Of a DNA stretch of 64,000 bases, positions 1-64,000 are shown piece after piece. Made by a program: the position numbers and the translations under genes. This stretch comes from an uncultured Pelagibacteraceae bacterium (GTDB lineage: Bacteria > Pseudomonadota > Alphaproteobacteria > Pelagibacterales > Pelagibacteraceae), in NCBI GenBank assembly GCA_902513955.1, contig CABXOW010000003.1, forward strand, positions 1 to 64,000, read 5' to 3'. The first letter of the stretch is position 1, and every line of letters begins with the position of its first letter. The notes under the pieces are model-generated. The model saw only the letters and a list, made by a program, of their open reading frames with translations. It had not been told where the DNA came from and made no database searches.

Positions 1-383
1 CTATTAAAAACAAATGAATTATTTGTATTTATTTCATTTAAATTTTTTATAAAAAAAATATTTTTATTCTGTTTTAGAGAATTAATTATTTTGTCATAAA
101 ATAAACCACTATCAATTGTTTGATAGGGGCTATTTTTACACTCTAAATATTTTGTATGATCAGGTATATTAATAGTAAAATTATTCCAACTTTTTTTAAC
201 ACAATCCTCAAAGTTATGAGGAAAAATTTTCCAGAAAGACCAGGTCTTATCTTTTGTATAATTATCTCTTGGCTCAATTATAGCTAAAGTTTTATCCTTT
301 AATTTCTGGTGGAGATTTAATTCATAGGCTAGGGATAGACCCGCACATCCACCTCCAATAATTATATAGTCAAATTCTTTCAT
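1..383 (-). CDS. crtY: Lycopene beta-cyclase, N-terminal part (cut by window edge)
   Basis: The minus strand reads open from an ATG at 383 to the window edge, about 127 residues. The start is a Rossmann FAD/NAD-binding fold (FDYIIIGGGCAGLSLA), followed by an acidic residue ending the second strand (AIIEPR) and the KTWSFW segment typical of CrtY-type lycopene cyclases. The family cyclises lycopene to beta-carotene, the retinal precursor in proteorhodopsin-bearing marine bacteria. The start codon lies inside the end of crtB (14-base overlap), so crtI-crtB-crtY form one operon. The C-terminal two thirds lie outside the window. Confidence 0.88.
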   Translation of the reverse strand, partial: MKEFDYIIIGGGCAGLSLAYELNLHQKLKDKTLAIIEPRDNYTKDKTWSFWKIFPHNFEDCVKKSWNNFTINIPDHTKYLECKNSPYQTIDSGLFYDKIINSLKQNKNIFFIKNLNEINTNNSFVFN

Positions 384-1221
384 CTAAATTTATTTCTTCA
401 CTAATTAAAGAATGATTATGTTGAATATCATCATCACTTTTGTTAATCAAAAATAATTTAATTAGATCAAATATTGAATAAATAGTTTCAATTATTTTTT
501 CAATATTAGTTACATAAATTTTACCTGATTTTTTATAATTTTCTAAATTTTGTTTGTTTAGAATTTTATAACCAATTTTTCTATAAACTCTTCTTGCAAC
601 TAAAATAGCAAAACGAAAAGTAAAAGGAATTTCTTTGATTGAATAGAATGAATTTTCATAATAACTTTCAGAAAGTTTTATAGTAGATCTTATTTCTTCA
701 AAATTTAGATTTATGTAAGATCTTCCAAAATTAAGATCCTCAACAACATCCCTAGATATATTTGTTAGTTGCATAGCAATACCAAGATCAATTGCTGATT
801 TTAACGAGTTTTTTTTATTTACTCTTAAAATTTTAGCCATCATTAAGCCAACAGTTCCTGCTACCCTATAGGAGTAAAGCAACAAATCCTTTTTTTTATT
901 TAGTTTTATATTTTTTTGAATATCAGAATTTATTCCATCCAATAAATCATGAACGACTTTTAAGGGAATATTAAACTCATTTATGAGTTGCCACATATTT
1001 TTAATAATAGGATCATTAAATTTTTGATTATTAAAATTAGTTTGAAAATCTAAAAATTTTATTTTTTTTATCTCGATAGTTTCATCGCTGTCTGCAATAT
1101 TGTCAGCAACTCTGCAAAAATCATATAAAGCTGAACATTTTAAATAAGTTTGTTTTGGTAAGAAAAAACCTGCCCAATTAAATGATTTTGCGTATATCGA
1201 TAAATAATTCTGATCAGTCAT
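370..1221 (-). CDS. crtB: Phytoene synthase
   Basis: A 283-residue all-helical prenyl synthase of the squalene/phytoene synthase family, which condenses two geranylgeranyl diphosphates to phytoene. Both aspartate-rich Mg-binding motifs are visible: RVADNIADSDE near residue 37 and NISRDVVEDLNFGRSY near residue 155. The ATG overlaps the last base of the crtI stop (TAATG), implying translational coupling. Length and motifs are normal for the family. It is the middle gene of crtI-crtB-crtY, consistent with beta-carotene synthesis for retinal. Squalene synthase-like homologues are the alternative, but the crt neighbours settle the call. Confidence 0.93.
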   Translation of the reverse strand: MTDQNYLSIYAKSFNWAGFFLPKQTYLKCSALYDFCRVADNIADSDETIEIKKIKFLDFQTNFNNQKFNDPIIKNMWQLINEFNIPLKVVHDLLDGINSDIQKNIKLNKKKDLLLYSYRVAGTVGLMMAKILRVNKKNSLKSAIDLGIAMQLTNISRDVVEDLNFGRSYINLNFEEIRSTIKLSESYYENSFYSIKEIPFTFRFAILVARRVYRKIGYKILNKQNLENYKKSGKIYVTNIEKIIETIYSIFDLIKLFLINKSDDDIQHNHSLISEEINLDERI

Positions 1222-2681
1222 TATATGATTTTATCTAATACCTTAGCAGAAGATAACACACCTGGCACTCCAGCACCAGGATGGGTTCCTGCCCCAACAA
1301 AGTAAAGACCATCATATATCTCTGATTTATTATGAAATCTAAAATAGGCTGATTGAGTAAATTTTGGCTGGATAGAAAAACCAGAACCATATTTAGTATT
1401 CAAATCTTTTTCAAAGTAATCTGGTGTAAGGTAAAAATCTTCTACAATATTTTCTCTTAGATTAGGCATTAAATCTTTTTCCATTTTATCTATCACTAAT
1501 TTTTTTATTTTTTTACCCTCAATATCCCAATCAATTTTTGATTGGTTATTAGGGACCGGGACCAACACATAAAAACAGTCGTTACCTTCAGGAGCCATTG
1601 ACTTGTCAGTCGCTGTTGGCCTATGAAGATAATAGCTAATATCTTCATTTAATTTTTTTTTATCAAATATATCATCTAGATGTTCTTTATATTTATTGCC
1701 AAACTTTATTGTGTGATGTTCAACGTTCTCATAAATTTTTTTTGTTCCAAAATAATATACAAACAACCCCATAGAATATTCCATACGATTTTTTTTCCAA
1801 TTAAATAGGAGTGAATTATTGTTATTTTGACTCAATAATTTTTCATAAACAGCAGGTGGATCTGCATTACAAATCACATTATCTGCATCTATATCGATTT
1901 GATTATTTATTTGGACGCCAGAAATTTTATTATTCTTTGAAATTATTTTGGTAACTTCGCTTTCTTTTAATATCTTTATTCCAACCTCATTCATCAGTTT
2001 TTCGTAACCTTTTATTATATTTCCAGTTCCACCCATCGAGTAATGTATCCCCCATTTTTTTTCTAAGTACAAAATTAGTCCATAAATAGAAGTTGTTGAA
2101 AAAGGGTTTCCGCCAACTAAAAGAGGGTGCATACTTAACATTCTTCTTAATTTTTCACTCTTAATATATGAAGAAACTAGGGAATAGACAGATTTATAGC
2201 TTTTAAGTTTTAAAAGTGCAGGTAATTGTTTCATCATTACAAATGGTTTATCAAAAGGCACATTTGCAAGTTCTGTAAAACCTTTATCAAAAATTTTTTT
2301 TGTAAACTTTACTAATCTTTCATAACCTTTTACATCCTCAATGCTTATTTTTTCAATTTGATTTTTCATTTCAATCTCATTTCCAGAGTAATCAAATTTT
2401 GTTTTATCCTCAAAAATGAATTGGTACCAAATTTTAAGTGGAGTAAGTTTAATGTAATCCTTAGGATTTTTTTTAAACAAATCAAACAACTCGTCAATTA
2501 AATAAGGTGCTGTAATAACAGTTGGTCCACCATCAAAGGTAAAACCATTTTTTTTAAAAACCCTTGCTCTTCCACCTAAATCAGGATGTTTCTCTAACAG
2601 TGTTACTTTGTGACCTTTAGCTCTTAGCCTTAGAGCTGCTGCAATTCCTCCAAAACCAGATCCAATAACTATAGAATTCAT
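1221..2681 (-). CDS. crtI: Phytoene desaturase
   Basis: A 486-residue FAD-dependent desaturase that converts phytoene to lycopene. The N-terminus has the dinucleotide-binding motif IGSGFGGIAAALRL and the LGGRA motif. The C-terminus carries the CrtI signature around GLYFVGAGTHPGAGVPGVL. It starts 39 bases after the end of atpF on the same strand, with no convincing terminator between them, so readthrough from the ATP synthase genes is possible. It overlaps crtB by one base. The length matches bacterial CrtI proteins of about 490-510 residues. Confidence 0.95.
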   Translation of the reverse strand: MNSIVIGSGFGGIAAALRLRAKGHKVTLLEKHPDLGGRARVFKKNGFTFDGGPTVITAPYLIDELFDLFKKNPKDYIKLTPLKIWYQFIFEDKTKFDYSGNEIEMKNQIEKISIEDVKGYERLVKFTKKIFDKGFTELANVPFDKPFVMMKQLPALLKLKSYKSVYSLVSSYIKSEKLRRMLSMHPLLVGGNPFSTTSIYGLILYLEKKWGIHYSMGGTGNIIKGYEKLMNEVGIKILKESEVTKIISKNNKISGVQINNQIDIDADNVICNADPPAVYEKLLSQNNNNSLLFNWKKNRMEYSMGLFVYYFGTKKIYENVEHHTIKFGNKYKEHLDDIFDKKKLNEDISYYLHRPTATDKSMAPEGNDCFYVLVPVPNNQSKIDWDIEGKKIKKLVIDKMEKDLMPNLRENIVEDFYLTPDYFEKDLNTKYGSGFSIQPKFTQSAYFRFHNKSEIYDGLYFVGAGTHPGAGVPGVLSSAKVLDKII

Positions 2682-2720
2682 TTTAATAATTTATAGTTTT
2701 TTTAAAAAAATGTAAGAATA

Positions 2721-3218
2721 TTATGAGTTAATCTTTTTTAACTCTTCTTTAGTTTCGTCTAAGTTTTTTTGAAATACTGCATCAAGTTTAGATTTATTAA
2801 CAGAAGTCGTAATAATTTTTTTAACTGAGTCTACTGCAATTTTAATCGACGCATCTTTAATTTCTTTAATTGCCGCTTCCTTCATTTGACTTATTTTATT
2901 TTCAGTTAAATTTTTTTTAATTTCTGAAGATTTGTGAAATTTATCATTTAGTTCAATAATTAACTTGTCTGAGTCTTTTCTAGCCTCATCTAGAATTTCA
3001 TTACTAACTGATTGTGCTGTATCTAATTTATTTTGTGCATTATCAAGTAATTTCTTTGCTTCAGTTCTTAATTTTTCACTTTCATCAATTTCATTTTTGA
3101 TATCAGAAATCATTTTATCTAACATCTCAGTGACTTTTTGAGGAATCTTTAGATAAATTAAGGCTCCAAAAAAAATAACAAAAGAAACTGCTACCCAAAA
3201 AGTTGCATCAATTGCCAT
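2721..3218 (-). CDS. atpF: ATP synthase F0 subunit b
   Basis: Starting at the ATG at 3218 gives 165 residues beginning MAIDATFWVAVSFVIFF. One N-terminal membrane helix is followed by a long charged coiled coil, the usual peripheral-stalk layout linking F0 to F1. An open frame extends further upstream (to 3251), but a GGAG ribosome-binding site at about 3228-3231 sits nine bases before the 3218 ATG, so that start is preferred. It overlaps the end of the b' gene by about 11 bases. Having both b and b' is typical of Alphaproteobacteria. Confidence 0.9.
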   Translation of the reverse strand: MAIDATFWVAVSFVIFFGALIYLKIPQKVTEMLDKMISDIKNEIDESEKLRTEAKKLLDNAQNKLDTAQSVSNEILDEARKDSDKLIIELNDKFHKSSEIKKNLTENKISQMKEAAIKEIKDASIKIAVDSVKKIITTSVNKSKLDAVFQKNLDETKEELKKINS

Positions 3219-3801
3219 AATATTTGTCTCCATTTCTTTTAGATAAATCATCTACAATTGCTGAAATACTACTGTTGTTTACTTCGGTACCAATAAGTTT
3301 TTGTATCAATTCTGATGAAGTCTCTATTGCTATCTTGTTGATTTTCTCAGCTGCACCATTCTGTAATACTTTTATTTCTTGTTCTGCCTTAATAATTTCA
3401 TCATCAATCTGCTTATCCAAAACTTCTTTTTTTGCATTAATATCTTTTAAAGCTTTTTCTCTTGCTTGATTAAAAATGTTTTTAGCTTCTAGCTTGTTTT
3501 TTAAAACGATTTCTTCATATTCCTTAAGCTTCTCTTCACTATTCTCTCTTTGTTTCTCCGCAGCCTCAATATTTTCTAAAATTTGAGATTTTCGAGACTC
3601 TAAGTTTTTGCTAATTTTAGGAAGTATTAATTTTGATAAAATTATATACAGAATCCCAAAAGTTAGAGTTAACCAAAAAATCTGTGAAATCCAAAATTCA
3701 GGATTTAATTGAGGCATACCCCCGCTTTCAGTTGCAAAAGCTTCCAAAGAAAAAAGGAAGCTAAAAAATATCGACTGAAAATATATTTTTTTAATCATCA
3801 A
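3208..3801 (-). CDS. ATP synthase F0 subunit b' (AtpG/AtpX type)
   Basis: A 197-residue paralogue of subunit b. A signal-like N-terminus (residues 1-23) precedes GMPQLNPEFWISQIFWLTLTF, the hallmark of the alphaproteobacterial and chloroplast b' subunit, and then one membrane helix and a long coiled coil. It forms the peripheral stalk as a heterodimer with b. It lies between atpE and atpF in the usual order I-B-E-b'-b, two bases after atpE. Gene naming varies (atpG, atpX, atpF2), so no symbol is given. Confidence 0.92.
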   Translation of the reverse strand: MMIKKIYFQSIFFSFLFSLEAFATESGGMPQLNPEFWISQIFWLTLTFGILYIILSKLILPKISKNLESRKSQILENIEAAEKQRENSEEKLKEYEEIVLKNKLEAKNIFNQAREKALKDINAKKEVLDKQIDDEIIKAEQEIKVLQNGAAEKINKIAIETSSELIQKLIGTEVNNSSISAIVDDLSKRNGDKYYGN

Positions 3802-3803
3802 AT

Positions 3804-4031
3804 TTAAAATGCAAATAGAATGATTAATGCAACTACTAATCCAAACAATCCTGTTGCTTCTGCAAGTGCAAAACCTAAAAGTAAATTAGGAAATTGTTTT
3901 TGTGCTGCTGATGGATTTCTCATTGCACCAGATAAATAATTTCCAAAAATTATTCCAATACCAACACCGGCACCAGCCAAAGCTATTGCCGCTAATCCTG
4001 CTCCGATCATTTTTGCTGCTTCTAATTCCAT
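3804..4031 (-). CDS. atpE: ATP synthase F0 subunit c
   Basis: A 75-residue hairpin of two membrane helices that forms the proton-translocating c-ring. The glycine-rich first helix (GAGLAAIALAGAGVGIGIIFG), the polar loop RNPSAAQKQ and the proton-binding glutamate in ALAEATGLFGLV are all present. A clear ribosome-binding site (AGGAGG just before the ATG, 4037-4042) suits a subunit needed in many copies. An antisense open frame over this locus is ignored because the conservation of subunit c explains the sequence. Confidence 0.96.
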   Translation of the reverse strand: MELEAAKMIGAGLAAIALAGAGVGIGIIFGNYLSGAMRNPSAAQKQFPNLLLGFALAEATGLFGLVVALIILFAF

Positions 4032-4049
4032 TATATCCTCCTATGTTAA

Positions 4050-4784
4050 TTAATGGTGTAAATTTAATGCATCATTTAAATAGATGCAGGTTAAGATTGC
4101 AAAAACATATGCTTGAAGAAAAGCAACTAATATCTCCAAACCTGTTAATGCAACCGAAAAACTCAGTGGAAGCCATCCACCAACTATTCCAAGACTTATT
4201 ACAAAGCCTCCGAAAACTTTCATCATAGTATGACCTGCCATCATATTGGCAAATAATCTAACAGATAAGCTAATAGGTCTGCTCAAATAAGAAATAATTT
4301 CTATTACTACAATTAATGGAAGTAGAACTGCGGGCACCCCGCTGGGAACAAATAATTTTAAATATCCAAAGCCATGTTTAATAAAACCAATAACTGTTAC
4401 TCCAATAAAAATAAATGAAGCTAATATAAATGTTACTATTATATGACTAGTTACTGTAAATGTGTAAGGGATCATTCCAAACATGTTGCAAAAAAGCACA
4501 AACATAAAAAGTGAAAAAATAAATGCAAAATAAGGTTTTGCTTTTGATCCCGCGGTATCACTAATCATTTTTGATACAAATGTATAACTAAGTTCTGCCA
4601 AGAGCTGAATTTTATTTGGTATTAATGAGTTTTTTTTTGATCCGAGATTAAAAATTAATAGAATTGCAAGTGAACTAATAATCATAAACAAACTTGCATT
4701 TGTAAATGAAATATCAAATGTGCCAATTTTAATTTCTGGTCCAATTCTGTGCACATTGAATTGGGTCATTGGATTTGATGCCAT
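4050..4784 (-). CDS. atpB: ATP synthase F0 subunit a
   Basis: A 244-residue polytopic membrane protein that forms the proton half-channels against the c-ring. The essential arginine lies in LSVRLFANMMAGH, and the C-terminal helix LQAYVFAILTCIYLNDALNLHH is characteristic. The GMIPYTFTVTSH segment is also typical of the family. It lies between atpI and atpE with short gaps (10 and 18 bases), so it is in the same transcription unit. The F1 genes are not in the window, as in other Alphaproteobacteria with split F0 and F1 operons. Confidence 0.96.
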   Translation of the reverse strand: MASNPMTQFNVHRIGPEIKIGTFDISFTNASLFMIISSLAILLIFNLGSKKNSLIPNKIQLLAELSYTFVSKMISDTAGSKAKPYFAFIFSLFMFVLFCNMFGMIPYTFTVTSHIIVTFILASFIFIGVTVIGFIKHGFGYLKLFVPSGVPAVLLPLIVVIEIISYLSRPISLSVRLFANMMAGHTMMKVFGGFVISLGIVGGWLPLSFSVALTGLEILVAFLQAYVFAILTCIYLNDALNLHH

Positions 4785-4794
4785 AAAATTTTAT

Positions 4795-5070
4795 CTATTT
4801 TTGCATATTTTTTGCAGATCTAATTACGTTGGTTATTCCAGCAACCACACCCACAAAAAAAAATATTAATATAAACCAGGGTTTAGTACCAAAGGTCTTG
4901 TCAAAAATAAACCCAATAATTGTCCCAACTGCTACTGCAGCGACCAATTCTGTGCTTAATTTGAAGGCCGTTCCAATAGAAGAGGGGTTATCATTTTTAT
5001 TATGAAGGTTTTTCTTTGAAATCCTCTTTTTTGCAATCTCTAAGCGAGTTTTAAACTGATCTTTAGGCAT
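4795..5070 (-). CDS. atpI: ATP synthase assembly protein I (AtpI/AtpQ family)
   Basis: A 91-residue protein with a charged N-terminus and two membrane helices (about residues 40-60 and 66-86). It is the first gene of the F0 block, where AtpI normally sits. AtpI proteins are thought to help c-ring assembly or Mg2+ handling. The gene begins nine bases after smc, so transcription probably continues from smc into the F0 operon. The sequence itself is poorly conserved, and the call rests on size, topology and position. Confidence 0.8.
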   Translation of the reverse strand: MPKDQFKTRLEIAKKRISKKNLHNKNDNPSSIGTAFKLSTELVAAVAVGTIIGFIFDKTFGTKPWFILIFFFVGVVAGITNVIRSAKNMQK

Positions 5071-5079
5071 TTATATTCT

Positions 5080-7653
5080 TTAAGCAACCATACCCTCTGC
5101 TTTTTGTAAATCAACAGCAACTAGTTGGCTGATGCCTTTTTCAGGCATTGTGACCCCGTAAAGTCTATTCATTTTAGACATTGTTAGAGCATGGTGAGTT
5201 ACAATAATAAATTTTGTATTAGTGATCTTTATTAACTCTTCAAGGAGGCTACAAAATCGAGTTACATTTGCATCATCAAGTGGTGCATCAACTTCATCCA
5301 ACACACAAATTGGTGAAGGGTTGGTTAAAAAAACAGCAAAAATTAAAGATAGAGCTGTGAGTGCTTGCTCGCCACCCGATAATAAAGTTATTGATTGAAG
5401 TCTTTTACCAGGAGGACTGACTAACATTTCAAGTCCTGCCTCAAGAGGATCATCTGAGTCAACTAATTCTAGTTTGGCATTTCCACCGTTAAAAAGTTTT
5501 GTATAAACTTCATTAAATTTTCTATTAACTTTTTCAAATGCCTCAATTAGCCTTTCTCTACCTTTTTGGTTTAGCTCATTAATACTATCTTTTAGTTTAA
5601 TTATTGCTGTAACCAGATCTGAACGATCTTGTTCCATTTTTTTTATTTCTTCTTTGTATTTGTTAGTTTCTTCATCTGCTTTTAAGTTAACTGATCCCAA
5701 TCTTTCTCTTTCTTGTTTTTTTTTATCCAAGGAATCTTCCTGATCCACTGGATTAGGTAGTTCTTCAATACCATTTAGGTTTGAATTTTCTAAAATATTT
5801 TCTTCAGATAAATTAAGTTCTGAATTTATTCTATCTAGTAAATCACTTTTTCTCTTTTGTAGACCTTCAATAGTTGCTCCAGAACTTGCTTTTCTTTCTC
5901 TAATTTGAATTGATTGTTCTTGAATTTCATTCAATTGATACCTTAAGTTTTCTATTTGTTTATCAGTTTCATCAATAACAGAGTCGATATCAATTTTTTC
6001 TTTATCTGATATTCTTAAGTTTTCTGAAATTTGACCTTTTCTTTCAGCTTGAACTTTAGGTTGATTATCTAATTCTCTTAATTGAGCTAAAAGTTTATTT
6101 TTTCGTTCAATTAATTCAGTCACCATTTTTTCTGAATTTGATAACAAATTTTTCCAACTTTCAATTTCAGTTTCAATAGTCTTAATTCTCTCATTACGTT
6201 TAATAGACTCATTTTTGATTGATTGATTTTTGCTATATGCTTCAGCATATTTTTCTTGAAGTAGTTTTATATTTTGTGACTTCTCGTTTACATTTAATAA
6301 TTCTTGTCTACTTTTTTCATTTTTTAAATCATTTAAAAAGTTATCAAGCTCGATATTACATCTATCTAGCAACGTAACAGCTTGATTGATTTCATTGCTA
6401 TCAATCAATTCTTTGACTCTATTTATAGAGTTTTTAACATTTTTGATTGGCCCTAAACTTGTATTTATAGATCCTTCAGCAATATTATTTACGATTTCAT
6501 CTACAGCTTCATGTTCTTTTTTTAGTTCTCTTTTAGCATTTTCTAAATCTTCATTAGATAGTTTTTCAGTCTCAAAATATTTTGAGTCTACCTCTATAAG
6601 GTCTGCTTTTTCTTTTTTAAGTCTTTTTTCGTTAGAATTTGCATCTATTACAATTCCCCTTTCTCTGTTGATATCTTCATCAATAGTTCTTGCCGATTTA
6701 TTAATAGTCTCTATCTCATCTTGTATTCTAGTGTTTTCTTCATCCAAATTTTGCAACTCAAGATTAAGTCTTTGTATTCTAGATAAGTTTTCAATATTTT
6801 TTTCTCGTAGTGGAGAAACTTTATCTGTTGCTGTTTTGATTAAATTTTCAAGTTCAGCTATTTTATTGTTAAAACCTTCTACTTCGCCTCCTGCTTCATT
6901 ATTGATCTCATTTTCAATTTTTATCTCTTTATCAATCTCTAATAATTTTAAGTAATATAAGCCAGCTTCAATTTTTTTTATTTCCTCGGAAATTAATTTA
7001 TATTTTGTAGCTTCCTCAGCTTGTTTTTGGAGGTTGGCAAGTTGTTTTTCTTGTTGTCTTCGCAATTCATCCGCTCTTGTAAGATTATTTTCTGCAGCTC
7101 CCAATCTTAGTTCGGCCTCATGTCTTCTAACATGTAAGCCTGAAATTCCAGCAGCTTCCTCTAAAATAGCTCTTCTGTCTGTTGGCTTTGCAGTTACTAA
7201 TGCACCAATACGTCCTTGACTAATCATAGAAGGAGAATGCGCGCCAGTCGATAAATCTGCAAAAAACATTTGTGCATCTCTTGCTCTTACCTCTTTATCG
7301 TTAATATAAAATTTAGAGCCTTTATCTTTTTCTATTTTTCTTCTAACGTTAATTTGATCAAGTTCACGGTATTGAACTGGTCCTTCATTATTTTTATTTT
7401 CTACTTCGATTGAAACTTCTGCAATATTTTTAGAAGCTTTATTTGATGTTCCAGAAAAGATTACATCTTCCATTCCCGATCCACGCATACTTTTAGCTGA
7501 TGTTTCCCCCATGACCCATCTTAAAGATTCAACAATGTTTGATTTACCACATCCATTAGGCCCAACAATTCCAGTAAGACCTTCTTCAATTAAGAAATTT
7601 GCCTTATCAGCAAAAGATTTAAATCCATTTAATTGGATTTTTTTAAACTCCAT
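5080..7653 (-). CDS. smc: Chromosome segregation ATPase SMC, short form
   Basis: An 857-residue SMC ATPase for chromosome compaction and segregation. The N-terminal head has Walker A GPNGCGKSN (about residue 31) and the R-loop region. The C-terminal head has the signature LLSGGEQALTALSLIFA and Walker B CVLDEVDAPLDDAN. Two long coiled coils lie between. Canonical bacterial SMC is about 1,150-1,190 residues, so about 300 residues are missing, and no typical hinge domain is recognisable in the middle (about residues 390-450). Both catalytic heads look intact, so it is not a pseudogene. It is followed at nine bases by atpI. Confidence 0.93.
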   Translation of the reverse strand: MEFKKIQLNGFKSFADKANFLIEEGLTGIVGPNGCGKSNIVESLRWVMGETSAKSMRGSGMEDVIFSGTSNKASKNIAEVSIEVENKNNEGPVQYRELDQINVRRKIEKDKGSKFYINDKEVRARDAQMFFADLSTGAHSPSMISQGRIGALVTAKPTDRRAILEEAAGISGLHVRRHEAELRLGAAENNLTRADELRRQQEKQLANLQKQAEEATKYKLISEEIKKIEAGLYYLKLLEIDKEIKIENEINNEAGGEVEGFNNKIAELENLIKTATDKVSPLREKNIENLSRIQRLNLELQNLDEENTRIQDEIETINKSARTIDEDINRERGIVIDANSNEKRLKKEKADLIEVDSKYFETEKLSNEDLENAKRELKKEHEAVDEIVNNIAEGSINTSLGPIKNVKNSINRVKELIDSNEINQAVTLLDRCNIELDNFLNDLKNEKSRQELLNVNEKSQNIKLLQEKYAEAYSKNQSIKNESIKRNERIKTIETEIESWKNLLSNSEKMVTELIERKNKLLAQLRELDNQPKVQAERKGQISENLRISDKEKIDIDSVIDETDKQIENLRYQLNEIQEQSIQIRERKASSGATIEGLQKRKSDLLDRINSELNLSEENILENSNLNGIEELPNPVDQEDSLDKKKQERERLGSVNLKADEETNKYKEEIKKMEQDRSDLVTAIIKLKDSINELNQKGRERLIEAFEKVNRKFNEVYTKLFNGGNAKLELVDSDDPLEAGLEMLVSPPGKRLQSITLLSGGEQALTALSLIFAVFLTNPSPICVLDEVDAPLDDANVTRFCSLLEELIKITNTKFIIVTHHALTMSKMNRLYGVTMPEKGISQLVAVDLQKAEGMVA

Positions 7654-7661
7654 GTATTAAC

Positions 7662-8240
7662 TTATATCAGTTTTTCTAGAGCTTTTTTTAAATTTTTGTA
7701 ATTAAGAGTTTTTTCGAACTTTTCATTATTGATTATTATCGTAGGAGTAGCATTAACCTTGAACTTTTTAACTCCATCGATTCGATCATTTAAAACAAAA
7801 TCTTCAATTTCTTTGTCATTTATACACTTTTCAAAATCAACGTTATAACCTTCGCTAACTAAAAATTTTTGAAGATTTTCATTTGCTTCTTGTACCGAGC
7901 TACCTTTGACCCATTTTTGTTGGTTTGCAAATAAGCTATTTAAAATTTTCGAATCACCATCATTATTACATTGCGAAACTTTTGAGGCATTGAAGCCTGC
8001 TATATCTAAGGGAAAGTGTCTAAATTCGATTTTAGCTATACCAGTATCAAGATATTCTTTTTTTAGTTCTGGAAATACATCTTTGTGAAAATTTGCACAG
8101 TGACTACAAGTTAAAGACTCAAATGCAATTATAGTTATTTTTGCATCTTTGTTTCCTACAAATATTCTTTTTATTTCTTCCGCATTAATACTTGAGATAG
8201 TGCTAAAAAATATAAGTGTAAAAGTTAAAATTTTTTTCAT
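7662..8240 (-). CDS. DsbA-like exported thioredoxin-fold protein
   Basis: A 192-residue protein with a signal peptide (MKKILTFTLIFFSTISSINA) and a thioredoxin fold of the DsbA/DsbG type. The redox motif is CSHC in ESLTCSHCANFH, and the cis-proline loop is ATPTIII near residue 166. It probably oxidises or isomerises disulfides in periplasmic proteins. It overlaps the preceding DUF721 gene by 4 bases and lies 8 bases before smc, all on the same strand. The CSHC motif is uncommon compared with CPHC of classical DsbA, so the exact redox role is open. Confidence 0.85.
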   Translation of the reverse strand: MKKILTFTLIFFSTISSINAEEIKRIFVGNKDAKITIIAFESLTCSHCANFHKDVFPELKKEYLDTGIAKIEFRHFPLDIAGFNASKVSQCNNDGDSKILNSLFANQQKWVKGSSVQEANENLQKFLVSEGYNVDFEKCINDKEIEDFVLNDRIDGVKKFKVNATPTIIINNEKFEKTLNYKNLKKALEKLI

Positions 8241-8725
8241 TTTTTTTTAAAGACCTTAGTTAATTCGATAAGTGATTTTTTTATTTTATCATTCTTAACA
8301 TTATTAATTTTATCTTGGTATTTATTAATTGCGACATTTTCTTGTTTTGTTTCAGTTTTAGTAAAAATTTTTTGTTCATCATCAAAACTTATAAATTTAA
8401 GTTTTTCAACCACTGTATAACCGAAAAAGCTATTCATTTTATCCATTATGTCTTTTTTGGAATACTCCATATCAACCTCGTGACCTCTTTTAACCATTAT
8501 TAATAAAGTGCTAACTCCAAACTTATTTGAGTTTTTAAATGTTTTTGGGTAACAAATTTTAAACAAATCCTCACCAACTATATATTTCCAGTTATTTAAA
8601 GTTTCAGAATAAATATGTCCTTTTTTATTTATAATTTTTTTTACATTCTTTGGCAAAGTGTCTTTAAATGATCTTAAACCTTGAATGGTTTTATTTCTCT
8701 GCTTAGTATTATCTTTAAATTGCAT
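8237..8725 (-). CDS. DUF721 protein, DciA-like
   Basis: A 162-residue protein whose middle (about residues 35-105) matches the DUF721/DciA fold: NNWKYIVGEDLFKICYPKTF followed by LLIMVKRGHEVDMEY. DciA is thought to load the replicative helicase DnaB in most bacteria that lack DnaC. The lysine-rich C-terminal tail is low complexity. Its ATG directly abuts the divergent mutY ATG, so its promoter must lie within mutY. The family call comes from pattern and position and is moderately secure. Confidence 0.7.
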   Translation of the reverse strand: MQFKDNTKQRNKTIQGLRSFKDTLPKNVKKIINKKGHIYSETLNNWKYIVGEDLFKICYPKTFKNSNKFGVSTLLIMVKRGHEVDMEYSKKDIMDKMNSFFGYTVVEKLKFISFDDEQKIFTKTETKQENVAINKYQDKINNVKNDKIKKSLIELTKVFKKK

Positions 8726-9709
8726 ATGAAAGAATTAATAATAACAAATAAAATTCTCAATTGGTACGATATTCATAAAAGAACATTACCTTGGAGAAAA
8801 AAAACTTCCTCCAAAAAAAAGCAATATTATACGTTGGTAAGTGAGTTTATGTTACAACAAACACAAGTTGCAACTGTAATTCCATATTTTAATAGATTTA
8901 TAAAATACATTCCAAACCTAGAAGCTCTTGCTAAATTTAATGATCAAAAATTAATTAAGCTGTGGGAGGGTCTTGGTTATTATTCAAGAGTTAAAAATTT
9001 AAAAAAAACTGCACAAATTGTTACTAAAAATTTTAATAAAAATTTACCTGATAATCTTTTAGACCTTAAGTCACTTCCTGGAATTGGCGATTATACGGCA
9101 AGTGCTATTATGGCTATTGCATTCAATAAACCTATTATTCCTCTAGATGGTAATATTGAAAGAGTTTTGAAAAGATATCTGTACTTAAAGAATGAAAATC
9201 AAATTCAAAAAGATAATTTAGTTAAACAGAAAATAATTTTTGGAACTTCCATAAGAGCTAGCGACTATGCTCAAGCGTTAATGGAATTGGGAGCATTAAT
9301 ATGTAAGCCAACCAACCCTTATTGTGAAAAATGTCCTATCTCAAAAAAATGTAAATCATTTATTAAAAAGGATTTTGCTTTGATTAAATTTAAAAAGGAT
9401 AACAAAGAAAAATATTTTTTGCTTAAGGTTTATAAAAAAGATAATAAATATTTATTAGTTAAAAATAAAAATTTTAATTTTTTGAAAAATTTCAATATTT
9501 TCCCAATGCAAGAATTAATTAAACCCAAAAATTTTAAAAAAAATTTAAATTTTAAAATGTCTAATATGAATATGAATATTAAAATTCAAAATGATAGGAT
9601 GATTAAACCTATGTCATTTTCTTATTGGATTGATCCTAAAAAATTAAAAAACTACACTTTGCCAACTTTTACAAAAAAAATTGTTACATATCTGGAAAAC
9701 CATAGATGA
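8726..9709 (+). CDS. mutY: Adenine DNA glycosylase MutY
   Basis: A 327-residue A/G-specific adenine glycosylase that repairs A opposite 8-oxoG. The helix-hairpin-helix is LPGIGDYTASAIM with the catalytic aspartate in PLDGNIERV. The 4Fe-4S ligands are in a C-X6-C-X2-C-X5-C array (CKPTNPYCEKCPISKKC). A longer frame opens at 8681, but the ATG at 8726 gives the family N-terminus (ILNWYDIHKRTLPWR). The C-terminal NUDIX-like domain is present but lysine- and asparagine-rich. The last four bases overlap the next gene. Confidence 0.94.
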   Translation: MKELIITNKILNWYDIHKRTLPWRKKTSSKKKQYYTLVSEFMLQQTQVATVIPYFNRFIKYIPNLEALAKFNDQKLIKLWEGLGYYSRVKNLKKTAQIVTKNFNKNLPDNLLDLKSLPGIGDYTASAIMAIAFNKPIIPLDGNIERVLKRYLYLKNENQIQKDNLVKQKIIFGTSIRASDYAQALMELGALICKPTNPYCEKCPISKKCKSFIKKDFALIKFKKDNKEKYFLLKVYKKDNKYLLVKNKNFNFLKNFNIFPMQELIKPKNFKKNLNFKMSNMNMNIKIQNDRMIKPMSFSYWIDPKKLKNYTLPTFTKKIVTYLENHR

Positions 9710-10857
9710 AAAAAATTGCAATCATAGGAGCAGGTATTTCAGGTTTATTTGTTGCAAATTTATTTAAAGAAAATCCTAATTATCAGGTAACAATTTATGA
9801 AAAAAATAATTCTATTGGATTAGATGAGGGGTATGGAATACAGCTATCTACAAACAGCATTAAACTTCTTAATAGAATTGGATTTAATACTTTAGAAAAC
9901 AAAGATAAATTTAATCCTGAAAAAATTGATTTTTATGAACTTAAGCAACAAAAAAAAATATGCGATCTCAATATTTCAGAATTTAATTCCGAAAATTGTA
10001 AGTATACAACACTAAAAAGATCTAAATTAATTGAATTTTTAAAAGATAGGTTAGACAACAATCTAATAAAATATGATTATGATATTAAGAAAATCGAAAA
10101 AAATAATGATCAAATAAGTTTAACTTTTAACGAAAACAATAAAGTAATTTGTGATCTTCTAATTATTTCTGATGGTGTTTTTTCTAAAGGTAAATCATTA
10201 ATTTCTAATAATGGAATAAAACCTGTTTTTAATAATTCCATTGCAATTAGAGGTAATATCTCAAGAAATAATCTTAATAATTTAAATGAAAAAAACATCT
10301 CCTTATTTATGGGTCATAATTTTCATTATGTGATTTATCCAGTTAATAACGACAACGAAGCATATAATTTTATTGGAGTTTTAAAGTATGAATTGATAGC
10401 AAAAGAGCTTGATAACTATAGTCTTTTTAAGGAAGAAGTTTTTATCAAAGGTGTTAAAGACAAATTACAAAATAAAATTTCCTCAACCATTTTAGATAAT
10501 CTTAATAATATCAAATGTTTCCCAGTATTTATAAGCAAAGGTTTTTTTAAACCAGGCAATAATATTTTCTTAGTTGGTGATGCCTTTTATGCTTTTCCAC
10601 CTTCATTTGCACAAGGAGCCTCTCAATCGATCGAGAGTGGTTCTGAGTTGTATGACTGTATCACAAATTATAAGAATGATTTTTATGATAACAGAATTTT
10701 AAAAGTTAAAATGATTAACAATAGATCAAAATTAAATCAATTTGCTTTTCACTTATCAAATCCGATAGTAGTTTTTTTTAGGAATATAAGTTTAAAAATA
10801 TTAACAAAAAATAAGAAATTTTTAGCAAATTATTTAGGAAGAATTTATAAAAATTAA
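9706..10857 (+). CDS. FAD-dependent monooxygenase (UbiH/salicylate hydroxylase-like)
   Basis: A 383-residue flavoprotein of the aromatic-ring hydroxylase superfamily. The N-terminal GxGxxG motif is IGAGISGLFVANLF, and the second FAD motif is NNIFLVGDAFYAFPPSFAQGA with the expected GD. The substrate cannot be told from sequence. Candidates include a ubiquinone-pathway hydroxylase or a small-molecule monooxygenase. It overlaps mutY by 4 bases and is probably cotranscribed. It converges on ccrM, and the two stop codons share one TTAA. Confidence 0.75.
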   Translation: MKKIAIIGAGISGLFVANLFKENPNYQVTIYEKNNSIGLDEGYGIQLSTNSIKLLNRIGFNTLENKDKFNPEKIDFYELKQQKKICDLNISEFNSENCKYTTLKRSKLIEFLKDRLDNNLIKYDYDIKKIEKNNDQISLTFNENNKVICDLLIISDGVFSKGKSLISNNGIKPVFNNSIAIRGNISRNNLNNLNEKNISLFMGHNFHYVIYPVNNDNEAYNFIGVLKYELIAKELDNYSLFKEEVFIKGVKDKLQNKISSTILDNLNNIKCFPVFISKGFFKPGNNIFLVGDAFYAFPPSFAQGASQSIESGSELYDCITNYKNDFYDNRILKVKMINNRSKLNQFAFHLSNPIVVFFRNISLKILTKNKKFLANYLGRIYKN

Positions 10858-11924
10858 TTCTTAGATATTAATCGTTGTCTTAAATAGTCAATTGGATAGG
10901 TTCTTCCGTTAATATCACAGTGCCAATAAGTCCAACCATTACAACTTTCTGCACCTAAAATAGTTGCTGCAACTTTATGAATGGATCCTTCGGCTTGATT
11001 ATGCTTAATACTGCCATCAGCCATAATTCTTGCAGTAATTTTTTTTTTGTTATCAAAAATATTTGTACCTGGTTTAATTATACCTAGTTCTACTAATGAA
11101 CCAAAAGGTATTCTTGGTTTTGATCTATTATTTTTCAAAGTATCTAAGAAATTATCTTCAATAGGTTTTGTATTATTTAATCTTTGTTCTGCAGCTTTAA
11201 AATAGGTTTTTTCTTTTTCTATACCAAAATAATTTCTACCTAATTTTTTCGCAACGGTTGCTGTTGTTCCTGATCCTAAAAATGGATCTAAAATTAAATC
11301 ATCTTTATTTGACGAGGCTAGTAAAATTCTATGTAATAGTGCCTCCGGTTTTTGTGTTGAATGTACTTTTTTTCCATTTTTTTTTAATCTTTCAGTTCCA
11401 TTACAAATTGGCAAATTCCAGTTGGATCTCATTTGAAGATCATCGTTTAAACATTTCAATGACTGATAGTTAAAAGTGTATTTTGATTTTTCATTTTTTG
11501 ATGCCCAAATCAAAGTTTCATGAGCATTAGTAAACCGTGTTCCTCTAAAATTAGGCATTGGATTATTTTTATTCCAAATAACATCATTTAATATCCAAAA
11601 TCCTAAATTTTGAATTGCCGTTCCTACTCTAAATATATTGTGATAGCTTCCTATAACCCATAGAGTTCCATCTTTTTTTAAAATTCTTTTACACTCCGAT
11701 AACCAAGCATATGTAAACTCATCATATTTCTTAAAGTTTTCAAATTGATCCCATTTATCATTAACTGCACTTACTTTAGATCTATCAGGTCTAATTAGAT
11801 CGTTTTTTAACTGTAAATTATATGGAGGATCTGCAAAAATTAAATCAAAAGTCTCGCTTGGAATATTTTTTAACTCTTCAAGACTATCTTCGTTAACAAT
11901 TTTATTTTTGAAGTCAGTATTCAT
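10854..11924 (-). CDS. ccrM: GANTC-specific adenine DNA methyltransferase CcrM-like
   Basis: A 356-residue beta-class N6-adenine methyltransferase. The catalytic motif IV DPPYNLQ is near residue 33, before the target domain, and the AdoMet motif I FLGSGTT is near residue 218, followed by the C-terminal CcrM extension (about residues 265-356). In Alphaproteobacteria CcrM methylates GANTC late in replication and controls cell-cycle promoters. The frame is open up to 11948, but the ATG at 11924 gives the usual MNTDFKNKI start. The upstream region holds a cluster of GANTC sites, suggesting self-regulation. It is convergent with the flavin monooxygenase gene. Confidence 0.92.
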   Translation of the reverse strand: MNTDFKNKIVNEDSLEELKNIPSETFDLIFADPPYNLQLKNDLIRPDRSKVSAVNDKWDQFENFKKYDEFTYAWLSECKRILKKDGTLWVIGSYHNIFRVGTAIQNLGFWILNDVIWNKNNPMPNFRGTRFTNAHETLIWASKNEKSKYTFNYQSLKCLNDDLQMRSNWNLPICNGTERLKKNGKKVHSTQKPEALLHRILLASSNKDDLILDPFLGSGTTATVAKKLGRNYFGIEKEKTYFKAAEQRLNNTKPIEDNFLDTLKNNRSKPRIPFGSLVELGIIKPGTNIFDNKKKITARIMADGSIKHNQAEGSIHKVAATILGAESCNGWTYWHCDINGRTYPIDYLRQRLISKN

Positions 11925-11940
11925 TTGTATAAAATAATTA

Positions 11941-11989
11941 GACTCCAAATGGATTCTAGGGTCAACCTGAGATTGAATTATTTGGATTC
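11941..11989 (-). promoter_or_regulatory. Cluster of three GANTC sites upstream of ccrM
   Basis: GACTC at 11941-11945, GATTC at 11952-11956 and GATTC at 11985-11989 lie just upstream of the ccrM start at 11924. These are methylation targets of the enzyme the gene encodes. Promoter methylation feedback is known for ccrM of Caulobacter, so the sites may tune expression here too. No clear CtrA box was recognised. Confidence 0.5.
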
Positions 11990-12016
11990 GATTTGTGATG
12001 ACTTAATTATGAGTAA

Positions 12017-12589
12017 CTAGATATTGTGTGTCTTGTAATTAGATATAGGTGAAAAGGTTTTTCTATGGTGTTTATTAATACCAATTTTTTTAATAGCTTT
12101 TAAATGCTGTTTAGTTCCATATCCAAAATTTTGATCCCAATTGTATCCTTTATTTTTCTTTGCTAATTTTGTTATAAATTTATCTCTAGCAACCTTAGCA
12201 ACAATGGATGCTGCGGAAATAGAATGAATTTTTTGATCACCTTTAATTATTGCTTTTAAATTATAATTTTTTAAATCAGGAACTTTATTACCATCAATTA
12301 AAACCTGTGTAGGTTTTTTTTTAAGTTTTTTAATTGCTCTTTTCATTGCAAGCAAACTTGCCTGTAAGATATTAATCTTATCTATTTCTTTTACTGAAGC
12401 CTTGCCAATTACCCAAATAGAATTTTTTTTTATATAATTTGATAATAATTCTCTTTTATCTTTAGCGATAGTTTTAGAATCTTTTAATAATTTTTTATCA
12501 ATATTTTTATTTAAAATTACTGCTGCCGCATAAACTGGCCCTATTAAACTTCCTCTTCCAACTTCGTCGACACCTGCTATAATTTTCAT
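12017..12589 (-). CDS. rnhB: Ribonuclease HII
   Basis: A 190-residue type 2 RNase H, which cuts RNA in RNA/DNA hybrids and removes misinserted ribonucleotides. The N-terminal GVDEVGRGSLIGPVYAAAV carries the first catalytic Asp-Glu pair and the GRG motif. A further acidic residue is in QVLIDGNKVP, and SIVAKVARDKF is the conserved helix with the last aspartate. The length is normal. The ATG directly follows the stop of an upstream 44-residue membrane-protein gene (TAA-ATG), suggesting coupled translation. Confidence 0.94.
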   Translation of the reverse strand: MKIIAGVDEVGRGSLIGPVYAAAVILNKNIDKKLLKDSKTIAKDKRELLSNYIKKNSIWVIGKASVKEIDKINILQASLLAMKRAIKKLKKKPTQVLIDGNKVPDLKNYNLKAIIKGDQKIHSISAASIVAKVARDKFITKLAKKNKGYNWDQNFGYGTKQHLKAIKKIGINKHHRKTFSPISNYKTHNI

Positions 12590-12724
12590 TTAAATTATTA
12601 TAAAGTGATAAATTAATAGTCCAACCAAAACCCCTTTTATAAAAGAAACCCATAGCAAACCATAATTAGAAATATTAAGTTTTTTTGCCCACCAAGAAAT
12701 ATATCTTTTATGTAATTCAATCAT
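12590..12724 (-). CDS. Small membrane protein, 44 residues
   Basis: The minus strand encodes a 44-residue peptide starting MIELHKRYISWWAKKLNIS and ending in a hydrophobic segment (about residues 23-44) that would span the membrane. Its stop abuts the rnhB ATG, and its start lies 6 bases after the end of the uracil-DNA glycosylase gene on the same strand, so it fits an operon. No family is recognised. Position and composition support a real gene, but it is short and unproven. Confidence 0.5.
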   Translation of the reverse strand: MIELHKRYISWWAKKLNISNYGLLWVSFIKGVLVGLLIYHFIII

Positions 12725-12730
12725 ATAAGC

Positions 12731-13450
12731 TTAAAAGACAATCTTCATTTCAGTAATTTTCTTTTTAATTTTTTTTAAATCTTCCCAAGAATATCTTTTA
12801 TTTTCTGGAAATCTAATTAAATATGATGGGTTAAATGTTATCATCACTGGATAGGTTTTATTTTTTAATATTGTTTCTTTCCATTTCCCTCTTTCAGAAG
12901 ATATCTTACTATTAATGCCTGTTACTGCTTCCATTGCTGAACTACCTATTAAAATTATAATTTTTGGATTAATAATTGAAATATGTTCTTTTAAGAAAAC
13001 TGAGTATCTTTTAATTTCCTGTGTAGTAGGTTTACGATCCTCCGGAGGCCTAAAATTTATTGCATAACTACAATAAATATTTTGTCTATTTATTCCTATT
13101 GCTATCAGCATTTTATTTAATAATTCTCCAACCTCACCTTGAAATGTTATGCTTGATTTATCTTCTTCAGCTCCTGGAGCCTCACCAATTAACATAATTG
13201 GACTATTTATATTTCCATTACCTAGGACAAGATTTTGAGAATTATCTTTTAAATTACAATTTTCGATTGAATTTATTTGTTTTTTTAATTCCTCTAGTAG
13301 TTTAGCTTTATTAGCTAGATTGTTTTCATCTCTATTTTCAATAATGCTAAATCTATTTAATGGCTTATCTTTAAATACAAAGTTTAGCTTTATTGTATTT
13401 ATTAATTCCTCGTCGAATTTGCCTTTTTGATTTATCACTTTTTTAGTCAT
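12731..13450 (-). CDS. Uracil-DNA glycosylase, family 4-like
   Basis: A 239-residue uracil-DNA glycosylase of the family 4/5 fold, which removes uracil from DNA. The active-site motif GEAPGAEEDKSSITFQGEVGELLNKML and the second motif ITFNPSYLIRFPENKRYSW (P-S-x-L) are clear. Classical family 4 enzymes hold a 4Fe-4S cluster with four cysteines. Only one N-terminal cysteine (NCNLKD) and IYCSYAINFRPP are seen here, so the cluster is probably absent. An alphaproteobacterial branch without cluster cysteines would fit. It is divergent from the TPR gene with only 11 bases between the starts. Confidence 0.82.
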   Translation of the reverse strand: MTKKVINQKGKFDEELINTIKLNFVFKDKPLNRFSIIENRDENNLANKAKLLEELKKQINSIENCNLKDNSQNLVLGNGNINSPIMLIGEAPGAEEDKSSITFQGEVGELLNKMLIAIGINRQNIYCSYAINFRPPEDRKPTTQEIKRYSVFLKEHISIINPKIIILIGSSAMEAVTGINSKISSERGKWKETILKNKTYPVMITFNPSYLIRFPENKRYSWEDLKKIKKKITEMKIVF

Positions 13451-13461
13451 ACAATGATCTA

Positions 13462-15147
13462 ATGTTTAATAAACTAATAAAACTTATAGTAGTTATTGGA
13501 TTATTCTATCAGACACCTGCATATTCTAAAAGTGCTAGTTTTAATGATTTTAATTCAAGAGATTTATCTAATTATTTTTCAGGAATTATTGCTTTTGAAA
13601 ATAAAGATAATTCTGACGCATTAAAATTTTTTAATGCCTCTAAGGTGTTACTTAACAAACATGATGCATATTTAAAACGATATGCATATTCTTTGGTTCT
13701 AGAAAATAAAGTTGCTCAAGCTATCAATGTAATAAAAAATAGTAACGACAAAGGAAATTTATATTTTTTTGATGCCTATCTACTCTTAATAGCTGATAGC
13801 TTAAAAAATAATAATTTAGATCAAGCAGAAAAATATTTAAATTTAAGTTTAAAATTTCAAAATGAAAATAGATTTAATTTAGTAATATTTGAAACTTTGA
13901 GACAATATCTCTACACTTTCAAAAATAAAAAAACTCTATTTAATAAAAAAAATTTTGGCAATATCTCTATTATAAATCAAGCATTTCAAAGATGTTATTT
14001 AAAAAAGGAAAACACTAGATCATCTTTTTTAAATTTAATAAATAATCCTGATGGAGATTATTCAAGATACATATTTTTTTATATTAATTACTTAATTGAA
14101 AATAATCAAATTGAGGAAGCAAAGGCGATCGCCGATCAACTTGAATATATAAATTCTACACTACTGTTGTCTCAAAGTAAAAGTTGGGTTGAAAATAAAA
14201 ATTTTAAAGAGTTTGGTAAGATTTTTTCATGTAATAATCATAACGATATTATTGGTGAGTTTTTATTTTTAATTTCAAATCTTTACTCTTCTCAGGATAA
14301 TATTGAAAAGTCTAATTTCTATTTAAATCTTTCAAATTATTTAAATCCAAAATTTATTTTAAATTCAACACTTGTAGCTGAAAACTTTTATCTTAATGAA
14401 GAATATGACAAGGCTAAAAAAGTTCTAAAAAACTTTAATAAGAAATATGAATTTTATTATTGGTTTAGGGTAAAAAAAGAAGCTCAAATAATTGTTAAAA
14501 ATATAGGATATAATGAGGGAATAGATTTTATAAGTTCAAAGTTTAGTAAAATTAAAAATCCGAATGTGAAGATGGTTTTTGATGTTGCAAATTTTTACAA
14601 AAGTTCAAAAAATTATGAAAAAGCAATTGAGTACTATACTGAAATTATTTCATCTTTGAGTAATAATTCGGAGATTAAATCTGATTTATTATATAGAAGA
14701 GGCGGTAGTTATGAACGATTAGGAGATTATCAAAAAGCAGATGAGGATTTAAAATACTCACTTAAAATTAATCCAGATGACGCTTATGTTTTAAATTATT
14801 TAGCATATTCATGGTTAGAACGTGATTATAAAATAGATGAAGCAATAGAAATGTTGGAGAAAGCTTATGCTCTAAGAAGTAATGATCCTTATATTACAGA
14901 CTCAATAGGGTGGGCGTATTATTTGATAGAAAATTACAATGAAGCAGAAAAATATATTAAAAAAGCAGTTGAATTAATGCCTGAAGATCCAACTGTTAAT
15001 GATCATTATGGTGATATTTTATGGAAGTTGAATAGAAATATTCAAGCAAGATATTTCTGGAACTACGTTTTAAGATTAGATGATACTGATGAGAATATTA
15101 AAAAAAAAATAAATATTAAAATTATAGAAGGTCTCAATAATTCTTAA
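13462..15147 (+). CDS. Exported tetratricopeptide-repeat protein
   Basis: A 561-residue protein with an N-terminal signal sequence (MFNKLIKLIVVIGLFYQTPAYS) and helical repeats throughout. The C-terminal third holds clear TPR units such as SDLLYRRGGSYERLGDYQKADEDL-type helices, YNEAEKYIKKAVELMPEDP and NDHYGDILWKLN. Such proteins commonly scaffold periplasmic or outer-membrane complexes. Alphaproteobacteria often have a long TPR protein just before ispE, as here (the ispE ATG follows the stop directly). The specific role is not known. Confidence 0.75.
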   Translation: MFNKLIKLIVVIGLFYQTPAYSKSASFNDFNSRDLSNYFSGIIAFENKDNSDALKFFNASKVLLNKHDAYLKRYAYSLVLENKVAQAINVIKNSNDKGNLYFFDAYLLLIADSLKNNNLDQAEKYLNLSLKFQNENRFNLVIFETLRQYLYTFKNKKTLFNKKNFGNISIINQAFQRCYLKKENTRSSFLNLINNPDGDYSRYIFFYINYLIENNQIEEAKAIADQLEYINSTLLLSQSKSWVENKNFKEFGKIFSCNNHNDIIGEFLFLISNLYSSQDNIEKSNFYLNLSNYLNPKFILNSTLVAENFYLNEEYDKAKKVLKNFNKKYEFYYWFRVKKEAQIIVKNIGYNEGIDFISSKFSKIKNPNVKMVFDVANFYKSSKNYEKAIEYYTEIISSLSNNSEIKSDLLYRRGGSYERLGDYQKADEDLKYSLKINPDDAYVLNYLAYSWLERDYKIDEAIEMLEKAYALRSNDPYITDSIGWAYYLIENYNEAEKYIKKAVELMPEDPTVNDHYGDILWKLNRNIQARYFWNYVLRLDDTDENIKKKINIKIIEGLNNS

Positions 15148-15993
15148 ATGAAAATTAGAGAAGTAAAATCATTTGCAAAGATAAATTTAGCCCTCCATGT
15201 TACTGGTAAAATAACCAAACTTCATAAAATTGAAAGCATTGTTAAGTTTATACAATTGCATGATTTAATTACCATTAAAAAAATTAACGGCAACAAACAT
15301 AAGATTTCTTTCAATGGAAGGTTTTCTGGAAATATAAAAAAAGATAATACAGTTGATAAATTATTCAAAATTCTAGATGAGCAAAAATTATTAAATAATA
15401 AAAAGTTTCAAATTAAGGTAAAAAAAGATATTCCACAGGAAGCAGGTCTTGGAGGAGGATCAATGAACGCAGCAACTATTTTAAATTTTTTAATTAAAAA
15501 AAAGTTTATCAAAATTAAACAAAAAAAAATTTTACAAATTGCAAATTTAATTGGTTCTGATGTGATTTTGGGTATTAATCCAATGAGTGCTATTTTATCA
15601 TCAAACGGCGTAGTTAAAAAATTTTTAAAAAGTTCTAGTTTTTATATTTTACTTGTACGCCCAAATTTTGGATGCTCTACAAAAAAAATTTATTTGGGAG
15701 TAAAAAAATTTAGTAAACCGTTGTTGAACAATCCTAAGAAAAAAATGTTAAATTTAAGATTTTTGCTAAAATATGAAAATGCCCTAGAAAAAATTGCATT
15801 CTCAAAATACTCAAAGCTTAAAAAGCTAAAATCTTTTTTAGAAAATTTAAACCAACCCTTATTTGTAAGAATGACGGGCTCTGGTTCGGTAATAGTTGCG
15901 TATTATCAAAAAAAACAAGATTGTGAATTAGCAAAAGTTAGATTTAAAAGAAAATTTAAAAATTATTGGTGTAATACATCGAAAACTATATAA
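15148..15993 (+). CDS. ispE: 4-diphosphocytidyl-2-C-methyl-D-erythritol kinase
   Basis: A 281-residue GHMP kinase of the MEP isoprenoid pathway, phosphorylating CDP-methylerythritol. The ATP loop is PQEAGLGGGSMNAATILNF, and the C-terminal GHMP motif is VRMTGSGSVIVAYY. The N-terminal KSFAKINLALHVTGK is also typical. It starts immediately after the TPR gene and supplies precursors relevant to the carotenoid genes elsewhere in the window. The sequence is lysine-rich but otherwise of normal length. Confidence 0.93.
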   Translation: MKIREVKSFAKINLALHVTGKITKLHKIESIVKFIQLHDLITIKKINGNKHKISFNGRFSGNIKKDNTVDKLFKILDEQKLLNNKKFQIKVKKDIPQEAGLGGGSMNAATILNFLIKKKFIKIKQKKILQIANLIGSDVILGINPMSAILSSNGVVKKFLKSSSFYILLVRPNFGCSTKKIYLGVKKFSKPLLNNPKKKMLNLRFLLKYENALEKIAFSKYSKLKKLKSFLENLNQPLFVRMTGSGSVIVAYYQKKQDCELAKVRFKRKFKNYWCNTSKTI

Positions 15994-16026
15994 ATTTTAT
16001 TTTTTTGTGTTATACGAAAACAATAT

Positions 16027-16100
16027 TGGGGCGTAGCCAAGTGGTAAGGCACTGGTTTTTGGTACCGGCATCCTAGGTTCGAATCCTAGCGCCCCAGCCA
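16027..16100 (+). tRNA. tRNA-Gln (anticodon TTG)
   Basis: The sequence folds as a full cloverleaf. Acceptor strands TGGGGCG and CGCCCCA pair, including the U1-A72 pair typical of tRNA-Gln. The anticodon arm ACTGG/CCGGC-type stem encloses TTG, and the T arm CCTAG-GTTCGAAT-CTAGG type is canonical. The 3' GCCA is encoded. It lies between ispE and the polymerase gene. Confidence 0.95.
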
Positions 16101-16103
16101 TAT

Positions 16104-17378
16104 ATGAATAACTTTTTAGATAAAATTTTTTTTAGATCTCATAATCTTGATTATATAAGTCAAAATCTTATTAATTTAACAAATCAAACACCTGCTAACA
16201 GAATTTTTGAAGCACTTAACACTTACTCAGAGAGTAGTGAAGTTAGATATGTTGGGGGCTGTGTAAGAAAAGTTATTAAAAAGCAAATTGTTGATGATAT
16301 TGATTTAGCTACAAATTTAAAACCAAGCGAAGTTTGTGATGCTTTAAAAAAAAAAGAAATTAATTTTTATGAAACTGGTATTGAGCATGGAACTATCACG
16401 GCAATAATTGATAAATATAAATATGAAATTACGTCTTTAAGAAAAGATGTTTCTACAGATGGAAGACATGCAAAAGTAGAATTTTCTTTAGATTGGAAGG
16501 AAGATGCAGCCAGAAGAGATTTTTCCATAAATTCAATATACTCAGACAAAGATGGAAATTTGTTTGACCCACATGATGGTAAAAAAGATCTTGAGAGTGG
16601 AAATATTAATTTTATAGGAGATGCAGAAAGTAGAATTAAAGAAGATTACTTACGTATTCTTAGATATGTGAGGTTTTTTATAAATTATTCAAATCAAAAT
16701 CATGATCCAAAAATAATTAAAATAATTAAAAAAAATATTGGCGGTATTTCAAAGTTATCTTCAGAAAGATTGTTAGATGAATTTAAAAAACTAATAAGAT
16801 CAAATGCATTTTTAAGGATATTTAAAGATAAGATTAGTTTAGAGCTTATAGAAATTATCTTTCCTCAACTAAAAAACTTAGAAAACTTTAAGAAATTAAA
16901 TTCTTATGCTCTTGACAATCTATCTAAGGTCGATTTTATCTTTCTATTGTCACTAATGATAATCGATGGAACCGACAATGCTAATTATTTTATTTATAAA
17001 TTTAATCTCTCTAAAAAAGATCAAAAAAGATTAAAATCAATTGATTTTTTCTACAAAAAAAATGTAAATATAAAAAATTTTACTGAAAAGAATTTTAATA
17101 AGATTTTTTACTATAATGGCAAACAAGCTGTACTTGATATTATTAATTTTAAACTATTTACATCTATCAAAGTTAAAAAAAAATTACTTAAATTAGTAGA
17201 AACTTATAAAGACAAAATTATTCCAACTCTGCCGATAGGCGCTAGCACGCTCATGACCAAGTATAATATTCCTGAGGGAAAGATATTAGGTAATAAGTTA
17301 AAGTTGATAGAGGAAACATGGGTTCAAAATAGTTTCCAAATTTCAGAAAAACAAATTCAAAAAATTATAAAAAGTTAA
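16104..17378 (+). CDS. CCA-adding enzyme / poly(A) polymerase family nucleotidyltransferase
   Basis: A 424-residue class II nucleotidyltransferase. The N-terminal head has [26 protein letters not shown] with the catalytic DxD. The flexible ENDFTINS-type loop appears as [12 protein letters not shown], followed by [13 protein letters not shown] and the [15 protein letters not shown] helix. This family either adds CCA to tRNA or polyadenylates RNA, and the two activities cannot be separated by eye. In Alphaproteobacteria a single such gene usually acts as the CCA enzyme. It follows tRNA-Gln by three bases and converges on greA with shared TTAA stops. Confidence 0.88.
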
Positions 17379-17851
17379 ATATATTTTACGTCTTTTATTT
17401 TAAAATTTTTAACTCCAGCAGGAGTTGAGATTTCCACTAAATCATTTTTATTTTTTCCAATTAAACCTTTCCCTATTGGTGATTGGAAGAAAATTAGTTT
17501 TTGTTTTAGATCAGCTTCGTCTTTCCCAACAATTTTGTAGTTAATTTTTTCACCATTATCTAGGTTCTCTAAAAATACAGTAGAGCCAAAGATTATTTTT
17601 CCATCATTGTTTAATTTTGTGACATCAATGACATTAGCTCTTGCAATAATATCATTTATTTCTGTTATTCTTCCTTCGTTATGAGATTGTTCCTCTTTGG
17701 CAGCGTGATATTCTGCATTTTCTTTAAGATCTCCATGTGATCTTGCCTCTGCAATTGCAGCTACAATTTCAGGTCTTTTTTTTTCTTTTAAAAAAACTAA
17801 TTCTTCTTTTAGTTTATTTAATCCATTTAATGTTATCGGTTCTTTATCCAT
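17375..17851 (-). CDS. greA: Transcription elongation factor GreA
   Basis: A 158-residue factor that stimulates RNA cleavage by stalled RNA polymerase. The N-terminal coiled coil includes [30 protein letters not shown], with the acidic tip DLKENAEYH. The C-terminal FKBP-like domain ends with [23 protein letters not shown]. Length and both domains are standard. It is the last gene of the trmL-hemF-greA block on the minus strand, 3 bases after hemF. Confidence 0.96.
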
Positions 17852-17854
17852 TTA

Positions 17855-18682
17855 TTATTTCCATTTAGCAACTGGAGGTAACGACATCAATATACCATCT
17901 ACATTTCCACCAGTTTGTAAGCCAAATTTAGTTCCTCTATCATACAATAAGTTAAATTCAGCGTATCTACCTCTTTTAATATACTGCATCTCTTTATCTT
18001 TTAAAGTCCATTTTTTTTTAATTTTTTTTTCTATAATATTATTAAATATCATTTGAAATGTAACACCAACATCTCTTACAAATTTAAAGTCTTCTTCAAA
18101 GTTATCTTTTTTATAATCAAAAAAAATTCCGCCTATTCCTCTTGCTTCATTTCTATGTGGTAAAAAGAAATATTCATCACACCATTTTTTATATTTTTTA
18201 TAATAATTTTTATTGTGCCGATTACACATTTTTCTTAATGATTGATGAAATGTATTTTTTTCCTTATCATCTTTAATAGCAGGTGTTACATCCATACCAC
18301 CACCAAACCAATTTTGAGTTGTGCAGATATATCTAGTGTTAAAATGCATTGCCGGAATATGAGGATTTTGCATGTGCATTACTATTGAAATGCCAGAGGC
18401 CCAAAATCTTGGATCTTTACTTGCCCCAGGAATATTTTTTTGAAATTTTTTTGGGAATTTTCCATAAACTTTTGAAAAATTTACTCCTACTTTTTCAAAA
18501 ACTTTTCCATTTGTTATAATCCTATATTCACCACCACCCTCATCTTTTTTTTTACTTCTTTGCCATGAGGTTGATTTAAATTTTATTTTATTTTTTTCTA
18601 ATCTACTAATATCATCACAGATTGCATTTTGAAGTAGCTTGAACCAATTACTTGCTAAGTCTTTTTTAATTTCAATATCCAT
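17855..18682 (-). CDS. hemF: Oxygen-dependent coproporphyrinogen III oxidase
   Basis: A 275-residue HemF, which uses O2 to convert coproporphyrinogen III to protoporphyrinogen IX in haem synthesis. Visible motifs are GGGEYRII, HMQNPHIPAMHFNTRYI, WFGGGMDVTPA, HRNEARGIGGIFFDY and the C-terminal RGRYAEFNLLYDRGTKFGLQTGGN. The length is slightly short of the usual 300 but all conserved blocks are present. It ends 3 bases before greA and starts 1 base after trmL. No anaerobic HemN is seen in the window. Confidence 0.95.
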   Translation of the reverse strand: MDIEIKKDLASNWFKLLQNAICDDISRLEKNKIKFKSTSWQRSKKKDEGGGEYRIITNGKVFEKVGVNFSKVYGKFPKKFQKNIPGASKDPRFWASGISIVMHMQNPHIPAMHFNTRYICTTQNWFGGGMDVTPAIKDDKEKNTFHQSLRKMCNRHNKNYYKKYKKWCDEYFFLPHRNEARGIGGIFFDYKKDNFEEDFKFVRDVGVTFQMIFNNIIEKKIKKKWTLKDKEMQYIKRGRYAEFNLLYDRGTKFGLQTGGNVDGILMSLPPVAKWK

Positions 18683-18683
18683 T

Positions 18684-19142
18684 TTATAATAATTTATTTT
18701 GTCTTAAGCTTTCTGCCAAAACAATTGCAACAGAAGATGCAATATTTAAAGATCTAGCGTTTTCGTTCATAGGTATTTTTAAACGATCAACAATTGATTG
18801 ATGAATGCTTTCTGGTACACCAGCACTTTCTCGACCAAATAGTATTGTATCATTTCTTTCAAATTTAAACTTTAAGTACGATATGGAAGCTTTTGTTGTC
18901 ATTAGTATTACTCTACGATTCTTTTTTGCCTTGAAAAATTTATCTGCACTTTGATGAATTTTAATTTTATCCAAATCCATGTAATCCATCACCACTCTTT
19001 TAAACCTTTTATCGTTCATATGAAAACCACATGGCTCAATAATTTCAAGTTTAGCCCCTAAACAAGCACATGTTCTAATTATTGCTGCTGTATTTTGAGG
19101 TATATCTGGTTCATATAATGCAATATTAGGTCTATGGCTCAT
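18684..19142 (-). CDS. trmL: tRNA (cytidine/uridine-2'-O-)-methyltransferase TrmL
   Basis: A 152-residue SPOUT methyltransferase that modifies the wobble base of leucine tRNAs. The trefoil-knot motifs are NIALYEPDIPQNTAAIIRTCACLGA, LFGRESAGVPESIHQ and IPMNENARSLNIASSVAIVLAE. The length is typical of the minimal TrmL. It is divergent from petA, with a 91-base gap that must hold both promoters. Confidence 0.92.
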   Translation of the reverse strand: MSHRPNIALYEPDIPQNTAAIIRTCACLGAKLEIIEPCGFHMNDKRFKRVVMDYMDLDKIKIHQSADKFFKAKKNRRVILMTTKASISYLKFKFERNDTILFGRESAGVPESIHQSIVDRLKIPMNENARSLNIASSVAIVLAESLRQNKLL

Positions 19143-19233
19143 AAACTATGTGTCATTCTTTCAGTAGAAAAAAAACTATTATCGTATAAAAAATCGTATA
19201 TTAAGTAATTTTTTAATAATAATATTTAAAAAA

Positions 19234-19743
19234 ATGTCAGATAAAAAGCCTAAAAGAAGAGAGTTTCTATTTACAGCCTCTTATGCAGTTGGAGCAGTTG
19301 GTGTTGGTGCGGTTGTTTGGCCATTAGTAGACCAAATGAATCCAGATGCGTCCGTGAAAGCATTAGCTAGCACAGAAGTTGATGTAAGTTCAGTTAAACC
19401 TGGAAATACTATAACTGTGCTTTGGAGAGGCAAACCAGTTTTTATTAGAAGAAGAACTCAAGAGGAAATTACAGAGGCAAAATCTGTTAAAATGGAAGAT
19501 TTAAAACATCCTGAAAAAGATGAGGACAGAGCAAAAGATCCTGAGTGGTTAGTTATGCTTGGTGTTTGTACTCACTTAGGATGTGTGCCATTAAATGATA
19601 AGGGTGATTATGATGGATGGTTCTGTCCATGTCATGGTTCACATTATGATATATCAGGCAGAATAAGGAAGGGACCTGCGCCAACAAATATGGAAGTTCC
19701 AAAGTATGAGTTTGTAAATGCTAACACAATTAAAATAGGGTAA
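19234..19743 (+). CDS. petA: Ubiquinol-cytochrome c reductase iron-sulfur subunit (Rieske)
   Basis: A 169-residue Rieske protein of the bc1 complex. The N-terminus has a twin-arginine-like KRREFLFTASY followed by a membrane anchor. The 2Fe-2S ligands are in CTHLGCVP and CPCHGSHYD. It carries electrons from ubiquinol to cytochrome c1 at the outer face of the inner membrane. It heads the petABC operon, 10 bases before petB. Confidence 0.97.
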   Translation: MSDKKPKRREFLFTASYAVGAVGVGAVVWPLVDQMNPDASVKALASTEVDVSSVKPGNTITVLWRGKPVFIRRRTQEEITEAKSVKMEDLKHPEKDEDRAKDPEWLVMLGVCTHLGCVPLNDKGDYDGWFCPCHGSHYDISGRIRKGPAPTNMEVPKYEFVNANTIKIG

Positions 19744-19753
19744 ACAATAAGCT

Positions 19754-21016
19754 ATGAGTGATCATAATTATCAACCTAGTTCAAAGTTAGGAAAGTGGTT
19801 CAATGATCGTTTACCTTTATTAACTCTTTCAAATCATCTTACAGAATATCCTACTCCAAAAAATTTAAATTATTGGTGGACGTTTGGAGGAATATTAACT
19901 TTTTGTTTAGTTGCACAAATAGTTACTGGCATAACATTAGCCATGCATTATATCGCTGATTCAGATTTAGCTTTTGCAAGTGTTGAACACATAATGAGAG
20001 ATGTTAATTATGGTTGGTTAATAAGATATATTCATGCAAATGGAGCTTCAATGTTTTTTCTTGCAGTTTATATTCACATTTTTAGATCATTGTATTATGG
20101 ATCTTATAAATCTCCAAGAGAAGTAATATGGATTATTGGAATGATAATTTATTTATTAATGATGATGACAGCATTTATGGGTTATGTTTTGCCTTGGGGA
20201 CAAATGAGTTTTTGGGGAGCCACTGTAATTACAAATCTGTTTAGCGCAATTCCTTTTGTTGGAGAAGGTATAGTAGCTTGGTTATGGGGAGGCTTTGCAG
20301 TTGATAACCCAACTCTTACAAGATTTTATGCTTTACACTACTTATTACCTTTTTTAATTCTTGGACTAGTAGTTCTTCATATTTGGGCATTACATGTTCC
20401 AGGAAACAACAACCCTATTGGAATAGATATAAAAAAACCTTCAAAGGATACAGTTCCGTTTCATCCATATATTGTTATAAAAGATGGTTTTGCTTTATTA
20501 ATGTTTATGATTGTATTTGCATTCTTTGTTTTTTATTCACCCAACATTTTAGGACATGCGGATAATTATATCGAGGCAAACCCAATGGTAACACCAACCC
20601 ATATTGTTCCAGAGTGGTATTTATTACCTTTTTATGCAATTTTAAGATCTGTCCCAGATAAATTATTAGGTGTTATAGCTATGTTTGCAGCAATTTTTGT
20701 ATTAGTAATTTTACCTTGGCTAGACACTTCAAAAATTAGATCTGCAGTATTTAGACCTTTATACAAGCAGTTTTATTGGATACTTATCGCTGATGTTTTA
20801 ATTTTAGGATATATGGGTGCAATGCCAGCTGAAGGACTTTATTTATTGATTGCTAGAGTGGCTACTGGGTATTACTTCATTCATTTTTTAGTTATTCTTC
20901 CAATACTAGGTTTTAAAGAAAAAACTCTTCCTGTTCCTTTAAGTATTACAGAACCAGTGCTTGGAGGTGCTCCTAATTTAACTACTGCCAAATATAAAGA
21001 AAGTTTTGATAAATAA
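19754..21016 (+). CDS. petB: Cytochrome b of the bc1 complex
   Basis: A 420-residue polytopic membrane subunit with two haem b groups. The paired histidines lie in helices containing LAMHYIADS / [26 protein letters not shown] and [22 protein letters not shown]. The quinol-site PEWY motif is present ([14 protein letters not shown]). It is the full-length, unsplit form typical of Alphaproteobacteria and mitochondria. It overlaps petC by about 11 bases. Confidence 0.97.
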
Positions 21017-21797
21017 AGTGAAAAATTTTATAAAAATATTATCAATATTTACCTTGATCTTTTTTACAACAGCCCAATCTAATTCAGCTGAAAGAGCTAA
21101 ACTTTTAAAAACAGATTGGAGTTTTATAGGTCTTTTTGGCAAATTTGATAAAGGTTCATTACAAAGAGGTTATCAAGTTTACACAGAAGTTTGTTCTTCA
21201 TGTCATTCAATGAAATATATGAGTTATAGAAACTTAGGAGAAAAAGGGGGGCCAGAGTTTTCAGAGGCTGAAGTTAAGGCGATAGCAGCTTCATTTGAAG
21301 TTACCGATGGTCCAAATGCAGACGGTGAAATGTTTACAAGATCTGCAAGATTATCTGACAAATTTGTTATGCCTTATGAAAATGTTAAAGCTGCTGAAGC
21401 AGCTAATGGTGGTGCTTATCCACCTGACATGTCTGTTCTAGTTAAAGCTAGAGGTGGCGGAGTAGATTATGTTTATTCATTATTACTAGGTTATGAAGAA
21501 GCACCAAGTGGAATGACTTTAGATGAAGGTGTTTATTATAATAAATATATGTATGGAAATAAAATTAAGATGGCAAGCCCACTATCAGAAGGTATTGTAG
21601 AATATGGTGATGGGACAGAAGCAACTCTTGAGCAGATGTCAAAAGACGTGACAACGTTTTTAATGTGGGCAGCTGAACCTCATTTAGAGTCTAGACACCA
21701 AATGGGCTTCAAAGCTATTTTATATTTGATTATCCTAACTATTATGGTTTATTTTAGTATGAAAAAAATATGGTCACGTGTTGAATCTGAAGTTTAA
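21006..21797 (+). CDS. petC: Cytochrome c1 of the bc1 complex
   Basis: A 263-residue cytochrome c1. A signal peptide (residues 1-28) precedes the haem-binding [13 protein letters not shown]. The methionine ligand is probably in the AAEP-flanked region or in KMASPLSEG, and the C-terminal membrane anchor is [22 protein letters not shown]. It completes petABC. Its 3' end runs 24 bases into the convergent ychF gene, so both transcripts must pass through coding sequence. Confidence 0.95.
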
Positions 21798-22847
21798 TAC
21801 ATCTCCATCTTTAACTATATAATCTTTACCTTCTAATCTCATTTTTCCAATAGTTTTAGAATTTACCCAGCCATCATTTGCTACAAAATCTTCATAAGAA
21901 ATTGTTTCTGCTCTTATAAAACCTTTTTCAAAATCAGTATGAATTTCACCAGCAGCCTTAGGAGCTGTACAGTTTTTTTGAATTGTCCAAGCCCTTGTTT
22001 CTTCAGGGCCAGATGTGAAATAAGTATCTAATTCTAAGATTTTATAACCTTTCTGAATTAACATGCTCAATCCAGTTTCTTTTAAGCCAATCATTTCCAT
22101 ATAGCTTTTTCTCTCTGAAGACTCTAGCTCATTGATTTGATTCTCTATATCAGCTGATATAATCAGAGTATTTTCCTCACCAAATTTTTCTATAAAATTT
22201 TTTGTATAATGATTACCTTCTTGAACACTTTGTTCATCTACATTACATACAAATATTTTTGGTTTAATGGATAATAAGCCACTTTGATTGAGTTGTTTAT
22301 CTTCAAATTGAGATTTTAGAATTGAGATATCTTTATCATTATTAATACAATCTAGTGCTACTTCTAATATTCTAAGCTGTTCTTCATCAACATTTTTTTT
22401 GTTACTTTTTTCTAATCTTTTTTGAATTGACTCTAAGTCTGCCAACATCATCTCTGTTTCAATTATTTCCAAATCTCTGATGGGGTCTACTGTTGGATTG
22501 ACATTTTGAATATCATCTGAGTCAAAACATCTAATCATATGAATGATCGCATCAACTTCTCTAATATGTGATAAAAACTTATTACCTAATCCTTCTCCTT
22601 TTGATGCACCTTTTACTAGCCCAGCAATATCCACAAAAGAAATGGTAGTGTTAATGATTTTTTTAGATTTTGAAACTCTAGATAAATTATTTAATCTTTC
22701 GTCTGGTACAGGAACAATTCCAACATTTGGATCTATTGTGCAAAAAGGAAAATTTGCAGCTTGAGCCTTGCTAGAATTTGTTAAAGCATTGAATAAAGTA
22801 GATTTTCCTACATTGGGTAAACCAACAATCCCACATTTAAAGCTCAT
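21774..22847 (-). CDS. ychF: Redox-regulated ATPase/GTPase YchF (OLA1 family)
   Basis: A 357-residue P-loop protein of the Obg superfamily. The G1 motif is GLPNVGKSTLFNALT, the G3 is DIAGLVKGASKGEGLGNKFL and the C-terminal TGS domain is TWTIQKNCTAPKAAGEIHTDFEKGFIRAE. It is ribosome-associated and linked to stress responses. The ychF-pth-rplY-prs order on one strand is common in Proteobacteria. Its ATG overlaps the pth stop by one base. Confidence 0.95.
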   Translation of the reverse strand: MSFKCGIVGLPNVGKSTLFNALTNSSKAQAANFPFCTIDPNVGIVPVPDERLNNLSRVSKSKKIINTTISFVDIAGLVKGASKGEGLGNKFLSHIREVDAIIHMIRCFDSDDIQNVNPTVDPIRDLEIIETEMMLADLESIQKRLEKSNKKNVDEEQLRILEVALDCINNDKDISILKSQFEDKQLNQSGLLSIKPKIFVCNVDEQSVQEGNHYTKNFIEKFGEENTLIISADIENQINELESSERKSYMEMIGLKETGLSMLIQKGYKILELDTYFTSGPEETRAWTIQKNCTAPKAAGEIHTDFEKGFIRAETISYEDFVANDGWVNSKTIGKMRLEGKDYIVKDGDVLNFRFNT

Positions 22848-23410
22848 TATTTGTTGTTATTAACTGTGCTAGAAAATAAATCTAATTTTTTTTCAACTAA
22901 TATAGAAATCGAGTCATTGATATGATTTGAGATTTTTTCTATACCAGCCAACTCTTCTTCCTCAAAATTTTGCAGAACAAAATCTCCAACTTCTATATTT
23001 TCTTTTGGTTTTCCAATGCCAATTCTTACTCTTGAATAATCTTTACCTATAAACTTATCAATGGATGCAATTCCATTATGCCCTGCGCTTGATCCACCAA
23101 ATTTTGCTTTAATTTTTCCAAATTCTACATCTAAATCATCATGGAAAACAATCACATCTTCTGCATCGATTTTAAAATATTCAATAAGTTCTCTAATACA
23201 AATTCCTGAATTATTCATAAATGTTAGAGGTTTAATTGCATACACTTTTTGATTACCAACATTACCAGTCGTTAGCAGACCTTTAAATTTTGGTTTTTGT
23301 TTTGATAATCCAAATTTTTTATTGATAGAGTCTATAATTTTAAAACCTACATTATGTCTATTATTTTCGCTATCTGGGGTTGGGTTGCCTAAGCCTACAA
23401 ATAAAAGCAT
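22847..23410 (-). CDS. pth: Peptidyl-tRNA hydrolase
   Basis: A 187-residue enzyme that frees tRNA from dropped-off peptidyl-tRNA. Key motifs are LFVGLGNPTPDSENNRHNVGF with the catalytic histidine, PLTFMNNSG, FHDDLDVEFGKIKAKFGGSSAGHNGI and YSRVRIGIGKP. It lies between rplY and ychF in the usual order. The length is normal. Confidence 0.96.
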   Translation of the reverse strand: MLLFVGLGNPTPDSENNRHNVGFKIIDSINKKFGLSKQKPKFKGLLTTGNVGNQKVYAIKPLTFMNNSGICIRELIEYFKIDAEDVIVFHDDLDVEFGKIKAKFGGSSAGHNGIASIDKFIGKDYSRVRIGIGKPKENIEVGDFVLQNFEEEELAGIEKISNHINDSISILVEKKLDLFSSTVNNNK

Positions 23411-23446
23411 ATTTTTTAATGGATAGTAAAATTTAACTTTGGCAGG

Positions 23447-24166
23447 TTATTTTTTTTCTTCAGCTGCTTTTTTTTCTTCAGCTGCTTTTTTTTCTTCATC
23501 TTCTTTTTTTTCACCATCTGCTGCTGGTTTTTCACCATCTGTCGCTGCTTCAGAACCTTCTTCACCTTCTGCTGCTTCTGCTTCAGCAGGTTTTTCAGGC
23601 TCCTTCATTACCGTAGGTGCGGCCAAAGTTGCAATAACAAAGTCTCTACCTCTGATAGTTGGAGCTACATCTGTTTCCAAGTTGATTGATGATATTTTAA
23701 AACTTTCACCAATATCAACTCCATCTAGATCTATAACTAAACTTTCAGGAATTTTTTCACTTGGACATCTCAATTCTACTTTTCTTCTTACTATATTTAA
23801 AACTCCACCTCTCTTTAAACCGGGAGATTTTTCATGATTAATAAATTTTACAGGAACTTCTATTCGTATTTTTACACCTGGAACAACTCTTAAAAAATCT
23901 ACATGGATAGGATCATCAGAAATAATATGATATTTAATTTCTCTTGGAAGAACGTTCTGAGGTTTACCATCAACACTCAAAGTAACTATATTGGATAAAA
24001 AATTTTCTTTTTCAATAAGAGATTTTAACAATTTTTTAGAAATGGATATAGTCTCGTTTTGAGATTCACCACCATAAATTACTGCTGGCACGCTTCCATT
24101 ATTTCTAAGTGAACTTAGTTGGCCTTTAGTTTTTGTGCTTCTAATGTTTGCTTCTAATGAAATCAT
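23447..24166 (-). CDS. rplY: 50S ribosomal protein L25/CTC
   Basis: A 239-residue long-form L25, which binds 5S rRNA. The N-terminal L25 domain (residues 1-90: GSVPAVIYGGESQNETISISKK) is followed by the TL5/CTC C-terminal domain. The last 45 residues are a low-complexity acidic and lysine tail (GEEGSEAATDGEK, then EEKKAAEEKKAAEEKK). The tail is encoded by a near-exact 18-base repeat with T8 runs. It is probably cotranscribed with prs upstream and pth downstream. Confidence 0.94.
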   Translation of the reverse strand: MISLEANIRSTKTKGQLSSLRNNGSVPAVIYGGESQNETISISKKLLKSLIEKENFLSNIVTLSVDGKPQNVLPREIKYHIISDDPIHVDFLRVVPGVKIRIEVPVKFINHEKSPGLKRGGVLNIVRRKVELRCPSEKIPESLVIDLDGVDIGESFKISSINLETDVAPTIRGRDFVIATLAAPTVMKEPEKPAEAEAAEGEEGSEAATDGEKPAADGEKKEDEEKKAAEEKKAAEEKK

Positions 24167-24211
24167 AAAATCATGGGTTTTTAGCTCAAGTTCTTTAATA
24201 ACTCAAGGTAA

Positions 24212-25144
24212 TTATTTAAATAAATCCGAAACAGATGTTGAGTTAGATATCCTTTTAATAGCCTCGCCCATTAAGCCTGAAATTGGTAAAACCTCAATGT
24301 TTTTAGCTCCCTTAATCTTATCGTTGTTATCAATTGTATCTGTAATGACAAGATTTTTGATAACTGAATTTTTAATTTTATTTACAGCTTCACCACTTAA
24401 CACGCCATGGGTGATGTAAACATAAACTTCTTTTGCACCTCTATCTTTAAGAGCTTTTGCAGCATTAACTATCGTTCCACCTGAGTCAATAATATCATCA
24501 ACAATTATACAAGTTTTGTCTTTAACATCTCCAATTAAATTCATTACTTGAGATTGTCCTGGTTTCGGTCTTCTTTTATCAACAATTGCAAGTCCTACAT
24601 TTAATAGTTTTCCTAAGGCTCTAGCTCTTTCAGTACCACCAACATCTGGTGCAACACAAATAATGTTTTTACTTTTTATTTTTTTCTTTGCATGTCTTGC
24701 AAAAATTGGAGTTGCGAATAAGTTGTCAACCGGAATATCAAAAAAACCTTGAATTTGACCAGCATGTAAATCAACTGTTACAACTCTATCTGCACCAGCT
24801 TTAGTGATTAGATTTGATACAAGTTTAGCTGAGATCGAAGTTCTAGGAACAACTTTTCTATCTTGTCTTGCGTATCCGAAGTAAGGAATTACTGTTGTAA
24901 TATTTTTTGCAGACGATCTTTTTAATGCGTCTATACAAAGTAAAAGTTCCATAAGATTATCGTTAGCAGGTGATGAAACTGACTGAATAATAAAAATACT
25001 ATTTCCTCTTATATTTTCATTAATCTCAACATAGATTTCACCATCAGAAAAATTTCTGATACTAGAGTTTACCAACTTAGACTTTAAATATTTTGCAATA
25101 TTTTTGCTAAGAGGCTTGTTGCTATTTCCGGATAATAATTTCAT
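24212..25144 (-). CDS. prs: Ribose-phosphate pyrophosphokinase
   Basis: A 310-residue PRPP synthetase that supplies PRPP for nucleotide, histidine and NAD synthesis. The ATP-site flexible loop is [20 protein letters not shown], and the PRPP loop is [21 protein letters not shown]. The N-terminal [17 protein letters not shown] is typical. Length and motifs are normal. Confidence 0.96.
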
Positions 25145-25152
25145 TAAAAAAC

Positions 25153-25917
25153 CTAATTAAGCATAATTATTGAAATATTTCTACCATAATCATTATGTTT
25201 TAATTTTAAAGCTCTTCTTGCGCTGAAAAATTTATTTTTTATATTAAAAGTATCAATATTTAAAACATCTATATTTTTAACCTTAATTGTTTTTAATGAT
25301 GTGTATATATAATTAGTCAAATCAAAATATAATTTATTTTTTTTACTCTTAAAAAACGTAAAATTTTTTTTATTCTTTTTAATAAATTTTCTCTTAAAAT
25401 CCTCTTTAACTTCATAATTTTTTAGAGAAATAGATGGACCTATAACAGCAGTAATATTTTCTAATCTGCAGCCTTTTTTTATCATGAATTTAATTACTTT
25501 AATTATAATGCCTTTAAAAGCGCCTTTCCAACCAGCATGTATTGCAGCTATCATCTTCATTTTATCATCATAAATTAATATTGGAGTACAATCAGCAGTT
25601 AAAACAGCAATAGGCAAATTTCTTTGATTGGTAATTACAGCATCAGCTTTAGGTTTTTTTTTATTATTATATTTTCCATCAATGAATATGAACTTGTTAC
25701 TGTGGATTTGATTAAGTAAAAAAATATTTTTTGCGTTATTACTAATTTTTTTTTTTACAATTTGTAAGTTTTTTTTAATATTTGTTTTATTATCTAATGA
25801 GCCCGGCCCACAGTTTAAACTTTTATAAATATTTTTAGAATGACCACCAATACTATTAAAAAAGCCATGTTTAAGATTTTTTATTTTTGCTAATTTTTTT
25901 GATCTAATCAATTTCAA
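25153..25917 (-). CDS. pgeF: Laccase-domain protein PgeF/YfiH
   Basis: A 254-residue member of the YfiH/LACC1 family, which has purine nucleoside phosphorylase-like and peptidoglycan-editing activities in other bacteria. Conserved Zn and active-site motifs are [28 protein letters not shown] and [15 protein letters not shown]. It is lysine-rich. The gene order lgt, NDUFAF7-like, pgeF is conserved in Alphaproteobacteria, and the ends overlap by 14 bases with the methyltransferase gene. Confidence 0.9.
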
Positions 25918-26956
25918 AACCTGTTTTGAATTTATTTTTTTTCTTTTTTATTAACATTACTTTAAATAGTTCACCCATTTGTTTTTCATCTATAAGACGT
26001 CTAATTCTATAAAATAAGTCTGATTTTTTCGAGAAAGGTATATTTTTACTTATAATTTCAGCTCTTTGAACTATCCCCATACTAGTTAAAAATTTTTTTT
26101 GATTACTAATAATAGAATTTAAATCATTAAATTGATAAATAAATTTTTTAAATAAATTGAAGTTAATATTATACGTTATGTCAGAGTCCCCAATATCTTC
26201 TAAAATGTTTGAATGTTTATGATTTCTGATTGCTTGTAGTGTCTCGTGCATTTTAAAATTTAGATATCCATAATCAATTATTAGTATTCCGCCATCATTT
26301 TTTATAATTAAATTACAAACATTTTTTAAATATTCAAATGAATCTGGAGAATATTCAATAATTTCTTGATCTTTTGAAATTACAAAGTTTAGGTTCTGCT
26401 CAATATTTTTTATGTCTGTTGGTTGATTTTTAAATTCAGCTTTTTTTTTCTCCTTTAAATGAACAAATCTTTCAACCCAACCTTCTTTTTTTTTGAAAAA
26501 TTGTTTAATTGGTAGTGCATCAAAAAACTCATTTGCTAAAAATATTGTTGGATATGAATTATTTATTTTTATATCTTCTACCCAAGTTATTTTTTCAGAT
26601 TTTAAATTCAATTGTTGTTGTTTTTTCAATAGTTCACTTTTTTCATGTATTTGAAAATTACAATTAAGAAAACATTCTGGGAAATTTTTTAATGTTTCAA
26701 TTACAACTTTCATCATCTCGCCATTTCCTGCTCCAAACTCCAGCAAATTAAATTTTTTAGGTGACCCAATACTTTTCCAAAAGGTAACCACCCAGATTGC
26801 TATTATTTCTGAAAAAAGTCTTGTAATGTTTGGAGCAGTAATAAAATCACCTTCTTTTCCAAAGGGATTTTTTTTCATGTAGTATCCAGTAACTTTGTTG
26901 TAAAGAGCAAATTCTATAAATTGATCTAAGGGTAAATTTCTTCTATTTATTTTCAT
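25904..26956 (-). CDS. NDUFAF7/MidA-like SAM-dependent methyltransferase
   Basis: A 350-residue class I methyltransferase of the DUF185 family. The conserved N-terminus PLDQFIEFALYNKVTGYYM leads into the AdoMet motif LLEFGAGNGEMMK. A DYGYL segment (IIDYGYLN) and NEFFDALPIKQF are further family hallmarks. The mitochondrial homologue NDUFAF7 methylates an arginine in complex I subunit NDUFS2, and a similar role in Alphaproteobacteria is inferred. It sits between lgt and pgeF and overlaps both. Confidence 0.88.
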   Translation of the reverse strand: MKINRRNLPLDQFIEFALYNKVTGYYMKKNPFGKEGDFITAPNITRLFSEIIAIWVVTFWKSIGSPKKFNLLEFGAGNGEMMKVVIETLKNFPECFLNCNFQIHEKSELLKKQQQLNLKSEKITWVEDIKINNSYPTIFLANEFFDALPIKQFFKKKEGWVERFVHLKEKKKAEFKNQPTDIKNIEQNLNFVISKDQEIIEYSPDSFEYLKNVCNLIIKNDGGILIIDYGYLNFKMHETLQAIRNHKHSNILEDIGDSDITYNINFNLFKKFIYQFNDLNSIISNQKKFLTSMGIVQRAEIISKNIPFSKKSDLFYRIRRLIDEKQMGELFKVMLIKKKKNKFKTGFEID

Positions 26957-27716
26957 TTTTAAGGTAAAAAATAATTATTCCAATTGAGGCAAATACTAAA
27001 CTAATTATTTGTCCCATAGTTAAATTCAAAATTAAATAACCTATTTGTTCATCAGGTACTCTAAAAAATTCGATAAAGAATCTAAATAGAGAATAAAAAA
27101 TTAAAAATAATCCTGAAATTAAACCAGGTTTTTTTAAATAGTTTCTATTTATAAAATAAATTAATATTAAAAATAAAATTATACCTTCTAAAGTTGCTTC
27201 ATACAATTGTGATGGATGTCTAGACAATTTGTCTATTTTAATAAAAATAACTGACCATGGTAAATCGGAAGCTCTTCCATAAAGTTCTGAATTTATAAAG
27301 TTAGCCAATCTTCCAAAAAAAATTCCAATTGGTGCAACTAATGATACTTGGTCTAAATAAGAAAATGGATTTTGATTATTTTTTTTTGCAAAAATGTAAC
27401 TTGAAGCAATTACTCCCAACAAACCTCCATGAAATGACATTCCACCTTGCCAAATCTTAAAAATATCTAAAATATTATCCAAGTAATAAGAAAAGTTATA
27501 AAATATGATGTAGCCTATTCTCCCGCCTAAAATTATTCCGATTATAAGGTAAGTTATATAGTCATCAAATTTTTCATTTATATCAGAATTTTTGATAAAT
27601 ATTTTTTTGCACAATGACCAGCCAATTACAATTCCTAAAATATAAGCTAAAGAATACCATCTAATTTCAAATGACATAATTTGAAAAGCTACGGGGTCAA
27701 AATTATTGATGAACAT
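26943..27716 (-). CDS. lgt: Prolipoprotein diacylglyceryl transferase
   Basis: A 257-residue polytopic membrane enzyme that attaches diacylglycerol to lipoprotein cysteines. The Lgt signature is GRLANFINSELYGRASDLPWSVIF. Also visible are GGRIGYIIFYN, WQGGMSFHGGLLG and RHPSQLYEATLEG, which contain the essential His-Gly and Arg residues. It heads the lgt/NDUFAF7-like/pgeF group and is divergent from the UbiK-like gene with 32 bases between likely starts. Confidence 0.96.
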   Translation of the reverse strand: MFINNFDPVAFQIMSFEIRWYSLAYILGIVIGWSLCKKIFIKNSDINEKFDDYITYLIIGIILGGRIGYIIFYNFSYYLDNILDIFKIWQGGMSFHGGLLGVIASSYIFAKKNNQNPFSYLDQVSLVAPIGIFFGRLANFINSELYGRASDLPWSVIFIKIDKLSRHPSQLYEATLEGIILFLILIYFINRNYLKKPGLISGLFLIFYSLFRFFIEFFRVPDEQIGYLILNLTMGQIISLVFASIGIIIFYLKNENK

Positions 27717-27748
27717 TTTAAATAATACTTATAATGTATATCTTAAAT

Positions 27749-27994
27749 ATGAAAAATTCTAAATTTATAATTGATAAACTTGGTAAACTTTTTGAACAAG
27801 GTATTATTTCTTCAAAAGATCTTAGTTCAGAGCTCTTTAATATTTTAAGATCCAAAAGAGATGAAATTGTTTTTAAAATGAAACTTGTTAGCAAAGATGA
27901 ATTTGAAGTATTATCTAAACGTGTTGAAAATTTAGAAAATAAAATTAAAAAATTAGAAACAAAAAAAAAAACTAAACGGGCAAAAAAATCTTAA
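27749..27994 (+). CDS. UbiK/YqiC-type accessory factor
   Basis: An 81-residue protein starting MKNSKFIIDKLGKLFEQGI, with an amphipathic N-terminal helix and a C-terminal coiled coil (DEFEVLSKRVENLENKIKKLE). This is the layout of BMFP/UbiK proteins, which assist ubiquinone synthesis under aerobic conditions. A frame opens 15 bases upstream but the ATG at 27749 fits the family. The lysine-rich tail overlaps the end of the convergent sensor kinase gene by 23 bases. Confidence 0.75.
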   Translation: MKNSKFIIDKLGKLFEQGIISSKDLSSELFNILRSKRDEIVFKMKLVSKDEFEVLSKRVENLENKIKKLETKKKTKRAKKS

Positions 27995-29300
27995 CTCGTA
28001 ATCCGTTCATTTTAGATTTATCAAGAATAATATTTCCACCATGAGATTTAATGATGTCTGATGCTATAGACAATCCAAGACCTACGCTGGATTTTGACTC
28101 TGTTCTACCTTTGTCAATTTTATAAAATGGCCTGAATACATTTTCATGTTCTTTTTTTGGAATACCAGAACCGTTATCATCAATTATAATTAATAAATTT
28201 GTATTTTCTTTATTAAGTTTAATTTCAACTTTATTTCCATAATTTAAAGCATTATCGATTATATTATTTAAACATCGGTTAATTAAATTTTTTCTACCAT
28301 TTATGAAAATATTGGGCAGCAAATCTTTTTGAATATTTTGATTATTGTATTTGCTAACAACTTGCTCTATCAATTCTGATAGGTTAAACATTTCATCTTT
28401 TTCAATATAAGATGAACTTGTAAATTGAAGATACTCGTTAAGCATTTTTTCCATCTCATTAATATCTTCTGCTAATTTTTTAGCTAAATCTTTATCTTTA
28501 ATAAAAGCAATTTGCAGTTTCATTCTTGTAAGTGGAGTTCTTAAATCATGACTTATGCCAGATAACATTTCAGTTCTTTGATTTAGATGCCGGAGTATTC
28601 TTTTTCTCATTTTATCGAACTCATGTCCTGCTTGTCTTATTTCTAGAGCTCCTGATGGTTTGAACTCTTCTATTTCCTCACCTTTACCAAATCTTTCAGC
28701 AGCACGCGCAAGGTTAGTAATCGGTCTAGTTTGATTTTTTAAAAATATTAATGAAATCACCACCATTATAATTGCCGGAACAGTAATCCAAAGTGCAAAT
28801 ATTCTTGCCGATGAACTTGCCACTCTATCTTTGGGTACTAGAAATCTAAAGTAACCATTTTCATATTTTATTCTTAAGTCAATTAATTCTTTATAATTAG
28901 TAGTATCAAACCAATATTCTTTTGGGTTAAAATTTGATTTTAATTCTCGTCTTAGTGTTCTATCAATTGGACTAAACCATCTTTCGGTATATTTATTTTC
29001 AAAATCTTTGTTGTTAATAAGTTCTATATTTAGATCTATAAATAAAGAAAAGAGATTTTTTAATTCATCTTTGTTTGTTTTTTCATTATCATAAACTTCA
29101 ACAAACGTATTGATTTCATTTATTAATGCTCTAGTCATTCCTTTATTAGTTTTGATCCATAGACTATCAAAAAATACAATTGTTATAATTAATTGAAGAA
29201 CCAAAACAGGTACTGCTACAATTAAAAGTGCTCTGTAAAATAATCTTTTAGGTAATATTTTTTTTAGAAAATTATTCAATCCAAAGAACATATCCAGCAC
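27972..29300 (-). CDS. EnvZ-like sensor histidine kinase
   Basis: A 442-residue membrane kinase. Two membrane helices (about residues 21-46 and 168-190) flank a periplasmic sensor region of about 120 residues. A HAMP domain follows (RPITNLARAAERFGKGEE), then the phosphorylated histidine in SGISHDLRTPLTRM and the ATPase motifs NIIDNALNYG, DDNGSGIPKKE and GLGLSIASDIIKSHGG. It overlaps the response regulator gene by 29 bases. The signal is unknown. Osmotic or envelope sensing is suggested only by the EnvZ/OmpR-like architecture. Confidence 0.9.
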   Translation of the reverse strand: MLDMFFGLNNFLKKILPKRLFYRALLIVAVPVLVLQLIITIVFFDSLWIKTNKGMTRALINEINTFVEVYDNEKTNKDELKNLFSLFIDLNIELINNKDFENKYTERWFSPIDRTLRRELKSNFNPKEYWFDTTNYKELIDLRIKYENGYFRFLVPKDRVASSSARIFALWITVPAIIMVVISLIFLKNQTRPITNLARAAERFGKGEEIEEFKPSGALEIRQAGHEFDKMRKRILRHLNQRTEMLSGISHDLRTPLTRMKLQIAFIKDKDLAKKLAEDINEMEKMLNEYLQFTSSSYIEKDEMFNLSELIEQVVSKYNNQNIQKDLLPNIFINGRKNLINRCLNNIIDNALNYGNKVEIKLNKENTNLLIIIDDNGSGIPKKEHENVFRPFYKIDKGRTESKSSVGLGLSIASDIIKSHGGNIILDKSKMNGLRVKIFLPV

Positions 29301-29949
29301 CTCTTATTGTTTGTAAAAATTTTGGATTTTTAGGATCAATTTCAATTTTTTTTCTTAATCTTGTGATAATTACATCTATAGATCTTTCTTTATCAAGTTC
29401 AATTAATTGACCAATATCTTCTCTTGAAAATGTTTTGCCAGGATTGTTAATCATTTTTTCTAAAATTATTTTTTCTGTATTATTAATTTTAAATTCATTA
29501 TCATTTTTGAGTATTAAAAGTTTATTTAAATCAATTTTAATATTTGCAAACTCAATAATTCTTACTTGTTCAGTTTTTAAAGTTTTATCTAAAATATTTT
29601 TAATTCTCAAAATTAACTCTTTTGGTTCAAATGGTTTTGGTAAATAATCATCAGCTCCAGTCTCTAAACCCTCGACTCTTTCACTTGCTTCTCCTTTAGC
29701 AGTTAAAAGAATAATCGGAGTGTCTAATTTTTTTTTATGTTCTTTGATAAAGTCCAATCCATTTTTTCCTGGCATCATTATATCTAAAATTATTAAATCA
29801 AATTTTATAATATGGATTTTTTCCGATGCGTTTTCGGCACTATCTGCAGTTGTAACTAAAAAATTATTTTCATTTAAGTATTTTTTAACTAAAGATCTAA
29901 TTCCATCATCATCATCAACAACCAGGATATGAGCAATAAATTTATCCAT
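29272..29949 (-). CDS. OmpR-family response regulator
   Basis: A 225-residue regulator with a receiver domain (VVDDDDGIRSLVKKYL; phospho-acceptor in LIILDIMMPGKNGL; LTAKG and the lysine in DYLPKPFEPKEL) and a winged-helix DNA-binding domain (FSREDIGQLIELDKERSIDVIITRLRKKIE; TIRGAGYVLW). It is translationally coupled to the EnvZ-like kinase downstream and overlaps the MarR-type gene upstream by 8 bases, so the three are likely one operon. The target genes are unknown. Confidence 0.92.
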   Translation of the reverse strand: MDKFIAHILVVDDDDGIRSLVKKYLNENNFLVTTADSAENASEKIHIIKFDLIILDIMMPGKNGLDFIKEHKKKLDTPIILLTAKGEASERVEGLETGADDYLPKPFEPKELILRIKNILDKTLKTEQVRIIEFANIKIDLNKLLILKNDNEFKINNTEKIILEKMINNPGKTFSREDIGQLIELDKERSIDVIITRLRKKIEIDPKNPKFLQTIRGAGYVLWIE

Positions 29950-30379
29950 TTATAATTTTGCTTAACACATTATCAAAATTAATTACTTCCTCTGAATTTG
30001 AATTAAGTAATGCATTGTAAATCCTTTTCTTTTGTAGATCAAAAATCTCATTAAATATTTTCATTCCTTTTTCGTTTAAAAAAACATGCTTCACTCTAGT
30101 GTCTAGATCATCTCTTTTAAAAGTTACAATTTCTAATTTGATTAAATCTTTAAGTACTCTGTTTAGGCTTTGCTTCGTAACTTTTAGTCGTTTTAAAAGC
30201 TCTGAAATCGAAATACCCTGGTACATTGATAATAAGTGAATAACTTTATGGTGAGCTAAACCAATAGAATGTCTATCTAATACTTTTTTGGCGTCTGAAA
30301 AAGTTTCTCTGTAGCTAACAAATAATTTTTCAATTAAATCTTTTAGTTGTTCATCTTTTAAATATAAAAGTTCTTTCAT
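29942..30379 (-). CDS. MarR-family transcriptional regulator
   Basis: A winged-helix regulator of about 145 residues from the ATG at 30379 (MKELLYLKDEQLKDLIEKLF). The frame is open further upstream to 30427, so the start is uncertain. The DNA-binding region is YQGISISELLKRLKVTKQSLNRVLKDLIKLEIV, followed by the wing KRDDLDTRVKHVFLNEKG with the conserved DxR. It overlaps the response regulator gene. The ligand and targets are unknown. It is divergent from ilvE. Confidence 0.85.
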   Translation of the reverse strand: MKELLYLKDEQLKDLIEKLFVSYRETFSDAKKVLDRHSIGLAHHKVIHLLSMYQGISISELLKRLKVTKQSLNRVLKDLIKLEIVTFKRDDLDTRVKHVFLNEKGMKIFNEIFDLQKKRIYNALLNSNSEEVINFDNVLSKIING

Positions 30380-30449
30380 GATAGGTAAGTTATATTGACA
30401 TATTATAGATACAAAGATAATTTTCATTAATAATTTAAAAATTTCATAA

Positions 30450-31331
30450 ATGACACCGTACGATAAAAGATCTGGAAAAATTTGGTATAATAGTGAGTTA
30501 GTTGATTGGGCTGACGCTAAGATACATCTTTTAAATCATGGACTTCACTATGCCAGTTGCGTTTTTGAGGGTGAGCGGGTGTATGATGGCTCAATATTTA
30601 AATTGGAGGAACATACTTCAAGACTTTTTTATTCAGCAGAAAGAATGGGAATGACAATTCCTTACACTGAAAAAGAAATAAATGATGCCTGTAATAAAAT
30701 AATTTCAGTTCAAAATGTTGAAAATGGATATGTAAGACCTACTATTTGGAGAGGAAGTGAAATGATGGCAATATCAGCACAAAAAACAAAAATTCATGTT
30801 GCTATAGCTACTTGGGAATGGGGTTCTTATTTTGATCCAAAACTAAAAGTAGAAGGGATAAAGCTAAATATTTCAAACTGGCGAAGACCTGCACCGAACA
30901 CAATTCCTTGGGATACAAAAGCCTCAGGTTTATACATGATCTGCACTTTGTCTAAGCATGAAGCAGAAAAACAAGGTTATACCGATTCATTAATGTTAGA
31001 TTATGAAGGAAATGTTGCTGAAGCAACTGGAGCAAATATTTTTTTTAAAGATAAAAATGGAGAAATTCATACTCCAATTCCAGATTCTTTTTTAGACGGA
31101 ATAACAAGAAGAACAGTTATTGGAATCGCTAAATCAAAAAATATCAAAGTTCATGAAAGAAAAATAAATCCATCAGAACTCTCTAATTTTGCTGGTTGTT
31201 TTTTGACTGGAACGGCTGCAGAAGTAACACCCGTATCATGTATTGCAGAAAATCAATTTAAGGTATGTGAGACTATAATTGATTTAAACGAAAGTTATCA
31301 AGTTTTAGTAAGAAAGAAAAAAGTAGCTTAA
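30450..31331 (+). CDS. ilvE: Branched-chain amino acid aminotransferase
   Basis: A 293-residue fold-type IV PLP enzyme performing the last step of Leu, Ile and Val synthesis. Motifs are LNHGLHYASCVFEGERVYDG at the N-terminus, KASGLYMICTLSKHEAEKQGYTDSLMLD with the PLP lysine, and EATGANIFF. Length and family pattern are normal. It converges on pgsA, with both stop codons in one TTAA at 31328-31331. Confidence 0.94.
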   Translation: MTPYDKRSGKIWYNSELVDWADAKIHLLNHGLHYASCVFEGERVYDGSIFKLEEHTSRLFYSAERMGMTIPYTEKEINDACNKIISVQNVENGYVRPTIWRGSEMMAISAQKTKIHVAIATWEWGSYFDPKLKVEGIKLNISNWRRPAPNTIPWDTKASGLYMICTLSKHEAEKQGYTDSLMLDYEGNVAEATGANIFFKDKNGEIHTPIPDSFLDGITRRTVIGIAKSKNIKVHERKINPSELSNFAGCFLTGTAAEVTPVSCIAENQFKVCETIIDLNESYQVLVRKKKVA

Positions 31332-31912
31332 TCTTTTTTATCTTCTGACATAGCATGATCTATTCCTTTACGCATATAATCATACCCAGTGAAAAGAGTT
31401 AAAAATGCCGAAAGCCAAAGTAAAATAATTCCAATAGTTTGAGCATTATAATCTTGAAAATTAATAATCTTGTTTCCAGTTTCTCCAGATAATAGAAGAG
31501 CTATTGAAATCATTTGTAAAACAGTTTTTAGTTTTGCTAGATTTGACACAGGAAGTTTTATTTTTCCTTTAGCCAAAAATTCTCTTAATCCTGAAATTAA
31601 AATTTCACGTGTAAGAATAATTATTGCCGCAATAACCTCATAATGTCCAATGGTACCATCCATTACTAATAAGATTAAAGCAGTAGCTACAATAATTTTA
31701 TCTGCAATTGGATCCAATAATTCACCCAATTTAGACTCTTCTCCAAGCATCCGAGCTAACATTCCATCCAAAAAATCAGTGAATGAAGCTACTATAAATA
31801 ATATTAATGCAGTTAAATCTCCATATAAACCTGGGAGATAAAAAGCCAACACAAAGAAGGGAACAATTATTATTCGTCCGATTGTTAATAAATTTGGAAT
31901 TTTTCTAAGCAT
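31328..31912 (-). CDS. pgsA: CDP-diacylglycerol-glycerol-3-phosphate 3-phosphatidyltransferase
   Basis: A 194-residue membrane enzyme making phosphatidylglycerophosphate for acidic phospholipids. The CDP-alcohol phosphotransferase motif D-x2-D-G-x2-A-R-x8-G-x3-D-x3-D is visible around DFLDGMLARMLGEESKLGELLDPIADK. Four to five membrane helices are predicted. It is 2 bases downstream of uvrC, the usual neighbour. Confidence 0.95.
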   Translation of the reverse strand: MLRKIPNLLTIGRIIIVPFFVLAFYLPGLYGDLTALILFIVASFTDFLDGMLARMLGEESKLGELLDPIADKIIVATALILLVMDGTIGHYEVIAAIIILTREILISGLREFLAKGKIKLPVSNLAKLKTVLQMISIALLLSGETGNKIINFQDYNAQTIGIILLWLSAFLTLFTGYDYMRKGIDHAMSEDKKD

Positions 31913-31914
31913 AA

Positions 31915-33780
31915 TTATTCGTGAAAAAAATTATATATCTTTTTTGCAATTTTTTCCTCAACACCTTCTACAGACTTTATCTCATCAAAACTAGCAGACT
32001 CAACGGCTCTAGCTGATCCAAAATGGTTTAATAGTGCTCTTTTTCTCATCAAGCCAATACCATTAATTTGGTCTAATAATGATTTTTTAATTCCTTTTGT
32101 CCTTTTTGCTCTATGTGTTGTAATTGAAAATCTATGAGCTTCATCTCTAAGTCTTTGCATTAGAAACAAAGTAGGATCATTTTTCTCAAATTTGAATGAT
32201 TTTCCTTCGTAAAAAAAGGTCTCATTTCCACTATTTCTAAATTTACCTTTTGCAATAGCAATCATTGGTAAATCGTGCAATCCAAATTCATTTAGAACTT
32301 CTTTGGCTGAGGAATATTGTCCTTTACCACCATCTATTAATATTAAATCTGGCAATGTTAGGTAGTTTCCTTTTTCTAGCATTGCTCTTTTAAATCTTCT
32401 TGTTAAAACTTCTTTCATCATTGCAAAATCATCTTGTTCAATTCCTTTAGTTTTAATATCAAATTTTCGATATCTTTTTTTTATAAAACCTTCTTCACCG
32501 TATGTAATTAAAGCACCAACACTATTTGTTCCAGAAATATGACTGTTATCGTAAACTTCAATTAGATTAATTTCTGAAGTTATATTGAACTTTGTGTTAA
32601 TTTTATCTAGTAGCTCTCTGTTATTTTGACTTTCATAAAGTTTTCTTGTTAAGCTATCCTTTGCATTTTTAATTGCCTGATTAATTACTTTTAGTTTAGA
32701 TCCTTTTCTTGCAATCGAAATAGCAATTTTTTTATTTTCTTTTTCGGATAATGTTTTTTCTATCAAATTTTTTTCTTTAATAACTTCATTTAATATAATT
32801 AATTTTGGGACACTTTTATTTTCATAAAACTGTGAAACAAAAGAATTTAATATCTCTTGTAAATTTTCATCTGGATCGTGTTTTGGAAAAAAGGCTTGAT
32901 TACCCCAATTTTGTTTAGATCTATAAAAGAAAACTTGAATACAAGTTTTTCCTGACTCTTTATATCCTGCTATAACATCTGCTTCTATTAAGTTTGCCTC
33001 ATTAATTTTAAGTGATGATTGAATTATATTTAGAGATTTAATTTTATCTCTTAGAATTGCAGCTTTTTCAAAATCAAGCTCATTACTTGCTTTTTCCATT
33101 TGGATAGAGAAGCTTTTTTGAATTTTTCTATATTTACCACTTGAAAGAAATTCATCAGCAGCTTCAACTAATTTTGCATAATCCTCTTTACTAATTTTAC
33201 CACCACAAGGACCTGCACAACGTTTTAGATAATAATTGAAACATGTTTTATCTGCGGAAGTAACTTGTTGATCAGTACAAGACCGAAGTAAAAATATTTT
33301 TTGAAGAGTTTTAATAGCACTATTTACAGCCATTGCACTTGCAAATGGACCATAGTAACGACCAGATTTACTTTTTTTCCCACGATGTTTTTCAATACGT
33401 GGAAAATCATGATTAGATAAAAAAATATAAGGAAAAGATTTATCATCTTTAAGTAAAATATTAAATTTTGGTTTATATTTTTTTATTAAATTTGCCTCTA
33501 ACAACAAAGCTTCACTTTCATTTACTGTGGTCGTAACTTCGATCTTAAAAGTTTGTGAAAGCATTCTTTCAGTTCTAATGATGTGATTTTTTTCAGACAC
33601 ATAACTTTTCAATCTATTTGGAAGGTTTTTGGCCTTACCAATGTACAAGATATCCCCTTTATAATTTAACATCCTGTAAACGCCAGGAAGTTTTGGAATT
33701 AATGGGAGTTCTTTTTTGATTACTTCTTTTCCAAGATCAGAGCTTTTCATGACTTCTTTTTTTGGTAATTTGAATACCAA
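31915..33780 (-). CDS. uvrC: Excinuclease ABC subunit C
   Basis: A 621-residue nucleotide excision repair nuclease. The GIY-YIG domain begins [27 protein letters not shown]. The UvrB-interacting UVR motif is [21 protein letters not shown]. The RNase H-like catalytic domain has [24 protein letters not shown], and the helix-hairpin-helix is at the C-terminus ([21 protein letters not shown]). The 5' end overlaps folB by 44 bases. uvrB lies nearby on the same strand. Confidence 0.96.
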
Positions 33781-34162
33781 CAGACGTACACTCTTTTAGA
33801 ATTTCGAGTTTTTCTATTTTAAGCATTATCTTGCCAATTCTTTTATCTTTAAATAGGATATCAAAAACATCTTCAGCAAGTGTTTCTAAAAAATTATAAT
33901 GTTTATTTTTAGTTAATTTTTTAATTAATTTAACTACTTGTGCATAATTTACGATAGATTTTATGTCTTTATCGCTAGTTGGTTTTTTATCTTCATAATC
34001 AATTTCTAAACTAAATTTTACTTTTTGAGGTTTTTCTTTTTCAAAGTCGTAATAACCTAATTTTAAATCTAAAGTTAATTCTTTAATTAGAATTTTCTTT
34101 TCGTAATTAAATAGACTTTTATTTTTGTCTATTTTCACAATTTTAAGATTATTCTTTTTCAT
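33737..34162 (-). CDS. folB: Dihydroneopterin aldolase-like protein
   Basis: A 141-residue tunnel-fold protein of the FolB/FolX family ([51 protein letters not shown] with the catalytic glutamate). It would cleave or epimerise dihydroneopterin in folate synthesis. It overlaps uvrC by 44 bases and the upstream reductase gene by 4, so it is in one operon with a FolM-like reductase. The family is divergent, and FolX is possible. Confidence 0.8.
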
Positions 34163-34911
34163 TCTTTCCCTATAACATCTGGTGTTTGCCAGTTTAAATT
34201 TTGTCCACTGTCAATTGCTATAACTTGTCCAGTAATAGAGCTGTTTTTAATAAAAAAGTCAACTGCATTACAAATTTCATTTACATCAACCTGTTTTTTT
34301 AATGGAGTTGCTAAATATTGTTTTTTGAAGTGTTTTTCAGTTTGTCTTTGATTTTTTATTGTAGGTCCAGGAGCTATTCCATTAACTCTGATATTTGGAG
34401 CAAAATTCATAGCGCTTGTTTTAGTTAAAGTATAAAGGCCAGTTTTACTTATAGTATAGGAAAAGAAATAAGGAGTGAGTTTAAACACTCTTTGATCAAT
34501 TATATTTATAATATTGTTATTTTTACCTTTAATGTTTTTTGAAAATTCTTTGGATAGTAGAGCAGGCGTTCTTAGATTTGTCCTTAAGTGTCGCCCCCAA
34601 CTATCGGTAGTAAAGTTATCTAATTTATCATTTTCAAAAAGAGAGGCATTATTAATCAAACAGTCAAAATATTTTAATTTTGATTTTGCAAATTTAATTA
34701 TTTTATTTACATCTGTTTCTTTGCTTAAATCTCCTTTAATTAGATATATCTTAGTGCCATTTTTTTCTAATTTTTTTTTTAAACTCTCAGCTGTAGATTT
34801 TGACTTGTAATAATGGATTAATATTTCTTTATTAGGGCCCGACAATTTCCTAGCTATAGCAGCACCTATCCTCGTTGCTCCACCAGTAATAATTATTTTA
34901 TTTGCTTCCAT
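34159..34911 (-). CDS. FolM/pteridine reductase-like short-chain dehydrogenase
   Basis: A 250-residue SDR enzyme. The cofactor motif is [15 protein letters not shown], where the arginine resembles the TGxxxRxG motif of pteridine reductases. The catalytic Tyr-x3-Lys is YTISKTGLY, and NNASLF and NGIAPGPT are also present. Its place directly before folB supports a role in reducing dihydromonapterin or dihydrofolate. It overlaps uvrB by 19 bases upstream and folB by 4 downstream. Confidence 0.8.
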
Positions 34912-37064
34912 TTTTTCTTACCTTTTTGTGCTCTTGTGCCCGGTAGACCCATAGTTGATCTGCCTTTTGGATAAATTTTATTATTTGTACTATATTTTTT
35001 TACTTTAGGGTTTAAAGTAATTTCTAATTCAGAAGCTTCTAGTTTTCTTATTTCGTCTCTAATTTTAGCTGCTTCCTCAAATTCAAGATTAGTAGCAGCC
35101 TCCTTCATTCTTTTGTTGAGTACTTTTAGGTGCTTTTTAAGATTACCACCAATGTTTTCATTAGTTCCAACTTTTACATAATCTTTTTCATAAACACTTT
35201 CTAATATGTCTCCAATTTCTTTTTTAATAGTCTTTGCATCAATTTTGTATTTTTTGTTATAGGCAACTTGGATAGTTCGTCTTCTATCTGTTTCTTTGAT
35301 TGCGTTTTTAATACTTTTTGTTTCTTTATCAGCATAAAGAATAACCTTTCCATCTAGATTTCTGGCCGCTCTTCCAATTGTTTGAATTAAAGAAGTTTCA
35401 GATCTTAAAAAACCTTCTTTGTCAGCATCTAAAATCCCAACTAATGCACATTCGGGTATATCAAGTCCTTCTCTTAATAGGTTAATACCAACCAATACAT
35501 CAAATACACCAAGTCTTAGATCTCTCATGATCTCAATTCGCTCTAAGGTGTCTATATCTGAGTGCATGTATCTAACTTTAATACCATTTTCATGAAGGTA
35601 TTCCGTTAAATCTTCTGCCATTTTTTTAGTTAAAGTAGTAACAAGTACTCTGTAATTTTTATCAATTACATTTTTACATTCATGCATTAAGTCATCTACT
35701 TGATTTTTAGCTGGTCTTATTTCAACTGGAGGGTCAATTAAACCAGTTGGTCTAATAACTTGTTCTACAAATTTATTTTTTGTTTGTTTTAATTCCCAAG
35801 GTCCGGGTGTTGCTGATACAAAAACTGTTTGGGTTCTCATGGCATCCCATTCTTCAAATTTAAGTGGCCGGTTATCCATACAAGAAGGTAATCTAAAACC
35901 ATACTCAGCAAGATTACTTTTTCTGGATCTATCACCTTTATACATCCCGTTTAATTGAGGAACTGTTACGTGACATTCATCAACAAAAATAAGAGTATTA
36001 TCTGGAAAATATTCAAATAGAGTAGGCGGTGGTTCTCCAGGTTTTCTACCAGATAAAAATCTTGAATAGTTCTCAATTCCAGCGCAAGAACCTGTGGCCT
36101 CAATCATTTCTAAATCAAATTTAGTTCTTTCTTCTAATCTTTGTGCTTCAAGTAATTTATTTTGCTCTTTAAATTTTTTTAAAGTAACTTCTAATTCTCT
36201 TTTAATTTTAATTATTGCTTGTTCGATTGTAGGTTTTGGTGTGATGTAGTGACTATTTGCATAAACTTTGATTACATTAAGTTCATTAGCCAAATCACCA
36301 GTTAGTGGATCAAACTCTTCTATTTTTTCTAATTTATCTCCAAATAAACTCAACCTCCAAGCACGGTCCTCTAAGTGTGAAGGAAAAATTTCAAGATATT
36401 CTCCTCTAGCTCTAAAGGTTCCTCTATAAAAATTTTGATCATTTCTTTTGTATTGAAGTGCTACTAAAGATTTTATTAATTCTTCTCTATTATAATCGTA
36501 ACCAGTTTTTAAACTTAAGGTCATTTTGCTATAAGCTTCAACTGAACCTAGTCCATAAATACAAGAAACACTGGATACAATAACTACATCGTCTCTTTCT
36601 AATAATGATCTTGTTGCTGAGTGACGCATCCGGTCAATTTGTTCGTTAATTGATGCCTCTTTTTCAATATAAGTGTCTGAGCGTGGAACATAAGCTTCCG
36701 GAGTGTAATAATCATAGTAAGATACAAAATATTCGACAGCATTGTCTGGGAAAAAAGATTTCATTTCACCATATAGCTGTGCTGCTAAAGTTTTATTAGG
36801 TGCAAGAATTAAAGCTGGTCTGTTAGTTTTTTCGATAACCTTAGCCATTGTAAAAGTTTTACCAGATCCAGTAACACCAAGTAAAACTTGACTAAGTTGA
36901 TCCTTATTAGCACCATTAATTAATTGTTTAATTGCTTCAGGTTGATCACCCGCAGGTTTAAAATCAGTTTTCATTTGAAATTTTTTTCCACCCTCAAGTT
37001 TTGGGCTAATCCCAGGGTTTTTATTTTGAATTTCAGTAATTAAATCTTGATATGTATTCTGCAT
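34893..37064 (-). CDS. uvrB: Excinuclease ABC subunit B
   Basis: A 723-residue DNA damage-recognition helicase. Walker A is [14 protein letters not shown], the beta-hairpin is [45 protein letters not shown], the DEAD-like box is FVDECHV, and motif VI is QTIGRAARN. The C-terminal UVR motif ([22 protein letters not shown]) contacts UvrC. About 35 residues follow it as a basic tail. It is full length. Confidence 0.97.
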
Positions 37065-37099
37065 TATTTATAAAACTAGTAGATTAATTTTATATTTCA

Positions 37100-38287
37100 A
37101 TGAGCATAATATCAGACAGTTTAAAAAGAATTAAACCATCTCCAACAATTGCTGTTACTCAAAAAGCTAGAGAATTAAGAGCTGCTGGCAAGGATGTAAT
37201 AGGTTTAGGTGCTGGTGAACCAGATTTTGATACTCCCAGCAATATTAAAAACGCAGCGATAAAAGCTATTAGAAGCGGTGATACAAAATATACTGCTGTT
37301 GATGGAACTCCAGCCTTAAAAAATGCAATAATAAAAAAATTTAAAAAAGAAAATAATTTAAAATATTCAGCAGAAGAAATAACTGTTGGAACTGGTGGTA
37401 AACAAGTTCTTTATAATGCTTTTATGGCAACTTTGAATAGAGGTGATGAGGTAATTATTCCAGCACCTTTTTGGGTTTCATATCCGGATATGGTTTTGTT
37501 AGCTGGAGGTAAACCAAAAATTGTAAAATGTAGTGAGACTGAGAATTTTAAAATAACTCCAAATAAATTAAGAAAAGCTATTTCTAAAAAAACAAAATGG
37601 TTAATATTAAATTCACCTTCAAACCCTACTGGTGCAAGCTATACTAAAGCAGAGATAATTAAGCTTTCTAAAGTATTAACTAAGCATAAAAGAATTCATG
37701 TTTTAAGTGATGATATTTATGAACATATTACTTATGATAAAGCAAAGTATTTTACTATCGCGCAAATTTCCAAATTAAAAAATAGAACTCTTACAATGAA
37801 TGGTGTTAGCAAATCTTATGCGATGACAGGATGGAGAATAGGATATGCAGGAGGTCCAAAAGAAATAATTAAAGCAATACGTAAAGTTCAATCACAATCA
37901 ACTTCAAATCCTTCTTCCGTAAGTCAAGCAGCTGCAGTTGAAGCATTGAATGGAACTCAAAAATTTATAAAAACAAGATCTAAAGAGTTTAAAAAAAGAA
38001 GAGATTTTGTAGTTAGTAGCTTAAATAAAATTAAAGGAATAAATTGTTTAACACCCAATGGTGCTTTTTACGTTTTTCCAAGCTGTAAAAAATTATTGGG
38101 AAAGAAAACTAAATTAAAAACCGACACTGAATTTGTTGAAAAACTTCTAGATAAATCAAATGTAGCTGTTGTTCAAGGATCTGCTTTTGGTTTACCGGGC
38201 CATTTTAGAATTTCATATGCTACATCTATGCAAAAACTAAAAGTAGCAATGGCAAGAATAAAATTATTTTGCGAAAGTTTAAATTAA
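37100..38287 (+). CDS. aspC: Aspartate aminotransferase (class I/II PLP enzyme)
   Basis: A 395-residue fold-type I aminotransferase. PLP binding is shown by LNSPSNPTGASYTKAEI and the lysine motif NGVSKSYAMTGWRIGYAGGP. The C-terminal RISYATS arginine binds the substrate carboxylate. The ALG-type N-terminus (LKRIKPSPTIAVTQKARELRAAGKDVIGLGAGEPDFDTP) matches alphaproteobacterial AspC/AatA, which may also use prephenate. It converges on trxB with stop codons sharing TTAA. Confidence 0.92.
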   Translation: MSIISDSLKRIKPSPTIAVTQKARELRAAGKDVIGLGAGEPDFDTPSNIKNAAIKAIRSGDTKYTAVDGTPALKNAIIKKFKKENNLKYSAEEITVGTGGKQVLYNAFMATLNRGDEVIIPAPFWVSYPDMVLLAGGKPKIVKCSETENFKITPNKLRKAISKKTKWLILNSPSNPTGASYTKAEIIKLSKVLTKHKRIHVLSDDIYEHITYDKAKYFTIAQISKLKNRTLTMNGVSKSYAMTGWRIGYAGGPKEIIKAIRKVQSQSTSNPSSVSQAAAVEALNGTQKFIKTRSKEFKKRRDFVVSSLNKIKGINCLTPNGAFYVFPSCKKLLGKKTKLKTDTEFVEKLLDKSNVAVVQGSAFGLPGHFRISYATSMQKLKVAMARIKLFCESLN

Positions 38288-39234
38288 TTTTTAGAGGATA
38301 AATATTTCTCTGCTTCAAGAGCAGACATACACCCCATTCCAGCAGCAGTAACAGCTTGTCTAAAAATCTTGTCTTTGACATCGCCAGCAGCAAAAACTCC
38401 TGGCACGTTTGTTTCTGTTGAGTCTGGTTTTGTTAATAAATAACCTTCTTTATCCATATTTAATTGATCTTTGAATAACTCGGTTGCAGGGTCATGTCCA
38501 ATAGCAATAAAAAGACCATCTATTTTTAATTCTTTAATGTCATTAGTTTTTACATTTTTAATTTTTAATCCTTTTACGTTTTTTGGCTCTTCGTCGCCAA
38601 CTACTTCTTCAACAACACTATCCCAAATAATTTCAATTTTTTTGTTTTCCATTAATTTTTGTTGAAGCAGTTTTTCTGCTCTTAGAGAATCTCTTCTATG
38701 AATTAATTGTACTTTTGAAGCAAATTTTGTAAGAAACATTGCTTCTTCAACTGCAGCATTTCCTCCACCTACAACTGCTACTGTTTTATCTTTAAAGAAA
38801 AAACCATCACATGTTGCGCATGCAGAAACTCCAAACCCTCTGAATTTTTGCTCAGAATCTATATTTAACCACCTTGCTTGAGCTCCTGTAGAAATTATTA
38901 TTGAGTCTGCTGTGTATTTTTGACCACCATCTCCAATCGCTTCAAATGGTTTTGATTTTAAATTTACAGAAGCAATGTGGTCTTCAATCATTTCTGTACC
39001 AACAGCTTTTGCTTGATCTCTCATCTGTTCCATCAACCAAGGTCCTTGAATTACTTCAGCGAAACCAGGGAAATTCTCAACGTCAGTAGTTGTTGTTAGT
39101 TGACCGCCAGGTTCTATGCCGTGAACTAAAATAGGTTTCAGCATTGCTCTTGCAGCATAAACTGCGGCGGTGTATCCAGCAGGACCGGATCCAATTATTA
39201 ACACTTTTGTGTGTTTAGTTGGATTTTGACTCAT
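38284..39234 (-). CDS. trxB: Thioredoxin reductase
   Basis: A 316-residue NADPH flavoenzyme that reduces thioredoxin. FAD motif LIIGSGPAGYTAAVYAARA, redox motif SACATCDGFFF (CATC), NADPH motif VVGGGNAAVEEAMFL and C-terminal FAD motif GVFAAGDVKDKIFRQAVTAAGMG are all present. It starts 21 bases from the divergent ELM1-family gene. Confidence 0.96.
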   Translation of the reverse strand: MSQNPTKHTKVLIIGSGPAGYTAAVYAARAMLKPILVHGIEPGGQLTTTTDVENFPGFAEVIQGPWLMEQMRDQAKAVGTEMIEDHIASVNLKSKPFEAIGDGGQKYTADSIIISTGAQARWLNIDSEQKFRGFGVSACATCDGFFFKDKTVAVVGGGNAAVEEAMFLTKFASKVQLIHRRDSLRAEKLLQQKLMENKKIEIIWDSVVEEVVGDEEPKNVKGLKIKNVKTNDIKELKIDGLFIAIGHDPATELFKDQLNMDKEGYLLTKPDSTETNVPGVFAAGDVKDKIFRQAVTAAGMGCMSALEAEKYLSSKN

Positions 39235-39255
39235 ATCAAAGCTATATAGTGATTA

Positions 39256-40200
39256 ATGACTAAATTAAAAGGTCTTTTATTAACAGAAGGAATGCACGGA
39301 ATGATAAGCCAAGTTGAAGGTTTAGCTAAAGCTTTAGATATAGATTTCACACACCATACGGTTGAACTAAATAATTTTTGGAAAGTGATTCCTCCTAAGT
39401 TGACACCTGTTTCACAAAATGTTTATAAAAAAATTGATCATGATGATTTTGATGTGATTATATCTTGTGGGCGTAAAAGCGTTATTCCATCAATTCATTT
39501 AAAAAAAATTTCAAATAAAAAAGTATTTAATATCCATATTCAAGACCCAAAAGTGGATTTAAATAATTTTGATTTTATTGTCGCTCCAGAACATGATGCA
39601 ATACAAGGTAATAATGTAATTAGTACCAAAGGAGCAATTCATTATCTTACAGAAAATGAGATTAATGAAAGTAAAGATTATTTAAATTCTTTTATTAAAA
39701 AAGACGAAAGAAAAATTTGGACTTTAATTTTAGGCGGTCCTACCAAATATTATGATTATTCAACAAAGAATATGAAACATATTTTTACGATGTTGTATAA
39801 GTTATTAAAAAAACATGATTTTCAATTGGTAGTAATCCCGTCCATGAGAACACCAATTAATACCATTCATTATGCTAAAGAATTTTTTGGCGATAATCAT
39901 ACAATTATAATGGATGTTGATAAAAAAGCATATTTATCAGCTCTAGCAATAGCTGAAAATATTATAGTTACATGCGACTCTAGTTCAATGATTTCGGAGG
40001 CAGCTTTGACTGGTAAACCAATTTATATAGCAAGTATTTTACCTAAGAAAAATGATAAAAGATTTCAAAGATTTAGAAATTTATTTAGAGAATTAAACAT
40101 AACCAGAAATTTAGGTGAGGAAGTAGAAAATTGGAACTATCAAAAGCTAGATGAAACGAATAAAGTAGCAAACATTATTAACCAAAAAATTAATTCTTAA
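39256..40200 (+). CDS. ELM1-family (DUF1022) protein
   Basis: A 314-residue protein of the mitochondrial fission ELM1/GRDP-like family found in Alphaproteobacteria and plants. It looks like a GT-B-type glycosyltransferase fold. Recognisable blocks are ISCGRKSVIPSIHLKK, NIHIQDPKVDLNNFDFIVAPEHD, LILGGPTKYYDY and TCDSSSMISEAALTGKPIYIASI. The biochemical role in bacteria is unknown. Its stop overlaps the ATG of the following oxygenase by one base, so the pair is translationally coupled. Confidence 0.8.
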   Translation: MTKLKGLLLTEGMHGMISQVEGLAKALDIDFTHHTVELNNFWKVIPPKLTPVSQNVYKKIDHDDFDVIISCGRKSVIPSIHLKKISNKKVFNIHIQDPKVDLNNFDFIVAPEHDAIQGNNVISTKGAIHYLTENEINESKDYLNSFIKKDERKIWTLILGGPTKYYDYSTKNMKHIFTMLYKLLKKHDFQLVVIPSMRTPINTIHYAKEFFGDNHTIIMDVDKKAYLSALAIAENIIVTCDSSSMISEAALTGKPIYIASILPKKNDKRFQRFRNLFRELNITRNLGEEVENWNYQKLDETNKVANIINQKINS

Positions 40201-40862
40201 TGTCATTTTTAAATTCAATTCAAAATCAATCCAAAAAACATGAATTTCCTTTTGATCATTGGGAATATCATGATGCACTTACAGATGGAGCAATAGAGGA
40301 GATAGTTAAAGCTGACATTCCAGATGTTAGTAAGCATAATCTTAATTATGATGGCACCAGAGCAATTGATGGTGGTGCGGCTGAATTTAGAGAAGGGATA
40401 GCATCTGGTGGTGAAGCAATTAAATTTAGATGTTTTGTAACAAAAGAAAATGAAAAACAATTTCCAAATTTAGTAAAATTTATTAATGAACTGCAATCTA
40501 AAGCAGTACATCAAACTATCTCAAAAATGATTAATAAAGATTTATCAAATTCATATGTTCGAGTTGAAGTTATTTGTGATCGAGAAGGTTTTTGGTTAAA
40601 GCCTCATTGTGATATTAAAGAAAAACTAATGTCAGGCTTAATATTTGTTAATAATGCCAATGAATCTGAAGATTTAGGTACGGATTTCTATAATGATAAA
40701 TTGGAAAAAGTAAAAACAGTTCCTTATAAAAATAACTATGGATACATGTTTACTAGTGGACCTAATACTTGGCATGGTATGGAAAAGAAGACAATAGTTA
40801 AAGAAAGACGATGCATACAGGTAAATTACGTTACTTTTGAAACAGATTGGAAAGTTCTGTAA
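40200..40862 (+). CDS. 2-oxoglutarate/Fe(II) oxygenase-like protein
   Basis: A 220-residue protein with a double-stranded beta-helix oxygenase pattern: HxD in WLKPHCDIKEKLMSG, the distal histidine in NTWHGMEKK and the 2-oxoglutarate-binding arginine in KERRCIQVNYV. It is a clear paralogue of the oxygenase at 47469-48146 (shared PHxDIKEK and TWHG blocks). It is coupled to the ELM1-family gene by a TAATG overlap. The substrate is unknown, and the partner hints at a glycan or nucleotide-sugar context. Confidence 0.75.
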   Translation: MSFLNSIQNQSKKHEFPFDHWEYHDALTDGAIEEIVKADIPDVSKHNLNYDGTRAIDGGAAEFREGIASGGEAIKFRCFVTKENEKQFPNLVKFINELQSKAVHQTISKMINKDLSNSYVRVEVICDREGFWLKPHCDIKEKLMSGLIFVNNANESEDLGTDFYNDKLEKVKTVPYKNNYGYMFTSGPNTWHGMEKKTIVKERRCIQVNYVTFETDWKVL

Positions 40863-40867
40863 TTAAA

Positions 40868-41395
40868 TTAAAGCTCTTTATTAGCAGTTAAAATTTTATT
40901 AATTTTAATTAATATTCTCCACCCATCTAAATTAACAATTTTTTTTTCATATTTCTTTTTTACCAAATCAAATGAAGAATTAAATCTAGGTAGTTCAACA
41001 ATTTCACAGCTATTGTTTTCGGCAATATCAACAGCTTTATTGGTAAGCAGCAGATAAACTTGTTTTTCTAAAACAGGACTTGAAGAGATTAAATTTTCTA
41101 CAACTAAACATTTAGAAAATTCTTTTTTAGCATTTTTAGAAAGGCCTTTATTTATAATGTCTTGCATTGAATAAATTAGCAAACCAACGTTGTATAAGGA
41201 ATTATTTTTTGCAACCAAGATACCGTTCGACTCTTGTTTTAGAACTAATCTAATATAACTTTTTAATCTATCTAATCCCCAAGATGGAAATTCTTCAGCT
41301 AATAAAGGCAAAATACCTATTAAGTTTAAATCACTATCTTGAAATCTTAAAATATTGAGGCCAGGCAGGTTGTTAATATTATTTGTACTAAGCAT
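40868..41395 (-). CDS. Uncharacterised protein, possibly GNAT-like
   Basis: A 175-residue protein without a family I recognise. Alternating strands and helices such as NSLYNVGLLIYSMQD, KCLVVENLISS and EKQVYLLLTNKAVDIAENNSCEIVELPRF resemble the layout of GNAT acetyltransferases (strand 4, V-like loop, helix), but no clear acetyl-CoA P-loop is seen. It is divergent from the fnr gene with an FNR box between them, so it may be oxygen-regulated. Treat the fold as a guess. Confidence 0.6.
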   Translation of the reverse strand: MLSTNNINNLPGLNILRFQDSDLNLIGILPLLAEEFPSWGLDRLKSYIRLVLKQESNGILVAKNNSLYNVGLLIYSMQDIINKGLSKNAKKEFSKCLVVENLISSSPVLEKQVYLLLTNKAVDIAENNSCEIVELPRFNSSFDLVKKKYEKKIVNLDGWRILIKINKILTANKEL

Positions 41396-41428
41396 ATCTT
41401 GTATCTATCTTAAATTAAGAGGAAATGT

Positions 41429-41442
41429 TTGATCTAAATCAA
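41429..41442. promoter_or_regulatory. FNR box between fnr and the divergent gene
   Basis: TTGATCTAAATCAA is a perfect TTGAT-N4-ATCAA palindrome. Its centre is 39.5 bases before the fnr ATG at 41475. A TATATT at 41464-41469 is correctly placed for a -10 element, so FNR probably activates its own gene from a start at about the ATG. It could also control the minus-strand gene starting at 41395. Confidence 0.85.
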
Positions 41443-41474
41443 AAACAATTTATACTTTGATTATATATTTTGGT

Positions 41475-42191
41475 ATGCAGTCAGCACAATTAAATAAAGA
41501 ATTTAACAAAAAGAGTAGATGCTCAGAGTGCAATATTAGACCATACTCATTTTGTAGATGTTTACAGGAAGAAAATCTTAAAGAATTTTCAAATATTTCA
41601 TCAGATAAAAAATTTCAAGATAAAGCAAACATTTTTTTACAACAAGATGATGCTAAAAATATTTACAATATTACTGAAGGAAATGTCAAAATTTATCAAT
41701 TAATTGATGATGGTCGTATTCAGATAATTGGTTTTCTCTACCCCGGAGATTTTTTTGGCTCTTATAAAAATGGTAAATATAATTATTGTGCAGAAGCTAT
41801 TGGTGATGTGCGCGTATGTGTTTTTGAACAGAAAAAACTAGATGAATACATTGATAAAAATATGGTTCTTGCAAAAGAACTTTTAAACCAAACATCTCAC
41901 GAATTAACACTGGCTCAAGATAGAATGGGTGTTTTAGGAAAATTAGATGCAACCGAACGACTTGCTAAATTTTTGATGAATATATCAGAACAAAGAAAAA
42001 GAATTGGCTGGCAAAATAATCCGATAAGTTTACCAATGATCAGACAAGATATAGCTGATTATCTAGGTTTAACGATTGAAACAGTAAGTAGAGAAGTATC
42101 TAAATTAAAAACTTCAAATATAGTTAAAGTCTTATCTTCTAAGCAAATCTATATTAATGATTTTAATAAATTATCTAATCTTTCAAAATAA
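41475..42191 (+). CDS. fnr: FNR-type oxygen-sensing regulator
   Basis: A 238-residue CRP/FNR-family regulator starting MQSAQLNKEF. The N-terminal cysteines 16, 19, 27 and 29 (CSEC...CRC) and Cys105 (NYCAEA) can supply 4Fe-4S ligands for O2 sensing. The cyclic-nucleotide-like domain includes GRIQIIGFLYPGDFFGSY. The HTH is RQDIADYLGLTIETVSREVSKL, and the E-x2-S-R contacts recognise TTGAT. A TTG 18 bases upstream is also in frame, but the ATG is preferred. At least seven FNR boxes lie in the next 3 kb, so this gene probably controls the whole cluster to nirK. Confidence 0.93.
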   Translation: MQSAQLNKEFNKKSRCSECNIRPYSFCRCLQEENLKEFSNISSDKKFQDKANIFLQQDDAKNIYNITEGNVKIYQLIDDGRIQIIGFLYPGDFFGSYKNGKYNYCAEAIGDVRVCVFEQKKLDEYIDKNMVLAKELLNQTSHELTLAQDRMGVLGKLDATERLAKFLMNISEQRKRIGWQNNPISLPMIRQDIADYLGLTIETVSREVSKLKTSNIVKVLSSKQIYINDFNKLSNLSK

Positions 42192-42231
42192 ATTAAATAG
42201 CCTCAGTATTTAACTGAGACTATTCATAATA

Positions 42232-42675
42232 TTATTGTCTGCTAGTAATTGGTATTTCCTTAACATATTTTGGCAAAGGTTTTTCTTCTCTCAACTTAAT
42301 TGACAACAAACCTTTTTCCATAATTGCTTCTTTGACTTTTACATCTTTACCAATAATAAAGCTGGCGCAGATATTTTCTTTTTCAACACCTTTATATAGA
42401 TATTCTTTATCATCTTTTTCAATTTTATTATTTGAAGTAGATTTTACTGTAAGAACATTATCTTCAACACTGACTTTGACATTTTTTTTATCAATACCAG
42501 GTAATGCAACCTCAATGTTGTAATCTTGTTTTCCTATCCTTGTAATATTGTATCCACCTCTGTTGGTTTCAAAAGCATCCAACTCTCTATGATGAATATC
42601 CTCAAAATGTTTAAACATATCATCAAAACCAACTGAAAAAGGTTTTAACGAGTCTATAATTGATAGTGATTTCAT
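42232..42675 (-). CDS. Small heat-shock protein, Hsp20 family
   Basis: A 147-residue alpha-crystallin-domain chaperone. The N-terminal SLKPFSVGFDDMFKHFEDI is the IbpA-like start. The core includes YNITRIGKQDYNIEVALPGIDKKNVKVSVEDNVLTVKS, and the GLLSIKL motif replaces the usual GVLTV-like I-x-I strand. A good ribosome-binding site (GGAGAA) precedes the ATG. Two FNR boxes lie 50-90 bases upstream, shared with the divergent 56-residue gene, so expression at low oxygen is likely. Confidence 0.93.
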   Translation of the reverse strand: MKSLSIIDSLKPFSVGFDDMFKHFEDIHHRELDAFETNRGGYNITRIGKQDYNIEVALPGIDKKNVKVSVEDNVLTVKSTSNNKIEKDDKEYLYKGVEKENICASFIIGKDVKVKEAIMEKGLLSIKLREEKPLPKYVKEIPITSRQ

Positions 42676-42723
42676 ATTTCTCCTTTCTATTAAATTAAAC
42701 TAACAAAACGTGAAAAAAAAAAT

Positions 42724-42737
42724 TTGGTTTAAATCAA
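42724..42737. promoter_or_regulatory. FNR-like box upstream of hsp20
   Basis: TTGGTTTAAATCAA matches the FNR palindrome at 9 of 10 positions. Its centre is 55.5 bases from the hsp20 ATG at 42675, so it can serve the minus-strand gene. Confidence 0.65.
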
Positions 42738-42749
42738 AATTATGAATTA

Positions 42750-42763
42750 TTGATTTTGATCAA
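42750..42763. promoter_or_regulatory. FNR box upstream of the 56-residue membrane-protein gene
   Basis: TTGATTTTGATCAA is a perfect FNR palindrome. A TATCAT at 42784-42789 lies 30 bases from its centre, as expected for a class II promoter. The predicted transcription start is about 42798, leaving a 38-base leader with a strong ribosome-binding site. Confidence 0.85.
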
Positions 42764-42835
42764 AACTGATATTTTTTGATGCATATCATTGCAAAAATTA
42801 ATCATAAAAATATATTAGTGATGAAAGGAGTAATA

Positions 42836-43006
42836 ATGAACTACATGTTAACTAACAGGCCTTATCATGGTAAGGCTAATATTGCGATTGCAATGATATT
42901 CATTGCATTTGCGGTTATGTTGATTACTGTTTATATGCCAGAATTTACTTCTAATCTTAAGGCAGGAGTAGGTGGTACTGGTTTAGATTACAATCAAATA
43001 CCATAA
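42836..43006 (+). CDS. Small FNR-controlled membrane protein, 56 residues
   Basis: A 56-residue protein starting at the ATG at 42836, which is five bases after AAAGGAG (42824-42830). Longer frames start upstream, but they lack a ribosome-binding site. One membrane helix (about residues 15-34: NIAIAMIFIAFAVMLITVY) precedes a short polar tail with GAGVGGTGLDYNQIP-like residues. No family is recognised. Its promoter has a perfect FNR box, so it is probably made under low oxygen, perhaps as a small oxidase or transport accessory subunit. That role is speculation. Confidence 0.75.
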   Translation: MNYMLTNRPYHGKANIAIAMIFIAFAVMLITVYMPEFTSNLKAGVGGTGLDYNQIP

Positions 43007-43042
43007 TATGAAAAATAGATGGGTCCGGACCCCAGTTTGAAA

Positions 43043-43056
43043 TTGATTTAAATCAA
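43043..43056. promoter_or_regulatory. FNR box 40.5 bases before a 32-residue gene
   Basis: TTGATTTAAATCAA is a perfect FNR palindrome. TATTTT at 43078-43083 sits at the expected -10 place. The predicted start coincides with the ATG at 43090. Confidence 0.85.
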
Positions 43057-43089
43057 TAACAAATTTTAAGAAAAAAATATTTTTTAATT

Positions 43090-43188
43090 ATGAAAATTCA
43101 CAATCTTGTAAAAACTTTGATACTAGCAATAGCCATAAGTTCTTTAATTACATTTGCTACTGTTCTGATTTCACCATATCTTTTCTAG
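43090..43188 (+). CDS. Small membrane peptide, 32 residues
   Basis: A 32-residue peptide, MKIHNLVKTLILAIAISS at its start, almost entirely one membrane helix ending ISPYLF. It has no ribosome-binding site, and its ATG falls where an FNR-dependent transcript is predicted to begin. The perfect FNR box and the hydrophobic composition support a real gene. No homologue is recognised. It ends 141 bases before the next FNR-controlled gene. Confidence 0.6.
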   Translation: MKIHNLVKTLILAIAISSLITFATVLISPYLF

Positions 43189-43282
43189 AATAGGCCTCAT
43201 CATTAATGAGATAATATTAATCAGTTTAGGGTAAAAAAATGATGAGACCTACTTATTTATAACAAAATAAATCTTAATATTT

Positions 43283-43296
43283 TTGATTCATATCAA
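43283..43296. promoter_or_regulatory. FNR box 40.5 bases before an oxygenase gene
   Basis: TTGATTCATATCAA is a perfect FNR palindrome, centred 40.5 bases upstream of the ATG at 43330. The -10 region is poor (TAAAAA at 43318-43323). Confidence 0.8.
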
Positions 43297-43329
43297 TTTT
43301 TTCTTTTTAAATTTCTTTAAAAAAAAATC

Positions 43330-43971
43330 ATGTCAATTAAAGATCTAGTTTATAAAGTTCCAGGTTTATCATTTGATGTTAATAGACTGGTTGATACTTA
43401 TAGAGAAATCAAAAGAAAAAAAGAATTTGATCAAGGTGATGGGTCAGTGTCACATATAGATAGTATTTCTCTTAATAAAATTCCAGGTAATGATGACAGT
43501 ACATCGGGAAAATATTCATGGGGACTTTACTGGACAAAACCAGATAGTTCAGGCCAAGAAGTTGCTAGAGCTGATTATATTGAAGAAAACAATTTTACTG
43601 AGTTTTTACCAGAGTTTGAAAACACATATTTTAAATTTGTTTACGATATATTATCTAGAAGATTCGCTTTGGGAAGAACTCGAATCCTAAAAAAAGGACC
43701 TAGATCAACATTAAGTTGGCATAAAGATCCAGAACCAAGGTTGCATATACCAATTATTACTAATCCAGGGTGTAGATTTGTAATTGAAGACAGATCTTTT
43801 CATCTACCTGCAGACGGTGGAGTATGGATAGTCAATGCAAAAAAATACCATAATTTTTTTAATGGCGGAGAAGAAGATAGAATACATTTAGTGGCGACAC
43901 TTCCACATAGCAAATTATTTACTAAAAGAAAATACACTTATAATCAATTATGGGATCAATGGGCGAGCTAG
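43330..43971 (+). CDS. Aspartyl/asparaginyl beta-hydroxylase-like oxygenase
   Basis: A 213-residue cupin-fold protein resembling the aspartyl/asparaginyl beta-hydroxylase family (2-oxoglutarate/Fe(II) enzymes). Iron ligands fit SWHKDPEPRLHIPI (HxD) and NAKKYHNFFNGG (distal His), followed by the arginine in EEDRIHLVATLPH. It has its own perfect FNR box and no ribosome-binding site. An oxygen-consuming enzyme induced at low O2 is notable. The substrate is unknown. A 42-residue gene overlaps its end by 13 bases. Confidence 0.75.
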   Translation: MSIKDLVYKVPGLSFDVNRLVDTYREIKRKKEFDQGDGSVSHIDSISLNKIPGNDDSTSGKYSWGLYWTKPDSSGQEVARADYIEENNFTEFLPEFENTYFKFVYDILSRRFALGRTRILKKGPRSTLSWHKDPEPRLHIPIITNPGCRFVIEDRSFHLPADGGVWIVNAKKYHNFFNGGEEDRIHLVATLPHSKLFTKRKYTYNQLWDQWAS

Positions 43972-44087
43972 ATCTAAATTTTTTAGCAAGTTTTCTAGCA
44001 TGGTTAATTATAGCTAATTTTTTATTTATAATTTTTGCAAGTGGGTTAGGTTGGTTGTTTTATTCAGGTGGAAATCCTACGCAATAA
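43959..44087 (+). CDS. Small membrane protein, 42 residues
   Basis: A 42-residue open frame starting MGELDLNFLASFLAWLII and ending YSGGNPTQ. It overlaps the oxygenase gene by 13 bases in another frame. One membrane helix covers about residues 8-35. Overlap and direction suggest translational coupling with the oxygenase. No family is recognised, though the size and C-terminal glycine motif recall small accessory subunits. Confidence 0.55.
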   Translation: MGELDLNFLASFLAWLIIANFLFIIFASGLGWLFYSGGNPTQ

Positions 44088-44127
44088 ATTTAATTCTGTG
44101 TAAAAAAAGTCGATAGTCAATTTTACT

Positions 44128-44265
44128 TTAAAACTTTTTCATTATGCTTAGGTATGAGTTTTCTTCATATTGACCATGATAATTTGGATGATTTGTAGTC
44201 ATGTAAAGAAAAAAACACGGCAAAAATAATACTAAAAAAATAAAAATTAATGAAATACGCTTCAT
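44128..44265 (-). CDS. Small membrane protein, 45 residues
   Basis: A minus-strand 45-residue frame, MKRISLIFIFLVLFLPCFF at its start, with one hydrophobic segment and a polar tail (TTNHPNYHGQYEENSYL). A cysteine at residue 17 follows the hydrophobic stretch, but the lipobox is poor. An imperfect FNR box lies about 50 bases upstream. The evidence is composition and context only. Confidence 0.45.
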   Translation of the reverse strand: MKRISLIFIFLVLFLPCFFLYMTTNHPNYHGQYEENSYLSIMKKF

Positions 44266-44308
44266 GATTATCATGAGCTATAAATAGATTTTTAGTTTAT
44301 TAAGTTTA

Positions 44309-44322
44309 TTGATCTAGAACAA
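44309..44322. promoter_or_regulatory. Imperfect FNR box
   Basis: TTGATCTAGAACAA matches the FNR palindrome at 9 of 10 positions. Its centre is 50.5 bases from the minus-strand 45-residue gene, which it may control. Confidence 0.45.
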
Positions 44323-44334
44323 AAATATTTAAAA

Positions 44335-44348
44335 TTGATTTAAATCAA
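44335..44348. promoter_or_regulatory. FNR box 40.5 bases before the 56-residue gene at 44382
   Basis: TTGATTTAAATCAA is a perfect FNR palindrome, identical to the box at 43043. TATTTA at 44370-44375 is in the -10 place, so the predicted start is at the ATG. Confidence 0.85.
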
Positions 44349-44381
44349 ATACTAATTTTTTTTTTATTGTATTTATTCAGA

Positions 44382-44552
44382 ATGTCATTACCGATGTTTT
44401 TTGCAATCACCTATCTACCTTTTGTGGTCTTTAGTGCTTTCACTTGTACTTTTGAAGGTAAAGCAGCAAAGTTATTTAAAATTTTATCTTTAATTTTTGC
44501 AACAATGTCTTTATTTATTTATATACTTTTTATTAAGAATTTAATTAATTGA
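44382..44552 (+). CDS. Small membrane protein, 56 residues
   Basis: A 56-residue protein starting MSLPMFFAITYLPFVVFSAF, with two hydrophobic segments (about residues 4-23 and 31-53) joined by a short polar loop (TCTFEGKAAK). The frame can be extended 15 bases upstream, but the ATG at 44382 matches the promoter geometry. It has no ribosome-binding site. Its own FNR box argues for low-oxygen expression. Its last bases overlap an FNR-like box for nirK. The function is unknown. Confidence 0.65.
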   Translation: MSLPMFFAITYLPFVVFSAFTCTFEGKAAKLFKILSLIFATMSLFIYILFIKNLIN

Positions 44553-44562
44553 CACAAATCAA
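44549..44562. promoter_or_regulatory. FNR-like box, distal, upstream of nirK
   Basis: TTGACACAAATCAA matches the palindrome at 9 of 10 positions and lies 26 bases upstream of the perfect nirK box (centre to centre). Tandem binding or fine tuning is possible. Confidence 0.55.
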
Positions 44563-44574
44563 ATTATAAAAACT

Positions 44575-44588
44575 TTGATCAAGATCAA
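44575..44588. promoter_or_regulatory. FNR box 41.5 bases before nirK
   Basis: TTGATCAAGATCAA is a perfect palindrome centred 41.5 bases before the nirK ATG. The best -10-like hexamer is TATTAA at 44607-44612, slightly upstream of ideal. Confidence 0.85.
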
Positions 44589-44622
44589 ATAAAATTTTGA
44601 ATCAAGTATTAACGTAGTTTTT

Positions 44623-45708
44623 ATGAATACAAAAAATTATATATCTATTTTCATCTCGTTATTATTAATTTCAATTACATTACAGGCAAAAAGTGGTGAA
44701 GCAGACAAGCTTCCTGTAGTTATCCAGGAACTAGTGCCGGCACCATTAGTTCCAGTTCACAACATAGTTGCTAAAGGGGGACCTAAAGTAATTAAAGTGA
44801 GAATGAATATTACAGAAAAAGTCATCACTATTGATAAACAAGGAACAAAGTTCAGAGTTTTTGCTTTTAATGATAGTGTTCCAGGACCACTTATCGTTGC
44901 TCATGTTGGTGATTATATTGAGCTAACATTAGTCAATCCTAAAAAAAATAACTTTGAACACAATTTAGATTTTCATGCAGCAACAGGTGCTTTAGGTGGA
45001 GGAGGTCTTACACATATTTTACCAGGTGAAGCAGTAATACTAAGATGGAAAGCAATTAAACCAGGAGTATTTGTTTATCACTGTGCTCCAGGTGGTGCGA
45101 TGGTGCCATGGCATGTTGTTAAAGGAATGAACGGTGCTGTTATGGTTTTACCAAGAGATGGATTGAAAGACAGGGAAGGAAATCCAATCACATATGACAA
45201 AGCATTTTACATTGGTGAGCAGGATTTTTATCTTCCAAAAGATGCTAATGGAAATTTCAAAGAATATATTCACCCAGGTGATGGTTTTAGTGATGTTTTA
45301 GAAGTGATGAAAACATTAACACCTACCCATGTTGTATTTAATGGATCCGAAGGTGCTTTAGAGGGAGATAATGCTTTGACTGCAAAAGTGGGTGAAACAG
45401 TAATGTTTATTCATGCGCAAGCAAATAGAGATACACGACCTCACTTAATTGGTGGACATGGTGATTATGTGTGGCCAAACGGATCGTTTAATGATCCACC
45501 AAGAACAAATCTAGAGACTTGGTTTGTACCAGGTGGTGCGGCTGGAGCAATGATTTATAAATTTAGACAACCAGGAACTTATGTTTATCTGAATCACAAT
45601 CTTATTGAAGCGTTCATCTTGGGTGCAAAAGCTGAAGTGAAAGTAACAGGTAAATGGAACAATGATTTAATGGAACAATTAATGGAGCCTACAAGAATTG
45701 TAGATTAA
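44623..45708 (+). CDS. nirK: Copper-containing nitrite reductase
   Basis: A 361-residue two-domain cupredoxin with a signal peptide (about residues 1-23), reducing nitrite to nitric oxide in the periplasm. All copper ligands are visible: the first His pair and Asp in [11 protein letters not shown]; type-2 His and type-1 Cys in [21 protein letters not shown] with the later His and Met; the catalytic His in [13 protein letters not shown]; and the last type-2 His in [12 protein letters not shown]. It begins an apparent operon with a coiled-coil gene, a pseudoazurin-like gene, nrdB and an oxygenase. No nitric oxide reductase is in the window. Confidence 0.95.
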
Positions 45709-45712
45709 CAAT

Positions 45713-45946
45713 ATGTATGTATACGATAAATGTTTAAATGAAAATACAACATTAGAAAAAATATCAAAATTACAAAATGAAAACAAATATCTTAAAGATG
45801 AAATGGACGAAGAATCACAAAAATTTATTCAAACTATAAGTGTTCTAAAAAGAGAGATTGAGTTTTATAAAAACAACACTGATATTTTAAATAGAGAAAT
45901 TAAAAATCTAAAAAAAACACAAAGGAGAAAACTATTTACGTCATGA
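45713..45946 (+). CDS. Small coiled-coil protein, 77 residues
   Basis: A 77-residue charged protein made largely of one coiled coil (about residues 12-72, heptads in ISKLQNENKYLKDEMDEE and VLKREIEFYKNN). It has no signal peptide or membrane segment. It lies 4 bases after nirK and overlaps the next ATG (TCATGA), so it is inside the nirK operon. No family is recognised. A scaffold or regulatory partner role is possible but unproven. Confidence 0.65.
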   Translation: MYVYDKCLNENTTLEKISKLQNENKYLKDEMDEESQKFIQTISVLKREIEFYKNNTDILNREIKNLKKTQRRKLFTS

Positions 45947-46365
45947 AAAAATATATATTAATACTTTTTTTATTATTTTCTAATTATGCAATGAGTGAAG
46001 ATATAAATATAAAAATGTTAAATAAGCTAGATAAAGAAAGAATGGTTTATTCTGAAAAGATTATCAATATTAATGTTGGTGACAAAGTTTTTTGGGAATC
46101 AACAGACAAAGGACATAATGTCGAATTCATTAAAGGTGGAGTGCCCGAAGGAGTGGAGAAATTTAAATCTAAATTAAATGAAGATGTAAGTTATGAATTT
46201 ACTATTCCAGGAATTTATGCTTATTGGTGTACACCTCATAAGAGTTTAGGAATGATAGGTTTTGTTGTCGTTGGTGATGATAAATCTAATTTAGATATGA
46301 TTAAAGAAATAAGATTTTTTGGACAGTCTAAAAAATTAGCCCAAGCATTAATTGATCAAATATAA
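45943..46365 (+). CDS. Pseudoazurin-like blue copper protein
   Basis: A 140-residue cupredoxin with a signal peptide (MKKYILILFLLFSNYAMS). The type-1 copper ligands are His in KGHNVEFIKGG and Cys, His and Met in YWCTPHKSLGMIGF (C-x2-H-x4-M). Pseudoazurins donate electrons to copper nitrite reductases, and the gene lies in the nirK operon, so that role is likely. The C-terminal helix (MIKEIRFFGQSKKLAQALIDQI) is also typical of pseudoazurin. Confidence 0.92.
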   Translation: MKKYILILFLLFSNYAMSEDINIKMLNKLDKERMVYSEKIININVGDKVFWESTDKGHNVEFIKGGVPEGVEKFKSKLNEDVSYEFTIPGIYAYWCTPHKSLGMIGFVVVGDDKSNLDMIKEIRFFGQSKKLAQALIDQI

Positions 46366-46367
46366 AA

Positions 46368-47456
46368 ATGGCACAAACAGTAAAAATTAATTCTGATACA
46401 TCAAAGCTTTCAAATAAAAGTGGATTGATGACTGGTGATCCAATTTATAAACCATTCAGATATCCTTGGTGCTACGATGCCTGGTTGACACAACAAAGAA
46501 TTCATTGGTTGCCAGAAGAAGTTCCGTTAGGAGATGACGTAAGAGATTGGCAAAAAGTAATTTCTGCTTCAGAGAAAAATTTACTAAAACAAATATTTAG
46601 ATTTTTTACCCAAGCAGATGTTGAGGTGAATAACTATTATATGGGCCACTGCATGAATGTGTTTAAACCTACAGAGGTTAAAATGATGTTATCAGTGTTC
46701 TCTGCTATGGAGACGGTACATATTGCAGCTTATTCACACTTATTAGACACTATTGGTTTACCTGAGACTGAATATTCTGAATTTTTGAAGATTAAAGCCA
46801 TGAAAGATAAATACGATTATCTTCAGAAATGTGATGTGAATTCATTGCATAATATTGCAAAAACACTAGCAATATTTAGTGCTTTTACTGAGGGCGTTCA
46901 ACTATTTGCTAGTTTTGCAATTTTACTTAACTTTCCACGTCATAATAAAATGAAGGGAATGGGACAAATCATAACTTGGTCAGTGAGAGATGAAACTTTG
47001 CACTGTAATTCAATGATAAGATTGTTTCAGGAGTTTATTAAAGAAAATAAAGAAATATGGACAGATAAATTAAAAAATGAAATTTATGAATCGTGCAAAA
47101 TAGCAGTATCACAGGAAGACGCTTTTATAGATGTTTCATTTGAAATGGGACCTCTTGAAAATCTAAAAGCACAAGAAGTAAAAGATTATATAAGATGGAT
47201 TGCAGACAGAAGACTTGTTCAATTAGGGCTTGAGAGAATTTATAATATCAAAAAAAATCCATTAACTTGGCTAGATTCAATATTAAACGCTGTTGAGCAT
47301 ATGAACTTTTTTGAAGGTAGATCTACAGAATATTCAAAAGCTGCAACACAAGGAACATGGCAGGACGCTTTTGAAGATTTAAAATCACCTTATTTCGATT
47401 TACTTGAAAAAAATAAAATTATTGGTGAAAAAGAATTTTTTAAACCTGAGCATTAG
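46368..47456 (+). CDS. nrdB: Ribonucleotide reductase class I beta subunit
   Basis: A 362-residue R2-type protein providing the radical for deoxynucleotide synthesis. Metal ligands are visible: first Asp in FTQADVEVNNYY, then ETVHIAAYSH with Glu, His and the radical Tyr, Glu in AFTEGVQLF, and RDETLHCNS with Glu and His. The tyrosine is kept, so it looks like an O2-dependent class Ia/Ib protein. No alpha subunit is adjacent. It follows the cupredoxin by 2 bases and is read from the FNR-controlled nirK unit, unless it has an internal promoter. Confidence 0.93.
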   Translation: MAQTVKINSDTSKLSNKSGLMTGDPIYKPFRYPWCYDAWLTQQRIHWLPEEVPLGDDVRDWQKVISASEKNLLKQIFRFFTQADVEVNNYYMGHCMNVFKPTEVKMMLSVFSAMETVHIAAYSHLLDTIGLPETEYSEFLKIKAMKDKYDYLQKCDVNSLHNIAKTLAIFSAFTEGVQLFASFAILLNFPRHNKMKGMGQIITWSVRDETLHCNSMIRLFQEFIKENKEIWTDKLKNEIYESCKIAVSQEDAFIDVSFEMGPLENLKAQEVKDYIRWIADRRLVQLGLERIYNIKKNPLTWLDSILNAVEHMNFFEGRSTEYSKAATQGTWQDAFEDLKSPYFDLLEKNKIIGEKEFFKPEH

Positions 47457-47468
47457 TGAGAAAACAGA

Positions 47469-48146
47469 ATGCTAAATAAAACTGTAATAAAAGATAAACC
47501 AATATGTAAAAATTTTTTAGAATACAATGATGTTAGAAAAAATTTAAATAATGCCACACCAGTTAATGATCCATTTAATCACTGGACATTTGATAAAGTT
47601 CTACCAAAAAAATTAGTAGATAAATTTCTTAAACTTCCAATTGATCCACCAGTTATAAATTCTTATTCAGGTAAAAGAGAAAGCAATAATAAAACACGAA
47701 TATTTTTTAATAATGAAAATTGTAAAAAATATGGTTGTATGGAAGTAATTGCAGAAATTTTTAATAGTGAAGGAATAATTAACACGTTAAGTTCAATTTG
47801 CGGTAAAGAATTGTCTAAAGGAAAACTTCGTATTGAGCATACATTAGATACAGGTGATTTTTGGTTAGAGCCACATTTAGATATTAAAGAAAAAATATTA
47901 ACTTTTTTGATTTATCTTTCAAGTGATACAAACACATATACAAAAAATTGGGGAACTACAATTTATAACAAAGATTTAACATTCAATTCAAAAGTATCTT
48001 ATAAACAGAATACTGGATTTATGTTTGTTCCAGGTCATGACACTTGGCATGGCGTTCCGAAACAATATATTTTTGGAGTTAGAAGAAATTTGATTATAAA
48101 TTATGTATCAAATGATTGGCAAAGTACTAATGAACTTTATAAATAA
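47469..48146 (+). CDS. 2-oxoglutarate/Fe(II) oxygenase-like protein
   Basis: A 225-residue protein with HxD in WLEPHLDIKEKILTF, the distal histidine in DTWHGVPKQ and the 2-oxoglutarate arginine in GVRRNLIINYV. It is a paralogue of the gene at 40200-40862, and the two flank the FNR cluster. It starts 12 bases after nrdB and is probably the last gene of the nirK operon. It converges on carB with 8 bases between the stops. The substrate is unknown. Confidence 0.75.
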   Translation: MLNKTVIKDKPICKNFLEYNDVRKNLNNATPVNDPFNHWTFDKVLPKKLVDKFLKLPIDPPVINSYSGKRESNNKTRIFFNNENCKKYGCMEVIAEIFNSEGIINTLSSICGKELSKGKLRIEHTLDTGDFWLEPHLDIKEKILTFLIYLSSDTNTYTKNWGTTIYNKDLTFNSKVSYKQNTGFMFVPGHDTWHGVPKQYIFGVRRNLIINYVSNDWQSTNELYK

Positions 48147-48154
48147 TGTTAAAT

Positions 48155-51100
48155 TTAAATATCTTGAAGAGAAGTTACTTCTAATTTTTTAGTTTTAAGA
48201 GATTTGATTGCTTCCAAACATGCTTGAGCAGTTGACATATTGGTACAATAGGGAACTTTATTTTTAAGTGCCGCTCTTCTAATGGCGATCGCATCACTAA
48301 TTCTATGCTCTCTGTTTCCACCGCCCGTATTAATAACGAGTGCAATTTTTTTAGAGTCCAAGACATCAACTATATGCGGGGATCCGGTACTTACTTTATT
48401 AATAATTCTACATTTCATTCCATGTTTTTGAATATATTCAGCAGTTCCTCTAGTTGCACATAAAGAGAAATTTAATTTAAGCAGTTGTTTTGCTAAATCA
48501 ATTCCTTCATCTTTATGAGAGTTTTTTAAAGAGACGAATGCAAGACCTTTTTTTGGAAGTGAGTTTGCTGCAGCAATTTGACTTTTGGCAAATGCCATAC
48601 CAAAATTTTTATCAAAACCCATAACTTCCCCAGTTGATTTCATTTCAGGTCCTAAAAGTAAGTCACTGTTAGGGAATTTATTAAAAGGAAATACTGCTTC
48701 TTTAACGGCATACATGCCCTTAGATTTATCTTTTAAATTAAACTTAGATAATTTTTCACCAGCCATTACACGTGATGCAATCTTAGCAAGAGGGAGGCCT
48801 TTAGCTTTTGAGACAAATGGCACTGTTCTACTTGCTCTAGGATTTACTTCAATTACATAAATTTCATCTTTTTTGATCGCAAATTGAATATTCATGAAAC
48901 CTTTAACTTTTAAAGCCAAAGCTAATTTTTTAGTTTGGTTTTCGATTTCTTTAATTAAAAATGGTTTAATTGATACTGGGGGTAAACTACAAGCGGAGTC
49001 TCCTGAGTGAATTCCAGCCTCTTCAATATGCTGCATGATACCTGCAACATGAACTTGTTTTCCATCAGATATAGCATCGACATCTACTTCCATTGCATGA
49101 TCAATAAATTTATCAATTAAAATTGGATTTTCTTCTGCTGCTTTAAATGCTTCTTCAACAAATTTTTTAAGTTGTTTTTTTTCATGAACAATTTCCATTG
49201 CTCTTCCACCTAATACATAAGAGGGCCTAACCATTAAAGGTAAACCAATTTTTTCAGCTATTTTAATTGCTTGTTTGAATGTTTTAGCAATTCCACTTTT
49301 TGCTTGTTTTAACTTTAATCTAATTAGTAGATTTCTAAATTGATCTCTGTCCTCAGCTAAATCTATAGATGTGTACTGCGTTCCTAAAATTGGAAGTTTA
49401 TTGTCATGTAAAAATTTAGCTAGTTTAATTGGAGTTTGACCACCGAATTGAGCAATAACACCAACTAAGTTTCCTTTTTCTTTTTCTATTATATTGAAGA
49501 CATATTCTTCTTTTAGTGGCTCAAAGTATAATCGATCACTGGTATCGTAATCAGTTGAAACAGTTTCAGGGTTACAATTGACCATGATAGTCTCAAAACC
49601 TGCATCTTTTAATGAAAAACTTGCCTGACAGCAGCAATAATCAAACTCTATTCCTTGTCCTATTCTATTAGGTCCTCCACCCAATATTATAATTTTTTTC
49701 TTAGCTGAAGGATCTGCTTCACACTCAGAATTAATTGAAAAATTTCGTTGATATGTTGAATACATATAAGGAGTGAAGGATTTAAATTCAGCCGCACAAG
49801 TATCAACTTTTTTAAATACAGGTAATATTTTAAGGGCAGTTCTTTTTCGTCTTACAACATCTTCTGAAGTATTAGTTAATTCTGAAAGTTTTTTATCAGA
49901 AAATCCAATGGATTTTATTCTATTAAATTCATTAAAGTCTCTTGGTAATCCTTTGTTTTTGATTTTATTTTCATTATCTACAATTTCTTTAATTTGATTT
50001 AAGAACCAAGGGTCGATTTTAGATAAAGTGAAAATTCTTTTTAAATTGATTTTTTTTCTAATTGCTTCTGCAATTAACAAAATTTTATTTGGAATATTTT
50101 CTTTAAGCTTCTTTTCAATTTGTTTTTTATTTAAATCAAATATTCTATCTAAACCTGAAAAACCAGTTTCAAGAGAAACCAATGCTTTTTGAAGGGACTC
50201 TTTAAAGTTTCTACCAATTGCCATTGCTTCTCCAACTGACTTCATAGAAGTGCCTAATGTTGCTGGAGAAGTTGAAAATTTTTCAAAAGTAAATCTTGGA
50301 ATTTTAGTTACTACATAATCAATGCTTGGTTCAAATGATGCTGGAGTTACTTTTGTGATCTCATTTTTTAATTCATCTAGCGTGTAACCAACAGCAAGTT
50401 TTGCAGCAACTTTTGCAATAGGAAAACCAGTTGCTTTTGATGCAAGAGCAGATGAACGAGACACTCTTGGGTTCATTTCAATTATAACCATTCGTCCATT
50501 TTTAGGATTGATTGCAAATTGAACATTTGAACCACCTGTTTCAACTCCAATTTTTCTAAGACAGGCAATGGATGCATTTCTCATTACTTGGTATTCTTTA
50601 TCCGTCAAGGTAAGAGCAGGGGCGACAGTAACAGAATCCCCTGTATGTATTCCCATTGGATCAATATTTTCAATTGAACAAATAATTATACAGTTGTCTT
50701 TTTTATCCCTCACAACCTCCATCTCAAATTCTTTCCAACCCTCTAAACATTCTTCAACTAATACTTGGCTCACAGGTGACTCGTGTAATCCATTTTTAAT
50801 AATTTTTAAGTAGTCTTTTTTGTTTTTAGCAATTCCACCTCCAAGACCTCCAAGAGTAAACGCAGGTCTTATGATTGCAGGTAAACCAATTTTATTTAAA
50901 ACTTTAGATGCTTGATTGATGTTATTAACGATTTCAGATTTAGGAAGATCTAAACCGATATCGATCATATTTTTTCTAAACTTCTTTCTGTCCTCTGCAT
51001 TAGAAATAGCTTTAGAATTTGCACCAATAAGTTCTATTTTGTATTTTTTTAGAATTCCTTTTTTCTCAGCTTCCATTGCAAGGTTGAGTGCAGTTTGACC

Positions 51101-51373
51101 GCCCATTGTTGGTAAAATTGCATCTGGTTTTTCTTTTTTGAGAATTTTCTCTAAAACCTCTAGGGTAATTGGTTCTATATAGGTTTTGTCAGCAACATCT
51201 GGATCAGTCATAATTGTTGCTGGATTTGAGTTTATTAGTACAACTTTATAACCCTCATCTCTTAAGGCTTTACAAGCTTGTGTTCCTGAATAATCAAACT
51301 CACAAGCCTGACCAATAATAATTGGACCAGCTCCAACAACTAATATTTTTTTAAGATCTTTTCTTTTTGGCAT
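48155..51373 (-). CDS. carB: Carbamoyl-phosphate synthase large subunit
   Basis: A 1,072-residue synthase making carbamoyl phosphate for pyrimidine and arginine synthesis. It has two homologous ATP-grasp halves ([29 protein letters not shown] and [30 protein letters not shown]) and a C-terminal MGS-like allosteric domain ([39 protein letters not shown]). It overlaps carA by 23 bases. It is full length. Confidence 0.97.
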
Positions 51374-52544
51374 TTTTTTTCATGTTGTTAATAAATTCCT
51401 GAAATAAATAAACACTATCTTGTGGTCCTGGGTTCGATTCAGGGTGATATTGAACTGAAAATATTGGTTTATTTTTTAATCTGATACCTTCAATACAATT
51501 ATCAAATAAAGATTTATGAGTAACCTGAATATTTTTTGGTAAACTTTCTTTAATAATTTCAAAGCCATGATTTTGACTAGTTATTTCAACGTTATCATGA
51601 ACTAAATTTTTAACAGGATGATTGGCACCTCTATGACCAAGTTTCATCTTTTTTGTTTTAGCACCAAGTGTTAATGCAAGTATTTGATGGCCTAAACATA
51701 TACCAAATATTGGTAAATTCTTTTTAATTAATTTTTTAATTATATTGATTGCATATTTTCCAGTTGCAGCCGGATCTCCTGGGCCATTTGATAAAAATAT
51801 ACCATTTGGTTTAAGAGCTAAAATTTTATCAGCTGAAGTTTTACAAGAAACAACAGTCACTTTACAATTAAAATCAGAAAAATATCTTAAGATATTTTTC
51901 TTTATTCCATAATCGATTGCAACTACGTGAAAAGAACTTTTATTATTTTTTTTATAACCGGTTTCTTTTTTCCAAGTTTTAAGACCTTTCCAAACATAGT
52001 TTTTTGGTGTTGTAACTTTTTCTGCAAGATCAAGATTTTTTAATCCACTCCACCTAAAGGTTGAGTTAGTTAGTTTACTGATATTAAATTTTCCAGTTTT
52101 AGAGTAAGCAATGGTTCCTTTTGGAGCGCCATTATCTCTAATGTAATTAGTTAAACTTCTGGTATCTAATCCTGTAATACCAACAATTTTATTTTTCTTA
52201 AGCCAAGCATCTAAATGAAGAAATGATCTGTAATTTGATGGTGATGTTATTTCTGAATTAAACACCACTCCTTTAGTCCATATTTTATCTGACTCGTAGT
52301 CTTCTTTATTAGTTCCAACATTTCCAATATGAGGGAATGTAAAGTTTATAATTTGTCCGGCATAAGATGGATCAGATATAATTTCTTGGTAGCCTGTTAT
52401 TGATGTATTAAAGCAAACTTCTCCAGTAGCATTTCCTTGGTAGCCAATCCCAATTCCTTTGAAAACCTTCTTGTTTTCGAGAACTAAAACGCCTGTATTA
52501 ATTTGTGATTTTTTTGAGTTAGTTTTTTTTGCTTTTTTGATCAA
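51351..52544 (-). CDS. carA: Carbamoyl-phosphate synthase small subunit
   Basis: A 397-residue glutaminase subunit that feeds ammonia to CarB. The N-terminal CarA domain has [26 protein letters not shown]. The class I glutaminase triad is Cys in [14 protein letters not shown], and His and Glu in [12 protein letters not shown]. It starts 126 bases from the divergent yqeY gene, and that gap must hold both promoters. Confidence 0.96.
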
Positions 52545-52670
52545 TTACAACTCATAAGTTAAAGGTTAATACAATAAATGCATTATTATCGCAACAGAGA
52601 TGTATTATAAAATTGTAAAAAAACAATTTTTCTTTTGAAGAATTTTTTCTTTGCAGTAGATTAAAAAATT

Positions 52671-53132
52671 ATGTCTTTAAAACAAACTATCGAAACTGAA
52701 TATAAAAACGCTTTAAAATCTAAAGAGAAAACTAAAATATCAACCTATAGGTTAATATTATCTTCAATTAAGGATTTGGATATTGTTAACAGATCGGGTC
52801 CGAACAAAAAAGAGACCGACGATGAAGACATTAAGAAGCTTTTAAAAAAAATGGTCAAGCAAAGAGCCGAATCGATAGATATCTATAAAAAGAACAACAG
52901 ATCAGATCTTTTAGAGGTTGAGCAAAATGAATATGATATTTTAACAGGATTTTTACCTAAACAGCTTGGTGAAGAGGAAACAAAAAAAATATGTGCTGAA
53001 GTAATTTCAAAACTTGGAGCAAGTTCAGTTAAAGATATGGGTAAAGTAATGGGGGAATTAAAAAAATTACATGCTGATGAAATTGATTTTGCAAAGGCAG
53101 GTCCTCTAATTAAGGAATTGTTGAGTAGTTAA
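52671..53132 (+). CDS. yqeY: YqeY/GatB-like protein
   Basis: A 153-residue YqeY-family protein with the C-terminal helical domain also found in GatB (LGASSVKDMGKVMGELKKLHADEIDFAKAGPLIKELL). The N-terminus (EYKNALKSKEKTKISTYRLILSSIKD) is typical. It may act in tRNA-dependent amidation or aminoacyl-tRNA handling. The yqeY-dnaG-rpoD order is common in Alphaproteobacteria. Its stop overlaps the dnaG ATG by one base. Confidence 0.92.
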   Translation: MSLKQTIETEYKNALKSKEKTKISTYRLILSSIKDLDIVNRSGPNKKETDDEDIKKLLKKMVKQRAESIDIYKKNNRSDLLEVEQNEYDILTGFLPKQLGEEETKKICAEVISKLGASSVKDMGKVMGELKKLHADEIDFAKAGPLIKELLSS

Positions 53133-54907
53133 TGAAGTATCCTAAAGAGTACCTTGATGAAATTAAAACAAGGCTCAAAGTTTCAACAGTTGTATCAAAG
53201 TCAGTTGCTTTAAAGAAAAGAGGCAAGGAATATGTTGGTCTATCTCCTTTTAAAACAGAAAAAACTCCATCTTTTACCGTTAATGATGAAAAAGAATTTT
53301 ATCACTGTTTTGCAACATCTGAGCACGGAAACATCTTTGATTTTGTAATGAAAACTCAAAATTTTAAATTTGGTGAAGCTGTTAAACATTTAGCTCAATT
53401 AGCTGGTATGCAACCCTATATGTTTTCAAAACAAGACGAAGAAAGAGAAAAAAAATGGAAAGAATATTTATCAATTTATAGTCAGTATGTTGATTTTTAT
53501 CATAGTGAGTTATTAAAAAATGAAGCTTATTCAAATGCTAGAGATTATTTAAAAAATAGATCTTTAGGCAAAGAAGAGGTTAAGAAATTCAAAATTGGAT
53601 ATATTGAGAAAAATCCAAATTTTTTTGAAAAATTAAAAAATGAATTTAGTGAGCAAACTTTAATAGAAAGTGGCTTGTTCTATCTTGATGAAAAGAAAAA
53701 TACATATGTCGAAAGATTTAGAGGCAGGTTAATTTTTCCAATTAATAATATTTCTGGACAACCGATTGCATTAGGCGGAAGAATAATTGAAAATTTAGAT
53801 TATTTAGCAAAATATATAAATTCTCCAGAAACAACTTTTTTTAAAAAAGGCTCAAACTTATATAATTTAGATTTAGCTAGAAAATTATCTAATAAATTAG
53901 ATCATATATATTTAGTTGAAGGATATATGGATGTTGTTGGTTTAAGTAAAAATGGAATTGAAAATGTAGTTGCTAACCTTGGAACATCATTAACAGATAA
54001 GCAAATTTTAACGTTAAATCAATTTTTTGATGATATCATAATTTGTTTTGATGGTGACGAAAGTGGCTATAAAGCTGCTCTTAGAGCAGCAGAAAACTCA
54101 ATTAAAGAATTGAAACCTGAAAAACAGATATCTTTTTTATTTTTACCCGATAAAGAAGATCCTGATAGTTATGTTAACAAACATGGTAAAAACTATTTTA
54201 TAGATTTTTCTAAGCAAAGCAAACTGTCAATACATCAGTTTATTTTTAGTCATTATAAAAAACAAACTGAGAATAACCCATCTTCAATGGCTATATTTGA
54301 GAAGAAGCTTAGAGCTATTGCAAACACCATTAAAGATGATTTTATTAAAAAATATGTTTTAGAATATTTTTTAGAAAAAATTGCGGATTTAACTCCACAC
54401 TCTAATCAAAATAAGAAAAAGTTTTATGTTAAAAAGACAAAAACACTAGACTCTACTAAAAAGTATATTAACGAAAGCCAATCCATAACTGGTGTTGAGC
54501 TAAAAGAATTTTCTTTGCTATACTTAGTTCTGAATAACCTATCCCTTTTTCAAGCAAATATTCATTTAATTGAAAATATTAAATTATTTACTGAAATAAA
54601 TAAGCAAATATTTGTTTCAACTATTGAAAGATTAAAGTCTGGTGAACAGATTAACATTGAGGATTTAAACTTAGACAAACAATTATTAGATAAGGTTAAT
54701 AAGTTTGCGCCCATTAAACATATTCTAAAAAATAAGCCAGATGACGACAATCAGGTAATAGAATTGCTTGATGATATTACAAAAGATTTATTCAATTATG
54801 ATCTTGAGTTTAGAATCCAAGAATTAGAATCGAAGTTCTCAAAGGATATGAGTGAAACGACATTTAATGAGCTAAAAGAGTTGAAAAACGAGAGAAAAAT
54901 CAATTAA
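53132..54907 (+). CDS. dnaG: DNA primase
   Basis: A 591-residue primase that makes RNA primers for replication. The N-terminal zinc-ribbon region shows YVGLSPFKTEKTPSFTVNDEKEFYHCFATSEHGNIFDFVM. One usual zinc ligand (commonly CPFH) is replaced by SPFK, so ligand cysteines look reduced. The TOPRIM domain has YLVEGYMDVVGL and ICFDGDESGYKAALRA, and the C-terminal helicase-binding domain is present. It is followed by rpoD. Confidence 0.95.
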   Translation: MKYPKEYLDEIKTRLKVSTVVSKSVALKKRGKEYVGLSPFKTEKTPSFTVNDEKEFYHCFATSEHGNIFDFVMKTQNFKFGEAVKHLAQLAGMQPYMFSKQDEEREKKWKEYLSIYSQYVDFYHSELLKNEAYSNARDYLKNRSLGKEEVKKFKIGYIEKNPNFFEKLKNEFSEQTLIESGLFYLDEKKNTYVERFRGRLIFPINNISGQPIALGGRIIENLDYLAKYINSPETTFFKKGSNLYNLDLARKLSNKLDHIYLVEGYMDVVGLSKNGIENVVANLGTSLTDKQILTLNQFFDDIIICFDGDESGYKAALRAAENSIKELKPEKQISFLFLPDKEDPDSYVNKHGKNYFIDFSKQSKLSIHQFIFSHYKKQTENNPSSMAIFEKKLRAIANTIKDDFIKKYVLEYFLEKIADLTPHSNQNKKKFYVKKTKTLDSTKKYINESQSITGVELKEFSLLYLVLNNLSLFQANIHLIENIKLFTEINKQIFVSTIERLKSGEQINIEDLNLDKQLLDKVNKFAPIKHILKNKPDDDNQVIELLDDITKDLFNYDLEFRIQELESKFSKDMSETTFNELKELKNERKIN

Positions 54908-54974
54908 TTTGATTAAATTAGTAATGGATTTTTACTAATTTGATATTATATAAGTCTCTCATACTTATATTGTC

Positions 54975-56801
54975 GTGGAAAGAATAATTACAAAATCATT
55001 TGCTAGATTAATGGGTCGTGGAACTCATAGAGGCTTTATCACATACGAAGAATTAAGCAAATCACTTGGAAAAAGAAATTTATCAGATGAAAATTTATCA
55101 CAAGCCTTTATTCATATTTTAGATGAAAGCGTAACTTTAGTAGAAAAAAAATCTGATTTTAAAGTTTTAAGAAAAAAAGAAGGATCCTCCAAAGAAGAAG
55201 GTAAGACAATGGAGAAAAGTGATGATCCTATTAGAATGTATTTACGAGAAATGGGTGGTGTTGAATTACTTTCAAGAGAAGGTGAAATTGCTATTGCTAA
55301 AAGAATTGAAGCTGGAAAAGATGTAATGTTGATAGCTTTATCGCAAAGCCCAATGACTGCTCAACAGTTCTACCAATGGAATAATCAATTACAAAAAGAT
55401 GAAATTTTAGTTAGAGAAATTATAGATATTGATACCAATTACATGGAAGACGAGTCTACTGGTCCTAGCGCAAAACAAAAAAACGCAGGTGAGACCGATA
55501 AAGATGAAAGCTCTGGTGAAAGTGATGAAGATGATTTTAACCCAACGCTTGCTGCTATGGAAACTGAAATTAAACCTAAGGTTTTGAAGACAGTAAATAC
55601 TTTAACAAAAGAATATACAAAATTAATAAAATATCAAAAAGAAAAATTAGATTGTGTTTTAAATTCAAAAAATTTTTCTCCAGCAAAAAAAAAAGGGTAT
55701 GAAAAAATTGTTGAAGATATTTTAGAAAATATTAAGTCACTTCAATTGTCACCTTCAGTTTTAGAAGAATTAGTTCAAAAACACTATATTGAAAATAAAA
55801 AAATTATATCTCTAGAAGGTAATCTTTTAAGGTTAGCAATGGATCACAATATTCCAAGAAATGAGTTTATTAAATTTTATATTGGCAATGAGATAAATCC
55901 AAATCTTAAAAAATTTTTAGATACCAATTTAATTTGGAAACAATTTTTTGCAAATAACAAAGAAGAGTTTATAAATATTAGAGAAAGATTAATTGAGATT
56001 AGTCACAAATTAGGAATTTCAGTTACTGATTTTAAAAAATTAGTTAGTAGAGTTCAAAAAGGTGAAAAAGAGTCAAGAATTGCTAAAAAAGAGATGGTTG
56101 AGGCTAATTTAAGATTAGTAATATCAATTGCTAAAAAATATACTAATAGAGGCCTTCAGTTTTTAGATTTAATTCAAGAAGGAAATATTGGCCTTATGAA
56201 GGCAGTTGATAAATTTGAGTACAGAAGAGGATACAAATTTTCTACTTATGCTACATGGTGGATTAGACAAGCAATCACAAGATCAATTGCTGATCAAGCT
56301 AGAACTATTAGAATTCCAGTTCATATGATTGAAACAATTAATAAGATTGTTAGAACTCAAAGATTAATTTTGAGTGAGTTTGGAAGAGAAGCAACTCCTG
56401 AGGAGTTGTCTCAAAAGCTCAGAATGCCACTAGACAAAGTTAGAAAAGTTTTAAAAATCTCTAAAGAACCAGTTTCATTGGAAAAACCAGTGGGTGATGA
56501 AGAAGATAGTAGTTTGGGAGATTTTATAGAAGATACAAAAGCATTAGCGCCGTTAGAACAAGCTATTAAATCTAACTTAGGAGAGGCAACAACTAAAATC
56601 TTATCCACATTAACCCCAAGAGAAGAAAGAGTTTTAAGAATGAGATTTGGTGTTGGAATGAATACAGATCATACTTTAGAAGAAGTGGGTCTTCAGTTTT
56701 CTGTGACTAGAGAAAGAATTAGACAAATAGAGGCAAAAGCTCTCAGAAAATTAAAACATCCAAGTAGATCAAAACAATTAAAGAGTTTTTTGGAGAGCTA
56801 A
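54975..56801 (+). CDS. rpoD: RNA polymerase primary sigma factor
   Basis: A 608-residue sigma-70 with a GTG start at 54975. Region 1.2 ([21 protein letters not shown]), region 2 ([68 protein letters not shown]), region 3 and region 4 ([30 protein letters not shown]) are complete. Region 1.1 is short at the N-terminus, and an acidic non-conserved region lies around residues 155-190. A tRNA-Val follows by 4 bases. Confidence 0.96.
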
Positions 56802-56805
56802 CAAG

Positions 56806-56880
56806 GGGCCGTTAGCTCAATAGTAGAGTACTGCATTGACATTGCAGGGGTAGTTGGAGCGTAACCAACACGGCCCACCA
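56806..56880 (+). tRNA. tRNA-Val (anticodon GAC), unusual loops
   Basis: Acceptor GGGCCGT pairs with ACGGCCC, the anticodon stem CTGCA/TGCAG encloses TTGACAT (GAC) and CCA is encoded. The D arm GCTC/GAGT has a 7-base loop AATAGTA without the usual GG. The T stem GTTGG/CCAAC encloses AGCGTAA instead of the standard TTCRANN. All stems pair well, so the gene is probably functional, but the tertiary D-T loop contacts must differ from normal. Confidence 0.85.
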
Positions 56881-56885
56881 AATCA

Positions 56886-57725
56886 TCAGCATGTTCTTCT
56901 TGCAACTACATAGCTCCTATCATTAAAAGATTTGATTATTTTTTTTTCATAACCAAACTTATTAGAAATTTCATTTACAGCCTTTACTATTCCTGGAAAC
57001 AGTTTTTCATTATAATCATCAAAAACGATAATATCTCCATCTTCTTGGTGTTTTTCTATAATATTAAATTCAAACAAAACATCCTCGTAAGTGTGTGCTC
57101 CATCTAGGAATGCAAAATTAATCCTTTGCAAACCAATTTTTTTTAATTCTATATTTGAATATCCTTGGTGAAAAATAATATACTTATCAACTAGGTACTT
57201 CCATGGTTCTAATAGTTCCTGTCTGGTAATTGGACCTTCTATATGGTCAGTAATACAATTCCAATAAATTTTTTTTGTATGTGGGAGGACATCAAACGTA
57301 AGAATAGATCCTGATATGTTGCTATCGTTTAGAGCTTTTGCCATACATAAACTTGAAAATCCTCTTGCAGTTCCTGTTTCTAAAATTACTAAATTCTCTA
57401 AATTTGTTTTATTTCTTGAAATGTATTCTCTTAGAGAACTATAAAGAATTTTACCATGAGCATAATTAAGTTCACTTTTTTTTATTACAATTTGTGTTCT
57501 TAGAGCAAGATTATTTAGCCAATCATTTTCTATTTTATAACCTGTAGTTTCTTCGTATTGATTAACTTCAGGGTTATTTTTCAATGAAGCTTTAGTCCAA
57601 AGGTCATAGTACTTTTCTTTATTAGAAATTGGTTTAATTGAGAAAGGTTGATTATTCCATTTTTTATATGCGAGATTATCCAATCTATATAATACATGTT
57701 TTAATAAAGTCGAAAAAAGCCTCAT
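56886..57725 (-). CDS. Class I SAM-dependent methyltransferase-like protein
   Basis: A 279-residue protein of the methyltransferase_24/CmcI-TylF-like type. The AdoMet site is VILETGTARGFSSLCMAKAL, followed by DVLPHTKKIYW, FAFLDGAHTYEDVLFEF and IIVFDDYNEKLFPG. The substrate is unknown, but this family often methylates sugars or small molecules, including in surface polysaccharide clusters. It is a lone minus-strand gene between tRNA-Val and the tRNA-Met fragment, so it may be part of variable cargo. Confidence 0.72.
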   Translation of the reverse strand: MRLFSTLLKHVLYRLDNLAYKKWNNQPFSIKPISNKEKYYDLWTKASLKNNPEVNQYEETTGYKIENDWLNNLALRTQIVIKKSELNYAHGKILYSSLREYISRNKTNLENLVILETGTARGFSSLCMAKALNDSNISGSILTFDVLPHTKKIYWNCITDHIEGPITRQELLEPWKYLVDKYIIFHQGYSNIELKKIGLQRINFAFLDGAHTYEDVLFEFNIIEKHQEDGDIIVFDDYNEKLFPGIVKAVNEISNKFGYEKKIIKSFNDRSYVVARRTC

Positions 57726-57859
57726 AAAAGTAAATAATTTAAATTATAATAATCATTTTAATCTATAGATTTTTTTTGTTTTTACCATTTAAACATATAA
57801 TGTTTCTTAATAATTCTTGTGAGATTCAAAAAATTATTGTAATTACTAAATTGTTTTTT

Positions 57860-57899
57860 GGGCCTGTAGCTCAGTTGGTTAGAGCAGTACACTCATAAT
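57860..57899 (+). pseudogene. 5' half of tRNA-Met (CAT), truncated after the anticodon loop
   Basis: GGGCCTG acceptor strand, TA, D arm GCTC-AGTTGGTTA-GAGC, anticodon 5' strand GTACA and loop CTCATAA are all canonical for elongator tRNA-Met (or a CAT tRNA-Ile precursor). The next bases (TCTCCCGCC...) do not continue the stem, and no T arm or acceptor 3' strand follows. A tRNA ending exactly at the anticodon loop is typical of a tyrosine-recombinase attachment site, so this is read as an att repeat left at an island edge. Confidence 0.8.
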
Positions 57900-57993
57900 C
57901 TCCCGCCTAATTAAAACCATTTCTACTGTTTAAATAAGATAACAAAAACAAGCCTATTAGCCAATTCTTTTAATATCTTTTTTTTAAAATTAC

Positions 57994-58012
57994 TTACCAA
58001 CTATTTACCAAC
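57994..58012. repeat. Two TTACCAAC direct repeats, possible integrase arm sites
   Basis: TTACCAAC occurs at 57994-58001 and 58005-58012, one helical turn apart (11-base period), about 95 bases from the tRNA-Met fragment. Such repeats resemble arm-type sites of tyrosine integrases. No integrase gene is in the window. The region 57900-58046 has no other gene. Confidence 0.4.
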
Positions 58013-58046
58013 GAATTAAATGTTGTTAGGGTCATTAATAATTATA

Positions 58047-59279
58047 ATGAGAAATCTTCAGACTTTTACTTTTTTGCTTGTATTTGTTTTCACCAATTTA
58101 GTTGCTGAAGAAAAAAAGATTAAGTTAAGAGGTATTAGTGATAATGAAACATTTAAACCTATACAGATCTCAATTAGCCCAGATTTATTAAATACTGATA
58201 AAGTAAAAGATTTAAAATCTACCTATGAAGCCGCTAAAGAATTTGCAAATAAAACAGACAAACAGTTAAAAAGTAGAAAAGTAAAAAAATTTAGAAGTGC
58301 AAATGCTGGTGATTCACCAAGTAAAATTTATAATGATTACGCAAAAAGTGTATTTTTTCTTTATAATGAAAAAGCTGAAGCAATAGGCACAGGTTTTTTA
58401 GTAGATTCTTCTGGATTAATTCTTTCCAACTGGCACGTGACAGATAAAACTAAAAAAATGTTTGTTTGGACATTACCTGAAGAAGGAGTAATCGATGCAG
58501 ACAGTTTATTTGCTAAAGAATATTACTTTGGTTCAGTTATAGCTGAAAATAAAAAAGAAGATTTAGCTTTAATTAAAGCAATTGGATTACCTAAAAATAT
58601 AAAGCCAGTAAATCTAGGAACAAATGATGAGGTTAATGTTGGTGATAGCGTTTATGCTATTGGTCACCCAAAAGGTTTGCCATGGAGTTTTTCAGCAGGG
58701 ATGGTTAGTCAAAAAAGAAAAAATTATAAATGGACTTATGAAGATAAGTCAGAACACTCTGCAACAGTTTTACAAATGCAAACACCAATAAGTACGGGGA
58801 ATTCAGGGGGGCCATTATTTTCAGGAAAAGGGAAAGTTGTAGGTGTTAACACTTTATTCCAAGGAGATGGGCAAAATTTAAATTTTGCAGTAGCGGTAGA
58901 TCATGTAAAAAAATTTATTAAAGACAATCCAGTTGTCACCAAAATAAATCCTATTGGAGCTATAATCAAACAAGACTACCCTAATGCCATAACGGAGGAT
59001 TATAATAAAAATGGCACAATTGATACTTGGTATGTAGATAAAAATGGTAATGGTAAATTGGATTTAGGATTTGTTGATGACGATGAAAATGGATTTGTGG
59101 AAGGCACACTAATAGACAAAGATGAAGACGGTGTTTGGGAAATCTTTTTAATTGATACTGATGAAAATGGTAAAGCCGATCAAGCTTATTTAGATAATGA
59201 TGCCGATAAAAAACCTGATGTTCTTGCTCATGATTATAATGAAGACGGTGAGTGGGATAAGTTTGAAGAGCTTTCTTAG
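58047..59279 (+). CDS. Exported trypsin-like serine protease with calcium-loop repeats
   Basis: A 410-residue protein from the ATG at 58047 (MRNLQTFTFLLVFVFTNLVA signal peptide); the frame extends to 58020. The trypsin-like (HtrA-type) domain has the triad His130 (NWHVTDK), Asp172 (EDLALIK) and Ser253 (TGNSGGPLF). No PDZ domain follows. The last 90 residues hold about seven acidic loops (DYNKNGTID, DKNGNGKLD, DTDENGKAD, DYNEDGEWD) like EF-hand or thrombospondin type-3 calcium loops. It converges on the caspase gene with interlocked stops (TTAG), suggesting the two proteases work together. The substrate is unknown. Confidence 0.85.
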   Translation: MRNLQTFTFLLVFVFTNLVAEEKKIKLRGISDNETFKPIQISISPDLLNTDKVKDLKSTYEAAKEFANKTDKQLKSRKVKKFRSANAGDSPSKIYNDYAKSVFFLYNEKAEAIGTGFLVDSSGLILSNWHVTDKTKKMFVWTLPEEGVIDADSLFAKEYYFGSVIAENKKEDLALIKAIGLPKNIKPVNLGTNDEVNVGDSVYAIGHPKGLPWSFSAGMVSQKRKNYKWTYEDKSEHSATVLQMQTPISTGNSGGPLFSGKGKVVGVNTLFQGDGQNLNFAVAVDHVKKFIKDNPVVTKINPIGAIIKQDYPNAITEDYNKNGTIDTWYVDKNGNGKLDLGFVDDDENGFVEGTLIDKDEDGVWEIFLIDTDENGKADQAYLDNDADKKPDVLAHDYNEDGEWDKFEELS

Positions 59280-61444
59280 GATTTAGGAAAAAATAAAAAT
59301 TCTCCACCATCGTGACCTGTTCCATGAATTAAAGAGTGCTCTGGTGTTTGATCTGCATTGTTTTCTACATAATTTCTAACTTCTTGAAATAATTCAATAG
59401 ACCTAATAACTTTATTATTATCTCTAAGCGATTTAATTAGAGGTTCTGCAAAAACTGAATTTTTTGAATTTCCTATTCCATCCACAACTTGTTCATTGCC
59501 ACCTGATGTCATTACTAGTCTAGTCTTTTTTTGTTGGTATCTTTTAATTGAAGTTGCAGTTATTTTTTCAACTGATTTATTTTCACCACTTCCTCTCATT
59601 AAAGAACCTGAGAAACAACTATCAACAATTAATAAAATATGTTTTGCATCTGAGGATCCTATCAAATCTTTGATACTGTTATTGCTTAACCATTTAGAAT
59701 CTTGCGTTGAGCCTGCATCTGTTGGTAACCAATATCCTCTTTTTTGTTTTTTGATTAGTTGTCCATGTCCCGCATAATAAATAAGAATATTGTCACTTTT
59801 TTTTCTTTTTTGTGTGAAATTTATTATTGCATTATGGGTGTCATCTTTATTTTTATCGATCATTAAAGTAGTTTCAAAACCATACTTATCTTTTAAAACT
59901 TTTTCTAAATCCTTAGCATCATTAACTGCATTGTCTAAATCCTCTAATTTTTCATAATCATTATTTCCAATTATTAATGCATAATATTTTTCTTCAGTTG
60001 TATGTTTTGCTAGTGTAGTTTTGCCTTCAGCTTCACCCCCATCTTCCCATAAACCATCGTATATATCACCATTAGCATAAACCATTTTTCCTTGCCCATG
60101 TCTGTATCCATCTTTAAATTGGCCTCTATAAATTCTTCCATCAGCATATTCAGCTGAACCTTGTCCATTTTCATCTCCATCTTTAAATTCACCAATATAT
60201 TTATCACCACTTGAATATATTATTGCTCCTTTTCCGTCTGCAAAATTTTCAATGAAATCTCCCTCATAAACTGTTCCACTTTCATAAATATATTTTCCTT
60301 TTCCTGTTCGAAACCCTAATTCAAAATCACCTTCATATTTATCACCATCGCTCCAAGTAAAAAAACCATAACCGTGTTCTAAACCATCTTTATACGGTCC
60401 AATATATTTATTACCATTTGCGTAATGATATTCACCTTTATGAAAAGTATTATTTTTCCATTGACCAGTATATTTTTCTCCATCAGACCAAGTAAAAACT
60501 CCATACCCAGATTTATTTCCATCTAGGAAGTTTCCAATATATTTGTTACCTGTTTCAGATGTGTAGGTACCTTTGCCATCAAATTCACCATTTTGATATT
60601 GTCCCTCATGTTTTTCTCCATCTATATAATAAGTAGTCCCTTTACCAGATAACTTTCCATCTACAAAATCACCTTCATATCTATCTCCATTTACCCATGT
60701 AAAAGTTCCTTTTCCCGTTCTTATTCCATTTACAAAATCACCTACATATTTATTACCACCACTGTATAGATAAGTCCCTTTGCCATTCAATTCATCATTT
60801 ATAAAATTACCAAATTCTATACTGCCATTATTCCATTCAATTCTACCCTTACCATTTAAATCTCCATCTTTGAATGAACCAATATATTTAGTGCCATTTG
60901 CAAAAATTATTTTGCCTTCTCCATTAAGAATATCTTTTTTATATGTTCCTTCAGAATAATACCCACCTTCACAAGTTACTTTTCCTTCACCATGTAAATC
61001 ATGATCTTTAAAAGTTCCTTCTCTTTTACAACCATTAGCTGAGAGATACGTACCTTTACCATTCAGATAATCATTTTTAACTTCACCCTCAAAATATCCG
61101 CCACTTTCAAAAAAATCTTGTCGACCATATCCATCAGCTTTATTATCTTTAAAACCTCCAAAATATATATCTCCCCAAGCTTCTCTAAGAATTCCTTGAC
61201 CATCAAATGCACCATTTTTCCATTCCCCTTTATATTCAATTCTTGGAAATTTATATTCACCGTAACAATTATTCCATTTTCTATAATCAGTTCCTTTGCA
61301 ATTAGAAAGTGAGCTTTCGATTTTATATTTTTCTGGAATTTCAGAGGTGGCTTTAAAACTTAAAATAAAAATAAGAATAACTAGTGCTGAATACTTAATT
61401 ATTTTTGAGTAATTATTTTGATAAGTTGATAGTTGAAATTTCAT
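59276..61444 (-). CDS. Exported MORN-repeat caspase-like peptidase
   Basis: A 722-residue protein. Residues 1-31 are a signal or anchor helix (ALVILIFILSFKA), so the rest probably faces the periplasm. About 17 MORN repeats of 23 residues (pattern YxGxFxDGxxxGxG) fill residues 68-470. A C14-type caspase domain starts near residue 487 (YALIIGNNDYEKLEDLDNAV), with the dyad His560 (YYAGHG) and Cys610 (IVDSCFSG). MORN repeats bind membranes or proteins, and caspase-like domains cut after acidic or basic residues. The gene overlaps the anti-sigma gene by 32 bases. It is likely regulated by the same sigma circuit. Confidence 0.88.
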   Translation of the reverse strand: MKFQLSTYQNNYSKIIKYSALVILIFILSFKATSEIPEKYKIESSLSNCKGTDYRKWNNCYGEYKFPRIEYKGEWKNGAFDGQGILREAWGDIYFGGFKDNKADGYGRQDFFESGGYFEGEVKNDYLNGKGTYLSANGCKREGTFKDHDLHGEGKVTCEGGYYSEGTYKKDILNGEGKIIFANGTKYIGSFKDGDLNGKGRIEWNNGSIEFGNFINDELNGKGTYLYSGGNKYVGDFVNGIRTGKGTFTWVNGDRYEGDFVDGKLSGKGTTYYIDGEKHEGQYQNGEFDGKGTYTSETGNKYIGNFLDGNKSGYGVFTWSDGEKYTGQWKNNTFHKGEYHYANGNKYIGPYKDGLEHGYGFFTWSDGDKYEGDFELGFRTGKGKYIYESGTVYEGDFIENFADGKGAIIYSSGDKYIGEFKDGDENGQGSAEYADGRIYRGQFKDGYRHGQGKMVYANGDIYDGLWEDGGEAEGKTTLAKHTTEEKYYALIIGNNDYEKLEDLDNAVNDAKDLEKVLKDKYGFETTLMIDKNKDDTHNAIINFTQKRKKSDNILIYYAGHGQLIKKQKRGYWLPTDAGSTQDSKWLSNNSIKDLIGSSDAKHILLIVDSCFSGSLMRGSGENKSVEKITATSIKRYQQKKTRLVMTSGGNEQVVDGIGNSKNSVFAEPLIKSLRDNNKVIRSIELFQEVRNYVENNADQTPEHSLIHGTGHDGGEFLFFPKS

Positions 61445-62168
61445 AGTTATTATTTATTTTACATAAGTCCAAGGAAACATCAGTTCCTTGATCATTGCTA
61501 GATAATTTTAAAGGTTCATTGAATTTAACTTTTTTACAGTCATTTCCATTAGCGTTAAAATTTTCAACCAATATAAATCTTACTTTTTTACCATCATTAT
61601 CCTCAAGTGAAGATTCAAACTCATCATTTAAATTCATATTATCAATTTTAGAATTAATATCGTTTAGAAACTGCTCTTCATCAAAGTATCTATAAAGATT
61701 TGTTACTCTTGTAGATAAATCTTCATCTGTATTTGGCATACCTCTTAGCTTAAGTTCTTTTGGTGTATCAATTTTTTGTGTCGCCATCATTACAGTTTTT
61801 TTATTATCACCATCAAGTGAGGCAACAAATGTATTTGTATAAAATCCTCCAACAAAAAACATTGCAAACGCTGCAGCAACACCTGCATATTGAATTTTAA
61901 ATAATCCAAAAAAGTTAAAAGAACCTGTTTCTTTAGCTAAAGGTTTCTTCCAGCTTTTAATAATATTAGCTTTATCTTGTAAGTTTTGAGGTAGCGGTTT
62001 TGATTTAATTTCATTACCTAATTTAAATAATAGGTCCCCAGTTTCTTGAAAATTATTATATAATTCTTTGAGTTTTGGATCAGCCTCTATAGCTTTTTTA
62101 ACTTCTTCATGCTCTTCGATGGGTAAAGTACCATCTGCGTATTGCATTATTTTAGTTTCATCTATCAT
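61413..62168 (-). CDS. Membrane anti-sigma factor-like protein
   Basis: A 251-residue protein. The N-terminus (MIDETKIMQYADGTLPIEEHEEVKKAIEADPKL-type helices) resembles the sigma-binding domain of RsiW/RskA-type anti-sigma factors, but the zinc HxxxCxxC motif is absent. One membrane helix lies at residues 92-111 (IQYAGVAAAFAMFFVGGFY), followed by a periplasmic domain of about 140 residues with two cysteines (NDCKKVKF, LDLCKI). Its ATG overlaps the sigma gene stop by one base, the usual sigma/anti-sigma coupling. The signal that releases the sigma factor is unknown. Confidence 0.8.
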   Translation of the reverse strand: MIDETKIMQYADGTLPIEEHEEVKKAIEADPKLKELYNNFQETGDLLFKLGNEIKSKPLPQNLQDKANIIKSWKKPLAKETGSFNFFGLFKIQYAGVAAAFAMFFVGGFYTNTFVASLDGDNKKTVMMATQKIDTPKELKLRGMPNTDEDLSTRVTNLYRYFDEEQFLNDINSKIDNMNLNDEFESSLEDNDGKKVRFILVENFNANGNDCKKVKFNEPLKLSSNDQGTDVSLDLCKINNNYEISTINLSK

Positions 62169-62656
62169 TATGCAAGCAATCCTTTTAATTCTTTTCTACA
62201 ATTTGATAATCTACTTAAAACAGTTCCTAAACTCTTAACTTGAGTTACTTCTTGCATTTCTTGCATACTCATACCTTCCGAAGCTAGCATTAAAACCTCT
62301 TGGCATTTTTCACCCATAGTTTTAATAACAGATAGAACTTTGCTACATTCATCACTCAAACTAATTTTATCTGAAATATCAGCTTGTTTTTCATCTACAA
62401 TTTGTAAATCATTTCCCTCATCATCTGTCATAGAAGTCATTTTTTGATTTTTTCTAATTCCATCAATAAATAGACCTTTCATTTTTAATACAGCTATTGC
62501 TTTTATATTTGGATGATCCATATACTTTTCTTTATTAGAAATTAAATATTCCATAGCACCATTCACTAAATCGTAAGGGTCGCCTTTGCCCCTCATTATT
62601 CCCAGTGCTATCACTACTAAGCTTTTGATAAAATTCTCGTCCAATTTCTCTGTCAT
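62168..62656 (-). CDS. ECF-like RNA polymerase sigma factor
   Basis: A 162-residue sigma factor. Region 2 is seen in LVVIALGIMRGKGDPYDLVNGAMEYLI and AIAVLKMKGLFIDGIRKNQK, and region 4 in CSKVLSVIKTMGEKCQEVLMLASEGMSMQEMQEVTQVKSLGTVLSRLSNCRKEL. Regions 1 and 3 are absent, as in ECF factors. It is coupled to the anti-sigma gene and probably drives the three TGAATA-N15-CGTTA promoters nearby. Its ribosome-binding site is weak; a short frame (62723-62535) that abuts the upstream peptide gene overlaps its start and may couple translation. Confidence 0.82.
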   Translation of the reverse strand: MTEKLDENFIKSLVVIALGIMRGKGDPYDLVNGAMEYLISNKEKYMDHPNIKAIAVLKMKGLFIDGIRKNQKMTSMTDDEGNDLQIVDEKQADISDKISLSDECSKVLSVIKTMGEKCQEVLMLASEGMSMQEMQEVTQVKSLGTVLSRLSNCRKELKGLLA

Positions 62657-62723
62657 ATCTTAAGTCTTTAACTATATCTAAAGTATCAAACTTAAAACAA
62701 TTATAGTGTTTATTCAAATCCAT

Positions 62724-62921
62724 TTATATCCATTTAGAGTTAGGTGTTTGCCCACATCTGTAAGTGGGATTAGTAAAACTATTAATTAATTGTAATTCTT
62801 TATGATTATTGCAATCATCAAAAGTATAACCAGGAAGATCACTAGCAGCATTTGCTCGACCAGCTACTCCAATTACTTTTAGAATAATTAGAATAGCTAT
62901 TATCATAAACTGAGGTTTCAT
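62724..62921 (-). CDS. Small exported protein, 65 residues
   Basis: A 65-residue protein with a signal peptide (MKPQFMIIAILIILKVIGVAGRANA) and a 40-residue mature part with two cysteines (DDCNNHKE, YRCGQTP), which could form a disulfide. The ATG overlaps the stop of the 46-residue gene (TAATG). It lies between the small-peptide genes and the sigma gene in one operon. No family is recognised. Confidence 0.7.
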   Translation of the reverse strand: MKPQFMIIAILIILKVIGVAGRANAASDLPGYTFDDCNNHKELQLINSFTNPTYRCGQTPNSKWI

Positions 62922-63061
62922 TAAAAATTTTCCCCTAAAAATGCTTTATCAATATAAAAATTATAACCAATCAATTCATTTGCAACCATATTCCATTCAC
63001 TAGCTTGTGATGTACTTGAAAGAACTGAAAGTAATCCAATAATTAAAAATATTTTTTTCAT
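62921..63061 (-). CDS. Small exported peptide, 46 residues
   Basis: A 46-residue frame with a clear signal peptide (MKKIFLIIGLLSVLSSTSQA) and a mature peptide of about 26 residues beginning SEWNMVANELIGYNF. A TAAGGAT-type ribosome-binding site precedes the ATG. It starts 11 bases after the 69-residue gene and its stop overlaps the next ATG, so it sits inside the operon. A signalling or protease-substrate peptide is possible but not shown. Confidence 0.65.
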   Translation of the reverse strand: MKKIFLIIGLLSVLSSTSQASEWNMVANELIGYNFYIDKAFLGENF

Positions 63062-63072
63062 GTTTATCCTTA

Positions 63073-63282
63073 TTATTTAGAGTTAGAGTTAAGTAACGCA
63101 CTTCCAATTAAACCAAAAACGATTGGTGAGAATCTAGAAGCAGAACCTAAAAATGGAGTTAAGTTATAACCTGCAAAAGATGCTGCAAAATCAATAACTG
63201 CAAAACCAATCATTAATCCACCTAAGATTTGTACTACTGTTGTTTTTTCTTCTTCTTGTCTTATTACTATTGCTTTTTTCAT
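63073..63282 (-). CDS. Small membrane protein, 69 residues
   Basis: A 69-residue protein starting MKKAIVIRQEEEKTTVVQI, with two hydrophobic segments (about residues 18-37 and 50-64). An ATG 36 bases upstream is in frame, but AAAAGGAAAC lies just before the 63282 ATG, so the shorter form is preferred. It is the first gene behind an ECF-like promoter and begins the operon that contains the sigma, anti-sigma and caspase genes. No family is recognised. Confidence 0.7.
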   Translation of the reverse strand: MKKAIVIRQEEEKTTVVQILGGLMIGFAVIDFAASFAGYNLTPFLGSASRFSPIVFGLIGSALLNSNSK

Positions 63283-63355
63283 TTTGTTTCCTTTTGTTAG
63301 TTGTTTCTTTGTGTTCATATTTAGTTAACGTTTGAAGTCAGATTTTATTCAAAAA
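63268..63355. repeat. Duplicated promoter-leader block, copy 1
   Basis: About 88 bases (promoter, leader, ribosome-binding site and first codons MKKAI) are repeated at 63562-63649 with two substitutions near 63324-63325. The duplication suggests that a regulated cassette was copied in front of a second peptide gene. Confidence 0.9.
63326..63351 (-). promoter_or_regulatory. ECF-like promoter of the sigma operon
   Basis: On the minus strand TGAATA (63351-63346) and CGTTA (63330-63326) are 15 bases apart. The same motif and spacing occur at 63645-63620 and 63968-63943. CGTT-type -10 elements are usual for ECF sigma factors, and the encoded sigma factor is the likely reader. Confidence 0.7.
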
Positions 63356-63382
63356 AAAAGCCCCAGAGAGGAGGGGCTTTTT
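63355..63382 (-). terminator. Rho-independent terminator
   Basis: A 10-bp stem AAAAAGCCCC / GGGGCTTTTT with an 8-base loop. On the minus strand it is followed by a T9 run, so it ends the 58-residue gene. Its T-run merges directly into the -35 element of the next promoter. Confidence 0.9.
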
Positions 63383-63399
63383 AATTAAAATAGAGCTTA

Positions 63400-63576
63400 T
63401 TAACAGCCACTGAAATTATTGTAGCAAACACCATCCGGGTTAGTTCTGTAGTGAGAACCCACATAAGTACCATTGCTTTTGAAATATCCATTAACTAGCA
63501 CTAGAGCGTTAGCTGCAGTGTTTAAATTAAGACCGATTACTGAAATTAGACTGATCATCATTATTGCTTTTTTCAT
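63400..63576 (-). CDS. Small exported protein with SNGTYV/HYRTNPDG motif, 58 residues
   Basis: A 58-residue protein starting at 63576 with a signal peptide (MKKAIMMISLISVIGLNLNTAANA). The mature part carries VNGYFKSNGTYVGSHYRTNPDG, a short motif seen in many small bacterial and phage proteins of unknown role, and ends with two cysteines (DGVCYNN, FSGC). The start and upstream 75 bases are a near copy of those of the 69-residue gene. It has its own promoter and terminator. Confidence 0.78.
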   Translation of the reverse strand: MKKAIMMISLISVIGLNLNTAANALVLVNGYFKSNGTYVGSHYRTNPDGVCYNNFSGC

Positions 63577-63649
63577 TTTGTTTCCTTTTGTTAGTTGTTT
63601 CTTTGTGTTCATATTTAACTAACGTTTGAAGTCAGATTTTATTCAAAAA
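63562..63649. repeat. Duplicated promoter-leader block, copy 2
   Basis: Second copy of the 63268-63355 block, offset by 294 bases, with the same orientation. It drives the 58-residue secreted protein gene. Confidence 0.9.
63620..63645 (-). promoter_or_regulatory. ECF-like promoter of the 58-residue gene
   Basis: TGAATA-N15-CGTTA on the minus strand, inside a block duplicated from the sigma-operon promoter. The distance from the -10 element to the ATG is the same as in the other copy. Confidence 0.68.
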
Positions 63650-63671
63650 TAAATGAAATATTTTTTAATCC

Positions 63672-63699
63672 AGAAAGGGTAGTAAAAACTACCCTTTCT
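63672..63699 (-). terminator. Hairpin after the YNPF-repeat gene
   Basis: An 11-bp perfect stem AGAAAGGGTAG / CTACCCTTTCT with a 6-base loop lies just downstream of the 71-residue gene. It has no clean T-run on the minus strand, so it may be a weak terminator or an mRNA-end structure. Confidence 0.6.
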
Positions 63700-63709
63700 A
63701 GGTGATTAT

Positions 63710-63925
63710 TTATTTCTCATAATCCCATTTGCCAGTAAATGGATTGTACTCAAGCTTCGAGTCTGATCTCTCATGAGACCAATCTCCATCAAAAGGATTG
63801 TACTTCAAGCTAGAGTCTCTTGGAGCACTTTCCCACTGACCAGTAAAAGGATTATATTTGATATCTGCCATAGTTATATTAGGCAGGAGAACAAATAATG
63901 CGATTATGATAGTTTTTACTTTCAT
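63710..63925 (-). CDS. Small exported protein with three YNPF-W repeats, 71 residues
   Basis: A 71-residue protein with a signal peptide (MKVKTIIIALFVLLPNITMA) and three tandem repeats of about 17 residues: IKYNPFTGQWESA, LKYNPFDGDWSHE and LEYNPFTGKWDYE. Each unit alternates aromatic, proline and glycine residues, like short beta-hairpin binding motifs. A strong AGGAGG ribosome-binding site precedes the ATG. It has an ECF-like promoter of the same type as the sigma operon. The function is unknown. Confidence 0.78.
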   Translation of the reverse strand: MKVKTIIIALFVLLPNITMADIKYNPFTGQWESAPRDSSLKYNPFDGDWSHERSDSKLEYNPFTGKWDYEK

Positions 63926-63942
63926 AATACCTCCTGAAATAT

Positions 63943-63968
63943 TAACGTTTTGATGTTAGGATTATTCA
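63943..63968 (-). promoter_or_regulatory. ECF-like promoter of the YNPF-repeat gene
   Basis: TGAATA-N15-CGTTA on the minus strand with a spacer unlike the duplicated block, so the shared elements are conserved independently. This supports a real sigma-factor recognition motif. Confidence 0.7.
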
Positions 63969-64000
63969 AATAATAATTATTTTAAGGAAATAGATTTTAA

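Follow-up and report, generated by a model that had tools for sequence, protein, structure and literature searches.

ECF sigma factors are recognised by a set of hallmarks, namely an AAC −35 element, a CGT −10 element, a co-transcribed anti-sigma factor and autoregulation (PMC8103513). The described systems that come closest to the locus reported here are the pairs of a group 4 ECF sigma factor and a membrane anti-sigma factor, such as RpoE-RseA of E. coli and SigW-RsiW of Bacillus, the EcfG general stress response of the Alphaproteobacteria, and caspase-containing conflict systems of prokaryotes. SAR11 has been stated to have only sigma-70 and sigma-32 (PMC13198564), and among the open-licence literature we found no paper describing an ECF sigma factor in this group.

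We analysed a stretch of 64,000 nucleotides from an uncultured Pelagibacteraceae bacterium (the window) together with homologous loci from the same family. Our reading, to which we give a probability of roughly 0.86 from sequence comparison, is that TGAATAA-N14-CGT[T/C] is the −35/−10 pair for RNA polymerase carrying an ECF sigma factor encoded nearby, and that it defines a local, likely autoregulated cassette regulon. The features of the window that bear on this reading are as follows.

58020-59279, plus strand: exported trypsin/HtrA-like protease with His-Asp-Ser motifs and Asp-rich C-terminal repeats, convergent to the caspase gene
59276-61444, minus strand: signal or anchor segment, 15 MORN repeats and a caspase (C14) domain with intact His-Cys motifs (domain profiles)
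61413-62168, minus strand: probable membrane-anchored anti-sigma factor, 251 aa, one predicted transmembrane segment at about residues 90-112 (weak profiles, gene order)
62168-62656, minus strand: ECF sigma factor, 162 aa, sigma-2 and sigma-4 regions (profile matches)
62535-62723, minus strand: 62-aa ORF that shares 122 nt with the sigma gene in a different frame; same length and open in 8 of 8 loci
62724-62921, minus strand: 65-aa small membrane or exported protein
62921-63061 (L015 6922-7062), minus strand: 46-aa small protein with an N-terminal hydrophobic stretch, conserved in L008, L009 and L013
63073-63318, minus strand: 81-aa membrane protein whose gene opens the sigma operon and has the same leader as the 70-aa gene
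63326-63351, minus strand: predicted promoter site 1, core identical to site 2, heading the gene string that runs to the caspase
63355-63382 (L015 7383-7356), minus strand: hairpin resembling an intrinsic terminator, its T-run directly adjoining the −35 of site 1 (pattern scan)
63400-63612, minus strand: exported protein, 70 aa when read from the first ATG as annotated, 81-88% identical in L010, L012 and L013
63620-63645, minus strand: predicted promoter site 2, TGAATAAAATCTGACTTCAAACGTTA, preceding the 70-aa exported protein
63710-63925, minus strand: 71-aa exported protein in which YNPxxGxW is repeated three times; kept in six homologous loci
63943-63968, minus strand: predicted promoter site 3, TGAATAATCCTAACATCAAAACGTTA, preceding the 71-aa YNPxxGxW-repeat protein

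A bipartite element with fixed spacing

The initial annotation had reported TGAATA-N15-CGTTA at three places, each before the gene of a small exported or membrane protein, and had described the spacer of the third as unrelated to the others. All three sites were recovered on the minus strand (63351-63326, 63645-63620 and 63968-63943) against an expectation of 0.09 matches from shuffled sequence with spacers of 14-16, and the window holds no other TGAATA/CGTTA pair with these spacers. Each is followed by a short ORF that encodes a hydrophobic stretch of signal-like or transmembrane type, as had been proposed. The spacing also stood, while the element itself is better written as a T-tract followed by TGAATAA-N14-CGT[T/C], usually then A. 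Three further sites lie just past the window end on the same contig (C3:67188-67163, C3:66910-66885, which ends in CGTTT, and C3:66556-66531), bringing the locus total to six. Because sites 1 and 2 and one copy outside the window have an identical 26-base core and a near-identical common leader, we take these to be duplicates on their sequence; the spacers of the site at 63968, of C3:66556 and of C3:66910 differ from the duplicated core, in agreement with the earlier description of the third site. In its orthologues, TGAATAA and CGT are kept in all loci and the spacers have changed.

To define the element we pooled the sites of the window locus and of six homologous Pelagibacteraceae loci (single-cell genomes or MAGs), 33 in all with 26 different cores; some sites within one genome are copies and thus not independent. 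When spacings of 8-21 were scanned over 88 kb of the seven sigma-bearing loci, all 33 sites fell at 14 and none at 8-13 or 15-21. The invariant portion is TGAATAA-N14-CGT, preceded by the T-run; CGT is conserved across loci, and within the 33-site set it was fixed by the search pattern. The fourth base of CGTT may be C in homologous loci, one of which has CGTC in place of CGTT, and positions in mid-spacer vary freely; immediately 5′ of CGT there is a milder preference for TCAAA. Homologous operons keep the motif, and in the intact loci the sites precede the same small exported proteins, with unchanged elements at a fixed distance and changed spacers. This pattern bears on the idea that the element is a neutral repeat or a recombination junction of small-gene cassettes with no regulatory role, for which the repeated and partly identical terminator-promoter-gene units might speak. 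Neutral repeats would be expected to drift evenly, whereas here the spacers have diverged between loci but TGAATAA and CGT, and the distance between them, have not, and we regard a neutral origin as most improbable.

In its CGT the element has the usual ECF −10, and its −35 is similar to that of ECF promoters, with GAAT (AAT) where a typical one has GAAC (AAC). We also considered that the sites are ordinary RpoD promoters (TTGAAT-N17-GTTAAT) copied along with duplicating small genes, the ECF gene being unrelated. Some cores and leaders are indeed plainly copied, a TTGAAT reading is possible at 31 of the 33 sites, and in 14 of 33 the corresponding −10 agrees with TATAAT at four of six positions. 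However, the key A at position 2 of that −10 is missing in every one of the 33 sites, the C and G of CGT are invariant though they fall outside a sigma-70 −10, and the bases that follow vary (GTCACC, GTCTCT). Moreover, unrelated cassette genes have the same elements with different spacers, and the motif is at background in SAR11 genomes that lack the sigma gene, although RpoD is present in 10 of 10 such genomes tested, each with exactly two RpoD-related genes. We reject the RpoD reading on its −10 and consider it unlikely overall.

Dimeric regulators, too, typically have two-part motifs of constant spacing, and the element could in principle be an operator for a DNA-binding regulator rather than a sigma recognition pair. 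Its half-sites, however, are neither inverted nor direct repeats of each other; it sits 20-44 nt upstream of an ATG associated with a ribosome-binding site, a position that together with the CGT −10 fits a promoter; and the conserved cassette shows no recognised DNA-binding regulator except the sigma factor. An operator thus seems to us very unlikely.

The arrangement around the sites is compact. At three of them a terminator-like hairpin ends right at the −35, with the T-run common to terminator and promoter. The Met-Asn-Thr-Asn-Lys-Gln-Leu N termini common to the annotated products more probably represent, to judge from the sequence, a conserved leader with a Shine-Dalgarno sequence; the true start would therefore be Met-Lys-Lys, 44 nt after CGTT, and the 70-aa gene likely begins at this second ATG, after AAAAGGAAAC. 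The 46-aa protein falls below the hydropathy threshold. What follows the site at C3:66556 is just a hydrophobic ORF of 33 codons at the 3′ end of a second caspase gene (L015 10557-10420 for site and ORF); at L008 1179 the motif site is kept, and no 33-codon ORF was found in the short stretch examined.

Co-occurrence with the sigma gene and scope of the regulon

This sigma factor is encoded in only 2 of 347 Pelagibacteraceae genomes, which hold 5 and 4 exact sites, compared with 0-3 in the other 345. The 39 sigma-less genomes with 1-3 exact motifs correspond to the level of a reversed control. Seven sigma-bearing genomes from another collection, which includes one of the two above (G281), hold 6, 1, 5, 0, 3, 5 and 4 exact sites. 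In five of the seven, the 3-6 sites are all at the sigma locus; a sixth has a single site on a contig end, its locus itself being cut by that end, and the genome with no exact site has CGTC variants at the same promoters. The proposal that this is the regulon motif of the nearby sigma factor thus gains support from computation, both from co-occurrence over the 347 genomes and from the conserved fixed spacing. Because the motif co-occurs with the sigma gene and has an ECF-type −10, the sigma factor is by far the best candidate for its reader, a well-supported assignment at the level of sequence.

A genome-wide scan suggested by the initial annotation confirmed that hits precede small exported proteins at the sigma locus, but indicated that the regulon is confined there. 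The 1.2 Mb of the window's genome contain the exact motif at five positions, which all lie within 4 kb at the sigma locus, and forms with one or two mismatches show no genome-wide excess (217 versus 282 in the reversed control). A genome-wide regulon was rejected on this ground. Since the relaxed matches show no excess and the exact sites fall within 4 kb, the regulon appears to be local to one locus, within the limits of pattern searches in a genome that is ∼83% complete, where distant targets could be missed.

Sigma operon, proteases and the cassette

The ECF-like sigma gene had been placed at 62168; the class assignment held, but 62168 is the 3′ end of a gene that runs 62656-62168. From its profile matches the product is a divergent ECF sigma factor. 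ECF models match it over its full length (residues ∼11 to 158), with sigma-2 and sigma-4 regions only and a short linker. The NCBIfam match (4e-14) is below the family's own cut-off, and a profile of eight homologues matches SigH/SigR in the PDB at 2.5e-5. Pfam Sigma70_r4_2 was found in five of these eight, while Pfam gave no match for the window's own sigma factor. An AlphaFold model of the sigma factor, built from the eight homologues, places the helices in two blocks at low confidence (pLDDT 54). All homologues, L013 and L014 among them, have nearly the same recognition-helix segment, GTV[LM]SRL-xx-CRKELKGL. In those two (L013 6001-6486, L014 4869-5336) the first helix of the region 4 helix-turn-helix is of a different type from that of the other homologues, and looks as if a segment had been exchanged. 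No relative was found in viral contigs, and a viral origin was rejected.

For the 62-aa ORF, which in L014 overlaps the sigma gene by 113 nt, synonymous shuffling of sigma codons leaves the frame open with a probability of at most 0.0064 per locus. Because substitutions in the overlap track the sigma frame, it seems that the open frame rather than its residues has been kept.

The adjacent 251-aa protein, whose gene overlaps the sigma stop codon in the window, has an anti-sigma-like N terminus and a probable transmembrane segment. Against PRK13920 (putative anti-sigmaE) it scores 9.7e-5, which falls far short of the cut-off set for that model. Its profile picks up genes that immediately follow ECF genes in other Alphaproteobacteria, with a best value of 6e-6; comparison with solved structures gave no match. 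These weak profile matches and the gene order make it a probable membrane-type anti-sigma factor, with an N terminus that would be cytoplasmic.

After the site at 63351, the minus strand carries the genes for the 81-aa, 46-aa, 65-aa and 62-aa products, sigma, anti-sigma and MORN-caspase, with short gaps or overlaps, and a pattern scan found no terminator between site 1 and the sigma gene. Because the motif heads the sigma gene string in the window and in L008, L010, L012, L013 and L014, site 1 most likely also drives the sigma operon, which would give positive autoregulation. In L011 no site stands directly before the sigma operon, and a terminator-like hairpin separates it from the nearest upstream site.

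A second, divergent caspase gene with a signal or membrane segment lies at C3:64004-66418 (L015 8005-10419), and the catalytic motifs of both caspases and of the HtrA-like protease are intact. The Asp-rich repeats at the C terminus of the latter resemble calcium-binding motifs, and no PDZ domain was recognised. Among the 347 family genomes, 20 encode related caspase domains, in most cases with no gene for the sigma factor.

We infer the following mechanism from the computed motif, spacing, conservation and co-occurrence. RNA polymerase with the ECF sigma factor would read TGAATAA-N14-CGT[T/C] as −35 and −10. Several small exported or membrane proteins would each own a copy in the order terminator, promoter, leader and gene, and the last copy would most likely also drive the operon of sigma, anti-sigma and caspase in a positive feedback. 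By analogy with other ECF systems, the membrane-spanning anti-sigma would hold the sigma factor until an envelope or extracellular signal removes it. Removal might be the work of a protease encoded at the locus; cleavage of the anti-sigma by the caspases or the HtrA-like protease is guessed from the order of the genes. The regulon would be limited to the cassette.

The cassette, which comprises the ECF sigma, the membrane anti-sigma, two exported or membrane caspases, the HtrA-like protease and small exported proteins, occupies ∼10 kb between rpoD and mlaC-mlaA in the genome of the window (window 56801 to L015 11440) and in L010. L013 shows the mla flank, and the remaining loci do not reach both flanks. 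In complete genomes without the sigma gene, the same interval is nearly empty in L048 and L050, and in L047 and L051 it holds other genes, including those for cytosine methyltransferases, an HNH endonuclease and nuclease-helicases. By its gene content the rpoD-mlaC interval is a swap site or insertion hotspot. We further suggest, as a speculation that we think rather doubtful, that the cassette is a horizontally swapped, self-contained ECF module in which a protease would trigger a switch made up of sigma, anti-sigma, two caspases and HtrA, and whose private promoter code would serve no genes but those of its own small secreted proteins. It would act from a defence-gene hotspot against attack on the cell surface by phage, predator or rival.

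Comparison with known ECF and caspase systems

Like caspase conflict systems (EACC1-associated caspases, PADLOC 'caspase'), the cassette has caspase domain matches and a hotspot in common with restriction-modification genes, but here the caspases have signal or membrane segments and lie next to a sigma/anti-sigma pair of the ECF type. Taken as a whole, the cassette was not recognised as any known defence system.

The EcfG response (GGAAC-N16/17-CGTT) shares with this locus a nearly equal spacing, the CGTT −10 and a small ORF before the sigma gene, and an EcfG/NepR arrangement was considered for the 62-aa ORF. In contrast to EcfG, the neighbour is a membrane-type anti-sigma-like gene rather than soluble NepR, the −35 is TGAATAA rather than GGAAC, exact sites occur at the one locus instead of at many with no genome-wide regulon, and the sigma factor scores better against several other ECF families than against EcfG-like ones. 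The 62-aa ORF has no convincing NepR features and no PhyR-like gene was recognised within the cassette, leaving the arrangement unsupported.

With RpoE-RseA and SigW-RsiW the locus has in common a two-domain sigma with a probable single-transmembrane anti-sigma directly downstream, a GAA-type −35 and CGT-type −10, probable autoregulation, envelope or exported targets, and an adjoining HtrA-like protease. It differs from them in its −35 (TGAATAA, where theirs is (T/G)GAAC), in a regulon of one cassette, in its two caspases and in a lineage otherwise without ECF factors. A rare SAR11 sub-population with a third sigma factor shows that a streamlined genome can gain extra regulation as a cassette; the cassette links an ECF switch to bacterial caspases, and its one-locus regulon offers a directly testable sigma-promoter pair. 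By comparison with these systems, the mechanism is most likely that of a standard ECF switch with feedback, and what is new is its lineage, its closed regulon and the company of caspases.
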